64,000 nucleotides of DNA from Tetrapyrgos nigripes. Lineage: Eukaryota > Basidiomycota > Agaricomycetes > Agaricales > Campanellaceae. A program made the position numbers and the translations under genes. Shown here piece after piece: positions 1-64,000 of the stretch (within the stretch, counting starts at the first letter, position 1; the number at the start of each line of letters is the position of its first letter). The notes below the pieces were generated by a model. The model saw only the letters and a program-made list of their open reading frames with translations. It did no database searches and had not been told where the DNA came from. The stretch is taken from positions 620,001 to 684,000 of the forward strand of contig JAACJM010000001.1 of the NCBI GenBank assembly GCA_013368315.1, in the 5' to 3' direction.

Positions 1-639
1 CATATCCGTCCGTCTCTGCAATTCTCCTTCCGTCATGCCACTCATCGCCAACTCTTGTAGTCCCTTCCCAAGATTCCCTATACGAGATAATACACCAGCA
101 AGCTTCTGCTTGGCACTGACGTTGGATTTTTGTGAAGCATTGATATCACCTTGGTCAGACAAGGCTTCGCGTTTGTTGATGTCTGCACGGACATCTCGAA
201 GTCGGCTTTGAATTTCGCGATGTTCGTCTAGCCAAGAGGCGGATGTGAACTGGGTGGGAGGTCCTCCTACGACCCCTGCCTGTCTACCGATAGGTACCCC
301 GAGAAAGTCCTTGAAAGCGAATGTTTCCCTCCATTTATCCTCCTTGGCGCTGACTATGGCTCGGAGATACGCTTCGAGACCAGCCTTGCGCTCTTCGAGG
401 AGTGCGGGGTCACTATGTGAACGAAAGACAGAGAACTTGTGTTTGGGTGGTAGAGGGCAAGGAGGAGGAGATCCGGTGGCCTTGGTTAACTCGATGTGGA
501 GATCATCAAATTCTGAATACCGTCTCCACATAGACCAGGAGCGTACATGAGCCTCGACGTCGATTTGGTAGACAGTGTGCGGTTTGGGTTCAGAGCGTTC
601 TTGATACTTTCGTATATGGACGGATTGGATGGCGGTCAT
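1..639 (-). CDS. Vam7-like PX-domain SNARE protein (N-terminal part, runs off left edge)
   Basis: The frame is open from the ATG at 639 to the window edge, giving about 213 residues without an intron. Residues 1-120 look like a PX phosphoinositide-binding domain: the start MTAIQSVHIRKYQER, the basic RRYSEFDDLHIEL strand/helix typical of PX, the PPCPLPPK proline loop and a C-terminal FKDFLGVP. The region after it is polar and helical, as in the linker of Vam7/SNAP-25-like vacuolar SNAREs. Such proteins bind PI3P and act in homotypic vacuole fusion. The SNARE helix that would prove this lies outside the window, so another PX protein (sorting-nexin type) is possible. The region just upstream of its start codon is also found at 3318-3430 as the left end of a segmental duplication. 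Confidence 0.7.
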   Translation of the reverse strand, partial: MTAIQSVHIRKYQERSEPKPHTVYQIDVEAHVRSWSMWRRYSEFDDLHIELTKATGSPPPCPLPPKHKFSVFRSHSDPALLEERKAGLEAYLRAIVSAKEDKWRETFAFKDFLGVPIGRQAGVVGGPPTQFTSASWLDEHREIQSRLRDVRADINKREALSDQGDINASQKSNVSAKQKLAGVLSRIGNLGKGLQELAMSGMTEGELQRRTDM

Positions 640-719
640 GGATGATGACGCAAGAGGAAAGAGTGTGCTGTTTATGCGTGTTTCAACTCTTTATAGCCAT
701 TGCTACATATTATGACTCC

Positions 720-1795
720 TAACATTCAGAACTGTTTCTGCCCACTAGCTATGACGTATTTTGCACCAGAAACATGAAGCCATTCCATTATCCATCTGAA
801 TACTCTCCAACCAAAACCCTTCCTTTCAAGAACTCCACAAATCCGGGAAACACATCCTCACTTATGTCCTCCATCGTTACATCAACGAAACTAATCCTTT
901 CCAGCTGCTCGATATACCGAGGCACTGAAACCCCATTCGCTTCAGGCATGACTGCAAACACCGAGAACATGAGCAACCTTTTCCATCCTTCCAATTTGGC
1001 TGCATCCAGACAAATATCCGCAAGAGCAACCTCCCTCCTGGTGCGAGATGCTCAAACGACTGTCGTAAAAAAAGCTCTCGAGTCTTAAAATGATAGGCAC
1101 AGTCCAAAGCTAGTATCGCGTCGAAAGTTGCATGGGAGTTTGGATCCAATGGGTGCCTGACAGCACCTGGACGGTAAACGGCATCTCCTTCGTATAGATT
1201 AATTTCGGTGTCCTTGGGGACTTTGATTTGGGACAATCGTTCTAGAGAACGGTTGTGGTGTGTTGTGAGACTGGTTATACCCGTCAAGCTCGATATCAGA
1301 TTAACAGAGGGGTTCGAGAGTAAGAAAGTCAGAGATTCGCCAGTACCATGACCGACGTCTGCATCGCACGTCAGTAAATTTGGACTGAGAAGACATGAGA
1401 AAAACAAACCTAGAACTCTAGCACCGTGCTTGATTTGAGCGGCTTGGATCAGTTTCTTGGCCAGCGCTACAAGTGAGCAGATTTTTTTTCATTCCAAAGC
1501 GTTGATTGTAGCAAAGCGCTGCTAACCTTGACAAGCATCAGGAAAAGTGGTTACATCCTAGAGCTAATGAGGGATATTTTGGTGAAGCTTTCACAAGTAG
1601 ATTCACCTTCCAGAACCCCATATTTAACCACTCAGTTTTTGGAAGTTCTCGTGGATCGTCATTGGGAAGTCTGTTGAGGGACAGATGGAAAAGTCCATAG
1701 GGGTCGGAAGATTTACGAGGCCAAAGCAACCAGGGAATAAACATTACAAAGCCAGCAACAAGTAATTGGATCAAGATAGATAGAGCCATAAGCAT
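720..1795 (-). pseudogene. Membrane-anchored SAM methyltransferase, copy 1, frameshifted
   Basis: This is the duplicate of the intact gene at 3390-4464. The start at 1795 (MLMALSILIQLL) opens a hydrophobic anchor, followed by the NMGFWK block and the SAM-binding DVGHGTGES motif. About 20 residues after the conserved HLAPGGR block the two copies part. Copy 1 lacks one base near 1030 (AACCTCCC against AATCCTCCC in copy 2) and another near 818 (three C against four). The frame is lost after HLAPGG, and even the downstream segment, which still reads MEGWKRLLMFSVFAV in another frame, ends early. Loss of function is likely unless these are assembly errors. The upstream introns are still intact, so the break is young. 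Confidence 0.8.
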
Positions 1796-1872
1796 AAAAC
1801 AAGTTCCTGTAACCCAAAAGACCTGTACGAAAATGAGTTCGGAAGGCAAGCAGAAAACGAATAACGACGTAC

Positions 1873-2454
1873 CTATGCCTTCTCTTCTACAGCTTGGATG
1901 AGTTTTTCAAATACACGTTGATGAGCCTTGCGTGCGGTGTATACGATGTATGGCATCAAGAAGAAAATTCCCTGTATATAGAAAACGGGGGTTCTGGTTA
2001 GAGTTGCATCAATACGCGAATCAATGCACCCGACTCACCGATACAGAAACATCTTCTCGTACTTCAGTCTGGTCCTCATCTTTCTTCACGGCCCTCCATC
2101 GAGCATTCATAGTTGTGTAAGCTTGAGCGTTCGTTTGTGACTCGACGCCATCCTCTGTGAGGTGAAAAATGTCAAATGTGGTCAACGTGGAATTCGAAAT
2201 TGCGAGGAAAGAGCTGAGAAACCACCTTTCTGCGTCACCAGACTAGTAAAGGTATTTACTGTCTCAAATATTCCTAGAACAGGGAGCCTTTCCGAGATGG
2301 TGTACAAGTCGGGTTGGGAAGGATCTTTTACCTCGTATTTAACGACGAGGGGACTCGCTGTGATGAGGAACTCGGGTCGAATAACCTCCAGCGCTTTAGC
2401 TTCTGGCACTGCAACAACTTTGCTGAACGAAAATTGACGGTTGACGATGAACAT
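1873..2454 (-). CDS. START-like (DUF7053-type) small protein, copy 1
   Basis: About 147 residues from ATG 2454 (MFIVNRQFSFSK), in three exons. Removal of two introns with good GT..AG borders joins the SLVTQK, EDGVESQTNAQ and DVSVS..GIFFLMPYIVY segments in frame. The pattern (N-terminal beta strand, PEAKALEVI helix, LYTISERLPVLG strand, C-terminal amphipathic helix RVFEKLIQAVEEKA) resembles the START/SRPBCC-like fungal DUF7053 family, whose ligands are unknown; that family assignment is from memory. The TAG stop at 1873-1875 is followed directly by a strong donor GTACGT. The 50-nt intron that follows (1823-1872) leaves the methyltransferase start 27 nt downstream in the same frame. A weaker in-phase donor 18 nt upstream would skip the stop and fuse both proteins. 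Confidence 0.6.
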
Positions 2455-2488
2455 ATCCAAGGAAGACCACTGGACAGACGCATATTTA

Positions 2489-3317
2489 TGGATGATTCTA
2501 CTGGGAAACCCCATAAACCACATTACCATGGGTACAGCATGGGTATTTTGGAAACGCCTTCGAAGTAGACTTGTAAGGTGGGTGACTCGCACCGTGTCGG
2601 CAAATACCGAACAGTGCCTCCCTCTCTTCGATGCTAGCGTTCCGGCGAAGACCGCCAAGGTACGATACTTGGCATAAGTATTCCTTTATTATACCCCATA
2701 TTTCATAGTAACTCACCCATATTTCATTTCACACCACCATAAGCCATAAAGTTCTGACTTACCAGGTAGTAGCTTGTCCTACCTACCGATGCAGTACCCA
2801 TACCGTATGTCAAGCACTACTTGAAATACTCATTTATCCTTTGACTGTCACTTTCCAGCAAATTGCAATGCCTGAGAATGACTGAAGCCCTCTTACCAGC
2901 CCTGCAGATTTTTCTGAGCTTCTTATCGGTACCCAACTGTCAAATGCTCTGAATCTGTTTGTGGCAACGACGCTCTTCAACACAGTTCTCACTGGTCTCC
3001 CCTCGTTGCGCGCCAGGTATTACCGTTATAGAACTCAGTACTCCATAAAGGATAGCCCAAACCAAGTCCTACCTTAGATCCCGTTGATGGAATACTTACT
3101 GTACTAGCTAGCCGTAGGTAGGTACACAGCATGGTCCCAATCGGAACTGCATATATAGAGTTGTAGCACTGGAATATACTCTTTTTTCTCTAATTTCCAC
3201 ATTTACTCCTCAAATAATTGCGGTACTATGGTCATACAGCACATCTAAAAGATAGAGTAACCTATTGCCTTGCAGGAGTAAAAAAAACGTAGCTATCGAT
3301 GAGGAGAGGGTACTTTC
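2489..3317. other. Spacer between the two duplicated blocks
   Basis: No gene is supported here. Short open frames lack codon bias and splice logic. The left part must hold the promoter of START-like copy 1. There are scattered TACCTAC/GTAGGTA motifs, but no clear terminal inverted repeats and no transposase, so I cannot tell how the spacer arose. Confidence 0.6.
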
Positions 3318-3389
3318 GCGGTCATGGAGGAAAGAGGTGCGCTATTTACGCTTTTATAGCCATTGCTATATAACCCTGTCCAAATCTAA

Positions 3390-4464
3390 TTACATGCTTT
3401 TCTGCCCACTAGCTATAACAAATTTTGCACCAGAAGCATAAAGCCATTCCATCATCCATCCAAACACTCTCCAACCAAAACCCCTTCCTTTCAAGAAGGC
3501 CACAAATCCAGGAAACACATCCTCGCTTATATCCTCCACGATTACATCAACGAAACCAATCTTTTCCAGCTGCTCGATATACCGTGGCACTGCAATCCCA
3601 TTCGCTTCAGGCATGACTGCAAACACCGAGAACATGAGCAACCTTTTCCATCCTTCCAATTTGGCTGCATCCAGACAAATATCCGCAAGAGCAATCCTCC
3701 CTCCTGGTGCGAGATGCTCAAATGACTGTCGTAAAAAGAGATCTCGCGTCTTGAAATGATAGGCACAGTCCAAAGCTAGTATCGCGTCGAAAGTTGCATG
3801 GGAGTTTGGATCCAATGGGTGCCTGACAGCACCTGAACGGTAAACGGCATCTCCTTCGTATAGATTAATTTCGGTGTCCTTGGGGACTTTGATTTGGGAC
3901 AATCGTTCTAGAGAACGGTTGTGGTGTGTTGTGAGACTGGTTATACCCGTCAAGCTCGATATTAGATTAACAGACGGGTTCGAGAGTAAGAAAATCAGAG
4001 ATTCGCCAGTACCATGACCGACGTCTGCGTCTCATGTCAGTAAATTTGGACTGAGAAGACATGAGAAAAACAAACCTAGAACTCTAGCACCGTGCTTGAT
4101 TTGAGCGGCTTGGATCAGTTTCTTGGCCAGCGCTACAAGTGAGCAGATTTTTTTTTTTCATTCCAAAGCGTTCATTGTAGCAAAGCGCTGCTAACCTTGA
4201 CAAGCATCAGGAAAAGTGGTTACATCCTAGAGCTAATGAGGGATATTCTGGTGAAGCTTTCACAAGTAGATTCACCTTCCAGAACCCCATATTTAACCAC
4301 TCAGTTTTTGGAAGTTCTCGTGGATCGTCATTGGGAAGTCTGTTGAGGGACAGATGGAAAAGTCCATAGGGGTCGGAAGATTTACGAGGCCAAAGCAACC
4401 AGAAAGTAACCATTACAAAGCCAGGAACAAGTAGTTGAATGAAGATAGATAGAGCCATAAGCAT
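3390..4464 (-). CDS. Membrane-anchored class I SAM-dependent methyltransferase, copy 2 (intact)
   Basis: Start at 4464 (MLMALSIFIQLLVPGFVM), stop TAA at 3390, four exons, about 290 residues. Residues 1-25 form one hydrophobic anchor. Then come a basic WPRKSSDPYGLFH turn and the NMGFWK..TFPDACQALAKKLI entry helix. The SAM-binding motif I is VLDVGHGTGES. Motif II lies around FDAILALDCAYHFKTRD, and HLAPGGRIALADIC is the motif III region of Methyltransf_11/25-type enzymes. The C-terminal EDISEDVFPGFVAFLKG helix is family-like. Substrate unknown; the anchor suggests a membrane lipid or other hydrophobic acceptor (inference). It lies directly downstream of the START-like gene on the same strand, 79 bp from its stop, and joins it in frame once the 52-nt intron 4492-4543 is removed. 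Confidence 0.78.
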
Positions 4465-4543
4465 AAGACAAGTTCCTGTAACCCAAAAGACCTGTACGAA
4501 AATGAGTTGAGTGAAGGAAAGCAGAAAATGAATAACGACGTAC

Positions 4544-5125
4544 CTATGCCTTCTCTTCTACAGCTTGAATGAGTTTTTCAAATACACGTTGATGAGCCTT
4601 GCGTGCAGTGTATACGATGTATGGCATCAAGAAGAAAAGTCCCTGTATATAGAAAACGGGGGTTCTGGTTAGAGTTGCATCAATACGCGAATCAATGCAC
4701 CCGACTCACCGATACAGAAACATCTTCCCGTACTTCAGTCTGGTCCTCATCTTTCTTCACGGCCCTCCATCGAGCATTCATAGTTGTGTAAGCTTGAGCG
4801 TTCGTTTGTGACTCGACGCCATCCTCTGCGAGGTGAAAAATGTAAAATGGGGTCAACGTGGAATTCGAAATTGCGAGGAAAGAGCTGAGAAACCACCTTT
4901 CTGCGTCACCAGACTAGTAAAGGTATGTACTGTCTCAAATATTCCTAGAACAGGGAGCCTTTCCGAGATGGTGTACAAGTCGGGTTGGGAAGGATCTTTC
5001 GCCTCATATTTAACGACGAGGGGACTCGCTGTGATGAGGAACTCGGGTCGAATAGCCTCCAACGCTTTAGCTTCTGGCACTGCAACAACTTTGCTGAACG
5101 AAAATTGACGGTTGACGATGAACAT
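4544..5125 (-). CDS. START-like (DUF7053-type) small protein, copy 2
   Basis: This is the near-identical paralogue of 1873-2454, with only a handful of amino-acid differences (for example VIRPEF to AIRPEF and VNTFT to VHTFT). It has the same three-exon structure, the same TAG stop and the same GTACGT donor immediately after it. About 147 residues. A ligand-binding role is inferred only from the START-like pattern. Because it is followed by an intact methyltransferase, this copy is the one that could give a START-methyltransferase fusion or a two-cistron mRNA. Confidence 0.6.
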
Positions 5126-5262
5126 GTTCACTTGACAGACGCGTATTTACTGCCACGCAAACATTCTACATGGATTACAATTATACTCGAGACTTTTAAC
5201 TGAAAAATCAAAGCAAGACGACATCTAACGATACAATGCACAAAATAATATGACAGCGCTGA

Positions 5263-6710
5263 TCAAGAGGCAGCAGGGGTATTAGTTGTGTCCGGGGTCG
5301 AGAGACTTTGAGGCACAGAGGTGGACGGTTCGATGGGTTCCGGGGGAGAGGCTCCTATGACACAGCGTAACACATCGCTGAGCGTGATGATTCCGAGTAA
5401 CCGACCCTTTTTGCCGCCTTTTTTTTCTTCTTCCTACGTATAGGTGTGAGCATGCGACAAGAATTGGTGAAAAAGTATGACTGTACCTCTCCTTCAACGA
5501 CGACCAGACGGTGTACTCGACGCTTCTTGATGAGCTGAAGAAGCGTTCCTAATGAGTCGTGGGCAGTACAGATGACCACTCCTGGAAAATCCGGTGACCG
5601 TTGCTTGAGAGCTTCGGAGATAGTCAAATCTAACGATTGGTATGACCCGGAGCGGACGAGAGTCTACGTGGTGAAGGTTAGGTGGCTGGAACCTGTGAGG
5701 TGATAGGGTGGCTTACAATCACATCCACTGTCTCGTAGAGATTGACGACTATCCCATTCTCATCAATGATTGGGACGGCAGAGATGGAGAGTTCAGAAAA
5801 CTTGTGAACGACGTCGAATACGGTGGTGTCGAGGCTAGCGGTGGCGATGGGATAGAACGGATTGTCGGTGGGATTAGAGTCGGACGACTGAACATAAGTT
5901 CCAATCTTGAGTTTGCGCAAAGGATGATGGAGCTGCTGTATTTCCTTGGAGCACTGCAAAGCTGTCAATCTAGACGTCAAGAAAGAAAGAAGCGGAGACA
6001 AACGTTGATGGATATGAATTTGAGCAATCGGTATTGTGTCAGTGTCGAAACAATGACTTCGTGACCGGTCTCAGTGTCGTAGTCTAGAAGGGGTAGCCGA
6101 CGAGCATGGGTCTGTACTAGTACTTGAGCGGCTTCGTATAGTGAACTATATGGGTATTTGCGAAGGAGTGGAGGAGGATCTACGCCGAGACTTTTCTCGA
6201 TCTCTGATGCAAGTATGAGATATATGAAGCCGAAAAGACGGGCAAGAACGGACCTCTGAGCGACTCGAGACGAAACGTTTCGACGTCTGCGGCGGCATAG
6301 TCGTAAGATGCGGTGCGATAGTAATGCTGGATGAGATGTATGATGTCGAGTACAGTCAGCATGCCTGCAAACTCTGATTTCTCGCTATTCCAGAGAGGAG
6401 CGGAGACGACACCTGGGAGATGGTTAGATGAAGCGCAAAGGCAAGGAAGGATGCTGACTGTTGAGGAGCATGCAATGAAGGGCTTCTTTACACTGAGTTT
6501 TGTGTCGAGGATGATTAGACGGAAGCTGATTGGAAAGGCGTCGTAACAGGTGCGACCTTTGAGGAAGGATCTAATGGAATGGAGAGCGACATGATGGGTG
6601 TCCTGGGCTGGCAAGTGGGAAGGGGCTCTGCGACGGGCGGAACGGGTGGACGGATTTCTTCTGGGCGACGATAAGGGATTCATGGTACTCGCGGGAACTG
6701 CACATGACAT
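5263..6710 (-). CDS. SNF4: AMPK/SNF1 regulatory gamma subunit (Snf4-like)
   Basis: The exons on the minus strand read as an AMP-activated kinase gamma subunit: HSIRSFLKGRTCYDAFP, then VVSAPLWNSEKSEFAGMLTV, the IIHLIQHYYRTAS helix, RRLPLLDYDTETGHEV, LKIGTYVQS, SISAVPIIDENGIVVN, RVHRLVVVEGE and GRLLGIITLSDVLRC. These correspond to four tandem CBS repeats that bind adenine nucleotides. The protein is about 370 residues with a Ser/Pro tail, and five introns can be traced. Start 6710 (MSCAVPAS) or 6683 (MNPLSSPR); the choice is uncertain. In CBS1 the conserved stretch VKK-ALHCMLLN is split over two frames at 6478-6484, as if one base were missing. An in-frame alternative donor (GTGTAA) would delete the segment. 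This may be an assembly error or a real defect. Confidence 0.9.
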
Positions 6711-6809
6711 CTCTTTCTCCGTCCACCACCTACAACGCTTGACATCCAACACTTATCCGAGGTCACATTATTCACTGTATTTGACAGCACAATTGCTGCC
6801 AAAACCCCA

Positions 6810-8610
6810 ATGACCCCAGACTCTCCATTTCTCGTCCTGCTGCCCCTTCTCATTATCCTCGTATCCCTTCTCTTTCTCTTCCTTCTCTTTCTCATATGCA
6901 TACTTCTGCTCCGCAGAAGACGGGGCATCGTCCTTCGTGACAGCGATGGCCCCACCGACATGTCCAGAGAAGAGCTCATCGAGAGCGAGGGCGGCTTTGG
7001 CCAGATCGAGACTCGCTGGCTCGAATCTCTCACCGACGACCATTCTCGTCGCGCTTACTTACGCGCTAAAGGTCCGCCTGCTTCCTCTCTCCTGTTGCAT
7101 CCTGGTTAAATACGTTGCAGATTTCCAGCTCCAGTACCTCCCAAACTCTCTTCCTTCCGACATCACTCTCTCTCAGTTCCTTTCCATCCAGGAAAAAGGT
7201 GTTTCTGCTTGGTCATTCGAGCCCGACTACGAAACCGTGAACTACCTTCTCGTGCATGCTCGCACAGAAATCACCTTTCTCCCAGATCCCGCTTCTGCAT
7301 CTTGCGTCCAGTCAAATTTGCCTTTACCGAAACTCAATGAAGTCTATTACTGGGAAGTGAAGATGTTTGACCTTCCCGAAACGACTAACGTTGCGGTCGG
7401 TCTGGCAACCAAGCCTTATCCCACCTTCCGTCTACCGGGATGGAATCGCTACTCTGCTGCCTATCACTCCAGTGGTGACAAGTCCCACAACTATCCCTTC
7501 ACTTCTACCTCATTCGGATCACCTTTGAAGGAGGGTGATGTATTAGGCATCGGTTACCGGCCACGCTCTGGCACCGTGTTCTTCACTCGCAATGGACGCA
7601 AGATGGAGGATGCATTCACAGGTCTCAACCGCTGGAACCTCTTCCCCACAATTGGCGCCGATGGTCCTTGCAGTGTCCATGTCAACTTGGGCCAAGCAGG
7701 TTTCGTTTTTGTTGAAGCAAACGTCAAGAAATGGGGTTTGGCTCCAAGTGTGGGAACCCTAGCACCTCCACCGGCCTATGGCAGTGAACGAGGCAGTATC
7801 TTGTTGGATGTCGGTGGTCGGGTTCGCCAAGACAACAGTCCCCACTCTACGCCAGGTGCCTCGTCACCTGTTCCGTCATCGCGTGGTTCTCACAGAACCA
7901 GGCGTCCAAGACCCAGTAGTGGCGAACCCATAGTCTCATCACCGTTGAGAACGTCAACACCCATCACACCGCCGCCGCCCATCACGCCGATTGCCGAAGA
8001 ACCCAATAATAGCGACGCCGGACCATCCAACACCAGATACATATCACCGACCGACCTTCCTTTCCATACTCCTTCAAATACTAATCTTCCTCCTTCACCT
8101 GGGCCTCCTCAAGACTTTGACGTGGCTTCACGATCTGCGTCACCTTCTCCATCTTCGTCTAGGCCGCATTCTCCTGAAGCAGGTGCGCGAAACCCATTCT
8201 CCACTCCTCGCCATCTTGGGCGATCTCTCACTCATATCGCCACCTCTTTATCCAACTCAGGATTAGAACTAAACTCTCAGGTGCACCCTCCCCCTGAATC
8301 GCCTATGAGTCCAGACCCTCCTACACCTAACCATCATGATATACATTTGCAGGCCCTTCCACGGTCAGATCACCAACGAACATCGAGTACGGGTAGTCAA
8401 ACTGTCGAGAACGACAGGCTGGATGCTTCAACCGAGGCGTTATCCAGGCGAGATCCCCCTGCTTATTCTCCTCTGGATGCATTCACGTATGCAGACGGTG
8501 TTCGTTTAGATTTACCTGCAGAAGTCATTGCTGCGGCTCTTGAAGGGGGTGCAATTCCTGACAGCGCTGTGGGTCAGAGGAATAGCAGCCGGAGGAGTAG
8601 AAGACGTTAA
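6810..8610 (+). CDS. Ssh4/Ear1-like SPRY-domain membrane adaptor for Rsp5 ubiquitin ligase
   Basis: Two exons (6810-7071 and 7121-8610) encode 583 residues. An N-terminal signal-anchor of about 25 Leu/Ile/Phe residues is followed by RRRR. Then come LPNSLPSDITLSQFL, IQEKGVSAWSFEPDYE and a full SPRY domain (about residues 120-290, with YYWEVKMFDLPETTNVAVGL and GTVFFTRNGRKMEDAF). Two PPxY motifs (PPPAYGSERGS after the SPRY domain and DPPAYSPL near the end) lie in a Ser/Pro-rich tail. This order matches Ssh4/Ear1, endosomal and vacuolar adaptors that recruit the HECT ligase Rsp5 by PPxY and sort permeases for degradation. It shares a 99-bp divergent promoter with SNF4. Confidence 0.88.
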
Positions 8611-8988
8611 TGTAATCATGAACATAATATCTGAACCCGGTTAGTTTGCACTGGATATATTTATGTTGTCGTTCTTATACTTGTACACCGTAGACTGCAC
8701 AAGGGTTTACAGATGATGTCCTCCTTGGTCGCAATGTTGTAATAAACGCAATCCCTGCTGTCCATAAGCTACTCGATCGTGACCTTCCATCCTTGAGACG
8801 CTCGACCCGGACCCGAACCGGACAATCAGACTAGGTTCACCGGGCTGTGAGGCCAATCAGTCTACGTATACACATTCGTTTAATTCCACTCCAAGAATAA
8901 GAATATAGTGACATTTACCTTGATTAAGATTTGTATTCTCTTCCCCCGCCGCCCGCAGTGTGGCCGCAGGCTGCGCAAACTACCGTTG
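8611..8988. other. Convergent 3' region
   Basis: This holds the 3' ends of the SPRY adaptor and of the small membrane protein. It is AT-rich near 8620-8700, with possible polyadenylation signals. I see no gene or repeat in it. Confidence 0.5.
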
Positions 8989-9330
8989 TCAAGCCCCCGT
9001 CGAATGGCTCCACGACGGCGTCAGCCCAGAATCCTTAGACTCTGGTGGTCCTACGTTGTCTTGTCTGCCAGGCTGAAACGTCACTTGTGTCTCCTTCGTC
9101 TGCACTTCCTTCCTTTCCTCCTCTTCACGCTTTTTACTCGGCGGTTTCGGTAAGAAAGTAAGTCCCAACCGCCTGAGCTTCCTCCGAGGCCACTTTGCGA
9201 AATATATCCACAACATCAACCCGACGATGACCAGAACAACGACAATCCATACTCCGATAAATCTCTTCGCGAAAGATGTCTCCGTCACGTCGTTGTCCGA
9301 ACCTGTGGGTCCATCCTTGTTATCGACCAT
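8989..9330 (-). CDS. Small single-pass membrane protein, unknown
   Basis: One exon, about 113 residues from ATG 9330 (MVDNKDGPTGSDND). An acidic N-terminus of about 25 residues is followed by a strong transmembrane helix (FIGVWIVVVLVIVGLMLWIY), a basic cluster KWPRRKLRRLG and a charged, Lys/Glu-rich tail. The positive-inside rule puts the C-terminus in the cytosol. I do not recognise a family. The hydrophobic/basic pattern is too regular to be a chance frame, but the 3' end could be altered by an unseen intron. Confidence 0.5.
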   Translation of the reverse strand: MVDNKDGPTGSDNDVTETSFAKRFIGVWIVVVLVIVGLMLWIYFAKWPRRKLRRLGLTFLPKPPSKKREEEERKEVQTKETQVTFQPGRQDNVGPPESKDSGLTPSWSHSTGA

Positions 9331-9729
9331 GGTAGGGTCAGAGCTGTAATCCCTCTTCAATGACTGGGGTATAGTTGATGTTCAGAATGGGTATGAACAT
9401 GGATGGGTGTAGAAGAGTCTGAGGGATGGGAGTTGGGACGGAGAAGGAATATTACATTAGAGACATTAAACGAACGGAAGCGGTCTAAATGTCTTTTTTA
9501 CTCGGGAGAAGAAATCTTGGCTCCACTGTGCCACGCTTAAAACGCCTCCGTCTAGTGTAAATCGACGGCATGGCCGCATGGGCCGATTACAGAATTTCAT
9601 TCCGTCTGCATGTGACGGCTGCGAGGGAGGAAGAGGACAAATACAATAAGTTTCTATACATCTTTACAAGACATGTAGTCTCTATTGTGTTGTTACAGTT
9701 GGAATGTTATTTTGTATACCGCGAATGAA
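9331..9729. other. Promoter of the small membrane protein and 3' region of AspRS
   Basis: No coding signal. The part next to 9330 should hold the promoter of the membrane protein, and the part next to 9730 the terminator of AspRS. I recognise no repeat or RNA gene. Confidence 0.5.
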
Positions 9730-11741
9730 TTATGGCTCAAGTCTCTTGGGGTCTCTTGGGAATAAGGATGCGCGACGAATGTTGTTAAGCTTTAAGAACA
9801 ACATGAGTACACGCTCCAAGCCTATTCCACCTCCACCGTGAGGTGCGCAGCCCATACGGAAGGCATCGACATAACCCTTCATAGAATCTGGTTCAACACC
9901 TTTCAGACGCATCTTCTCCATCAAGAAGGCAGGGTCATGAATACGTTGGGCGCCAGACAAGATTTCTTCTCCTCTCATGAAGAAATCGTAAGAATTGGAA
10001 AGAGTCTGTTTCCGAGACAAGGTTAGACGAGAATGTGTGGCCGATAGATAGGCTCACCGGGTCAGTGGGGTCTGGCATAGTGTAAAACGGCCGAAGCTCC
10101 ATAGGGAATTTGTCGATAATGTAATAGTCGGTCTCGTATTTTGCCCGGACGATTCTTCCGAGCCTCTTCTCGTTCTCCGTGCTGGTAAACAAGATGAGTC
10201 ATTACCCGGAGAGTTCACGTAAGGACACTTACTTGATGTCGTCCAATTCTTCTCGAGGGACTCCGTCTTCCACGAGCAGGTCGACGGCCTCCTTAAAGGT
10301 GAACTTCAGTGTACCCTCGGGACCTTCTCTCCACTTGAACTCTTCACACGGGAATTGCTTGCTGATGACCTCAATCTCAGTCTTGTATTTTTCCCGCAAT
10401 CCTCTGAAAATACTGAGGAATAGTTCATCAAGGAGCTCCATGACTTCGTGATAATGTTCCTCGATGGTCATTTCCAGATCAAGGCCCATAAACTCTGTCA
10501 TATGCCGGTGTGTATTCGCATTTTCTGCACGAAATACGGGGCCGATCTCGTAGACACGTTCAAAATCAGCAGCAATGGCCATTTGTTTTGCAAGTTGAGG
10601 GGACTGGGCAAGGTATGCATTGCCTACAAATGAGCTGGGTTGGTTAAAATTTAAAAAAAAAGGGAAAAGTTCAACGCCCACTTACCCTTGAAATAGCTGA
10701 CTTTGAAGACGGATGCTCCAGATTCAGTGGCTGCTCCCTGCAATTTGGGAGAGTGGATTTCTATAAAACCTTTCGAGTCCAAATATTCACGGAAGAGACC
10801 ACCAATCCCCGATTGCAGTTTGAAGATTGCTTGATTGGTTTGAGTCTGTAAAGATTGTCAGAGTGAAGTGAGAGAGACGCGAATAGGGTGAAGATTTACC
10901 CGAAGATCGACGACACGGTTGTTCAGCCGGGTGTCCAGGAGAACTCGATTGAACTGGTTATCGGAATCTTCGACTTCGGCATCAGGACGATTTGCGTCTT
11001 CGACCGTAAATGGTAGTCGGCCGTCGACGTCAGAGACAAGGAAAAGCTGCGGAGATTTCAGGTCTTAGGACCCATCGGAAATGACAGATAGTGTACCTGA
11101 GAAATATGCACTTCAACATCGCCAACGCTCGCACTCTTGATGGGTTCAGGGGTCTTTTTGACGACACCTTCAACCAAAACGATGCTTTCGGTAGCCAAAC
11201 CGGCAGTCCATCTGAGCATTTGCTTAGAGACTTTTTCCGGTGTTTGCATCAATAACGCTTGGACCGAATCGGTACGTTGACGGAGATTCAGAAAGACCAT
11301 CTTGCTTCCTTGTGCACGAGTAGTATGGATACGAGCACGGATAAGAACAGTCTCTCCATCACGAGAAGACAGAGAAGATATCTGGACACGAGATCGACGC
11401 GGTCTTGACTGAGATTGGTGAAGTGGAAGAGGACCATAAAACTCTTTAGCAAAGTCCTATAAGACTAAGGCTAGGATCAACCGATCAGTACACTTGTCTA
11501 AAACTCTACTTACGACTTCAGCAGCCTCTTTTGCGGCAGCCAGCTCGGCCGACTTCGCAGCCTTCTCTGCGGCTTTCTTTTCCTTCTCCAATGCCTTGGC
11601 GCGTTTCTTGAGTTCACTCTTGGAGGGACCTGCGGGAGCATCCCCCGCACTAAGACCGAACAATTAGCAATTTGGAACAAACGACGTGCATCTCGCTCAC
11701 GCTTGCTCGGTAGTGGGAATAGATTCTGTGGGTTCTGACAT
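9730..11741 (-). CDS. DPS1: Cytosolic aspartyl-tRNA synthetase
   Basis: Start 11741 ([11 protein letters not shown]), stop TAA 9730, at least seven exons. The Lys/Ala-rich N-terminal extension ([20 protein letters not shown]) is the tRNA-binding helix of eukaryotic AspRS. The anticodon-binding OB fold follows ([31 protein letters not shown]). The class II core shows the [11 protein letters not shown] flipping loop, motif 2 ([18 protein letters not shown]) and motif 3 ([16 protein letters not shown]). The protein charges tRNA-Asp with aspartate in the cytosol. It is divergent from the aspartate aminotransferase gene with 134 bp between the start codons, so two aspartate-using genes share a promoter region. 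Confidence 0.96.
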
Positions 11742-11835
11742 GGTGGAAGACAAGGAACGAGTCAAGAACGAGTCAAGAACTTAGAAATATAGATGATCGA
11801 TTTAGGTAGTCCTATTCTAGGGGTAACATAAATAA

Positions 11836-13409
<1,574 letters not shown>

Positions 13410-13536
13410 GGAACTGGATACCCTATAAAAGTAACCTGAGTATGTGTAGACATTTAGGTAATTCGGTTAGAAATGGATTTGGTCTGTTGTACGACTTGTT
13501 TCTGAACCACCACCTCCTTTGCCCAGTCGTACTTTC

Positions 13537-15153
13537 ATGTCCGATTACTTTATACCTGGTCAATGGAGTAGATCCCAGACTCCTGACATAGTTATCTCGT
13601 CGCTGCCATCGTCGGTAACCTCGACCCCTCTCAGTTCTCTCGTCTTCGCATCCCCGACCTCTTCCACTCTTTTCCAAGGTCGTCGATGGATCCCAAACAT
13701 CTCACACGAGTACAGCCAATCTTCTACAGAAACAGAACTCGACGATTCTCGCCTTCTACCGATAGGTACTCCTTCGCCTACTCCTTCGCCGAGTCCTTCA
13801 CCAATCTCCAACAAAGACCCGATTCCTCGTGGACGGCTCTTATCTCCTCGTCCTCTACAGCGAGTTAATCCGTTGCCTCTGCGTGGAAGCAGGATGAGCC
13901 TCCCAGAAATAGCCATCGAGTCGTGTACAGAAGCGTCTTGGACTCTTTCTTCCACGTCCGAGTTTCCTCCTATTTCTACCTCCGGATCTCATTCTGTTGC
14001 CCAGCCTCTCCCCGACACATCTTGGACATTTTCATCAACCTCCTCGGAGTCCCAGTCACCTCCGTCTGATTCAATTCTGGAAGACATGTCCGCCACGTAC
14101 TTGTTGCATCTTGAACCACCGATTATTTCACCTCTCCTCGCTTCTACCACTGTCACATCTGTCGATGCCGTTGACATGAACGCTCTGCAATTTGCTACCA
14201 ATGTGATGTCGACTTGGAATTCTGAGTACTCTGGAAGCCGATATCTACCTACGCTCCATCTTGATTTTGAAGATGCCTCCGAGCAGGTCCGATCCTCGTC
14301 TTCTGCTCTTCTATCAAACTCTCCAATGTCGAAGAAAATGCTGCTCGAAATACGGAAAATCACCTCTAAAATGAAGAGTATTTTTGCATCGCACAAGCAC
14401 GCGGGATCTGGAAGCCAACCTTCGGAGAATCTCCTCGACAACGTTGAAGATGATGCTACATGTTCTGTATCTGAAGAAGCAGAGTCCATTGGAAGAAACA
14501 ATGACCAACCTCCTGCACCTGTACGTTCCCGATCTTTCTTCCCTTTGGAACTCTTTCTGATGCTGCTCTAGTCACGCTTTCACAACCGGCGTCGTCCCAG
14601 CATTACCCCCGAGACCTATATACCAGTCCTCGCGACCGGAATGGCACACCATGTCTCCGAAACGGTGCCTCCAAGTGTTCCACGTTTTTCGGTACAGGAC
14701 CATGAAATTTCTACCATATCGCCCTCTCAAGACGTGACCAATACCGAGATTAAAGCGCATTCTAGACCTAAAACACTCTCTGGATTCAAATCCCACAAAC
14801 GTCGTTTCTCATTCGCAGCTCTTTCCAACATCACCAACCGCGCTTCGCCTAACGATAGGCCTCGTTCTTCCTCTGCTCTATTGCTCCGCACTGCACCTTT
14901 TCAGCCTCGACAGACTGATCACAAACGAAACGAGTCGAAAATCAGAAGAACCACCCCGGCCATTTCTTTCCCTATTCTGCCGTCTGCCCGAGGCCCAGCG
15001 TCGAGCCCTCTGCAGGACAGACATCGGAGTAACAATGGTCCCTCGGAGTCAGACCTGCAGCGATTTATGCTTCCTCCTCTTTCCGAGTTTGCATCGGGTC
15101 TCACGTCAAGGGGTTCGTGGGCTCATTATCGCGTTGACCATAATGATACTTAA
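13537..15153 (+). CDS. Ser/Pro/Thr-rich protein of unknown function
   Basis: Two exons (13537-14520 and 14572-15153) joined in phase 0 give 521 residues, from ATG 13537 (MSDYFIPGQWSRS). The N-terminal two thirds are low-complexity, with a PTPSPSPSPIS run and repeated WTLSSTS/WTFSSTS units. A more ordered stretch covers LQFATNVMSTWNSEY and SKKMLLEIRKITSKMKSIF (a possible short coiled helix). The C-terminal exon is basic (SHKRRFSFAALSNITNR), with many possible phosphosites. No catalytic motif, signal peptide or membrane segment is visible. I do not recognise a family; a disordered signalling or cytoskeletal protein is a guess. Confidence 0.65.
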
Positions 15154-15247
15154 AGAGACGATAATGTGTGTATTATAGCCTGAAGATTCCACGTACAAGG
15201 AAACACTTTGTATTTCACAGTAACATCGATAGCAGCTTTTTGAAATT

Positions 15248-16495
15248 CTATATGTCGAGGTCTTCGTCTGGATCATCATCATCAATGTCATCTGCAGAGT
15301 CTGGATCATAAAGAATTGCTCCTTGTTGAGTCTGTGGTGTACCTGAAATACAACGTATGTCAACCAGGGAAGTTAGTGCGTTTGTAATCTTTACCTTCGT
15401 GAGCATAAGGCAGAGGCACTCGAGCTCGGGACTCCTGCTGGGATGGAGTGAGCTGCAAGTTGAAAGATACATTTTGAGTGGGATCAGGTGCTGTCTGTGT
15501 TTGGTTGAGTACGTCTATCCATGGATTTGAGAAGAAAAGCCAAAAACCGCACCTCTATGACTGTATTTGCCTTCCAGAGACTCTTGAGGCTGTCTAGTTG
15601 CTCTAGCGGAACTGCGACCGATTGAGCTATATTCCAACCTTCCAGACGACGCTCGGTAGCTCTCCTCCTCCCAGAAACATCACTTCCTCCTCTGATCACC
15701 ATTTCAATCACCACGTCGCCAAATGAACCACTCCCTTCGCCTCCAGGACCAAAAACGAGCAGCTCACTTTCACGGAGTCGCTCACTGATTGGTAAGAAGA
15801 CTCCCCAAAACTTTGCTTCGGAGATTGGGGAGGAGGGTAAGTAAGGTACTCCTTTGCAAGATGCAATAGAAGCGCAGGAGGATGGGCGATGATTTGCGTC
15901 AAAGACGGGGAAAAGGATGTCGATAGGAGTAGCGGAAGAACTTTGCTAGGCATGCATACGTGCAGAACGAGTCGCGAGTGTTCTGTGAGCAAAACAGTCG
16001 GATTTTGTCGTGCAGTAGAAAAAAATCGACGACATACTCGAGCCAGATGAAACAATGTCCAGAAGAGTAGTCAGAATCCGATACGAACTGGACACAGAAC
16101 CTAGGTTTTCCGCTAGAACATCCACTGAATCTATGATTATATCGAGGGGTTGTGGACCAACTACGAGAGAAAAAGTTCATTATCTTCGATCCAGTAGAGT
16201 TTGTAAACGTACCATCTTTGACCGTCGAAAGTACTTGAGAGCAAATATCAGTGCCTTCATCGACATATCCTGGTATGCGGCCGAGATAATCGTGCACATC
16301 GATGTTTTGGTCTTTGTATCTAAGACTTGAAGGGTCATATAGGAAACAGAATAAAAGAGTCTTTCTGCCTCGAGAAGAGTTCTCGTCAACCAGATGGCGT
16401 AGAATCGACAGGGAAGACTGAGCAGCCGAAGATTGAAGCAGCAAGAGATGTTGCTTAGGACCTGGTGTTACTATGTTTGAAAGCAAGGTAGACAT
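15248..16495 (-). CDS. ELP5: Elongator complex subunit Elp5
   Basis: Start 16495 (MSTLLSNIVTPGPKQHL), stop 15248. The exons give a RecA-like fold seen in Elp4/5/6: HLLLLQSSAAQSSLSILRHL, DPSSLRYKDQ, PLDIIIDSVDVL, a serine-rich loop and the FGDVVIEMVIRGG strands. The C-terminus is diagnostic: LPYAHEG, then an acidic end SADDIDDDDPDEDLDI, as in fungal and animal Elp5. Elongator modifies wobble uridines of tRNAs, and Elp4/5/6 form its hexameric ring. About 340 residues. Tail to tail with the preceding gene (95 bp). Confidence 0.85.
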
Positions 16496-16601
16496 TTCTA
16501 TCACGCTAGCTAAATAACGAATAAATATGCCCACAACCACTATAGCGCAACAGTCCAAGAACACAGAGGACTCTACAATGTACATACACGGATTGTACAA
16601 A

Positions 16602-17461
16602 TTACGGTCTCCAGTTGACTCTCTCCAACACGCGCCTTTCTAGCTTCCAACCAAAAATTCCGACGCGTTTTGTTTCTTCCTTGACGCGAAATCCCAGCTC
16701 ATGCAAAGACTTTTGCGCGTAGCGGGTGAGGCTGGACGTGATGACTTCGATGTTCTGAACAGTTGGACTCGAGTCAAAGACGTGGCGAACTGCGTATTGC
16801 AGCAGGTCTTTCTGGATGTCCGCTGCTCGATAGGGCTCTTCCACATAAAAGTGTCGAATAATGGCAGTGTCTGAGGTTTGTGAAGTCTTGGACTTCTTGC
16901 GAGGAGCGGGACTGGCTTCTTCAGGAGAGGCATCGACGGCGATAAGACCCACAAATTTATCTCCAAAATCCAACAGCCAAAATCCCGAGGAAGGTGACTT
17001 CTTATAGTTTTCAGGGATATTTTGGAGGTCAGGTTTTCGCAATACTTCTTGTGAAAGGTCCTCAAAATATGGACGGTTTATCCTTCGGTGGTTCATTTAA
17101 ATCAGACTACTCATCACGGCAGCTAGAGGACGCACCAATCACAGATAGCCAGTATTGGCACAGCCAGAGATGCAAAAGCTGGCAGAGGACTAAGGTATCC
17201 CAAGAATCCATAACCCCCCTGAGGCCACCAGTGCATGTATTCCACGAAGATACTAGACATCGCAATCCATAGAACGAGAGTCAGGGGATGGGAAATTGCT
17301 ACAAGTCTGCCACATCAGTAGAAGGTCAAAAGTGGAGAAAAGATTTGCGTACCTTTCATATTCGCGACTGCGAGTAATTGCATGTTGGCCTTTCCCACTG
17401 CGAAAATAACGTCTTTGGCATCTCGTGGTTCGTAAGGACGAATCTGAGCGACCGAAGCCAT
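16602..17461 (-). CDS. GNAT-family N-acetyltransferase with membrane segment
   Basis: Start 17461 (MASVAQIRPYEPRDAKDV), stop 16602, three exons, about 250 residues. The N-terminus is a GNAT beta1/alpha1 (IRPYEPRDAKDVIFAVGKAN). A hydrophobic insert follows (HPLTLVLWIAMSSIFVEYMHWW and FASLAVPILAICDW), probably two membrane helices. After the second intron come NRPYFEDLSQEVL, FWLLDFGDKFVGLIAVD and IIRHFYVEEPYRAADIQKDLL, corresponding to the acetyl-CoA-binding motif A with a degenerate R/Q-x-x-G/A loop. The layout resembles membrane-bound NAT8-like enzymes. Substrate unknown. The last intron (53 nt) must be spliced for the frame, since TAA precedes the apparent internal ATG. It shares a 101-bp divergent promoter with the dienelactone hydrolase gene. 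Confidence 0.78.
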
Positions 17462-17562
17462 GGCGTCGACTACCTAGGGAAGACTATTGGATCGGTGTAA
17501 AGAGTCGCGTCTAGTCACGACTCATCGACGACTGACTATCTTCACTGCGCCTAACTATCATC

Positions 17563-19041
17563 ATGCTTATAACAAAGACATTTCATGATGTCACTGTGCC
17601 CTCCAAGCAAGGCTCTGGTCGGCCTATACGAATCTTCGTTATTTCTCCCGTCGTTCCGAACTATCCATCGGCCAAATTTCCAGGCGAGTTTGGGCATTCT
17701 GAGCCATGACCGCTGCTGTAACTTTCAATAGGAGTTGTAGTATTCAGGTAAACATAATGCTTATCAGGACTGATCTGACACTATACTCTGTATTCAAACA
17801 GCGAAATCTATCAGGTCACTGGTCCGGTTGAACGTTTTGCTGGACAGATAGCAAGCCAAGGCTATGTTTGCGGTATCATCATGCAATTTTGTGGTCTGAT
17901 TCATTGTATATTGAGACTGTGCACTCAGTTTGTCCTTCTAGTTTTCACGAATTTGAGGGTCCAGAAGCGATTTCATACGATGTTGAAGGTATAAAACCCG
18001 CATCTTTCTGCCACCATTATCTGACACAGCACTGCGCAGGAACTGACCGAGGGAATAAATACAAGGTCTCAAAAAGTTTGATCCTCAGTTATCAGCGCTT
18101 CTCATCTATGCTTAGATTGAGAAGGACCTCGCAGCGTATGACGAGGTAGTATAAATTGACCGTTCGAGGCTGACAAGGTTTCTGACGCCTTTTCATAGGA
18201 TGCTACACTGTCGGTAGATCTTTTGATGTCCCTTACCAACTGCAACGGTCGCATTGCAGGTGTGTTTCTTCATATAAACTTCGAGTCTATTCTCCGGTAT
18301 TCACACCGTAAAGCCACCGGCATGTGTCTTGGTGGTCATCTTGTGAGCTATCCTACTTTATATGGCGGACACCTTCAGCTCAGCTTCACCTCTGCTAGGC
18401 ATTTCGCGTAGGACTTTGCTAGTATCTCAGACAAAGCACTCTCCGTTTACTCTTCGTTAGGCTGCGTTTGATCCAAGAGTTCTGTCATCCGTATGCTTTT
18501 TTGCCACCGACATCCACAGCGCGACCCTTGGAAAAGGGAAGAAGGATGACTCTTTGGAGCGAGTGCGAAAGGGGGAGCTTACTGGGAAGGGGGAGCTAGT
18601 AGTAAGGGCAACTGTTTTCTTTGGGAAGTAATAGTACTGATCTGACGTTTTTTCAGATGATATTCGGGAAGCAAGTGAGTGTCAGCTCTTCCTGTCAGCC
18701 CTGCAGCATCTCTGGACATTGGACAGGACACACACGTACCTCGTGCTGGGCGAGATTTGATTCGTCAAACGCTTGAGGATGCAAATGTCACAGTCTCGGT
18801 GCGTCAAGTCCTACTGAAAGCACTTGTTCGGTCTTAACTGGGGTTTCGTTCATCCTTTCCTCAGTACCTTGAGGTGCAGGCTCAGCATGCATTCATACGA
18901 GACGAATCTTCAAAGGACCGTTGGGATGCAGCGCTTACCCGGTCCTGCTTCAGCTTCATGTTGGAAGTGTTTGAAAGGACTGTAGGAAGAGATCTTGGTC
19001 CACGAGTCGATAACACTAAACCACCTCAACATGTCTGCTAA
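17563..19041 (+). CDS. Dienelactone hydrolase-family alpha/beta hydrolase
   Basis: A mosaic of about 12 short exons from ATG 17563 (MLITKTFHDVTVPSKQG) to TAA 19039-19041, about 255 residues. Conserved blocks in order are GRPIRIFVISP, VVVFSEIYQVTGPVERFAGQ, SSFHEFEGPE, GMCLGGHLAFRAAFDP (nucleophile Cys of the DLH family), IFGKQDTHVPRAGRD (Asp) and VQAQHAFIRDE (His). All three members of the Cys-Asp-His triad are therefore visible. DLH enzymes open the lactone of muconate-derived dienelactones, but fungal members have wide carboxylesterase-like roles. One intron uses a GC donor (exon end TTTCCAG, intron GCGAGT). It opens a run of accessory catabolic genes; whether it works with them is unknown. 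Confidence 0.85.
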
Positions 19042-19150
19042 ACGTCTTCCAATGATGCTTTCAATGATGTAGTCAAGAGATACAGTGCTAAAAATGAAAG
19101 AATCGAAATACAGCTACAATACATACATTTCCGACACACAAACAGGCTTC

Positions 19151-20438
19151 TCATAGTAAGAAATCTCCGTTTGTCTCCTTCAACAAGAGTTTGTACTCAG
19201 GTTGGAACTGCATATGATTAGCCGTGAGTTTGAATTACTGCACTTCTCAAACAGATTAAGACTCACGTTAACATAGACGTTCTCCCACCACTGAATTGTT
19301 CTTGCAGTGAACTCAGCGTCCTCCTTTGAGATAATCGTCTTAGGGATCCCATTTGCCGCCGCCGCCTCAGCTAATAGCTGAACTTTGCATTGTCGGTCGA
19401 GAGCAGCGAACAGGTAAACGGCTTCGTCGACAGTGTTGCCCACTAGAAAGCCAGGTTAGAACATTCCTCCTTGAGTCCGATCCTCCATACTTACGAGTAA
19501 GAAGTCCGTGATTCTGCAGAATACACGTCTTTGATTTAGGTCCAAGAGCTACGGCAATATTTTCTCCCTCCTCCTGGGCAAGGACTATCCCACCGAAATT
19601 ATTATATACTGCCAGATTGTCGTGGAAGAGACAGGAATCCTGAGTCAAGATATCAATAGGTCGGCCGAATGCGGACCAAGCCTTGCCATGAAGGGAATGA
19701 CAGTGGGCGGCCGCATGGACATCCGGTCGGGCTTTGTGAATTGCGGAGTCTGTCAAAATAAGCAATGAGATAAGCACGCTCACAGCAGTTATCAGACCTT
19801 ACGAATGTAGAAACCCGCCGTGTTGATAGGGAGTTGTGCGCCGTGGGGCGACACATAACCGTCTGGGCCAACGAGAACGAGCATGGATTTCTGTATAAGA
19901 TAATGAGCAAAACCAAGATTATGTCGAGTTGGAGACGCTCACCGTAATGGTAGAGAAATGTTCCGCAAACGGATTCATCCTGCGTAAGGTTTGCTCAAAT
20001 ATAGACGACGATTAACGAGAACGAAGACCAACCAATAATGGTCAGGAAGAACAGGATCGCGTACAGCTAGCCCAATAGTCAGCCGCAACGTATTCGCCGA
20101 CACGCACCGAAATACTTACTGATATGTCCAGACACTCCCTCACCGTAACCGAGCTTTCCCCAATAGCGGAACGCTGCAGCCATATGTTCCTTAGAAATGT
20201 CTATCAACAGGCCGAACTCCATCGGCAAGCGGAACTGACTTTGATCCATTCACGCTCTTCATAGGGGCTGTCGAACTTGGGGACAGTGGCGAGTTCAATG
20301 GTACCTATTATGCAGTCATCAGAGACTTGTATGCATTGGGATTCACTTTCATGTACCTTGTTTGTTTCCCCGCCAGGTGCGGCGGAGAGGGTTTTCCGCC
20401 AGACCGTTGAGAGTTTGATGGTAAGTAGTGCCGTTCAT
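19151..20438 (-). CDS. Class II aldolase/adducin-family protein
   Basis: Start 20438 (MNGTTYHQTLNGLAENPLRR), stop TGA 19151, about 290 residues in at least eight exons. The fold markers are FRYWGKLGYGEGVSGH, a GPDGYVSPHGAQLP loop, RPDVHAAAHCHSLHGKAW (zinc-binding His-x-His, part of the fuculose-1-phosphate aldolase/adducin site), LQNHGLLT with another His ligand, and VDEAVYLFAALDRQCKVQLL. Metal ligands appear intact, so it is probably catalytic, cleaving or isomerising a hydroxy-carbonyl compound. The exact substrate cannot be read from sequence. It is divergent from the NCS1 permease (327 bp between starts), which suggests joint control. Confidence 0.85.
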
Positions 20439-20765
20439 GGGGAGTAGTATTGAACTGAACTACTGGGTACCACGTCCAAGTCTTATGTACTTATCTCTCA
20501 GAGACTTGTTCACACCAAGTTCACACTGTTGGCCGAGGTGTCAGTGACTCTTGGCCATGGGGAAGATTGGGGATAGATGGCCGAGGGAGGAGAGTTATCT
20601 TATCCAGTTCTCAATACGGGCTATCTAGCCGCCCGGGGCGTAAAGTTTAAACGTAAACCATGTTGAAAGTAAGTTACCATATTGAGATAGATACAGGATT
20701 TCCTATGTACAAAACCCTGTACGGTCTTAAAGGATCCAGCCACCTCAGATCTTTTGCCTCCTGCA
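20439..20765. promoter_or_regulatory. Divergent promoter, aldolase / NCS1 permease
   Basis: Non-coding region between two start codons. It holds three GATA-type motifs read on the minus strand (GATAAG at 20490-20495 and 20599-20604, GATAA at 20595-20599), the core recognised by nitrogen-regulatory GATA factors. It also holds two copies of GGCCGAGG (20531-20538 and 20579-20586). Short motifs such as these arise often by chance, so regulation by nitrogen status is an inference. Confidence 0.4.
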
Positions 20766-23102
20766 ATGGCTTCTAGACTGCTCGAGTCAATCCGCATTCA
20801 TGATCAAGAGGCTGAGCACGAGGAGGCACGAGACGGAGAGATCATCAAGGCGACTCCGGATCTTCTGCCAGTACCCGATGGCCCTCGTCGCCAATGGGGA
20901 GCTTGGCATTTGGCAGGTTACTGGATTGCCGAGGCCTTTGGTTCGTAGTCTTTACACTGTCGAAAGCATATGAGTTGATTATCACCTCTTGTATTGCAGG
21001 CATCAGGTAAATTGCTTTTGTGGTCGTTGTACTTTCGATCTCCTTACCCTGACTTCTAGTCAGTACCAAGTTGCTTCAGCAGCTGTGGCTGGAGGCCTGA
21101 GTCCAGGATCCACCATTGGAGCGGTCTTTCTGGGCCATGTCCTCGTTTGTGAGTCAACTTCCTCTGGAGCATACTTTTGTTGGCTGACACGACTTCCAGC
21201 CATTGCTTGTGCTTTGAATGGTTGGACTGGAGCTGTCTATGGGTTCAACTTTCCTGTGTATGCTCGAGCGTCGTTCGGTATAAGAGGAACCTCGATTGCA
21301 GTGATTTGCCGTGCAGTTGCAGCCATCATCTGGTGTAAGTTTTCTATTGCTATCACGAAGGTCATTTTTTAATTATTATCGTATATAGTTGGTACGCAGA
21401 CTTATCAAGGAGGCCAATGCGTTCAAGTGATGCTTGGAGCCATCTGGCCTTCCTTCAAATCTTTTCGCAACCATTTACCTGCATCCGCCCATGTCACGTC
21501 ATCTGAACTGCTATGTTTCTTGTGAGTGTTGATTTCAATCGATTCTGGGCCCTTTCTTAATGAAATGAGAAGCATCTTTTACATCATTCAGCTACCTCTG
21601 TTGTGGATACATATCTCCAAGCTTCGTTACCTGTTTATGATCAAGGTCGTTTTGATGCCTATCTTTGGGTTTACTCTTTGTGAGTGGTTTTTGTCACTTG
21701 ACGCTACTGGCTTTGACCATTTGAACGTTAGTTGGATGGGCTGTTGGTAGAGCTCACGGCTTTGGCCCTATATTCAGTCAGGGTACCAACACGACGACTT
21801 CCCCTTCTGCAGGTAAGTTGTTCTTCTCCTCCTCAGCTCGGTTCCTGACGTTGACGGTCACCCCCAATCCGCTACTCCTCTCCTTCTCCAGTTCTGTTTT
21901 TCTCTGCCATGACTTCGGCCATTGCACCTAAAGCGACGCTTGCGCTTAATATCTCTGTGAATACTTGGCCTACTTGTCTCCCTGCAAGTCTTCTCACTTG
22001 ATTTGTCGATTAGGACTTCACCCGTTATGCAAAGAGCCCAAGAACTGTGGTATGGACGAACATCTTCTCCTTATCCATACCAGTAACTCTTTGCGCGTTC
22101 GTGGACAAATGCTCCTTTATTTCTTTGCGACTCATATTCACGATATCAACAGTATCCTTGGTGTTGTGGTCACCTCCGCCGTCCAAATCATCTACGGTCA
22201 GACCACATGGAACCCTCTTCAAGTCGCAAGTTTGTGGGAAAGCAGAGCTGCTCAATTCTTCGCTGCTTTCTGCTGGTCACTTGCTGTGATTGCTACGAAC
22301 ATTTCCGCAAAGTAAGTGCTTTCCCTTGTTCAACATATTTTCGTTAAATGACTTGAGTTAAGCTCTACTGCTGTTGGTAACGACCTTGCCATTCTTTTCC
22401 CTCAATACATCAACATTCGTCGGGGTCAATATATATGTGCCATCCTCGGCGTCGCTACATGTCCCGTATGTTCTAGTATTTGCCTGGCATTTTTGCGCAT
22501 AAGCTGATGTCTCGGTATAGTGGATCATACAGAATTCTGCTGTCTCCTTCACCTCATTCTTAGGCGGTTACAGCATCTTCCTAGGACCTGTAGCTGGTGT
22601 TATGCTGGCCGACAATGTAAGCTCTGGCAATCTTGTCTTCGACATTTGTCTTACTTGCTAATTTCCTACAGTTTATCCTGCGTCGAGGGAAACTTGAACT
22701 TGCCCAACTATACTGGAAAGGTACCGGAGATTATTGGTATACTGCCGGCTTCAATTGGCGAGCGATTATGGCGTTTTCTCTTGCCCTTGTCCCCAACCTC
22801 CCGGGATTCGCCCAGAAAGTAAACTCAAGTCTCAATGTTCCTGTCGGAGCGACTTATCTTTTGTAAGTGCTCATTCGTTACTTCAATCGTGTGACTACAT
22901 ATTCACGCTGTGCCTTGGGCCCAATTTCAGCTCGGTTGTATGGCCACTGGGTCTTGTAGTAGCTGGGGGGATTTATTTGTTGCTCAACTTAATCTCTCCA
23001 CCTCAAATCACGGTGCGAAACTGTAGTGGCCAAAGAACATCAAGTCCAACGGATAGTAATACTATGGATGAGAAAAAGGATCCCTCAGTAATTGGCGTTT
23101 AA
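20766..23102 (+). CDS. NCS1-family (Fur-type) nucleobase/hydantoin permease
   Basis: Start 20766 (MASRLLESIRIHDQE), stop 23102, about 12 exons, about 520 residues with roughly 12 hydrophobic helices. NCS1 hallmarks are present: RRQWGAWHLAGYWIAEAFGISQ (helix 1), NGWTGAVYGFNFPVYARASFG, WFGTQTYQGGQ, the SALTLNISDFTR-like block (read here as KATLALNISDFTRYAK), ATNISANSTAVGND and FTSFLGGYSIFLGPVAGVMLAD. Fur-type members carry uracil, allantoin, hydantoin-like rings or thiamine by H+ symport at the plasma membrane. The frame needs a 7-nt micro-exon (21000-21006). Its place beside hydantoinase and D-carbamoylase genes points to a cyclic ureide as substrate (inference). Confidence 0.92.
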
Positions 23103-23770
23103 TTTTACTGGGCGTTGGTCATTTTACCGTAGGGAGTCCTTCAAGAATCCCGCCTGTAATTCGATGTGGAGATGTATAATATAGGAATTGAAGTGAGTCC
23201 GAACGAACGAACGTTGAATCGTAGTCTTGCGTTTCGCTTCATCTTGAAACGCTGAAGTGACGAGATGAATTGCATTCACACCCAGCACTAACCAATATTC
23301 ATTGACCAAAAGTTAGTTCGGGAAGGTCAAGTTTTCGAGGGACCAGGAAACTCATTTGGAAACGAAAGGTTTTCGTGCTTCAGAAATTTATCGGAAGCGG
23401 ATCCGAGCCAATCGGATCGCTTGCCGAGGCTTCGGAAATTTAAAGTTTTCGAATCCGTTTTCGAGCACCAGAGATTTGATGTTTCCTAATTAACTTCTGG
23501 CCACGGAATATTGGTTACTGCTGGGTGTGATTGCCTAGCATTCCCTATCATGATGACCAGCAGGAACCCTTGCTCCACCATCGATTATTACTGACCTGAA
23601 CGGTGCAGATGAGTTACCAAGCCCGAATGAAATACAACTTGTGATGTACACGACGGCGATAACCAACGTTCAAGGCGCTGAAATGAGATTTCTCCTTGTT
23701 AGATTGAATGGTAAAGATAACAGCCTCTCGTAGCAAATGCCCTACGCCTCAGACGGCCATCAAATTGTTT
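23103..23770. other. Convergent intergenic region with an imperfect palindrome
   Basis: No coding signal. At 23396-23421 lies an imperfect inverted repeat (AGCGGATCCGA, five-base spacer, TCGGATCGCT). It is flanked by two near-copies of GCTTCRGAAATTTA (about 23377 and 23430). Several GTTTTCG words occur around it. It could be a worn miniature transposon or a hairpin in the 3' region of the permease. Confidence 0.4.
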
Positions 23771-25184
23771 CTATATTACTTCCGGTGGCTCAACGACTCC
23801 AGCACGTTCTACGATTACACCGTAATGTTCCGGTCGTCTATGCTTCTCAAATGCAAATGTGCGTGCCTTGCCCTGCCTGAAAACGAAGATCAGTACTCAG
23901 ACCGTCCCAACTTATCAGAGCCAGAAGGCTTACAGGCAAGCATCCAAATCGATATCGGCGACAACGAGTTCGTCGCCGTCGGTCTTGTTTTCCGCAATGA
24001 TGTGGCCCTCTGGATCGACTACCATACTTCCAGTGATCAGCTCAAATTTACCATCATCCCAGCCACAACGCGCTGCAGTGATGCAGAACACTAATAAATG
24101 GCCATAGATAAGCAAGAACACGCTGACGGAAGCGATAAAGCAGACTGACTCGCATTGGTATACGCATGAGCTTGACACACGAGTTTGTGATGGAACTTGG
24201 GATCCATGAGCAGATATATCATGGACGAGAACGCTTGACTGCTTACCAAGGCATCTTGACGAGCAAAATCTCGGTCCATGTTAGGATCTGCACCCCAAAG
24301 TTCAGGTGCCTTTTGAACAGAGGTTTAAATTTGGTAAACCCGTTGGAGAATTTCTCTCACCCATGCTACGGTGTTCTATAAAAATAACGCAAGCGGAGTC
24401 AGTGAGAGGTCTAAGTTCTGGAGATAGAAGGACTCACATATCCAATGCACATAATCTCAGCACCTTGCAACCCATAACAGCGCCATCCTTCTGCCCATCT
24501 ACGATCATTGCAAATCAGCATACCGATGATAGGAGACTTGACTTCATGCCGCAGACTAGGTGCGCGGAATGCCTGGAAGCCAAGATCCCCAGGTTTGAAG
24601 TATCGTTTCTCGAGTTGATTAGTGGTATCTGGATGATCATTGAAGGGTTCTGTTGGAGCAACGAAAATGTCAACAGATTGAAGCATGGAAAAACGGCACA
24701 ACTGACCAAAGGCGCCGGGTAGATGGACCTTGCAGTAGTTGGAGCAACGAAAAAAAAATGTCAACAGATTGAAGCATGGAAAAATGGCGCAACTGACCTT
24801 GCGGTATTTGCTGACTACTCTTCTTCCGGAGACATAGCTAGCTGTGTTGTAAGGAACCCCGTCAGGAGTCTTCTCTGCATACCCTACCACCACATCGATT
24901 CCTAGCTGGGCAGCCTTATCAAAGAAGGGTTTGACATTTGGAGCGTCGACTATCCCCGTCACAGCATCCTCATTTTCAAAGAATGAATTGAGCTCGACGT
25001 CGTCAGTGATAAGATAACGAGGGAAAAAGGTGGTGAATGTTGTTTCAGGGAAGACAACGAGCTTGACGGCTTGCTTATCTGCTTCTTCGAGCAAGGTGAT
25101 GAGACGGGCAAGAACAGAAGCTCGAGGTTCGCTGCGGTCGACTCTGCCTACCTGGGCAGCTGCAACGCGGAGGGGGCGAGGCAT
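23771..25184 (-). CDS. Nitrilase-superfamily N-carbamoyl-D-amino-acid amidohydrolase (D-carbamoylase) -like
   Basis: Start 25184 (MPRPLRVAAAQVGRVDRSEP), stop TAG 23771, about nine exons, about 325 residues. The nitrilase triad is visible: Glu in LVVFPETTFTTFFPR, Lys in KYRKVHLPG, Cys in LICNDRRWAEG. The blocks FFPR, LEKRYFKPGDLGFQ, ICNDRRW and GLQGAEIMCIGY are those of D-carbamoylases (DCase) more than of beta-ureidopropionase. The C-terminal exons give NTVAWAPELWG, RCGWDDGKFELITGS and FEKHRRPEHYGVIVE. The reaction releases ammonia and carbon dioxide from an N-carbamoyl amino acid. Two neighbouring introns (24650-24706 and 24729-24797) around a 22-nt exon are almost identical. It shares a 216-bp promoter with the hydantoinase gene. 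Confidence 0.85.
24650..24797 (-). repeat. Pair of near-identical introns flanking a 22-nt micro-exon
   Basis: The intron at 24729-24797 (69 nt) and the next one at 24650-24706 (57 nt) share about 50 nt with only about three substitutions. They differ in the length of an A/T tract and at the 3' splice site. The exon between them (24707-24728) encodes VHLPGAF of the conserved KVHLPG-x-x-EPF motif and is not itself repeated. So an intron was copied, rather than an exon-intron block. Confidence 0.92.
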
Positions 25185-25400
25185 TGTGGAAGAGGAAGAG
25201 ATGCCGAATGCAAAATATTCATAGCTAGGTCTCTAGGGGATTTTGTTTGAGATGCTTCGCCGGTGGCTAATGGTCAGTAAACACGATCATCTGACGCCTC
25301 ACTTCAGCTTGGCCGCGGTTTCCGAACTTAAGCTCTCCCAGATAAATCTACGAAATGCGACATTTGCCTTGTTTTCTTTCCCCCTCTCGACCTTACTGCC
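25185..25400. promoter_or_regulatory. Divergent promoter, D-carbamoylase / hydantoinase
   Basis: This 216-bp region separates two start codons of enzymes that act in sequence. It contains CGG-TTT-CCG at 25316-25324, an inverted CGG pair of the kind bound by Zn2Cys6 dimers. There is also an AGATAA GATA-type motif near 25340. A Zn2Cys6 gene lies 2 kb downstream. Binding is inferred, not shown. Confidence 0.45.
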
Positions 25401-27326
25401 ATGTTTCTTGACCTCGATTTGATTGTTCGCAATGCAGTCGTCGTCACCGCTTCAGACCAGTTCCCAACGGACATAGGCGTCAAGAATGGCAAAATCAAAA
25501 TCCTCGCTGCTGGCATTCCGTCGCAAGAGGGATGCCGTGAAATCGACGCTGAAGGCGGGTTTGTCACGCCTGGCGGTGTTGATAGCCATGTCCATATCGC
25601 ACAATCTGCTGCAAAAGGACTGGGAGCGCGTTCTGCCGACGATTGGACGAGTGGCACCAAAAGCGCCCTTGCAGGTCTGTCCCTTCTCTCTCAAAATTAG
25701 GGTTCCATTAACTTCAGGATTGTAGGCGGAACAACCACCATTCTCGCTTTCGCTGTACAAGCACGGGGAACCTCTCTCATAGACGCCGTCAACGAATACC
25801 ACAAGAAATCGGACGATCATTCTGTTTGTGACTATGGCTACCACCTCATTGTCACCGATCCAAACGAAGTCCAAATGCACACAGAGCTTCCCAAGCTTGT
25901 GAAGGAGGGAATATCGTCTATGAAGGTACTTACTTGAACCTCCGATGGCTTCAGTATTTCTTATCCCCATAGGTCTATATGACCTACGTCGATCTTAAGC
26001 TGAATGACGGCGAAATCTTGAACGTTTTGATGGCCGCGCGCAAGTACAAGGTTACGACTATGGTGCACTGTGAAAACGCAGAAGTGTAAGTAATCTCAGA
26101 TCCACTCATCCCCACTCTGGAGCTAATGTTGCATACGTTCCCTTATCAGAATTGACTGGATGACGACAAATCTCCAAGAACGAGGTATGACCGAACCCTG
26201 GCATCATGGAACATCAAGACCACCGATCGTCGAATCGGAAGCGACCAATCGAGCACTAGCACTTGCAGAGCTCATGGATACTCCCATGCTCATTGTTCAC
26301 GTTTCGGCACCCGAGGCTGTCAACATTATTCGACGAGCACAAACTCGTCTTTTACCAATCTATGCCGAGACTTGCCCTCATTACGCGACACTCGACGGAT
26401 CTGAGATGCGGAAAGACGACTTCGAAGGTGCAAAATGTGTCTGTGCACCTCCTCTACGTGACGATCCCAAAGACAAAGAGAGAATATGGGAGGGTCTTTC
26501 AAACGGAACCTTCACCGTTTTTTCCTCTGACCATGCACCAACTTGTTTCGATGATGATCGGGGCAAGAAGGTTAGTCACCGGCCATTCAACCTGTACACG
26601 CGCGCTGAGTCTACGTCAATTGCAGCTTGGTCTGATCAGGAACCCGACGAACAACCCGAGAGGCAATTTCCGGACAATTCCCAACGGCCTTCCTGGTGTC
26701 GAAACTCGGACACCGTTGTTGTGGAGCGAAGGCGTACTGAAAGGCAGGATTACTCCTCAGCGGTTTGTCGAACTGAACTCGACAAATGCAGCCAAGTTGT
26801 GTAAGTTTCCCAGTTGTCACAACTTTAGCAACACCGTAACTGATCTAGATTCTGCAGATGGAATGTACCCTCAAAGTAGATTGTCTTTCTTAGTAAGCTC
26901 TCGCCGCGCACCGTAGCTGACTTATTTACAGAGGGAACCATACAACCCGGCAGTGACGCAGACCTTATTATATGGAGACCCGGACACAAACGCAGCCAGT
27001 ATAAGATTGAGAACTCCAAGGTAAGCCCAAATTTTATTCGTGCAGGGGTGTCTTCTGAAGAGTCTTGTCAGTTGCATCATGCCTGCGACTACACACCGTA
27101 TGAGGGTATGATGCTTGAGGACTGGCCACGATATACGATTCTGCGAGGCCAAGTTGTGTATGATGGCGAAACGAACGAAGTCTTAGCCCAGCCAGGGTCG
27201 GGAAAATTCCTTCAGAGAGGATCGAGCACTCTTCCGTAAGTTTTTGATTTCTGGGACGGACGATAGTCTGACTGGTATAACAGAGGTCCTCGCAATCAGT
27301 GGTTATCTGAGTGGCGGCCAGAGTGA
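25401..27326 (+). CDS. Hydantoinase / dihydropyrimidinase (cyclic amidohydrolase)
   Basis: Start 25401 (MFLDLDLIVRNAVVVTASD), stop TGA 27324-27326, about nine exons, about 520 residues. Metal ligands are in place: HxH in GGVDSHVHIAQ, the carbamylated Lys in SSMKVYMTYVD, His in TTMVHCENAEV, His in YAETCPHYATLD, Asp in VFSSDHAPTCF. Tyr of VYMTY and the NGLPGVETRTPLLWSEGV block fit the D-hydantoinase/DHPase group. The intron after GKK removes a stretch that otherwise shifts the frame and joins LGLIRNPTNNPRGNFRT. It hydrolyses the ring of dihydrouracil or 5-substituted hydantoins to N-carbamoyl acids. The adjoining D-carbamoylase-like gene favours hydantoins, but reductive uracil breakdown remains possible. 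Confidence 0.93.
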
Positions 27327-27447
27327 TCTAAGCACCTACTTATCATTAGATGTATACAGTATAACGTAGAGCCTAGAAGTGAATTGCCGTAGTTGGAAAT
27401 GTGATCTGCGAATGCACGTGCGGTGAAGAAGTTGCTCGTATCTAGTC

Positions 27448-30149
27448 ATGTCGGACCTTTCGACTGGCGAACCAGTTCTCGATCAGCCAGCCCCGACTCT
27501 GGCACGACCCTTCCGGTCGAGAAAAAACAGACCTTGCGACGGTTGCGTGAGCAAACATTACTCTTCTCAAACTTTCATGTGTATGACTCAATTGCCTTGG
27601 TCCATTAGCGAAGAGCAAAAACACGTTGCGCTATTACTGAAGTTGGGACACCATGTGTCGAGTGCCAGTGAGTGCCTTAGTTTATTGACCGACTTCTTTC
27701 TGAGACCACCAGGCATACGCGCAAAAAATGTACATTTGACGAACAACCCCAAGAACGCAAGAGACCAGTTAAACGATCGCTTTCCCCTCAGCAAGACTTG
27801 ACCATTGACACCTCCAGTATCAATGCATACAAACGTTCTCGTGGCAACAGTATCCCAGTCACTACACCTACTATCCAAGAATTGACGCGTTCAGACGGCG
27901 TTGCCCTGGAAGAAACACGCGGATATCATGTCGTTACTGCTGTCCTTACCGATGATCTATTGCCCGTAGGAGCGCGCAAAGCCGGATGTGAGTGGCTATC
28001 ACCACTAGCTTTGTGTACCATCCTCTTATACCAATCCAAAACAGCACAAGGCGATGAGCACATACGGCAGATTTCCATGGACGTATCAAAACCTCAGTAT
28101 GTGATTTTCAGTAAAATTTCTGACAGTACGTTCAGTCCAATTTGATCTTGGTATTCGCCTGACTTAGATCATAGAACCACGTACACGGACAGATCCTCTC
28201 CTTGGTATCAAGTCTGCATTGTCTCTGTTGCAACCTCCTCCCCATTCTCGAGCTCTAGTCAATGTATACATAACCACCAGTAACGCTGCCTTTCCTATAT
28301 TACCACCGCCAAGTCATGTATTTTCCAGCACGCAGTCGCCGCGTTCATCCTCCTTTGTCTACACACCAGATTCATCCTACCCGTTACCTCTCATCCCCAA
28401 AATTCTGATTTCTGCCCTAAATCATGCTCCCAGGGGAATGTACCGACAATCGGTGAGGAATGTCAGAAAGGTTGCCCAAACTGGCCAGGAAATGATTGGT
28501 GTGTCTTGTCAATTCTCATGTTCGCAGACATTCGCTTGACGTCTTGTATCTGTGTAGACTCAGGCTTGCCCCGTAGCAGCCTGTCAAGTATATCAGACGC
28601 TTTGCTTGATATCTCAGCACGACCTCCAGGAAACGCCGAAGACTGTTATGTGTTACTGGCCAAAGTACGTGCTAGCGTAACCCTAGCTGGACATGTCCAC
28701 TCAATAAGGAGAAGACTATAGCTCAAGCTCAGCTACTTGGTTTACATATAGACCCTACTAATTGGGGTATTCCGTCCTGGGAAAAGGATTTCCGTCGAGT
28801 GCTCTGGTGGGCTTTGAGAGTGCATGATGGCTGGTAGGTGTATCCTTCTCGTCGATACTGGGTATTGACCTTGTCCGATTTCTCAGGGCATCGTTCTTGA
28901 ACTCTCGACCTTCTCACATTCAAAACAATAACCACTCGGTACCTTTGCCAACGGTCCTTAACATATTGGGTGCAACTCAGATACATCACATCGATTCATC
29001 CTCTGTCACGCACCATTCTCCTGCTTCGAGTTCTCAGCATACTGCGCCAAGCCTCCTGAACCTAAATACATCCCAAGTCGAAAGGTCTCCGGTTCAAACT
29101 CAGAATACAGGGACATCTTTGCAGGTGCATGCTGCAGCAACATTTTTGCATCTTTGCCGCCTCGCGATATTTGTCTCAAGGCTACAAACCCAAGTCTGTA
29201 CGCTTATGACCCCGAGGGAAGAGAGACTGGGTCGGGTAATGGATATTGAGAAAGAGATGGAAGAACTTTTGCAGGATGCTCGTGAACTTGAAGCAGATGG
29301 GGGTGGAAACGCACCGGGGTTTGGTAAGCTTTTTATACCAACTTGAGGACAAAAATTTACTCAAGCAATGCCACGGCAGCGTCTCTTATGACATGCATCC
29401 TTGGTTTTCGGTGTATGATCCGTCGAATAGCCATCGAGTTGAGTATAGGTTTAGGCAGTCCGTGAGTGTGATCATTACGCATTCTCGATATTTGTCCTAG
29501 CTTGTCTATTTCGAAAGGTTCACGCCAGATCCTGAAACACTTGAACGATACTTGCAAGCTGTTGACTACATATCGTCCTTAGATGGCTCTGCTTTTGATG
29601 ACTTTTGGCTTGTCCGTGAGTGATGCAATCGTTGTACTCATGACTGGCACTGACGGCTTTCCAGATGTAGGCCACATACTTTCTTCGGTCACATCCTCTC
29701 TCATTCGACTGAGCTTGGCCACAAGTAATGGAAGGTCTCCTGAATCACCAGTCTCCTCGCCATCAGGTCCACATAATTTCTTGCAAGTAGACGCCCGGAC
29801 AAATCCCATTTTTCTTCTATGCCGTTTAAGACATGCTTTACAGAACGCATACGAGTTTCATCATTGGGACATGGCTACCCCCGCCCTAGCGAGAGCAGAC
29901 AATGTCGCAGCATGTCTCCAAAATATCGATGCAGAATATGAGACTGTTGTCAGGGCTCTCAAAGGCACACTGTTCGCCCAATCCTTATCTGCTAGCAATG
30001 CAGCTCCGGCCAATCTGAACGGCAATTTTAATGCCAACTGGAACATTGATCTAGATGTATTTGGAACAGGCCTGGATTGGACTGGATTCCAGAATATCGA
30101 AGGGATGTTTGGTTTGTCTCCCGAACTGGGCGGTTTCACCTCCAATTAA
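27448..30149 (+). CDS. Zn2Cys6 transcription factor, likely pathway regulator
   Basis: Start 27448 (MSDLSTGEPVLDQPAP), stop 30149, at least ten exons, roughly 700 residues. After splicing, a perfect zinc cluster appears at about residues 31-58: CDGCRRAKTRC, then CVEC and KKC (C-x2-C-x6-C-x8-C-x2-C-x6-C). A basic KRPVKRSLS linker follows. The middle region has the fungal-specific transcription factor signature (DFRRVLWWALRVHDGW, ASFLNSRPSHI). The acidic/Asn-rich C-terminus (NLNGNFNANWNIDLD) could activate transcription. It sits between the hydantoinase and the D-amino-acid oxidase, 121 bp from the first stop, so local control of this block is likely. A GATA-type motif lies at 27339-27344 upstream. 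Confidence 0.88.
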
Positions 30150-30402
30150 GCGCGTAAGATTATGATGTATTTCTGTTGTACTTGCATATGTACGATGTAG
30201 GCAGCATATACGATGTTTGTATAATCGACTTGATATACATAGCTCGTCAGAGTCGATGGCCATCTAGGTAAGATTGACAGCGGTGAAATTCGCCATGGCT
30301 AACTAGCGCTAACTAGTACTTACACCCGTATCCCTCGGCCAATGCGGACCTGGAGTGGGGTCCTTTAAATCTCTTTCTATTTTCTTCACTGCATCTCTCG
30401 AG

Positions 30403-31606
30403 ATGTCTTCTCGTCCTGTTCTAGTCTGTGGTTTTGGCGTTATCGGTTTGACGAGCGCTATTCGCCTTTTACAAGGTGGTTACAAGGTCATCGTAGTAGC
30501 TGAACATCTTCCTGGGGATCCTCTGACTGCTATCTACGCCTCAACTGCTGCTGGTGCACACCATCTTTCCTTTGCTGCAGACGACGATGCTCGTCAGCAA
30601 GCTCTTGATAGGAGGACGTTTGACTTGATGTGGGAGGAGGAACGCACTGAAGGAGAAGCAAGTGCCTTAATGAAGCTACGACAAGTCGAATACTACGCAA
30701 CTGAAGGAGAAACACATCTCAAATTCTATGAATCCATGCCAGACGTTGGTGTTCTTTCTACTTGATAGTTTTTTTGTGTCACTGACATCGGCTCTCCTGA
30801 AGTTCCGTGTCCACTCCAAAGACGAACTCAAACCCTTTGCTACACATACAGTATCGTTCACGTCGCTGACCATGGACACTACACCATATCTGCACAAGCT
30901 GGTTAAAATCTTCAACAACCTTGGGGGAACCGTACATCGTAAATCGCTCAATTCGCTACGTGATGCGCTCGAGTTTGAGCAGGAGCCATTTGCGATTGTC
31001 AATTGCAGTGGGCTTGGCTCTCTCAAGCTTGGAGATGTCATGGACGCGGAGATGTTCCCTGTTCGTGGACAGGTGGTTGTTCTTAACGCACCCTGGGTGA
31101 AAGAAGGACGAACCAGGCAGGTGGGTAACTTGGCGGGAGGTGAAGGCGGTGAGAGGACGTATATTATACCTCGACGCAGTGGTCAGGTCATAATAGGTGG
31201 TACCAGAGAATACAATGATTGGTGCGTGTGGAATGCTTCAAAATACCATTCTGTTCGGTGTTATCATCCTGACCTGCTTGGTAGGAACGCAGAACCTGTC
31301 CCAGAGACGTCGCTTGACATCAAGAGACGAGCGCTAGAGATTTTCCCTGAATTAGTGCCGCCAGAGTCACAACTAGAACGTCCTCCTGTTCCTGAAGACC
31401 TGAACTCCATCGTCATCCGAGAAGTTGTTGGCTTCCGTCCGGCGAGGAAGAGTGGCTTACGACTTGAGAGGGGTCACGATTTAGATGTCGAAGGGCGATT
31501 GATTACTGTGGTTCATAATTATGGACATGCAGGTGCTGGTTGGCAATCATGCTGGGGATGTGCTGAAGAGGTAGTCGCTATCTTAGCCAAGGTTGACAGC
31601 ACGTAG
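30403..31606 (+). CDS. D-amino-acid oxidase-family FAD oxidase
   Basis: Start 30403 (MSSRPVLVCGFGVIGLTSAI), three exons, stop 31606, about 360 residues. The N-terminal dinucleotide-binding motif is GFGVIG. HHLSFAADDD, VRGQVVVLNAPW, TYIIPRRSGQVIIGGT, VVGFRPARKSGLRLE (with the Arg that binds the substrate carboxylate) and NYGHAGAGWQSCWG are family blocks of DAAO/DASPO. It oxidises a D-amino acid to the imino acid with hydrogen peroxide as by-product. The C-terminus AKVDST has no SKL-type signal, although most fungal DAAOs are peroxisomal. Placed next to hydantoinase and D-carbamoylase genes, it would handle their D-amino acid product. Confidence 0.9.
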
Positions 31607-31860
31607 AATGTACATGAAGAGCCAGATTGTACTATGGACATTGAATCGCAAAAGTAATATCCTCCTGAAGGTACTTGCACAGAAGTCTCACAGCCAATCG
31701 TCTATCAGGTACAGGTGAGCAATGTTTCCATTGCAGGCGTCGATTGACATGAATACAAAAAAACATTGTGATGATGGAACAGAGTGTAGTGATACCAATG
31801 AAATAGAAGAAAAAGAAAGAGATGAGGGAATGATACAGTTGTACGTAGTTCTACATCTAT

Positions 31861-33676
<1,816 letters not shown>

Positions 33677-33686
33677 AGCGGATTTT

Positions 33687-33827
33687 CTGCAGGGACAAGT
33701 CAGTATCGTTTTATCGAGATAATAAATAGAGGTTTATCCGATGGCTAGCGATGAATCCAGCGCTTGCAAGATGAAAGATGGCAGGAAATGGAGGAAAGCG
33801 TGAAGAGAATGGGATCTGGAAACTTAC
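33687..33827 (-). other. TEF1 5' UTR (leader) intron
   Basis: A 141-nt intron with donor GTAAGT (complement of 33822-33827) and acceptor CTGCAG (complement of 33687-33692), ending ten bases before the TEF1 ATG. A pyrimidine-rich leader lies upstream at 33828-33865. Leader introns at this position are common in TEF1 genes and usually raise expression. Confidence 0.8.
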
Positions 33828-34291
33828 TTTTGGTGAGTAGAAGAGGAGAAGGGGGGGAGAGATGGAAGTGAGAGATAAAGCTTGGAAACTGCGAATGCCT
33901 GCTTTTAAATCACTGCCTTTGAGGCATCGATGATCGATGGAAAAATTTTATTGCATGAAACACGTGACTTATAATCATGCCGGTTCCGGTCGTATTAGCA
34001 AGTGCGCCGTTCCACTTTTACATCTCAACCTCCAAATCCAAAGCTGATAACCTTCAAGCTATATTCTACTCGTAACAAGTACAGTGGTTTATGTTTCTTC
34101 ATCGTGCTACAGTTATCTACGTCCTATCGATGTCATTAAACGAGGAAGAAAAGTATCGAAGGTCGGACATATAAAAAAGAACGTAAAAAGTACAAAATGA
34201 TCGCTTGATAGAATGCACAGTGGAACATCGATGCAAAAGAAACACGCGCATTAAACGCATACGATCCTCCAACCCACCCTGCGCCCTGGCG
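33828..34291. promoter_or_regulatory. TEF1 promoter region and 3' end of the kinase gene
   Basis: The part near 33835-33870 is a CT-rich tract on the minus strand (many C and T around CCCCCCTTCTCC), a typical start-site context of strong fungal promoters. The rest contains no gene I can support; the kinase 3' UTR fills 34100-34291. Confidence 0.5.
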
Positions 34292-36287
34292 TTATGCAGT
34301 ACCCATTCCCCATCCGCCGTTCCCTGATAAGAAGCGCGACTGCAAAATTTTTTCAAATGTTGGTCTAGCAGACACCTCCACTCGTAAGCACGCTCGTACG
34401 AGTGCCGCTGCATCTCCCAATCCACCGCCTCCATCTATCTCTTCACCTTCGTGCTCTTTGCCTTCACCACATCTTTCGTCTAATGATATTGCCGCATTTG
34501 CAAAAGGTGATTCCAGACCTTCCTGAGCTTCTCCAGCCGTCATGAATGGACACTCGCCGACGAGGAGAACATAAGCAACAACTCCAAAGGCCCACACATC
34601 TTGCTCTTTGCCTTGATAACGCTCTCCTCTCAAGATCTCCGGTCCAGCGTAATCTAGTCTATACACGCGAGACGCGAAGGTTAGATTAGATATCATATAT
34701 ATATATATATATATGCGGGGTATCAGATGACTTACGTGCCGCTAAATGAGTCCCATCCTGCCTTTTTCACCAGACCGGAACTTCCAAAGTCGATTAATAT
34801 GCAGCTTCCATGGGACCCGAGAACAACGTTTTCATCTTTAATATCGCGATGAACTGTAACAACATGAGACCGGCTCTTATGAAAGGTCGTTGAAATCTCG
34901 TACCAATGCCATGAGAATGCAAAAAGCTCAATGCGTCTGCAATTTGTCCGAGATACGTTCGTATTGAGCTTGGTGGAAGCCCCTGCGGGTAGCTCTCGAC
35001 AAGATCGAAAAGGTCAGATGAGGGAGGTGGTTGATTAGGAATGTGCTCCGGTGTTGTCGAGGGTAGAACGAGATAGTAATAATGATTATCCTCAAAGAAA
35101 TCGAGCAAAGGACATATGTTAGGATGGCCTTTGACAACTCTTCCTTCTATCCAGTCGTCTACTGAGGCATCTAAAGAGTCGCTCGACGTTTTGAGGCGAG
35201 AGGGATCCCAAGGTCGTCGGGGCGGTAGTGAATAGGACATGTTGGAGATGGCAGACATAACATAGATCTCTATGGGAATGGTCCCAAATTTAGGGTGTTT
35301 TTTCCAGCAGTCAGCTAATATACGAGATTTGATAATCTGCTTGATGACCAAGGGAGGCTGGTTGACCGGGAGGAGAGGAGTTTAAGCAGGTAGCAGGAAC
35401 GTAGTTTAAGCAATACTCACCCCAAGTGTACCCTCTGGCGTCTTCTCTCGTGCCCGCTTTACCAGCCCATATGCACCCCGTCCAATTTCTCCTTCTACAT
35501 GGTAGTCGGATATGCTTCGATCTCCAAGGAAAGACTCATCACTGGAAGGCGAGGGCGCCCGAGTGCTAGCAGCAAGACTGAGGAAGCTGCTTGAACTGCC
35601 AACACGGTGTAGCGCGGGTGGAACCATCAAGTCAGGGGACTCTCTAGGAGCAATAGAAACGCGGCCAGCGATTAAGGAGACACGCTGCTGTGACGAACGT
35701 CTACGAGGTCGAGGAGTTGAAGGGGAGCGGGACAATACAGGTCTAGAGTGGGTCAAAGACTGGCTAGGGGAAGATGATCGGGACTGAGCTGGGGACATAT
35801 AAAAGGACTCTGAGGTAAAAGTTGCAGGAGACAAGGTTGGCGTGACATTTGTTACAAGACGCATGACCTCTGGTACGCCATTCGACGCTTTTCGAGAAAG
35901 CGACTCTGCAACAACAACGTCGTTCTTGAGCCCGACTGGAGGTGGGCTAAAGTCGTCCTTTTGTGAAGTAGACTCTATGGTCGTGTCCGAATCATCTTGG
36001 TCGTTTTCCTCGTCCCAATCAAATCCACGGCCGAATGAAGTCACTCCCCAACTGCTCACGCTCGACGACGACTTGTGGTGTTTGGTAGGGAACTGAGGGG
36101 CACTCCACTCCTCACTGTCGAAGGCAAGGCCTAGGTTGGAGGTGGATATCATGCTGGCACCCAGGGCCAGTAGTGGGTGAAGAAAGAGGTTTAATGGTTC
36201 TCCCGTGGGATGGATCTCATTAAGTTCTTGGTAGTGACGCAGTGGCACGTGCGTGACTGAATGCACTGTTGTCGCTGGCGGTTTCAT
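34292..36287 (-). CDS. PAS-kinase-type Ser/Thr kinase
   Basis: Start 36287 (MKPPATTVHSVTHVP), stop TAA 34292, four exons, about 590 residues. The first 270 residues are Ser/Pro-rich and disordered (SRSSSPSQSLTHSRP, RRRSSQQRVS), with no PAS domain I can see. The kinase core begins at ISDYHVEGEIGRGAYGLVKRA. It shows VIKQIIKSRILADCW with the catalytic Lys, KFGTIPIEI, LDFFEDNHYYYLVLP, HRDIKDENVVL, IDFGSSG, FSGTLDYAGPEIL and DVWAFGVVAYVLL. These fit the PASK/Psk1-Psk2 subgroup of CAMKL kinases, which link nutrient state to sugar storage and translation. An acidic insert (EGKEHEGEEIDGGGG) lies before the last helix. Confidence 0.85.
34695..34714. repeat. (AT)10 microsatellite in a kinase intron
   Basis: Twenty bases of perfect AT dinucleotide repeat lie inside the intron between the FSGT and LDYAG exons of the kinase. 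A length-variable tract so close to the splice sites would be useful as a marker. Confidence 0.95.
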
Positions 36288-36722
36288 CGTCTTTGCTGAA
36301 CAGCAGAGCAATGCTGTACCATTAGCATAGTGGGCTATGTAAAACCAGAGCGAGGCTTAGCGCTTAGCGTTTAGTAGGATCCAGACTGACGATACACTAT
36401 AAGTGTAGTCTGACTGTATAGGGACGGGCTTACGGTAGACCGCGACCGGATAGCGCCGAAACTCTTTCTCACAGGCAGAAAACTCTTTCAACAGAGAACC
36501 TCAAGTCCTCCTCAAGCCAAAAAACACCCGCCCGTAAGTAGTCCATGCCTCTATGATCCATGAATCCTTTGCGTTTGCGGTACAAGAGTCCTCTGTGTGG
36601 TTTCTGGTCGAATGTGAGGGTAGAAAATGCTGGATTGGCAGAGGAACTTTTGGATGACGATACACCTCTCAAATTCTGGATCTGTAAAATCTGACTCTGT
36701 GTTCCCTTCACCATAGATCGCC
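36288..36722. promoter_or_regulatory. Divergent promoter, kinase / eL32
   Basis: Intergenic region between two start codons. It holds a CTAAGCGCTTAGCG palindromic stretch near 36350-36370 and no coding signal. The promoter of the ribosomal protein gene should lie in the right third. Confidence 0.45.
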
Positions 36723-37319
36723 ATGGCCGTCAAGATCCCCATCGTCAAGAAGCGCACCAAACATTTCAAGTCGGTCTTTCTTCGAGAATCGTCCTGCCCC
36801 GTATTCATCTTTTTCCTAGGCGCCACCAGTCCGACCGTTATCACAGTGTGAAGGAGGCATGGCGGAAACCCAAGGGTATTGATAACAGGGTGAGGCGTCG
36901 CTTCAAAGGCCAGACGCCCATGCCCAAGGTGCGTTATACAACTTTGTCGACCTTCCTTCATTTACTTATAATCGGCACTCCAGATTGGTTATGGCAGCAA
37001 CAAGAAGGTAGACCACACCTCCATGCCCTTCTTTCTCATCTCTCAATTTCTTCTTAGACAAGGCACTTGCTTCCCAGCGGCCTCAAAAAATTCTTGGTTA
37101 GCAACGTTCGGGAACTTGATCTTCTCCTTATGCACAACAAAAGCTATGCGGCTGAGATTGCCCACAACGTCAGCAGCCGCAACCGTACAACGATTCTTGA
37201 GCGGTGAGTAGTCGCTGGAGCCGATCCTTTCAGGTACTGATCGTGCTACTGTAATTAGGGCAAAGGTTTTGGGTGTCAAGGTTACCAACCCTGCTGCTCG
37301 TCTGCGGTCAGAAGAGTAG
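36723..37319 (+). CDS. RPL32: 60S ribosomal protein eL32
   Basis: Four or more exons from ATG 36723 ([19 protein letters not shown]) to TAG 37317-37319 give about 131 residues, the family length. [55 protein letters not shown] and [16 protein letters not shown] are typical eL32 blocks. Structural protein of the large subunit. Confidence 0.96.
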
Positions 37320-37494
37320 ATACTTTCGTTTTGTGCTGTCTTTCATTTCATGTATATCATATGCACCATGACCATGCACCTCATGTGAAAACACTGTCGA
37401 CTCTTTCTGCCTTCTGCAATCCATGAAATACTTGCCTCTGAGCTTGTGGAGTGACGCATGACTAATCGATACGACTTAAACCTAAACCACGTCC

Positions 37495-38839
37495 ATGTTC
37501 CAGAGTACCAAGAAGCAAGTTCTATCTACGTGGTGATAACTTGGTTATTGATTTGATCTCAGCCAGCGTTCCCTTCGAAGGGCATCCCATGCGGGCTCGT
37601 GGTACACCGATGACGGTTCATACGTCGCTTTAATCTACCATACCACGATAATAACGATCTATCCCAGACTCTGAACTTGACTCGCAACTCTCAGAATGGT
37701 TGGAAGCCGCGCAAACGGAGGCAGGAGTGAAGGGATGCAAAGCCGTCATTGCACCGTCGGATCCAATTCAACTTGGGTTATAAGGATTCGTACTGAACCC
37801 CGTATAGACACGCAGGATATGCATATTCTGGTCCTGCAGCAGCCTGGGCCTACAAGAGTGTTGACACTTCTGGCATGTGAGTATCTCTGCGCCCCATCCA
37901 AACCTGTTCGGCTCACTTTTGGCCTAAAGCAAGCGTGTCTTCATCTTCGGACCTTCTCATCATCTCTATCTGGACGCTTGCGCTTTATCAGCATGCAATG
38001 AATACGAGACGCCTATCGGTAATCTTCCCTTGGACCTGGAAAGTACGCAGGGTGTTTGCGACCTCATGATTAAGTGGTTGACACCGTGTTAGCTATCAAG
38101 GATCTCAAAGAGACGGGCAAATTTGAGATCTTGGACATCAATGCGGATGAAGCGGAGCATAGTCTAGAGATGCATTTACCATATGTTCGCAAGGTCTTTG
38201 AGGGGTGAGTTCGTAGTTCTCATTCTGGCTGCCAACTTACCACTTTCCTCCGCAAAGCATGGACATTAAGATTGTACCGATCATGGTAGGAGCAATTTCC
38301 AAGGAAAAGGAAGAGTACTACGGGGCGTTGCTGGCACCCTATCTAAACCGTGAAGATACCTTTTGCGTCGTCTCAAGTGACTTTTGCCATTGGTACTCCC
38401 CTCCCATTATTTCTGAAACTTCGTATTGATACCTGTTTGCAGGGGAACCAGGTTCAGTTATACCTATTACTACCCAGATCCGGCTCCTAGCACAACTGCT
38501 GCCATTCGACTTTCACGCTCATCGCAACCCTCATCCAATCATCCCATCCACAAATCTATCAGCCAGCTTGATCATGAAGCCATGGAAATCTTGACTGTTC
38601 CTCCGTCTACTCCTGCGACTGCCCATGCTGACTTTGCCAACTACCTCGCGAAAACCAAGAATACCATCTGTGGCCGTCACCCTATTGGTGTACTTTTTGG
38701 TGCTCTATCTGCACTTGTGAAAGAGCGTGGGGATGCAAGTGACGTTGAAACTAGATGGGTAAGATACGAGCAAAGCAGTGCCTGCGAGACTGTCAAGGAT
38801 TCCAGTGTCAGTTATGCTAGCGCATGGATTAGATTCTAG
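37495..38839 (+). CDS. MEMO1-family protein
   Basis: Seven or more exons give about 330 residues. RRASHAGSWYTDDD, KAVIAPHAGYAYSGPAAAWAY, KRVFIFGPSHHLYLDACAL, DEAEHSLEMHLPYVRKVFEG, VVSSDFCHWG, NTICGRHPIGVLFGAL and QSSACETVKDSSVSYAS cover the whole MEMO fold and its metal-type His residues. MEMO proteins resemble non-haem iron dioxygenases and act in cell motility and redox signalling in animals; yeast Mho1 is the fungal counterpart. The start is uncertain: ATG 37495 needs a 33-nt first intron, and ATG 37449 with a 37-nt intron is the alternative. Confidence 0.88.
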
Positions 38840-38896
38840 AGTCCCCTTGTGTATTCAAAGACATCGAATTCCTGAACAATGCTATGTCTAGTGATT

Positions 38897-39853
38897 TCAT
38901 TTATAGTAATCCTCAAAACCCCATCTCCTGACATCTCCGCTAACAAAGGATGCATCATCGACTCTTTCAACCTGCCACTCGTCATCACCAGGCTTCCTCA
39001 CAAATTCGCTCAGCGAACAGCACCCAGGCTTGGGTGATACACCTTCCCCCACCAAACCTTTCACCATTGCAATCACGGGTGCAGCATGACTGACTAGCAT
39101 GATCCTTTCGTGTTTCCCGGTAAAGGCCGCTTCAATGTCATTTATCATTTCTGGAAGAAAGCTCTTCACTCTAGCCTGGATCACGTCGACCGTTTCGCCC
39201 TCGGGAGGTGGAAGCCAGACCGTCGGTGTCCAGGAATCGCTCACTTCAATTTGAGGAAACACTGTAGAGAGCTCAGCTGGGGTAGGCGGATGATACGCTT
39301 CGAGTCCCTTTTTTGCGGAGACATCAGAATGCCATTCAGATAGACCTGTATCGCGTTTTAGAGTGTGCGGGTAGAAGATGTTCAATAGGCCACTTGCGGT
39401 AGTCTATATAAATCGGAATAGCCAGAGCTATGGCAACGGGCTGAGATGTCTGTAGACAGCGAGCTATGGATAGTCAAGCTAATTGAAAGCTGCATTAATA
39501 GAAATGAGAGGCTCGAACTATATGGAGAGGTAAAGATGGCGGTCGGTTTTTTTTCCTCGGGAAGAGAGGCGACATAATTTGCTAGATCTTGTGCTTGGGT
39601 CTACTACTGTGAACCAGAACCGAAAACGCTAGTAGGGAGTACTCACAAGCCCAGAATCCGAAAGGGGATCGTTCTTGTTATGCCTGTGTAGAATGACGTT
39701 ACGGCAAGCAGGCGAATAGGAGTAGGCGGATTACTCACTGCTGAGTATCGTCCATCCAGCGCGATCTGAAGCCTGGTCCTTCTGTCAGAAACATAGCAGT
39801 AAGATAAAACTACACTTACCATGGCGTGCTATGTAGATTCTCTGAAGGGTCAT
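38897..39853 (-). CDS. Histidine phosphatase (phosphoglycerate-mutase-like), paralogue A
   Basis: Start 39853 (MTLQRIYIARHGFRSRWMD), stop TGA 38897, about six exons, about 250 residues. The RHG motif with catalytic His is at residues 10-12 after splicing. TQAQDLANYVASLPEE, PTAIFTSPYRCLQT (phosphate-binding Arg), GLSEWHSD and the second His in IMLVSHAAPVIAMVKG follow, then CCSLSEFVRKPGDDEW. The pattern is that of the branch-2 histidine phosphatases related to Tfc7/YOR110W. Role unknown. It lies 115 bp downstream of its tandem paralogue, which has a longer C-terminus. Confidence 0.82.
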
Positions 39854-39968
39854 GGAAGTATTTAGGAGAGCTGTCACAGCTCCAGACACTGTGCATGTCA
39901 TCGAATCGATCGATACACTTCTGACTCTACTACATACTATCTAGAGCTACTCTCACAGGCTGCCTACT

Positions 39969-41047
39969 TTACAAGCTACTGGTCATGCGTACTTGAAGCC
40001 CCACCGGCTCGTCTACTTCATTCTCCGTCCCAGGTTCACCAGAGTCATTCACGACCTGAACCAGAGTTTTTGTGAAATTGAAGGAATAGCAAGACGACCA
40101 CATTTACACACCTTTCCATTCTCGATTTCAATATCCTCCATTCCCCAATCCCGCTGAACACCTCCAGTCAGAAAATCTCCTGTTGCTAAACGTTTGGCTT
40201 CCCAGCCTCCCGCGACATCCTTCCCTTCTGGTTTCCTAACAAATTCACTCAGCGTACAGCATCCCACTCGCAATGGTAGATCCCTCTTCCCGATCAGCTC
40301 TCTTGCCAACACGATAACGGTAGCAGCATGACTGAAGAATAGGACACGTTTGTGTTGATGTTCGGGTAGTCTCCTTTCAACGTGTGGAACAAAGTGAACG
40401 AGAAAGTCCTTTGCCCGGTCGTGTAATTCTTGAACATCTTCACCCTTACGGGAAGGGTAGTATATGGATGACCATCCCTCTGGGTCGATTTGAGGGAAAT
40501 GGGTTTTCAGAGAGGAAGCAGAGCCAGGTCTTGGGTGTAGTCCGGTATCGGCAGCCACAGGCGAATACCACTCTGATAAACCGTGTTCGACGTAGATTGG
40601 AATGTTGAGAGCTTCCGAAGTTGGTTTGGCGGTCTGCAGGCAGCGATCTAGGAAAGACTCTAGTCTGGGTGATATGGATATTTCAGAGGAGAGGGACGTA
40701 CAGTAAGGTGAAGAAAAGATTGCAGTCGGTCTTTGATCCTCTGGGAGCGCGGAGAAGTATGCGCCGAGTTCCTCAGCTTGAGTCTAGATGGAGATATGGA
40801 GCAAAAGACTTGAATTATGGAAGAAGTGCGTACCACACCGAATGCTGCAAGCGGTGGGTCCCTTGGAAGACCCGTCTCACTCTTCCTGAAGAACGTAATC
40901 GATATCGATGAACATCCTTATAACACGGGTCTTGCTCACCAGTTCGTCGAGAGCCAGTTCAATCTAAAGCCTATTCGCGAGTTGAGGATCGCAACTGAGA
41001 AAATGGGTAGACTCACCGTGTCTCGCAATGTAAAGTGTTTCAAGCAT
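39969..41047 (-). CDS. Histidine phosphatase (phosphoglycerate-mutase-like), paralogue B
   Basis: Start 41047 (MLETLYIARHGFRLNWLST), stop TAA 39969-39971, about seven exons, about 300 residues. It has the same blocks as paralogue A (RHG, GLPRDPPLAAFG, SSPYCRCLQTAKPTSEAL, GLSEWYSPV, FFSHAATVIVLARE, VGCCTLSEFVRKPEG), plus a C-terminal exon ending in GLQVRMTSSL. The two paralogues share intron positions but differ at many residues, so the duplication is much older than the one at 0.6-5.1 kb. Substrate not recognisable. Confidence 0.82.
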
Positions 41048-41223
41048 TTCGGTTGATAGTCAAAAGTCAGGCTTATTACAATCATTTACTTTCCTTACAA
41101 ACAACATACGAGTAAAGAAGGACAATATACACAGATATAGATTGAGGTCATATCATGTTATCATGGGCGCTTGAATTTTCAAGAGAATTGGATTGCTTTC
41201 TGCATGTGTGTGTGCGTAATGGA

Positions 41224-42415
41224 TCAAGAAAGGGATGGGAAAGCAGTCTCATCATCGACATTGACAGTAGGAGCACTGTTGTTGTTACCATTCGGGCGGC
41301 CACGGCCAGCACCACCACGCCCGCCACGACCACCACCACCACGCCCTCTGTCACCACCGCGACCACGGCCTCCTCCACGAGATGGACGCTCAAAGTGAGC
41401 GTCGATTTCAATAAAGACCTTTTCCTCCTTTTTTGCGCGAGCTTTCGGTGCGGATTTGCCCTAAGGAAGAGTTGGAATAAAAGTCGTCATCATGAAGAAC
41501 CATAGACACACCTTTCCAACAAAGTAAGCATCCTCCTCGCCCTTTTGGAGAGGTACGACGTCTTTCCAGTTACCAGTAGCGCCTTCATTTGCCTTGCGAG
41601 CCTCGAGTTTGGGGACGGCAGCAAGATCCTTTTCCTTCTTCTGAGCCAGGTATTGATCCAGTGTGAGCGTGTTGTCCTCTTCTTCTTCACGACGAGGGGG
41701 ACGACCATCGGGCTTGGCATCGGCGGCAGGAGCAGATCCATCGGCAGCAGCCCCATCAGTACCCCATGCGTCGGCGGAAGTAGCACCTTCAGCACCCCAT
41801 GCATCGGCGGGAGTCGCAGCCTCTGCAGCTGCATCGACGTTTGCAGTAGTTTCGTCCTGTAGTTCGCGATTTCCATCATCACCACCCCATCCTTGGTGAA
41901 CCTTTTTGTCCGAGTCACTAGAGACGGATAAGATGGTGAGGGTCAGAGGATGGGTCGTTTGACCTACGTTTTACCGGTTGCACTATGTCTGTCGAATTGC
42001 CTTCGACCACCTCGTTCACCGCCGCCACCGCCGCGACCACCGCGACCACCACGGCCACGTCCGCGTCCGCGTTCACCGTCGACTGGAAGTGATCAGATCA
42101 AAGCATCAGATGGGAAGAGAGCGCCTACATTTCCTGGGCGCAGGTTCTGCGGAATCATCGGTAGGACCGTCCCTTGCTTGGGTGGACTTTGCGCCACCAC
42201 GAGCATAGTATTTGCCGCCTCGAGAAGCGGGACCGCCGCGGGACTTTTGGTTAGTTCCTCTTGTGGAAGCAGGCGCTGGTGCAGCGGGAGCCTTGGGAGG
42301 TGGAGACGCGGGACGAGAATCGGCTGCTATTGGAGAATAAGCATAATTACAGGACTGGCAGGATGAGCGTACCCTCGTCGAGGAGTGCAAAGGGGTTTCT
42401 GGAGGCCACCGACAT
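41224..42415 (-). CDS. Stm1/SERBP1-like RGG-rich ribosome/mRNA-binding protein
   Basis: Start 42415 (MSVASRNPFALLDEG), stop TGA 41224-41226, about five exons, about 330 residues. The N-terminal NPFALLDE motif, SRGGKYYARGG, a GRGRGRGGRGGRGG run, the central HQGWGGDDGNRELQDE (start of the HABP4/PAI-RBP1 domain), DNTLTLDQYLAQKKEKDL and the closing RGG-rich GRGGDRGRGGGGRGG identify the family. These proteins clamp dormant 80S ribosomes and mRNA. An Ala/Asp-rich repeat (ADAWGAEGATSADAWGTDG) is an in-frame internal duplication. Confidence 0.88.
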
Positions 42416-42834
42416 CGTCGAGGCTTTGCGTTACCTTTTTGTCGATTATTGGTCGGTGGAATCGAGGGACAGTGGACGGCAATTGCCGGCACATTTGTGG
42501 TGCTGTACAGTTATTACAAATCAATGCAAGGCTGGTACGGGCCTGTCGGGGTCTGCCCTAAGGTGGCCCTATAAAGCCGAGTGTCGTGTCGCGGAACCCT
42601 CAACGCAAAATACCACTGCACAGAAAAGCATCTCGACGAGGATCTGGCTGCCTTTGGGACGAGTCGGGTCGAGGACATCGGGACCGTCAATTGTGCTGGA
42701 GAGGGATCGGATGGGACTCGGGTGCGATGTAGGGCTGGGAGGTCCTTCGTGAGCTCGCGGTGTGCTAGGTCGCAAGGTTTTGTCCAACATGTAGTAGAAA
42801 TACCGTGAGACTATCTAATGTACCTTCTCTCCTA
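42416..42834. promoter_or_regulatory. Divergent promoter, Stm1-like / Spp1
   Basis: Intergenic region between two start codons. It carries a 73-codon open frame on the minus strand (42569-42790) that begins with ATG but ends before the Stm1-like start and has no family match I know. It could be a uORF in a long leader or chance. Confidence 0.4.
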
Positions 42835-44738
42835 ATGTCATCATCTCGGCTTTCCATTGCCAATCTCCTCAATGGCCCCCAACCATCCACCACCGACGAC
42901 TTTCTCGTTGAGCAGGTTGTCCTCGCTCCCCATCTCAGAAAGCAGCCTCAGGGTCGCTACGACCCTGTCCACGACCTTACCAATGTCCGTGCAAAACCTC
43001 CCTCGCCCCAGCCAGAGGAAGTGGACCAGTGGCTGCTGGAACAATACGACCATCGTATGCCCCAGGTCGAGGATGCAGACATAGACCGTGCAGTATCGGA
43101 GCTCGTTGACGAAACTCCCACTGCTCTTCAACCAGACGTCGAAGATGAGCTGCTCAGTCTTGTCGATGACCAACCCAAACCAACTCCTCCACCGAAAAAA
43201 CCCGCTCCGGCAAAGAAGAAACCAAAGGTCCAACCACTCATCCTTATCGCATCTCCTCGCTCACTTCCTCACTAGGCTGCTCCCAAAACCAAAGCTCGCA
43301 ACGCAGAAGTTCCTCCCAAACCAAGAGGCAAACCCGGTCCGAAACCGAAACCTCGCGATCAGGACGGTAATATCATTCGCACTATTACTGTCCCACCGCC
43401 TCCAGTTTCCCGTAAACCTTCCAATAAACCGTCAGCTGCCCCCAGTAGAGCCGTTTCAAACACCGCTGCTTCTCGTTCCCGGTCCACTTCCGTTTTACCC
43501 ACCACCGGTTCCGTGGGCCCTGAGCCTGCCGACGATTCCGACGCCATCGAACAAGAGAAGGAAGAAGACAAGGACAAGCTCTACTGTGTTTGCAAGACCA
43601 AGTATGACGAGGACAGGTCTATGATCGCCTGTGACAAGTGCGCGCTTGAAACTCTACATTTTGGGATCTGCCGTACTAACCTGCCCACTCTAGGTGCGAT
43701 GAATGGTATCATACCCAATGCGTAGACATACCAGATCATCAAGTCGATCTCATTGATCAATTCTTCTGTCCGCCCTGTATCACAAGTCTGTCGTTCTTGT
43801 GATTTATTCTGTCAACTTGCTCATATCTTTTCCTTCAGAGAATCCAAACGCGGATCTAAAGACGACGTACAAGACCCGCTGCCTTTACGGCCTTGAGCAC
43901 CCCGATCCTACTTCCCCGAAAGCATGCCACAAACCCGCACGCGCCTTTTCGAAATACTGCTCTGATGAATGCGGTGTCGATAATCTTCATAAACGTATCG
44001 ACAAAATTCCCAAAGGCAAAAAGGACGAGTTATGGCAAGTCGTCAAAGATGCGGAGAAACGTGAAGGGTTGGTCAAGTGCGTAAAGCAGAACAACGTGGT
44101 CGAGGTTATACACCCCAACAAGAATGTCAAGCAGAAAGAGATGGATCGGTTAGACAGATTGCTTGAAGATATTAGACGGATGCGTGAAGAGCTTGACCGG
44201 GGGATGGATATCATTATTTGGCGGGAGAAACTGATCAATGCAGCAAGTGATAGAGCAGAGAACATTGCTCAGTGTGGCTGGGACCAGAGATTATGTTTTT
44301 CTGATGAGGATTGGGCCGAGTATGGCGAGGGCGTACTGGATTCGTATGCTGATCAGGCTATGCAAGTGGATGAAGGTGGTGAGTGGTGGTGTCCTGGAGA
44401 ACAGGAGTGTGAGCGTCATGCAGGGTGAGCTCCCTTTCTCTGGCTACTGTACCGTTTTTTACTTATATTTTTTCTTCATCAGTTGGCAGAGTCTGCGCAT
44501 GAAAGAACTTCTCAAGGAGAAGGAGCGAAAGGAAGACGCTCTTGCCAGACTCATTTCCAAGGAACGAGAAATTCGCAAACGTATAGAAGATATCCTAAAC
44601 AACAATGATACCGGCGAGGGAGGTGAGGCAGAGCCTACCCCGCAACGACCTACTACCAACGGTACAGGCAAAGGCAAGGCTACGATTTTCAACGGTGATC
44701 CTCCAAAGAAAGGCAAGAAGCGAAAGGCACCTTCATAG
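42835..44738 (+). CDS. SPP1: Set1/COMPASS PHD-finger subunit (Spp1/Cfp1-like)
   Basis: Start 42835 (MSSSRLSIANLLNGPQPS), stop 44738, about five exons, roughly 560 residues. A Lys/Pro-rich first third is followed by a PHD finger (LYCVCKTKYDEDRSMIACDKC, DEWYHTQCVDI, FFCPPC); the intron inside it falls after the second Cys pair. Then come RCLYGLEHPDP, CHKPARAFSKYCSDECG (a Cys-His cluster), IIIWREKLI, CGWDQRLCFSDEDW and a C-terminal coiled coil LRMKELLKEKERKEDALARL. This is the architecture of Cfp1/Spp1, which reads H3K4me3 and places Set1. Confidence 0.9.
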
Positions 44739-44968
44739 AGACTTGTATCTTTATTTTCCCCTAAACTATTATCGCATGTTGTCTGTTTTTGCTATCGTTG
44801 CATTTGCTCTTGTATCCTACCTTTTGACCTTCATCGTACTTTTTTTTTTTTTTGAATTTGGTACCTTGTAGCTATCAACACCTTGACTGTGACGCAGCAT
44901 GTATAAAAAGATCAGGTTTCTTGCCATGTAAAACGATGGTGATATAGTATATTACAGACCGACATCCA

Positions 44969-45590
44969 TCAATACCCATCTCCCTCTCCACCTTCTTTCG
45001 AATATCCTTTTTCGTCGTAGAGTATCTGAGCCTTGACCTCTTCCCGCTGCTTCTTCAGTTCGGTATCGTGTTTATGGATAGGTTCCAGCTCGTGCCAATC
45101 AACTTGACGAAGGGGTACCTCATCTTCTTGGTCCAGGTCCTAAGAGGAGGGATCAACACGTACAACTTATCGCAGGATAATGAAAAACTTGCAATCTCCC
45201 CAAGCAACACGACATTCTCACCACGGATGAGAAAGAGTCCATGCCAGTTTTCAGCAAACGCGTTACCATGATATATTCGTTCGACGGTGTCTTCTAATAC
45301 GAGGTTTGCTGAAGGAAAGAAGATGAAGAAGAGTTGCCAACGGTTGCTCAAAGTACATACCAAACTGGTCATAGGATCTTAGGACTCCATGTAGTTTTCT
45401 TCCGTCACGTAGTATCACTAACATTTTCCCTACATTGACGAGACCATTTGTGTTGATTTTGCAGAGCGGAGAGAGGGCAAGGAGGAGGGTTTTAGGAAAA
45501 GGTAGCGTTGGAGGATTGACTGTGGGTAGACGTACTGTCCACGCAATCCACTAGAGAGCCTGACGTTGTAAAGGGAATTAAAGAGTCCAT
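44969..45590 (-). CDS. LSM1: LSm1, mRNA decapping-associated Sm-like protein
   Basis: Start 45590 ([18 protein letters not shown]), stop TGA 44969, four exons, about 145 residues. Sm1 ([29 protein letters not shown]) and Sm2 ([19 protein letters not shown]) motifs are complete. The C-terminal extension [17 protein letters not shown] is typical of LSm1. It forms the cytosolic LSm1-7 ring that binds deadenylated mRNA. Confidence 0.92.
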
Positions 45591-45753
45591 TGTAGCAGAG
45601 TGAACATAGGATTCGGATTTCAGACAGCAGTCGTTGAAGTACGAGAAGAAGAACAAAACAAAATAAACTATAAACATCGATGTATTAGGTAGCTGCCAAG
45701 CTGCTAGATACAACCCTCCTTGTAGGATACTTTTCCCCCTTTCTATTCGTGTT

Positions 45754-46129
45754 CTATGATGAAGCATGCATGTCGTTATTCGACTTGGACTTGGACTTCC
45801 ACAACCGACTGAGGAATGAGTAGCAATTGGGGCAAAGGTGATGTGCGAGTTTGGGTGAACCACAGCCTGGACAGTTTACGATGTCTGGAGACGTGTCAGT
45901 AAGACACCAAGACAAGAAATTAAGAGAGGAACGCACTGTGTTTGTCCTTGAGACCCTTGTTAGCAGCCCGCATGGCCTTGCGTGAGTGAGAGACCTTTTT
46001 CTTCGGGACGGCGAGGAGAATACGGGGGAAAAGCTCCTCGACGAGAGCACCCAACGAAGGGATCAGGGCAGGCAGGGAGAATAGAGGAGCCCTGAAAGCA
46101 CTGCGGGTCTGAAAGAGGGCCAAGGCCAT
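45754..46129 (-). CDS. MRPL32: Mitochondrial large-subunit ribosomal protein bL32m
   Basis: Start 46129 (MALALFQTRSAFRAPLFSL), two exons, about 110 residues. The presequence is followed by VPKKKVSHSRKAMRAANKGL and a zinc ribbon CPGCGSPKLAHHLCPNC. The size and order are those of bL32m, which is processed by m-AAA protease in yeast. It shares a 74-bp divergent promoter with a complex I subunit gene. Confidence 0.93.
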
Positions 46130-46203
46130 GACTGTAAGAGAGAAATAATTCTATTTGTTAAACTTGTTTGGCCAACTTTTTACAACGACCACCACCAACT
46201 CGT

Positions 46204-46640
46204 ATGCTCCGTCTCACTCGTCCTCTCTATCAAGCCGCCAAATCCTCGACGGGCATCACTGGCCTCGCCGTCCACCGCGATCCACTCCCCTCGTTGGAGA
46301 GAAAATATGAATCTACATTAAAGGCACTCGAAGCTCTACCCGCAACATCTGTCTACCGCCAGGGAGCAGAGGCATTGACGCGTCACAAACTCAATATAGT
46401 CAAGGCTAGCAATGGAGATGTCGGGGCCGTAGAGAAGCAGTTGAATGAAGGACAGATAGAAGAGTCACTGCTGATAGCCGGAGACGAATTATCGCTGGCC
46501 AGCAAGATGGCGGAATGGAAAGCGTGAGTGGTATTGTCTTGGGAGGACAAGTACGTCTACTGACTGTCTACAGATGGGAGCCGTTGGAGGAGAAACCTGA
46601 AAGAGGACAATGGGAATATCCCAGCACTTCAGAAACATAA
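46204..46640 (+). CDS. NADH:ubiquinone oxidoreductase subunit NDUFA5
   Basis: Start 46204 (MLRLTRPLYQAAKSSTG), two exons, 119-128 residues. ITGLAVHRDPLPSLERKYESTL and the C-terminal KAWEPLEEKPERGQW are the signature of the ETC complex I subunit family (NDUFA5/NUO29.9). It is a matrix-arm accessory subunit of complex I. The thiolase gene starts only 73 bp behind its stop. Confidence 0.93.
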
Positions 46641-46713
46641 ATTTCAGAGAGTAGCTTAGATAACCTGTACCTCCTTGAACTTCCTCCGCGAGGAATCTAC
46701 TTTTTCCGCTGCC

Positions 46714-48202
46714 ATGTTCCGTCGCACCATGTCCACAAAGGTCCCCCGTGGTCTCTCGGCCATTCTCTCGAAGAACCCAGACGACGTGGTCATCACCTTT
46801 GCCAAACGCACACCTATTGGTCGTGCCAAGAAGGGCCAACTCAAGGACTACCCCGTCGACGAGCTCATGCATGCGCTCTTTACAGAGACTCTCAAACGCA
46901 CCAAGATCGATCCTGCAAAGATTGATGATATCTGTGTAGGCACCTGCCATCCACCTTCTCCCCTCTATGTCTCTAGAGCGGCGGCCCTCGCGGCGGGTAT
47001 TCCCCATACCGTCCCGATCAGCACCGTTAACCGTCTATGTTCTTCTGGTCTCATGTCCATCAGGAACGTCGCACATGCCATTCAATCCGGAGAGACTACT
47101 CTCGGTATTGCCGTCGGTGTAGACAGCATGAGTCTCAAGTAGGTATACTCTTCTCTTTCCTCATGTCATCTCACCTCTCCCCAGCCCTCGTCCCACCCCA
47201 GAAGTCTGCGAAGAAGTCGGTAAACACCCACAAGCCGATGACTGTCTCCAGGTGGGTTCATAAACACGCTTTCGTCGCGTCTATTTACTCATGGTCTCCT
47301 CATTAGCCTATGGGATGGACGTCCGAAATGGTTGCAGAACACTACAAAGTCTCTCGCGCCAAACAGGACGAGTACGCTCTCATTTCTCACACTCGTGCGA
47401 ACCAGGCATGTCTTGTGTTCGTTCGTTCTGAGTATATACATACTTATTCTACATTCAGGCTCTTACAGCTGGTGTCTTCGCTGATGAAATCCTTCCTATT
47501 ACCATTCGTGGAAATACCATGACCACCGACGATACCATCCGTCCCGGTGTCACAGCAGAGAGCTTGGCCGGTCTCAAACCCGTGTTTCCCAAATGGGGTG
47601 ATGCATCTACCACAGCTGGAAATGCCAGTGGTGTAGGAGACGGTTGTGCACTGTGTGTGTTGACTACCCGTGAAAATGCCGAAAAAGAAGGCATGGAAAT
47701 CGTCGGAAAATGGGTTGCAAGTTCTGTCGTTGGTGTTGAGCCCAGGTATATGGGTATCTCGCCCATATACGCCATTCCAAAGCTGTTAGACACCGTCGGA
47801 TTGCAGAAGGAGGATATTGACGTTTACGAGGTACGATGATGTCATTACATTTCCGTGCCCACCGCACGCGCCTGACGCTTTTTTCCACAGATCAATGAAG
47901 CGTTTGCGTCTCAATTTGCGTACTGTGTCGAACAGCTTGGGATTCCTATGGAAAAGATCAACCCTAACGGTGGTGCTATTGCTATCAGCCATCCTCTTGG
48001 AATGAGTGCGTTGTTGTCCTTGTTTGGTTTTACGGAAATCTGACATCCGGTTGCAGCTGGCACACGTCAAGTCGTCACTGGATTGGCGGAACTCAAACGC
48101 AAGAATAAAAAGTTGCTCATGACCTCGATGTGTATTGGTAGCGGAATGGGAGCAGCAGGTATCTTTGTGAACGAGGCTAGACATGAGATACCAAAGTTGT
48201 AG
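46714..48202 (+). CDS. 3-ketoacyl-CoA thiolase / acetyl-CoA acyltransferase
   Basis: Start 46714 ([18 protein letters not shown]), stop TAG 48200-48202, about seven exons, about 415 residues. Active-site blocks are [15 protein letters not shown] (acyl-enzyme Cys), [32 protein letters not shown] (His) and [11 protein letters not shown] (second Cys). It cleaves 3-ketoacyl-CoA in beta-oxidation. Targeting is unclear: the start is basic and could be a mitochondrial presequence, there is no R-L-x5-H-L PTS2, and the last residues are PKL, a weak PTS1-like end. Confidence 0.94.
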
Positions 48203-48984
48203 TTCACGCATAAATGTGAATGGCATTTCAAGTTCAAAAGAGACTTTCTGCTACGATATATATTAGGTTTTTAGTAGCAAATCATCCGAATTTCTTAAGA
48301 CCCGCCAGGAATATATTGGGAATATACTTAGAGGACGACTCTAAGACGCAGTACGCAGATTACACATGTAATATCATTCGTTTCGCTCTCATTTTTCACT
48401 AACTCTGGTTTCATATTTCATGAATTCCATTTCTATTTTTATGAAGTATCTTGATATATATCGTAGCAGAAAGTCTCTAAATAGTAAATACAGGGAATAT
48501 TTGTCATGAACGACGACACCTGAGAAAGATACACGTCAGTAAAGATTCAGGTAGCAAACAGGAGACGGAAGGGGAAAAAAACAGATCAGAAAGTCATTCA
48601 TGTCAGTAAGCCCGCATAAATGCGAGGATTAAGTCGACTAAGAGGTGCCAAATGGTTGGTGATACAACACTCGTCATGAAAAATAAGTGAAAGAGGGAAA
48701 CTGTACTCACCAGAAGCAGGAAACGAGGTCAACGTCGACGACGTGGAAGTCCAAAATGGTGGCGTGACAACTGTGACGAAAGATTTTTCAAAGCCAGTTC
48801 GGGAATTGCCGCGGCACCTGTACAGTCCCAAGCCACATCGACGAATTATTGGTCTCGGCACCGATTGTATCGATTCTCAAGGCTTCAAGGCTTCAAGGTA
48901 TATTATCCCCTCCAGATCCCTTGCCCCCTGACTCAACTCGTTGTCTCTCGCTAGACCTCAAGAAAAAGTCCCTTCACCCAAAAA
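48203..48984. other. Intergenic region upstream of uS3
   Basis: No gene is firmly supported. On the minus strand around 48600-48860 there is a stretch with intron-like signals (GTGAGT donor near 48715) and an open frame without an ATG. It might be a very small spliced gene. The uS3 promoter should lie in the last 200 bp. Confidence 0.35.
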
Positions 48985-49929
48985 ATGGCCGCTCAAATCA
49001 GCAAAAAGAGAAAGTTTGTCGCTGACGGTGTTTTCCGTGCTGAACTCAACGAGTTCTTCACTCGCGAGCTGGCAGAGGAGGGTTACTCTGGCTGTGATGT
49101 CCGTGTCACTCACGCCCGTACTGAAGTGTGTTGTCTTTTCAATGAAATCGAGGAATTGCGACTGATGGGCACTTTAGATCATCATCCGTGCAACTCACAC
49201 TCAGGAAGTCCTCGGAGAGAAGGGTCGTCGTATCCGTGAACTCACCGCTCTCGTCCAAAAACGTTTCAAATTCCCTGAAAACTCGCTTGAGCTTTACGCT
49301 GAGAAGGTTCAGTACCGTGGTCTCTCTGCTGTCGCTCAGTGCGAGAGTTTGAGATACAAGCTTTTGGGTGGTCTTGCCGTTCGTCGGTGCGTTGAATCAT
49401 AGGCGCTGTTTTTGCGTATACTGGGCTAAACTACATCTCACAGTGCATGCTACGGTGTCCTCCGTTTCGTCATGGAATCCGGCGCCAAGGGTTGCGAGGT
49501 CGTCGTTTCCGGCAAACTTCGTGCCGCCCGTGCCAAATCCATGAAATTCACCGACGGTTTCATGATTCACTCTGGTCAACCCTCCATCGACTTTGTTGAC
49601 TTTGCTGTCAGGCACGTTTTGCTCAAGCAGGGTGTGCTTGGTATCAAGGTTAAGATGTAAGCCTTCATTTCTGTTTATGTGATCGAATTAACTAACGTCT
49701 TTCTAGCATGAAAGGCTGGGATCCCGAGGGCAACATTGGCCCCAAGAAGCCTCTTCCCGACTCTGTCCAGATCCTGGAACCCCCTGTCGACAAAATCGTG
49801 TCCGAGCCCTCTTCAGAGCAACGCGAACCTATACCTGTTGCTGTTGCTCCTCCTGTCGAGGAGAATTATGCTCCGACAGAACAGGCCTACCAAGCTCCTC
49901 CTGCCGATTACGAGCAGCCTGTTTTCTGA
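48985..49929 (+). CDS. RPS3: 40S ribosomal protein uS3
   Basis: Start 48985 ([20 protein letters not shown]), four exons, stop 49929, about 255 residues. A KH domain ([22 protein letters not shown]), [45 protein letters not shown] and [13 protein letters not shown] identify it. The C-terminal tail is Pro/Glu-rich and longer than in yeast. It lies at the mRNA entry of the small subunit and has DNA-repair moonlighting roles elsewhere. Confidence 0.97.
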
Positions 49930-50111
49930 TTTCTCGTCCGTCTTCTACCATGTATTCGTACCTTTCCGCAATCTATATGTCTCAGGGCGATGTGCTTCAA
50001 AATGTGTCTATGTGTGTTACAATACAACAAGAAGTGGTATACAGTCTGAAGTTGTCCATCTTTCGTGAGGTGATCACTGAGAGGAAGAAGCTAAAACGTC
50101 CAATGAAAAGG

Positions 50112-52993
50112 TCAGACGCTGACGCTGCTACCTGCTAAACCGCCCAGAGGTAGTGAGACAATGATTGTCCTGCTGTTGATACCAGAGTCTACTGAGACGT
50201 TCACGGATGACAACGATTGTGAAGGGTTCGCAACCGTGAAGGTGCCAGTCTGAAGGTAATACATGACTGCCACATCCCCAGTCACACTGAGAGTCAGAGG
50301 TTCAGCAGGATTTGTGTGAAAACTGACAGAACCACCATTAGGATTCCAAAACACGGCCATTGCGATGCTGTTGTTTTCGTCGTAGAGCGCGGAGATTTCG
50401 CCATCGTTTTGTATATCGCGGATTTGCCGACCGTAGCTTTTTAGGACAAAGGATTCATAGTCAGTCCCAGGGAACGCCGTGTAGGACGTTGACGCTTTCA
50501 AATCGACGTGTTGAAGCTTGGCAGAGAATAAGTCCACTGTAGGAGGAGGCTGCTGCGAGATACCAATCGAAGACCAGTTTCCAGTTTTTGGCCCGATTTC
50601 CAAGGACAAAACGGTATTGTTGGGATGAAATGTATATCCTACACCTCCGTGCCAAAGAGAAGAGGAACCTGTCGCCGCGATAATCGATTCTCCGTCCCTG
50701 GGTATACCATCAATGAAGACCTGTCCAGTGTGTCGCCTCTGGTCAAGCACAGAATAGACAGGAACACTTGAGCGCGACGTGATATTGGATATCATGACGT
50801 GTTGAATATCATCGTCCAGGAAAAACCAAGCTTTCTTCCAGGACAAGGTTGTGGTAAATGGGTTGGTGTACTGCATAGCAGCGATTCCGATACGGCCATT
50901 AGATACACCACCAACGAGTTTCTCAATCCCCTTGAAGCCAGTTCGGTCGCAAGACAGAGGCGTTGCCTTGTAGTCAACAGTAATACCTTGAAGACAAAGT
51001 GTCAGCTACGGATTGGATGAACAATGTACGATGCGTACCCGGAATAAGGTTCCAGTCCCAGACAGCAGCGATATCTTCATATTCATTTCCCTGAATATAG
51101 GTATAGAAGGTGCCATCTGCGAGATGGAAACCGAAAGGCTGCAGACGACCGTATAAGTCACGATCGTACACCAGAAGGTTGGGAAAAGAATACATTCTGC
51201 GAGTTTGTGCATTCAGTATTTCTTGTCCTGGACGAAAACATTTTCAAAGTGGAGACATAATTGCTGCCCCGGTGGACCTGCCGGAAAATGAACATTGACC
51301 AGGGTTCAGAAGGCCAAAATCTCCTTACCATGTAATCATTAGCATAAAACATGCGATTCCCTTCTAGCTGACCGGCATTTGCACTTGTAGACGATCTTGA
51401 CAGACTAATCGCAAAGTTGGTCAAGGCCTGGGATGACCAGATTTGACCGAGACTGAGAATTTCGGTAAGATTCAGATTGATGCTTCCCGTGGCTCTAATG
51501 ACGAGTGAATATGTGGTTCACTCTTTCAAGCTTGTACTCACTGGCTATCTATCACCGGAAAGCTGATGAAGCGGCCCAAGACGGACTGGAAGGTGCGTCA
51601 AAAAAGGTGGTTTGTATTGGAAAAGACTTGGCATACGAAATCCCAGTGTAATACTCCAGTAACCGTGTTGTAGAATACCATCCATGCATCGCCGTCAAAG
51701 AGAACTTCCATAGTTCGACGTGACGCTTCCGATGCGGTAAACTGGGTATTGGCAGCTTCCAGTTCAAGCTCAATGACAGCGTTAGTACTGAAAGAACTGT
51801 GAGGACCAGAAAGAGATAGCTGGAATATCACGCACTAGTCTTTGCCATAATTGCCATTGTAAAGGTGCCCTGTATGTTGGCTGAGAGGTAATCAGAAAAT
51901 GTCAGTGGAGGTTGAACGGACTAACGCAAAACTCCCGTCAGCACGCACACCATCCGCCATGATGGTATTTCTTACAACTACTTCAGCATGGACTCTCCTG
52001 AAAGCGTCGGTAAGCAGAGACATATTGGCGTTCAGAAGTGCATTATCAATGCCAATGCTCGCTACATCAAGCGCGTTGGCGCCCGTCAATGGTCCTATAC
52101 TGAGGGTGTCAACGAAACTTCCCTCGTAGGACCGCAATGACATGTGGCTACAGTTTCTGCGTTGCTCGGAAGAAAGCGCTGAGTCCATTAACAGACAGGT
52201 TTGGCCCACTTTTGATGGGACGCCGATGACCTATGCCATAACTCAGAACTTTCCAGATTCCAAAGAAAAGCTATGCGCACATTACTGAACCAATTGGTGT
52301 TCCATAGAGTGAAATCATCAGAGTTGCACGGACATCTGTCCGTGCCTCCATAACTCAGGCAATAGTTATTAGTGAAATCGTGTATAAACCACCAGTTCAT
52401 CGCCATCGAGATCTTGGAGGCCAAGTCTGCATTGGCTGCGTATTGTTCAGCACCTGGAAGATTGCCATGCCAAGCACCCGCCATCGTGACTAGGGATGCA
52501 AATTAGAGCGAACCATTCCCAAACTGCAGCACTCACCAAGCCTACTCCAATGGTTTTGGCCAGCGGGCCAATTCGCACGTTGTGCCGAACACCCAGTTGT
52601 ATAGTCAATGTCGGGCCATTTACCCTCAGGGTCTAGAGAACGCGACCTGCAAAGAAAATCAGGACTGCATGAGCTCGAAACACATAAAAAATGTTGAAAA
52701 AATGAGACTGACCATGTATTGACGTTAGAGGCACCAGTGACGGAGCTGAGAATGACATCAAGGCGTCTATTGCGTATGGTCTGGATATCTGAAGTCGCAT
52801 TGCCATTTGCTTCGGCTCGGAATGAGTGACGTCTGTCGTTGTCTTTGCGCGAACTCCATGGACGTTGGCTAGACTCAGTGAAGACGTGTCTTCGATGTAG
52901 CGATGGGAAAGCGTGGCTAGTAGAAACTGTCTGAGCGACTAGGAGGAAGTAGAAGATAGTGAAGAGAAGGATAGGATTGTTGGCTTTCATCAT
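50112..52993 (-). CDS. Secreted polysaccharide lyase family 8 (hyaluronate/chondroitin/xanthan lyase type)
   Basis: Start 52993 (MMKANNPILLFTIFYFLLV), a signal peptide cleaved near SHAF, stop 50112, about twelve exons, roughly 800 residues. The PL8 alpha/alpha toroid has MNWWFIHDF, CPCNSDD, NTNWFSNVIGVPSK and the catalytic QHTGHLYNGNYGKDYSF block (His and Tyr); TNAVIELELEAAN follows. The beta domains show NRMFYANDYMVHRG, FHLADGTFYTYIQGNEYE, WDWNLIPGITVD and the super-sandwich KAWFFLDDDIQHVMISNI. It should degrade an acidic polysaccharide outside the cell by beta-elimination. The exact glycan cannot be told from sequence. Confidence 0.83.
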
Positions 52994-53317
52994 GTCCACG
53001 GAGGAGACACTATAAAGCAACTCGACATCGTGACCAAGCGCTATGTGCCATAATCATCGGTGAACAATGCAGGAGTGTCTCGTAGTTATTTCAAATTTGA
53101 TTCAGGCATCTCCAGTGGTACAATGGCACTGTCGCTACTGACATCAGAGTTTGTTCCAGGCAGAAGAGACAGAAAATTAGGATAGCACAGTGATTATCGA
53201 TACAAAAATTAAGAAGTACATGACAATATGCAAGTAGTGTCCAGAGTGCCCTCGTGTATAAAGGAAACAAAAGATAGAGTTCGTAGTCGTCGTCAAGTTG
53301 AGTCGTCGATGATAATT
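52994..53317. other. Intergenic region between PL8 and SUR7-like genes
   Basis: Holds the PL8 promoter at the left and the 3' end of the SUR7-like gene at the right. I see no other feature in it. Confidence 0.5.
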
Positions 53318-54250
53318 TTAAGCAGCCTTGGAAGCAGTCACATTGAGCTTGGCCATCGAGCAGATTACAGGGACTGCATAGAAAGCATATGCAACCCAGA
53401 CCACTATAGAAGTCACGCTTGAGCCAAGGTGCCTCACAGACAAATTCAAGGACTTACTGGTAAAGGCATTCCCGTCACTAGCAATCAACTCAGGCCCTTC
53501 ACTTCCTTGGCTCGCAACTGATCGATTGAAATCCTGAACTGCCTTGCCAAACCACATCCTGAGGATAAGGAAAGACGAGATGCCGATGAAGAAACCAAAG
53601 AAACCAATCCATGCAGAGACTCGTTGAATCAGAGGCTTATCCAGTTGAGCAGCAATTCTTTCACCCATTTTGTGTCGGAAAGAAATCAAAGTGAAGGTGA
53701 AGAAGAACATGATGGAAAACGCCAAGGAGACTGCGATGAAGGCAGGTGAGCTCGGTGGTGGGGCCGACAAAACGAGTTGAGGGGCATTGGAAGGTAAGAC
53801 AGAAAGATCTGAGATACAAATGTCGTCAGTTCCAGGTTAGAGGCTGCAGAGCGAACGAATGGACGCACCATACTCCGGCGACAAGGATGCTACTGTGCAA
53901 TTGATATCGGCATCGTTCTTTGGCCGAGAACAGGACCCTGATGAAAATCAGTAGATGGTAGAGACCATGGAGGTACTTGACTCACCAAGAGCGCCCAGAA
54001 ACAAAGAAGCACCGTCTACATCTTTTGAGCCACCCACGTCGGTCAATGCAGTGGATGGTGTGATCGTCACTAAAGCGACACGGTCTGGCAGCATCACCGT
54101 AGGACTCCTATATACATCTGCGTGTCATTATCACGGAGATTTGAACAAAAAAAAAATTTACAAAAACGCAAAGAGATTGAGCACGAGCGCCACAAGTAAC
54201 AAGACAGGTGCGAGATATAGCGTGATTGCTTTGGCAAGACCGGCTATCAT
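53318..54250 (-). CDS. SUR7/PalI-like four-helix membrane protein
   Basis: Start 54250 (MIAGLAKAITLYLAPVLLL), five exons, stop 53318, about 250 residues. Helix 1 lies at residues 8-30. A long extracellular loop follows with the ASLFLGALGSCSR and DINCTVASLSPEYDLSVLPS blocks. Then come helix 2 (FIAVSLAFSIMFFFTFTLISF), helix 3 (VSAWIGFFGFFIGISSFLILR) and helix 4 (MVWVAYAFYAVPVICSMA). The order (TM, Cys-containing loop, three TMs) fits the SUR7/PalI family of plasma-membrane domain and pH-sensing proteins. Identity is by topology, so the confidence is moderate. Confidence 0.65.
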
Positions 54251-54898
54251 GTTGGAAATCAAGAGAGTGGGGTTCGTTGAAAGAGTGAGAATCAAGAGAG
54301 TGGTGTCGGCGTGAGGTCAAAGAACTCGACTAGCGAGGGCGTCTATGAGAAAAGAAGGAAAAAAACGAGACCGAGAGAGTGGGGGACTGGTGTATGCTGA
54401 AATTACCTTCCCATCTTATATACCTACCATTTCCTCCGAGTTCTCGTAACAAAAGACTTAAAGACAAAGAGCCTATTGTGTTTACGTAACTGGGCGGCGT
54501 ACTTTGCATACTTTGCCCTTATTCTGAATTCGTACCCGAATTGTTCAGAGGACCCTCGTCGCCAAGACCGATTCACATGGGAAAGCCGCTTCAAAAAGTT
54601 GTTGTATTCTTGTTGTATTCGCCTTGAGATGGAAGTTGGATGGAAGCCTGAGAAGACGTATCGAAATCGAATAGAGCTTTCCTTTGCAAATGCAGTACGC
54701 GAAGCTTTTTTGTTCTCTCTGTATCCCTGAGGATCTTGATGATCAAGAGACATGGAGACTGACCTAGTGGAACATGGGGACTGACCTGGTGGATGGTGGA
54801 AGGAGAGCAACTGAGCAAGTGCCAAGCAAAGACAAATTTGGGTCGCGTCAGCACGTCGATCCTAATCTGGCAATTACGGACTGACAAAATTTACATCC
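54251..54898. promoter_or_regulatory. Divergent promoter, SUR7-like / Mpp10
   Basis: Non-coding. It contains a near-perfect tandem duplication of a CATGGRGACTGACCTRGTGG unit at about 54751-54791 and a short palindrome TCTTGATGATCAAGA just before it. No gene supported. Confidence 0.45.
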
Positions 54899-57262
54899 AT
54901 GTCAGAAATCCTCGAGAGTGCTCCCGCTCTCGCTCAATTGTCTCGTGTGCTAGACGATGCACCAGAGTACCTTGTTACAGGCAGTAAACGTTTGCAAAAC
55001 TCCGCTTTACAAGCTACAAAATACCTTTTCGACCTATGTGCGTATTTTTCTATTCTACTCCTTGAGTTGGAAGTACATTAAAGTGAAACAACAGCCGTCG
55101 ACTCGGAAACCGCTTCATTTGCACATATAGAACCGCTGCTGAATTCATTTTCTCCTTCAAGTGCACCTCAGACCCGTTCTCAGACACGCAAACGCAAACG
55201 CAGCCCAAGTCCAGCCCCACCACAAATAGTTTTACAGCCCACTCCTCTCGGCTCTCTGTTTGTTGAAGGACTCGATGAGGATCAAATATGGTCTCAACTT
55301 GACCTCCGTGCCAGAAATGTCTGTGACATGCTCGATCATATACTGGAAGCCGACCCAGAAGAAGAGGAGGACGAGAACAAGCTTCCAATCGACCTAGACG
55401 AAGAAAAGATAACGGAGCTTCTTGAACGAATTCAGAATGGCGAGGATATTGACTTGGATAAATATGGCTTGGATGAAGAGAGCCTTGACGCCCTACTGGA
55501 GCAAAGTGGTTATTTTGACGACGAAGACAGTGACGAGGACGAGGATAGTGGGGATGAAGATGAAAACGAAGAGGAGTCTGCCGAAGGAGGACCGGAGGAG
55601 GAGGTAGCCCTACGAGACGAATCGTCTGACGAAGAAGATAATGAGCCTAAATCCATGCTCGACATGATATCCAACAAACGCAATGGGAAGCTAAAGGTAA
55701 AGGGCAACAGCGAATTGGACGATGCCTTCTTTGACCTGGCAGCCTTTAATGCTCAAAGCGAGGCAGCAGAGGCTCGGAAAGTTTCAGCAGGACATTTGGA
55801 TGAATCCGACGAGGATGCAGACGAGGATATTGATTTCTTCGCACCTGTCGACGATGCCGACATTGAAGAGGAAGAGTGTAAGCTTGTCGTTCCCTCCAAT
55901 TTGCGTACGCTCACAGTTCATGTAGCCCTCTTCTATAATGATTTCTTCAAGCCTCCTCGTTCCAGCAAAGCCGCTGCGAAGAAATCCGATGCTGGTTCCG
56001 TTCGTTTTCGCGATGAAGTGCGGGTCAGAAAAATCAAGGCAAAGGGCAAAAACCAACCCATATCGTCCATGTATCTTGAGGAAGATGAAGATGAGGACGA
56101 GGACGAGGATGAAACTACCTTTTCTATGGGACAAGATGACGAAACCTCTTCTGAAGAATCCGGGGAAGAATCTGATGAGGAGGAGTCTGACCTTGAGGAG
56201 GAAAGCGAGCCAGATCTGATTATGGACGACACTATACAAAGGCTTCAGGACGATCTTTTCGCTGATGAGGAACACGATTCTCAGCGAGGTTAGTTCACGT
56301 CGTTGCATTGTCTTTGCTTCATGGAATAACATTTTCTTTCAGATTTATCAACACATGAGAAACGGATGCAGGCTCTGCAGGAGCAGATCTCTCAGCTAGA
56401 ACAGGAGAATGTTGGCGAAAAGGATTGGGTTCTCATGGGAGAAGCGGGCTCCCGCTCACGACCCCAAAATTCCTTGCTTGAGGAAGACCTCGAATTTGAG
56501 AGGGTTCAAAAAGCCGTGCCCGTCATCACAGAAGAAGTCGTACAAGACCTCGAAGAGCGAATCAAAGCCCGAATACTGGAGAATCGATTTGATGACGTTG
56601 TTCGTGTTCGTCCACTAGAAGACAAACCCTTCTTACCGTCGCGAGTCTTCGAATTGAAAGACACGAAATCTACTCAGTCGCTCGCTCAGATCTACGAGGA
56701 TGAATATATTGCGGCTCGTTCAGGTGGCAGTACTGGAGATGCCGTTGACGAGAAGCTGAGAAAGGAGCACCAAGAGGTTGAACGCTTATGGGAAGGGATC
56801 TGCAGCAAGCTTGATGCACTGTGTAATGCCTATTACACCCCCAAACAGGTATGGATTTTGGCCATGATGAAATGCGAGCTTCATCTAAGCCGTCTGCAGC
56901 CCAAGGCTACAATTTCTACAGTGACTGACGTATCAACCGCGTCTCTCGAATCCGCACTTCCAACAACTCAGTCCGCAGCTACTATGCTAGCCCCCGAGGA
57001 AATTTTCGCTCCTTCATCTTCAGATTCTCGTGCACGAAGCGAACTCACACCTGCTGAGAAGCAAGCTTTGCGGCGGAAGGAAAGGAAGGCCAAAAAGAAG
57101 ACCCGCGACGCACTCAATCTCAGCGTCGACAAGTACGCAAAGATGCAGAAAAAGGGCGGGGTCAAAAAGCAAAAGGAAGATGCTCTCAAGAGTGTTGTCA
57201 AAAGTGGGAAAGGAGTGACGGTGGTAGGCAAGAAAAAGAAGGACATTTTGGGGAAAAAGTAG
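54899..57262 (+). CDS. MPP10: U3 snoRNP protein Mpp10
   Basis: Start 54899 (MSEILESAPALAQLSRVLDD), stop 57262, about five exons, roughly 690 residues. It has two long acidic Asp/Glu/Ser tracts (DEDSDEDEDSGDEDENEEES, EEDEDEDEDEDE). Mpp10 blocks follow: FFKPPRSSK, VRFRDEVRVRKIK, HEKRMQALQEQISQLEQENV, RPQNSLLEEDLEFERV, VITEEVVQDLEERIKARI, and the basic AEKQALRRKERKAKKK tail. It nucleates the Mpp10-Imp3-Imp4 complex of the small-subunit processome. The acidic tracts are unusually long here. Confidence 0.93.
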
Positions 57263-57443
57263 TTTACATACTTACAGACTGTGACCAGTCGCGTATCCTC
57301 TCATGTGCTCAATACACGAGTGTGACTGGTGTGACCTCAAAAAGTTCGAAATTGAAATTCTTTTGTTTGCTTCCGTGATTGTTCAGTCCCTCTTGTCGCC
57401 ACTTGACTCGCGTTTTCTTCTTTTCCCTGGCAGACAACACGAC

Positions 57444-58943
57444 ATGGCTTCTCGAAGTGAACGAGAACGTAACGCTAACATTGCCAGGTCAGTGTCTGCT
57501 CTGCCTGTCTGAGCTCATTTCCCTCACTTTTCATTGATGACAGGAATAAGGCGTTGTTGGAATCAATAGGCGTGAATAAGCCGCTCTTCGAGCCCAAGGA
57601 GATACGACACCATCGAAAAACGACATCGAAAAAACGGAAAGCCGAAGAAGAAGATTCGTCTGTAGAACCTCCACAAAAAGCAGCACGCGCCGAGCAAACC
57701 TTGGACGAAAATGATCCTGAAACCGCTAAGGAGACCGCAAGCACTACTACTCGCCGGAGTACGCGTATAAAGGAGAAGAAAGAAGAAGTAAAGGAAAGGA
57801 AGCTCCTTCCTTCCGAACGCGAAAAGTTGAAGATTTCAGAACCGAAGCATGTAAGCGAGAGAAAACACAGCCCGTGAGTGTGTTCCCCCTGTTTTGAATT
57901 CCCTCTTTCATCACGCCATAGGAATGTCTTTGGGTCCATACCAGGCATTGAGGTGGGGACTTGGTGGGAGTCGAGGCAGGCATGCAGTCTCGACGCGATA
58001 CACGCGTAAGTTGTACTCCTACTGCGAAGTCTGGTCTGTTCTTTTGACTGCCAACTATACAGGCCATGGGTCGCAGGGATTTCCGGAGGTAACGAAGGCG
58101 CCTACAGTGTTGCACTGAGCGGCGGATACGAAGACGATGTTGATCTCGGTTACGGGTTGTGAGTCCACTGTCGTCCTACTCCCGAGATGATACTCAAGTT
58201 GGATAACAAACAGCACGTATACTGGATCTGGTACGTCTTTTTGATGATATACCATTCCCCGCCTGATGTCCTTGGAGGGGGGAGGGATTTGAAGGGTACC
58301 AAGGCAAATCCCAAAAATGTCAGTGTTGGCACCCATCTTTTTCTAACGCAGGCTGAATCTGATATTTCTGAAGCTGCGAACTGCTCCTCAGAGCTCCGAC
58401 CAGACCTTTGATGATCGTGTATGTCTTGCTTTCTGAGATTTTCAGCATTCGAAACTAATTGGCCATTCCTGTAGATGAACAGGGCTTTGAAGGTATTCGT
58501 ATTAGCTGCTCTCGTCATTTCGTCTCGTTTACCTTGAAATTTGCTAAGCGGTCTTCTGAGACGAAGAAACCTGTCCGAGTAATAAGAGGCTACAAGTTAA
58601 ACTCCCCTTATGCACCTAGCGAGGGGTAAGTCTTTCGCCTTCCGTTCAAGCAGTCTATTGACCACTTTGTGATATCAGGTACCGATATGATGGCCTGTAC
58701 TCAGTCGAGAGGGTGAGACTTACGTTTCCGGTTCCGTAGCTGTACTCACAGTTGACGTAGGCGTGGATGGAGAAAGGCTTGAATCCACAAGGATATCTTG
58801 TCTGCAAGTTTGCTTTCAAGGTATGTTATACGATTTTTTTTCGAGCTCCCAGGTAATCTCTAAAATTTGGGTTTTTTGGGCAGCGTCTACCGAATCAACC
58901 CGATTTACTTGTAAGAGATACAGACGAGTCAGAATCTTCTTAG
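57444..58943 (+). CDS. SRA-YDG domain protein (methyl-cytosine reader type)
   Basis: Start 57444 ([20 protein letters not shown]), about nine exons, stop TAG 58941-58943, about 330 residues. A basic, Lys/Arg-rich N-terminus (residues 1-130) is followed by a full SRA domain: [82 protein letters not shown] and [12 protein letters not shown]. In UHRF1-type proteins this domain flips out and binds modified cytosine in hemimethylated DNA. No RING, PHD or Tudor domain is attached. It is likely nuclear and linked to DNA methylation (inference). Confidence 0.9.
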
Positions 58944-59146
58944 CTTGGGACTATGACAGTACTTACCCCGTGTGCATATATACTAACAGCGATTTTTGGA
59001 TGTACATACATACTTCAATACGTAATCATTCTCTACAGTTTTTCTAACGTCCCTGATAGAAGTGATGGTTTGTCGAACTTTGAATTCCTACGTTCCTTCC
59101 GTTCTTCCACCACCCTCGTCACTCATTTGAACGCAAAAAAGTACTC

Positions 59147-60230
59147 ATGCTCTCCCTCAGTCTGTCTTTACGACTTCTATGTCTGCTTGCATTCTCTAGC
59201 ACCCTCTTTCAGGCAACCAGTGCTCGCTCCCATTCTGATGTCCAGGTCCGTCGTCACGTACGTGGTGGTGACAGCGTTATCCGATCGGAAAAAGGCAATG
59301 TTACTACCAATGCGCTCGAAAAACGAGGAGGTGACAAAAGATTTTCATGGTATCCTACCGGGTTGTATGTGACTTTAAAAAAAAGACCTATATTGATATT
59401 TGTTCATTTACAAAAGATTTACAGGGGAGCATGCGAACAGGTTAACGGTCCAGATGATTTCGTACGTGAGCACCGTTCTGTTTTCTCCACAAACTCATTT
59501 CCTACTTACAGATTGTCGCGTTGAACACACCTGTGAGTGTCGATTTGCCTTGACGTTTTCGACGCGAAGCACCGACTCTTTCAGCAATGGGATGGGGGGT
59601 CCCACTGTTTTGAGACGATCACCCTTAGTTATCAAGGCAGAACAGCCCAGGCGCAGATTGTAGACCGGGTACGTTCCTTCATGCTTGTATGTATTGCATG
59701 CACTTATCAAGTTCGGCTAGTGCGTTGAGTGTCCCCCTGGGGCGCTTGATTTCTCGCATGGTCTCTTCGCCTTTTTGTCTGGTGGTAGTCCTGAACAAAT
59801 CGGAATCATCTATGGTGATTGGTCCTACGACGCGGGCAATCCTGACCCTGAACCCTCCACGCACCACACTCCCGACCCCACTCCCGATCCCACTCCCGAC
59901 CCCACCCCCACACCCGACCCTACACCTGACCCAACTCCTGAACCAAGTACCACATCTAAACATACGCGTGCTCATACCTCGACTACCTCAGTCGCCCCTA
60001 CTACCAGCACCTCGCAAACCACGTCTTCTATTGGTTTGTTCTTTACTATGTGCTCATTGACCAGATTCTTATGACCGATAGTAGAATCCTCCTCGTTCGC
60101 AACGTCCGCTACGTCTGCAGCTCCCTCCCCATCGGCCTCGGGGGAGCCACAGCTGCTCCAATTACTTAATATCGGGTTTGTTCAACTCGGCGGTGTCGTT
60201 ATGGCTGGGCTCACAGTTCAGTCCGATTAA
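59147..60230 (+). CDS. Secreted RlpA-like double-psi beta-barrel protein, tandem copy 1
   Basis: Start 59147 (MLSLSLSLRLLCLLAFSS), signal peptide, then a Kex2-like LEKR site before GGDKRFSWYPTG. About seven exons, about 260 residues. The DPBB core is visible: GACEQVNGPDDF, IVALNTPQWDGGSHCFETI, TAQAQIVDR, CPPGALDFSHGLFAFLSGGSP. A Pro/Asp/Thr-rich linker with PDPT repeats (59866-59945) and a hydrophobic tail VQLGGVVMAGLTVQSD follow. Such expansin- or barwin-like proteins act on or at the cell wall. Function unproven. The next gene is its tandem paralogue. Confidence 0.82.
59866..59945. repeat. PDPT-coding minisatellite in RlpA-like copy 1
   Basis: About 80 bp of a 12-base unit (CCCGACCCCACT and variants) repeated six or seven times, encoding PDPT. 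The tandem paralogue lacks it, so the tract arose or expanded after the duplication. Confidence 0.85.
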
Positions 60231-60609
60231 GCTCGGTCATATACACGATATCTTCGGTGTTTTGTTTTTGCCATTGGAACTTTTGGTGTTTTCGTGTTTC
60301 TACGACCGTTTCGCTGTATCGAGTGCAGATGCTCTAATTCAATACCCTTATGTCAGCGATCCTAATTCGATCCATGAATAGTTCCTTATATGCACATCGT
60401 TCAAGTTGTGAACGGTTGGTGGATGCACCTGGGAGTAGGACGAACACGGACACATGCAGTTCATCATTTTTCTCTTTTCGGATTCCGCCGTGCAGACAGA
60501 CGTAGATCATCATGGTTGATGCCTCGACGGGTCGTGAAGTGATGCCTAACATTTCTTTTTTACTCTCTCTTACTACCTCTACCGTTCCTTTGCAAAGTAG
60601 GGTTAATCC
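60231..60609. other. Intergenic region between the tandem RlpA-like genes
   Basis: Contains the 3' region of copy 1 and the promoter of copy 2. No gene supported, and no clear copy of the upstream promoter of copy 1 seen by eye. Confidence 0.5.
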
Positions 60610-61578
60610 ATGGGCTCCCCAAATATATTCCTGCGACTACTATGTCTTGCTGGTCTCTCTAGCATCGTCTTTCAAGCAGCCAGCGCTCGTTCCCATGCCG
60701 ACGTCCTGCCCGGACATCACCGAGTAAGTACTATTGCGTCTCGCCATCCTGAGCCAGCTGCAGACAATGTCACCACTGGTGCCCTGGACAAACGAGGGGG
60801 AGATAGGTTTACTTGGTACGGTGTGGGTTTGTAAGTGAATTTGACCCACTTGTGTATTTGTTGATATCAATTCGTCCTTGGTTTAGAGGAGCTTGCGGTG
60901 GAACGAACGTACCGACTGACTTTATTGTCGCTTTGAATGCACCTGTGAGTGACTATAACTATCGGCCGTAGAACCTTCATTTACAAACTCGAAAAGCAAT
61001 GGAACGGCGGCTCTCATTGCTGGGAAATGATCACAATTTCCTACAAAGGCCAATCCACTCAGGCGCAGATTGTGGATCTTGTAGGCACAATCTAGTATTT
61101 GCATGAATAGGTAAACTGAAAGTTTTCCTAGTGTCCTGGGTGCCCCCCGAGCGGTCTCGATCTCTCCCATGGTCTCTTCGCTTTTTTGTCTGGTGGCAGT
61201 CCTGAACAGATTGGAGTAATACTTGGAGATTGGTCCTTTGGTGGAGGTGATCCTGATCCTGAACCCAAACCCAAGCCACCTCAAAAATCTGATCCAATGA
61301 CAACGTCAACTAAACCTCCGCGTACTCATACCTCAACTTCGGCCGTTCCTACTATCATCACCTCTGAAACCACATCTACTATCGGTTTGTTTCTTGTCCT
61401 TTACCCCTGACTCGTTCTGATTCCTCTATGTATAGAATCTCACTCGACTACAACTTCTTCTTCTCCCTCTCCATCTGCTTCAGAGCAGCCTCAACTGATC
61501 CAGTTGCTCGACGCCGCCATTGTTCAACTTGGCGGTGTTGTCATGGCCGGCCTTACCGTTCAATCCGACTCAAACTGA
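60610..61578 (+). CDS. Secreted RlpA-like double-psi beta-barrel protein, tandem copy 2
   Basis: Start 60610 (MGSPNIFLRLLCLAGLSS), signal peptide, Kex2-like LDKR before GGDRFTWYGVG. About seven exons at positions equal to copy 1, about 220 residues. Core: GACGGTNVPTDF, IVALNAPQWNGGSHCWEM, TQAQIVDLCPGCPPSGLDLS, HGLFAFLSGGSPEQIGVI. Here the linker is a short PDPEPKPKPP stretch. The tail VQLGGVVMAGLTVQSDSN is kept almost unchanged, so it is probably functional, perhaps as a membrane or GPI-like anchor. Confidence 0.83.
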
Positions 61579-61853
61579 GCGGACGGCTTGTGCACATCCT
61601 GCTGTCTAATTATGCGACTTGTACATAGGTGTTTTTCCGGGCCTTTCCTTTGGGTTTCCTTTGGGTTTATCTGTAGATGGATGACATATGTAGATGAAAT
61701 AGTACTACCTTTGCTTTCTTTGCTTTCCTGAAATACAGATGCTTTCATCCAATACCTCAATCTCATTACGATTAGAGAGCAAAAGTACATAGTGGTATCA
61801 TAGCGTTGCGTGCAAAAAAAATAATAAAGAGCGAAAGATGTATGAATGTAACC

Positions 61854-63426
61854 CTAAAATCCAGCCTTCTTATGAATAATGTCCGGATCCTCCTGATACT
61901 CTTCTGCCGACACCCACATCTGCAATTCTCGATTAGAAGAGACGTCTTGAGTGAGATGAAAAAATCTTACCTTCTTGAAAGCGTTCAGACCAGCGAGAAT
62001 AGATCCGCCTATCCAGGTGGAATATTTACGTTCAGGAGGAGCGTATATCTTGATCTTGACGTCCTTCAGAGCAAGCTTCTTCACTTCGTTCAAAAGACGG
62101 TCACCGAAACCTATGTATGATCACATCAGACCCCGCTCTCCTGGAAGAAAACACGGAACGAACCTCTACATAGCGTACTCCCTCCACTGAGAACGATGTT
62201 GGAGAACAGACTTTTCCGCAGGTCCAAGTCCACACGATTGATTGAGTCAACAACCACTTGATGTACACCTGCGTATTCCTGCCCAATCAACTCAGGGTTG
62301 AACAAAATCTCCGGGGCACGGAATCGTTCTGCTCCCAGCTGTGTCGACGGAAAAGATTGAGTTATTCTGCAGCATCTGCAAAGTAAGTGGTCTGACCTGA
62401 ACAACATTTCCATCAGGTAATCTGAACTCTTCTAGATGGCCGGCTGATTCTTTCTCCTCTTTTGATGGATTAAGAGCAACATAGCAACATTTCTCCTTAA
62501 TTGTCCGCACAATTTCTCGTTCTGCAGTGGTATGTAGGTGATGTCCTGACTTTCTGAGCAGTAGCTGTAACTGATCTGTAACGTCTCTGAAACATTGTTA
62601 GCGTCTGACAGCGCCAAACGTATTGGTTGACCTACCTTCCTGCTATGTCTACTCTTCGAATGGCGTGAGGCATGGAAAATCCTTCAAAGACGGGAACAGC
62701 ATGCGTGACACCATCTCCGGAATCTAAAACAATACCAGTAGTCCTCCCGGAGGAATATCTACGCCAAATGAGCCGATGAGTTTGAAAAGGAGAAATGGAC
62801 GCACAATGATAATACAGCTTGAACAGAAGTAAACAGGGCGGGGACGTTGAAAGTATCAAAGAAGATTTGAGCAGCGATATCTCGATTGCTTCGTGGATTT
62901 AGTGGTGCTTCTGTCAAGAGGACTGGATGCTGCGACGCGGGTTAAAGAGTTTCAGAGAAGAAGGGTCAAAAGACATGCCTCTTCGCTCAAAGTTCCCAAT
63001 TCTTCAGCATACACCCAACTCCATATCCGTTCCATGTCGTCCCAATCAGTGACTATGCCATGCTCCATGGGATATTTTATCTTCAATAATCCTCGAAATT
63101 CTTGAGCCCGTCGTCCAATAAAAGTTTCGCCCTCTAGCGCGCCAGCCATTACGCGTACATGTTTCGGTCGGCCTACACTACATGGTGAACAGGTACGGCG
63201 TTAACGCAACGAGAACAATACTGGAAAGTAGTCCTAACCATGAAGACGCACAAGGACGGAAAGAAGCATTTTGGATGGTCTTGTCCAGCGAACCCCGCTT
63301 TTATTGTTCCTGAACCCTATGGAACAGGAATAGGTAGGTTCATAGAACGATAATAAGGGACAAAAGACCTACATTGTCTATGACGACCGGCTGGTTTGTG
63401 AGGACATCGTCGAACTCTGCAGACAT
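61854..63426 (-). CDS. ARP1: Actin-related protein 1 (centractin), dynactin subunit
   Basis: Start 63426 ([18 protein letters not shown]), stop TAG 61854, about nine exons, about 380 residues. Actin fold blocks: [92 protein letters not shown] and [19 protein letters not shown]. The end [15 protein letters not shown] and [19 protein letters not shown] are Arp1-like. It forms the dynactin filament for dynein transport. Its start codon is 63 bp from that of the neighbouring gene on the other strand. Confidence 0.93.
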
Positions 63427-63489
63427 CCCGAGGTCGTAAAGGAGAAAGAGCGGTTAAACAGTCACAAATCCCGTTTCTCCTCTCCGCTC
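63427..63489. promoter_or_regulatory. Very short divergent promoter, ARP1 / Cys-rich gene
   Basis: Only 63 bp separate two start codons that point away from each other. Both leaders and both core promoters must be squeezed into this space or overlap the coding ends. Confidence 0.6.
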
Positions 63490-64000
63490 ATGGCAAGACC
63501 TCTGCTTGCTTGGGCTTTTCTGTTCATATCGCTATTTGTGAGCCTCTTGCATATCTGACACGTATTTTTGGCCCATAGTCTCCAGGTCTCTGCTCATGCT
63601 GCTCTTAACAAATGGGAAGCAACCAATTTCTGCAAATGTGTGTACTCATGACATTCGAATGGCAGCAACCCCCTCTGAACCGCCATCTAGGTATATGCTT
63701 TGGGGCAAACTACTCCATATTGCACATGGAGCTTCCAGATAATCCTGCACAACCCTGCCAGAGCTGCACAAAACAGTGGTGTTTAAATCAGAACCTACCT
63801 ATATGCGCAGGAGCCTCTCTTGGTATATTTTTCACTTCACCCTCTTCTGATTAGAGCTCCAATCCAAACCTTCTCTTTCTAAAGGTGATACAGACCCGGA
63901 TACAGCAACTGGAAAGGAAGGAGACGTCGAAGCGCGCTGTTTCCGTGCGTACTGCCATGTTCATTCTCTACAACTCTGCTCATGTACCGCTAGAACGAGA
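63490..64000 (+). CDS. Secreted Cys-rich protein, partial (runs off right edge)
   Basis: Start 63490 (MARPLLAWAFLFISLF), a signal peptide. After two introns the reading joins VSAHAALNKWEATNFCKC with ICFGANYSILHMELPDN and PCQSCTKQWCLNQNLPIC. A further intron leads to GDTDPDTATGKEGDVEARCF. The next intron (donor in GTGCGT near 63949) continues to CFQR at the window edge. Cys pairs are regular and suggest a disulfide-rich extracellular domain. I know similar fungal proteins only as uncharacterised. The C-terminus is missing. Confidence 0.7.

Follow-up and report, generated by a model that had tools for sequence, protein, structure and literature searches.

The closest described counterparts of the locus analysed here are the D-type hyu clusters of bacteria, which PMC3546935 describes as combining a D-hydantoinase with a D-carbamoylase, sometimes together with a hydantoin racemase. 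As presented in PMC8708985 and PMC5854778, the D-aspartate oxidase ChDDO of Vanrija (Cryptococcus) humicola has been characterised, and RNA-seq of Vanrija grown on D-aspartate has been published (PMC10006432). Within the terms used, we recognised no description of a fungal hydantoinase–carbamoylase cluster in the CC0, CC BY and CC BY-SA subset of PMC. In Tetrapyrgos nigripes, all genes of such a cluster adjoin one another in the window (the whole stretch of DNA that was analysed, 64,000 nucleotides), in models spliced at GT–AG introns:

20766..23102, plus strand: NCS1-family permease, 14 exons, 532 amino acids, without internal stop
23771..25184, minus strand: D-carbamoylase-type nitrilase, 8 exons, 335 amino acids
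25185..25400, no strand: divergent intergenic region of 216 bp between the start codons of the carbamoylase and hydantoinase genes
25401..27326, plus strand: hydantoinase/dihydropyrimidinase, 9 exons, 498 amino acids, identical to P0121
27448..30149, plus strand: Zn2Cys6 transcription factor, modelled through its first two introns
30403..31606, plus strand: FAD oxidase of the D-aspartate oxidase clade, 3 exons, 360 amino acids, identical to P0241

Spliced models are complete for four genes (permease, nitrilase, hydantoinase and oxidase); together with the confirmed start of the Zn2Cys6 gene, which sits between the hydantoinase and oxidase genes, they bear out the gene set of the preliminary description, and the promoter assigned there jointly to the two hydrolase genes corresponds to a start-codon gap of exactly 216 bp. 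The hydantoinase and oxidase models are identical to T. nigripes database proteins, P0121 and P0241 respectively, and the nitrilase model and Guyanagaster P0001 are colinear in a gapless alignment, sharing 85% identity. When Pfam was run on unspliced exon fragments, 4 of 10 had no match. The N-terminus of the regulator carries the pattern CX2CX6CX8CX2CX6C and scores 24.9 bits against PF00172 (cut-off 21). A motif scan of the 216-bp region returned CCGCGG, CGGTTTCCG and one AGATAA, single hits of low meaning. A dispersed element as the source of near-identical introns was ruled out, the sole copy being the window's own in a search that skips very common words.

It is likely that these genes form a conserved basidiomycete catabolic cluster, which would draw nitrogen from 5-substituted hydantoins of D-configuration and from N-carbamoyl-D-amino acids. 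Enzyme activities, D-configuration, direction of flux, uptake and regulation are predictions in this scheme. The permease would take up the ureide, the metal-dependent hydantoinase would open the ring to give an N-carbamoyl-D-amino acid, and the nitrilase, with its Cys-Glu-Lys triad, would remove the carbamoyl group with release of CO2 and NH3, leaving a D-amino acid that the FAD oxidase would deaminate to the 2-oxo acid, with NH3 and H2O2 as further products. Control of the gene set probably lies with the Zn2Cys6 protein. The natural substrates probably have an acidic side chain, and the likeliest natural route would run from hydantoin-5-acetate or a related ring through N-carbamoyl-D-aspartate and D-aspartate to oxaloacetate. 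As for the permease, a score of 381.5 bits against TIGR00800 (ncs1, cut-off 353.1) places it in the NCS1 family, and its PDB matches are two sequences, both of the bacterial hydantoin permease Mhp1, at 66 bits; paralogues are present elsewhere in the T. nigripes genome. Judged by its sequence, it may bring hydantoins or N-carbamoyl compounds into the cell.

Linkage in relatives, named beforehand as a test, was found in three basidiomycete classes. The counts cover the three enzyme genes and were derived from gene numbers and contig sizes of the listed homologues, where the size is that of the longest contig per 90% protein cluster. The carbamoylase and oxidase genes are linked in 16 of 18 comparable genomes, with an equal-sized contig as the sole basis for 7 of the 16 links (two such contigs exceed 1 Mb); carbamoylase and hydantoinase are linked in 9 of 10 other comparable genomes, and hydantoinase and oxidase in 13 of 16, T. 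nigripes included. Organisms with only one gene in the top-120 lists were left out, as were pairs from different strains or assemblies (the Rhodotorula toruloides and Sporobolomyces pararoseus carbamoylases, the R. kratochvilovae hydantoinase, and R. graminis). The carbamoylase and oxidase genes are unlinked in Meredithblackwellia and in Kwoniella shivajii, where hydantoinase and oxidase are separated too, and in Pseudohyphozyma the hydantoinase gene lies apart from both others. Rhodosporidiobolus nylandii was scored as unlinked for hydantoinase and oxidase, since its entries come from a mixture of two assemblies. Armillaria has the other two genes, but the 120 oxidase matches listed include none named as an Armillaria protein. 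A chance adjacency of unrelated genes, for which the displaced gene in Meredithblackwellia, K. shivajii and Pseudohyphozyma could be cited, is contradicted by the linkage of the enzyme genes in other fungi, with gene-number gaps between carbamoylase and oxidase of 1 to 3 in nine genomes from four genera, and is highly improbable. Since the three enzyme genes, whose conserved linkage is observed directly, as are the gene models, family memberships and catalytic residues, occur together in distantly related basidiomycetes, the cluster looks like an old nitrogen-scavenging pathway.

The nitrilase had been assigned to the D-carbamoylase type, and not to beta-ureidopropionase, from its FFPR, LEKRYFKPGDLGF and ICNDRRW blocks. 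All three are found in the spliced model, and the assignment holds in the PDB comparison, where the 11 top matches are D-carbamoylases at 213–228 bits (228 bits for the Agrobacterium enzyme) and the next match has 59 bits. The only listed chain named beta-ureidopropionase reaches 58 bits, and this identity, set beforehand as a refuting outcome, is rejected on match scores. The nitrilase has Glu47, Lys129, Glu150 and Cys183, of which E47, K129 and C183 correspond to the catalytic Glu47, Lys127 and Cys172 of D-carbamoylases; the triad is conserved in all 20 basidiomycete and all 10 ascomycete rows chosen. Substrate recognition in D-carbamoylases is attributed in PMC3546935 to His129, His144, Arg175, Arg176 and His215. 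Four of these five residues are kept in T. nigripes, and the set is incomplete because Gln148 takes the place of the bacterial His144. His129, Arg175 and Arg176 are conserved in the 30 chosen fungal rows, and His215 in 19 of the 20 basidiomycete and 8 of the 10 ascomycete rows. The His144 position is Gln in all 30, and in 119 of the 120 homologues listed, with His only in Neolentinus P0042. This exchange counts against the preferred catabolic reading. The carbamoylase gene is single copy in the T. nigripes genome at the six-frame level. In the carbamoylase tree, the fungi are separated from a 31-member group of bacterial rows plus 1erz (support 100); the root is unsure because the outgroup branch is very long, and the bacterial rows were picked by motif and, for loci L031 and L087, may represent a second nitrilase of the locus. 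A separate run chose the bacterial rows by reported match coordinates.

The binuclear metal centre of D-hydantoinases and dihydropyrimidinases is held by His, His, carbamylated Lys, His, His and Asp. The corresponding motifs of the T. nigripes hydantoinase (DSHVHI, SSMKVYMTY, MVHCEN, IVHVS and SSDHAP) align by eye with those of Lachancea kluyveri dihydropyrimidinase (PDB code 2fty). The gene is single copy at the six-frame level. With 492 bits against TIGR02033 (cut-off 393), the family named in the preliminary description stands; against the subfamily model PRK13404 the score is 617, under its cut-off of 647. The substrate class can be given with less certainty than it was there, because the protein groups with the L. 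kluyveri enzyme, to which it has 45% identity, in a clade of fungal dihydropyrimidinases (support 100). Its identity to a bacterial protein carrying the name dihydropyrimidinase is 53%. This placement, and a best PDB match to the L. kluyveri enzyme at 436 bits compared with 352 bits for the best D-hydantoinase, would suit a role in reductive pyrimidine breakdown, in which a PYD2-type dihydropyrimidinase would act with the nitrilase as beta-ureidopropionase and the oxidase would be a bystander; dihydrouracil oxidases and dihydropyrimidinases are reported in fungi in PMC9585004. Such a role is nevertheless unlikely. The nitrilase resembles D-carbamoylases instead, and a D-amino-acid oxidase would be of no use on beta-alanine; its gene is nonetheless linked to that of the carbamoylase in 16 of the 18 genomes. 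In weak searches of the T. nigripes genome that ignore introns, the bacterial dihydropyrimidine dehydrogenase model gave one 34-bit match, far below its cut-off, and the M20 carbamoylase model gave none.

For the oxidase, an FAD enzyme, the general D-amino-acid oxidase label used earlier gives way to membership of the D-aspartate oxidase clade: the protein scores 326 bits against the Vanrija humicola D-aspartate oxidase, compared with 139 and 131 bits against D-amino-acid oxidases, and the linked oxidases share one clade of 41 rows with ChDDO (support 99 by a quick method, in a tree where the outgroup is not on one side of a branch). The same clade also takes in a protein of the Cryptococcus gattii complex that bears the name D-aspartate oxidase. 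Residues R219, R249, R305 and Y234 align with Arg216, Arg237, Arg278 and Tyr223, which line the pocket of human DASPO (PMC8260693). The equivalent of Arg216 is present in 18 of 23 linked oxidases (Tyr in 2, pattern unmatched in 3), and that of Arg237 is Arg in 22 of 23, although absent from ChDDO. The incomplete conservation of Arg219 would be compatible with broader scavenging of neutral and acidic D-hydantoins, as in bacterial hyu systems, where the oxidase clade would say nothing about the side chain; PMC11503299 describes a bacterial D-carbamoylase active on several aliphatic and aromatic substrates. We find such breadth rather doubtful, given that the oxidase clade includes the characterised Vanrija enzyme and the C. 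gattii-complex protein so named, and that the carbamoylase has Gln at the His144 position in common with all 13 bacterial rows linked to genes resembling ErtD, a hydantoin-5-propionate amidohydrolase.

Such pairs of a carbamoylase homologue and a nearby ErtD-like gene occur in 13 of 80 bacterial loci. ErtD is the best match for 13 of 17 scored low-identity neighbours, with scores of 451–511 that lie below the cut-off of 600 for that model. At 10 of the 80 loci, a neighbour shares 39% identity or more with the hydantoinase of the fungus, and all 6 of these that were scored exceed the D-hydantoinase cut-off; in the hydantoinase-linked group with 1erz, the His144 position is His in 11 of 11 rows. 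No gene of the hydantoinase superfamily was found in the flanks examined at 51 of the 80 loci. The ErtD pairing, and the synthesis of ergothioneine by mushrooms noted in PMC7653990, could point to a late step in histidine or ergothioneine breakdown, from hydantoin-5-propionate via N-carbamoyl-D-glutamate and D-glutamate to 2-oxoglutarate. This route is improbable for the fungal cluster, whose hydantoinase does not resemble ErtD, scoring 227 bits with the ErtD model and 492 bits with that of the D-hydantoinases. An HMM of the fungal oxidases, which recovered paralogues in T. nigripes loci, had no match in the 80 bacterial loci around carbamoylase homologues.

The absence of a racemase, as claimed earlier, applies to the cluster itself, while the genome does encode one member of the Asp/Glu/hydantoin racemase family, on another contig. 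The role of these racemases in fungi is given as unknown in PMC5169069. Among the 120 carbamoylase homologues listed, P0099 carries an unrelated P450 domain; merged gene predictions thus occur, and racemase–carbamoylase fusions could likewise be merged neighbours. Returning to the catabolic cluster, we tentatively propose, with slightly less than even confidence, that it is an ancient pathway of basidiomycetes devoted to acidic ureides, in which hydantoin-5-acetate or D-dihydroorotate-like rings would be converted via N-carbamoyl-D-aspartate to oxaloacetate. If so, the Gln148 carbamoylases would be an unrecognised enzyme class for N-carbamoyl-D-aspartate or -glutamate. It would also be in this cluster that ChDDO and other basidiomycete D-aspartate oxidases originated, and the racemases fused to carbamoylases in ascomycetes would account for some of the fungal racemases mentioned above. 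A cluster with a D-aspartate-type oxidase, kept in three classes, provides a eukaryotic physiological setting and a concrete guess at the substrate, along with a testable role for the fungal racemases and a setting in which fungal D-aspartate oxidases may have originated. Carbamoylases with the changed recognition residue could be put to the test in the production of acidic D-amino acids.

Compared with known systems, the bacterial hyu clusters and the T. nigripes locus both place a hydantoinase gene next to a carbamoylase gene, each with its homologue in the other system, and the same chemistry is expected. The fungal cluster differs in its intron-containing eukaryotic genes and divergent promoter, in the added Zn2Cys6 protein, NCS1 permease and linked FAD oxidase, in the His144-to-Gln exchange of the carbamoylase, and in that the racemase is unlinked. 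As for fungal racemases, 5 of the 120 carbamoylase homologues listed are annotated with PF01177 on the same protein as the D-carbamoylase-type domain (two were re-scored), unlike the separate T. nigripes gene. L. kluyveri PYD2 and the T. nigripes hydantoinase belong to the same fungal clade and their metal-ligand motifs align, but the partner differs: beta-alanine synthase of L. kluyveri is an M20-type enzyme, whereas the T. nigripes carbamoylase is of the nitrilase type. The cluster oxidases and ChDDO (PDB code 9vpf) share a clade and have AGAHHLSF and GGEGGxRTYIIPR-type blocks in common, although ChDDO has Met at the position of Arg249 (GGTR) in T. nigripes.

The five genes that the preliminary description had placed side by side are present at the positions it gave: four yield GT-AG models, and a Zn2Cys6 motif is found in the regulator, located between hydantoinase and oxidase.

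Modelled genes of the cluster
20766-23102, plus strand: permease, complete protein, GT-AG model
25184-23771, minus strand: nitrilase (here carbamoylase), complete protein, GT-AG model
25401-27326, plus strand: hydantoinase, 498 aa, GT-AG model including an extra last exon that ends at 27326
30403-31606, plus strand: oxidase, complete protein, GT-AG model

The 498-aa hydantoinase and the oxidase are identical to database proteins P0121 and P0241, both named Tetrapyrgos nigripes; no Tetrapyrgos-named protein occurs among the best 120 carbamoylase homologues, and the carbamoylase model is colinear with Guyanagaster P0001 across all 335 residues (85% identity). The divergent start codons of carbamoylase and hydantoinase are, as previously described, 216 bp apart when measured. 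At the six-frame level each of these two genes has one copy in the genome, and two distant hydantoinase matches (28% identity) lie elsewhere, one of them allantoinase-like by eye. The 3′ ends of permease and carbamoylase converge at a CGG/CCG-dense stretch (23388-23440).

Flanking features
877-1488 and 3390-4031, minus strand: two closely similar exons, by eye SAM-dependent methyltransferase-like
12632-13204, plus strand: exon with an HNPTGIDPT block, by eye aspartate aminotransferase-like, some 7.5 kb to the left of the permease
19367-19798, minus strand: class II aldolase/adducin-family exon (PF00596), left of the permease
32103-32796, minus strand, gene probably to about 33650: EF-1alpha-type (PF22594, PF03143, PF03144), right cluster border

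Carbamoylase introns
24650-24706, minus strand: intron 2
24729-24797, minus strand: intron 1, with a 22-bp exon between the two

These introns are nearly identical (55 of 57 aligned bases). Their pair scores 88, with 22 for the next best among 406 intron pairs from the four modelled genes, and a DNA search found no further copy. Judged from the sequence, this looks like recent intron copying.

All 11 top PDB sequences for the nitrilase are D-carbamoylases, at 213-228 bits (Agrobacterium, 228), compared with 58 bits for a chain named beta-ureidopropionase. The best 80 of at least 591 bacterial relatives, from one scan of a prokaryote genome collection, were inspected with flanks of up to 8 kb, several contigs being shorter; within these limits a hydantoinase-superfamily gene is found at 29 loci and absent from the other 51. 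At 10 loci the neighbour shares 39% identity or more with the fungal hydantoinase, and all six that were scored exceed the D-hydantoinase cut-off. The neighbour at 19 loci has low identity; among 17 scored, the best model is ErtD (hydantoin-5-propionate amidohydrolase) in 13, at 451-511 bits and thus under the ErtD cut-off of 600, and dihydroorotase in four. The 13 ErtD-like genes (loci L029, L031, L032, L036, L050, L058, L071, L073, L080, L084, L086, L087 and L101) are found no more than 1.9 kb upstream of the carbamoylase homologue and share its strand, in an apparent bacterial operon with a substrate question of its own. Relatives of the fungal oxidase or permease were not found by tblastn in these 80 loci and flanks, nor was the oxidase by an HMM that recovers the T. 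nigripes paralogues.

Known D-carbamoylases conserve Glu47, Lys127 and Cys172 together with His129, His144, Arg175, Arg176 and His215, according to PMC3546935. The T. nigripes enzyme retains every one of these except His144, which is replaced by Gln148. Gln occupies this position in all chosen basidiomycete (20/20) and ascomycete (10/10) rows, in 13/13 ErtD-linked bacterial rows, and in 119 of the best 120 homologues, the remaining one (Neolentinus P0042) having His; His is also found in 11/11 rows of the hydantoinase-linked group containing the D-carbamoylase structure 1erz. Pro199 is replaced in 28/30 fungal and 13/13 ErtD-linked rows. Median identity to the T. nigripes protein is 49.8% for ErtD-linked rows versus 47.2% for the other bacterial group, a small gap.

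The main revision concerns the oxidase: the gene stands, but its label as D-amino-acid oxidase gives way to the D-aspartate oxidase clade, on PDB scores and a 50-row tree. The top PDB match is Vanrija humicola D-aspartate oxidase (326 bits); D-amino-acid oxidases reach 139 and 131 bits. In the tree, which is loosely rooted, as the outgroup does not form one side of any branch, the linked oxidases and the Vanrija enzyme belong to a 41-row clade (support 99) separate from agaricomycete D-amino-acid oxidases. The linked oxidases in it come from Agaricales, Hymenochaetales, Microbotryomycetes and Tremellales, and it also includes a protein of the Cryptococcus gattii complex that bears the name D-aspartate oxidase. 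Only recombinant Dao1 of three C. gattii Dao proteins clearly oxidised D-Asp, according to PMC4489021; no tree row is assigned as Dao1. The T. nigripes oxidase aligns Arg with Arg216, Arg237 and Arg278, and Tyr with Tyr223, of human D-aspartate oxidase, residues whose roles are described in PMC8260693. Among 23 linked oxidases, the Arg216 position holds Arg in 18 and Tyr in 2, the pattern missing 3, and Arg237 is matched by Arg in 22. AKL or SKL ends, of peroxisomal type, occur in all seven Pucciniomycotina oxidases whose ends were inspected; the T. nigripes oxidase has no such end. Taken together, the Gln at the His144 position and the oxidase clade point to acidic N-carbamoyl-D-amino acids as probable carbamoylase substrates.

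The hydantoinase exceeds the TIGR02033 cut-off (492 versus 393 bits), and in the PDB it matches L. kluyveri dihydropyrimidinase best (436 bits), followed by a D-hydantoinase (352). A quick 39-row tree with flagged long branches unites 15 basidiomycete hydantoinases, including that of T. nigripes (support 97), within a 27-row fungal clade containing the L. kluyveri enzyme (support 100) and separate from the group of D-hydantoinase 1nfg. The T. nigripes hydantoinase shares 45% identity with the L. kluyveri enzyme, 41% with 1nfg, and 53% with a protein from Ramlibacter that is named dihydropyrimidinase. The permease exceeds the NCS1 cut-off and matches two PDB sequences, both Mhp1 hydantoin permease (66 bits).

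Linkage of cluster genes was compiled by hand from gene numbers and contig sizes in three homologue tables (best 120 rows each), covering genomes of Agaricomycetes, Tremellomycetes and Microbotryomycetes. Among these rows, carbamoylase and oxidase are linked in 16/18 genomes: in nine the gene numbers differ by 1 to 3, and in seven the link is made only by contigs of equal size (two below 80 kb, two above 1 Mb). The hydantoinase is linked to the carbamoylase in 9/10 (four by gene number) and to the oxidase in 13/16, a count that takes in T. nigripes (gene number in five cases).

Examples of linkage
Coniferiporia weirii: M0805_008964/008965
Rhodosporidiobolus poonsookiae: JCM10207_002950, 002954, 002955
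Kwoniella pini: I206_104455/104452
T. nigripes: D9758_000237/000239

As exceptions, the oxidase is on a separate contig in Meredithblackwellia and K. shivajii, and the hydantoinase in Pseudohyphozyma; Armillaria has carbamoylase and hydantoinase, with no named oxidase among the best 120 oxidase rows.

The racemase domain PF01177 has one match in the genome, on a different contig from the cluster, and a racemase-like gene is found in 19 of the best 80 bacterial loci. Five of the best 120 carbamoylase homologues (P0046, P0050, P0051, P0057 and P0081) have PF01177 annotated alongside PF00795, as confirmed on re-scoring for P0046 and P0050; the three named ones are ascomycete, from Friedmanniomyces (two) and Colletotrichum. 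These may be genuine fusions, or neighbouring genes joined in prediction, and a link between carbamoylase and racemase would follow from either. The role of bacterially acquired fungal racemases is given as unknown in PMC5169069.

The analysis shows the genes of the cluster, their families, residues and linkage; we infer every activity, along with transport, regulation, and the stereochemistry and side chain of the substrate. Import, opening of the ring, removal of the carbamoyl group and oxidation would form a consistent chain, in which a 5-substituted hydantoin would lose the two nitrogens of its ring as ammonium: the nitrilase would free one and the oxidase the other. The original reading as a hydantoin utilisation cluster is upheld, narrowed towards a D-aspartate-type pathway. 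No prior description of a fungal hydantoinase-carbamoylase cluster was found in a searched subset of PMC. Compared with the bacterial hydantoin utilisation (hyu) clusters, the T. nigripes cluster appears as a eukaryotic version that has an extra oxidase and an altered carbamoylase site.
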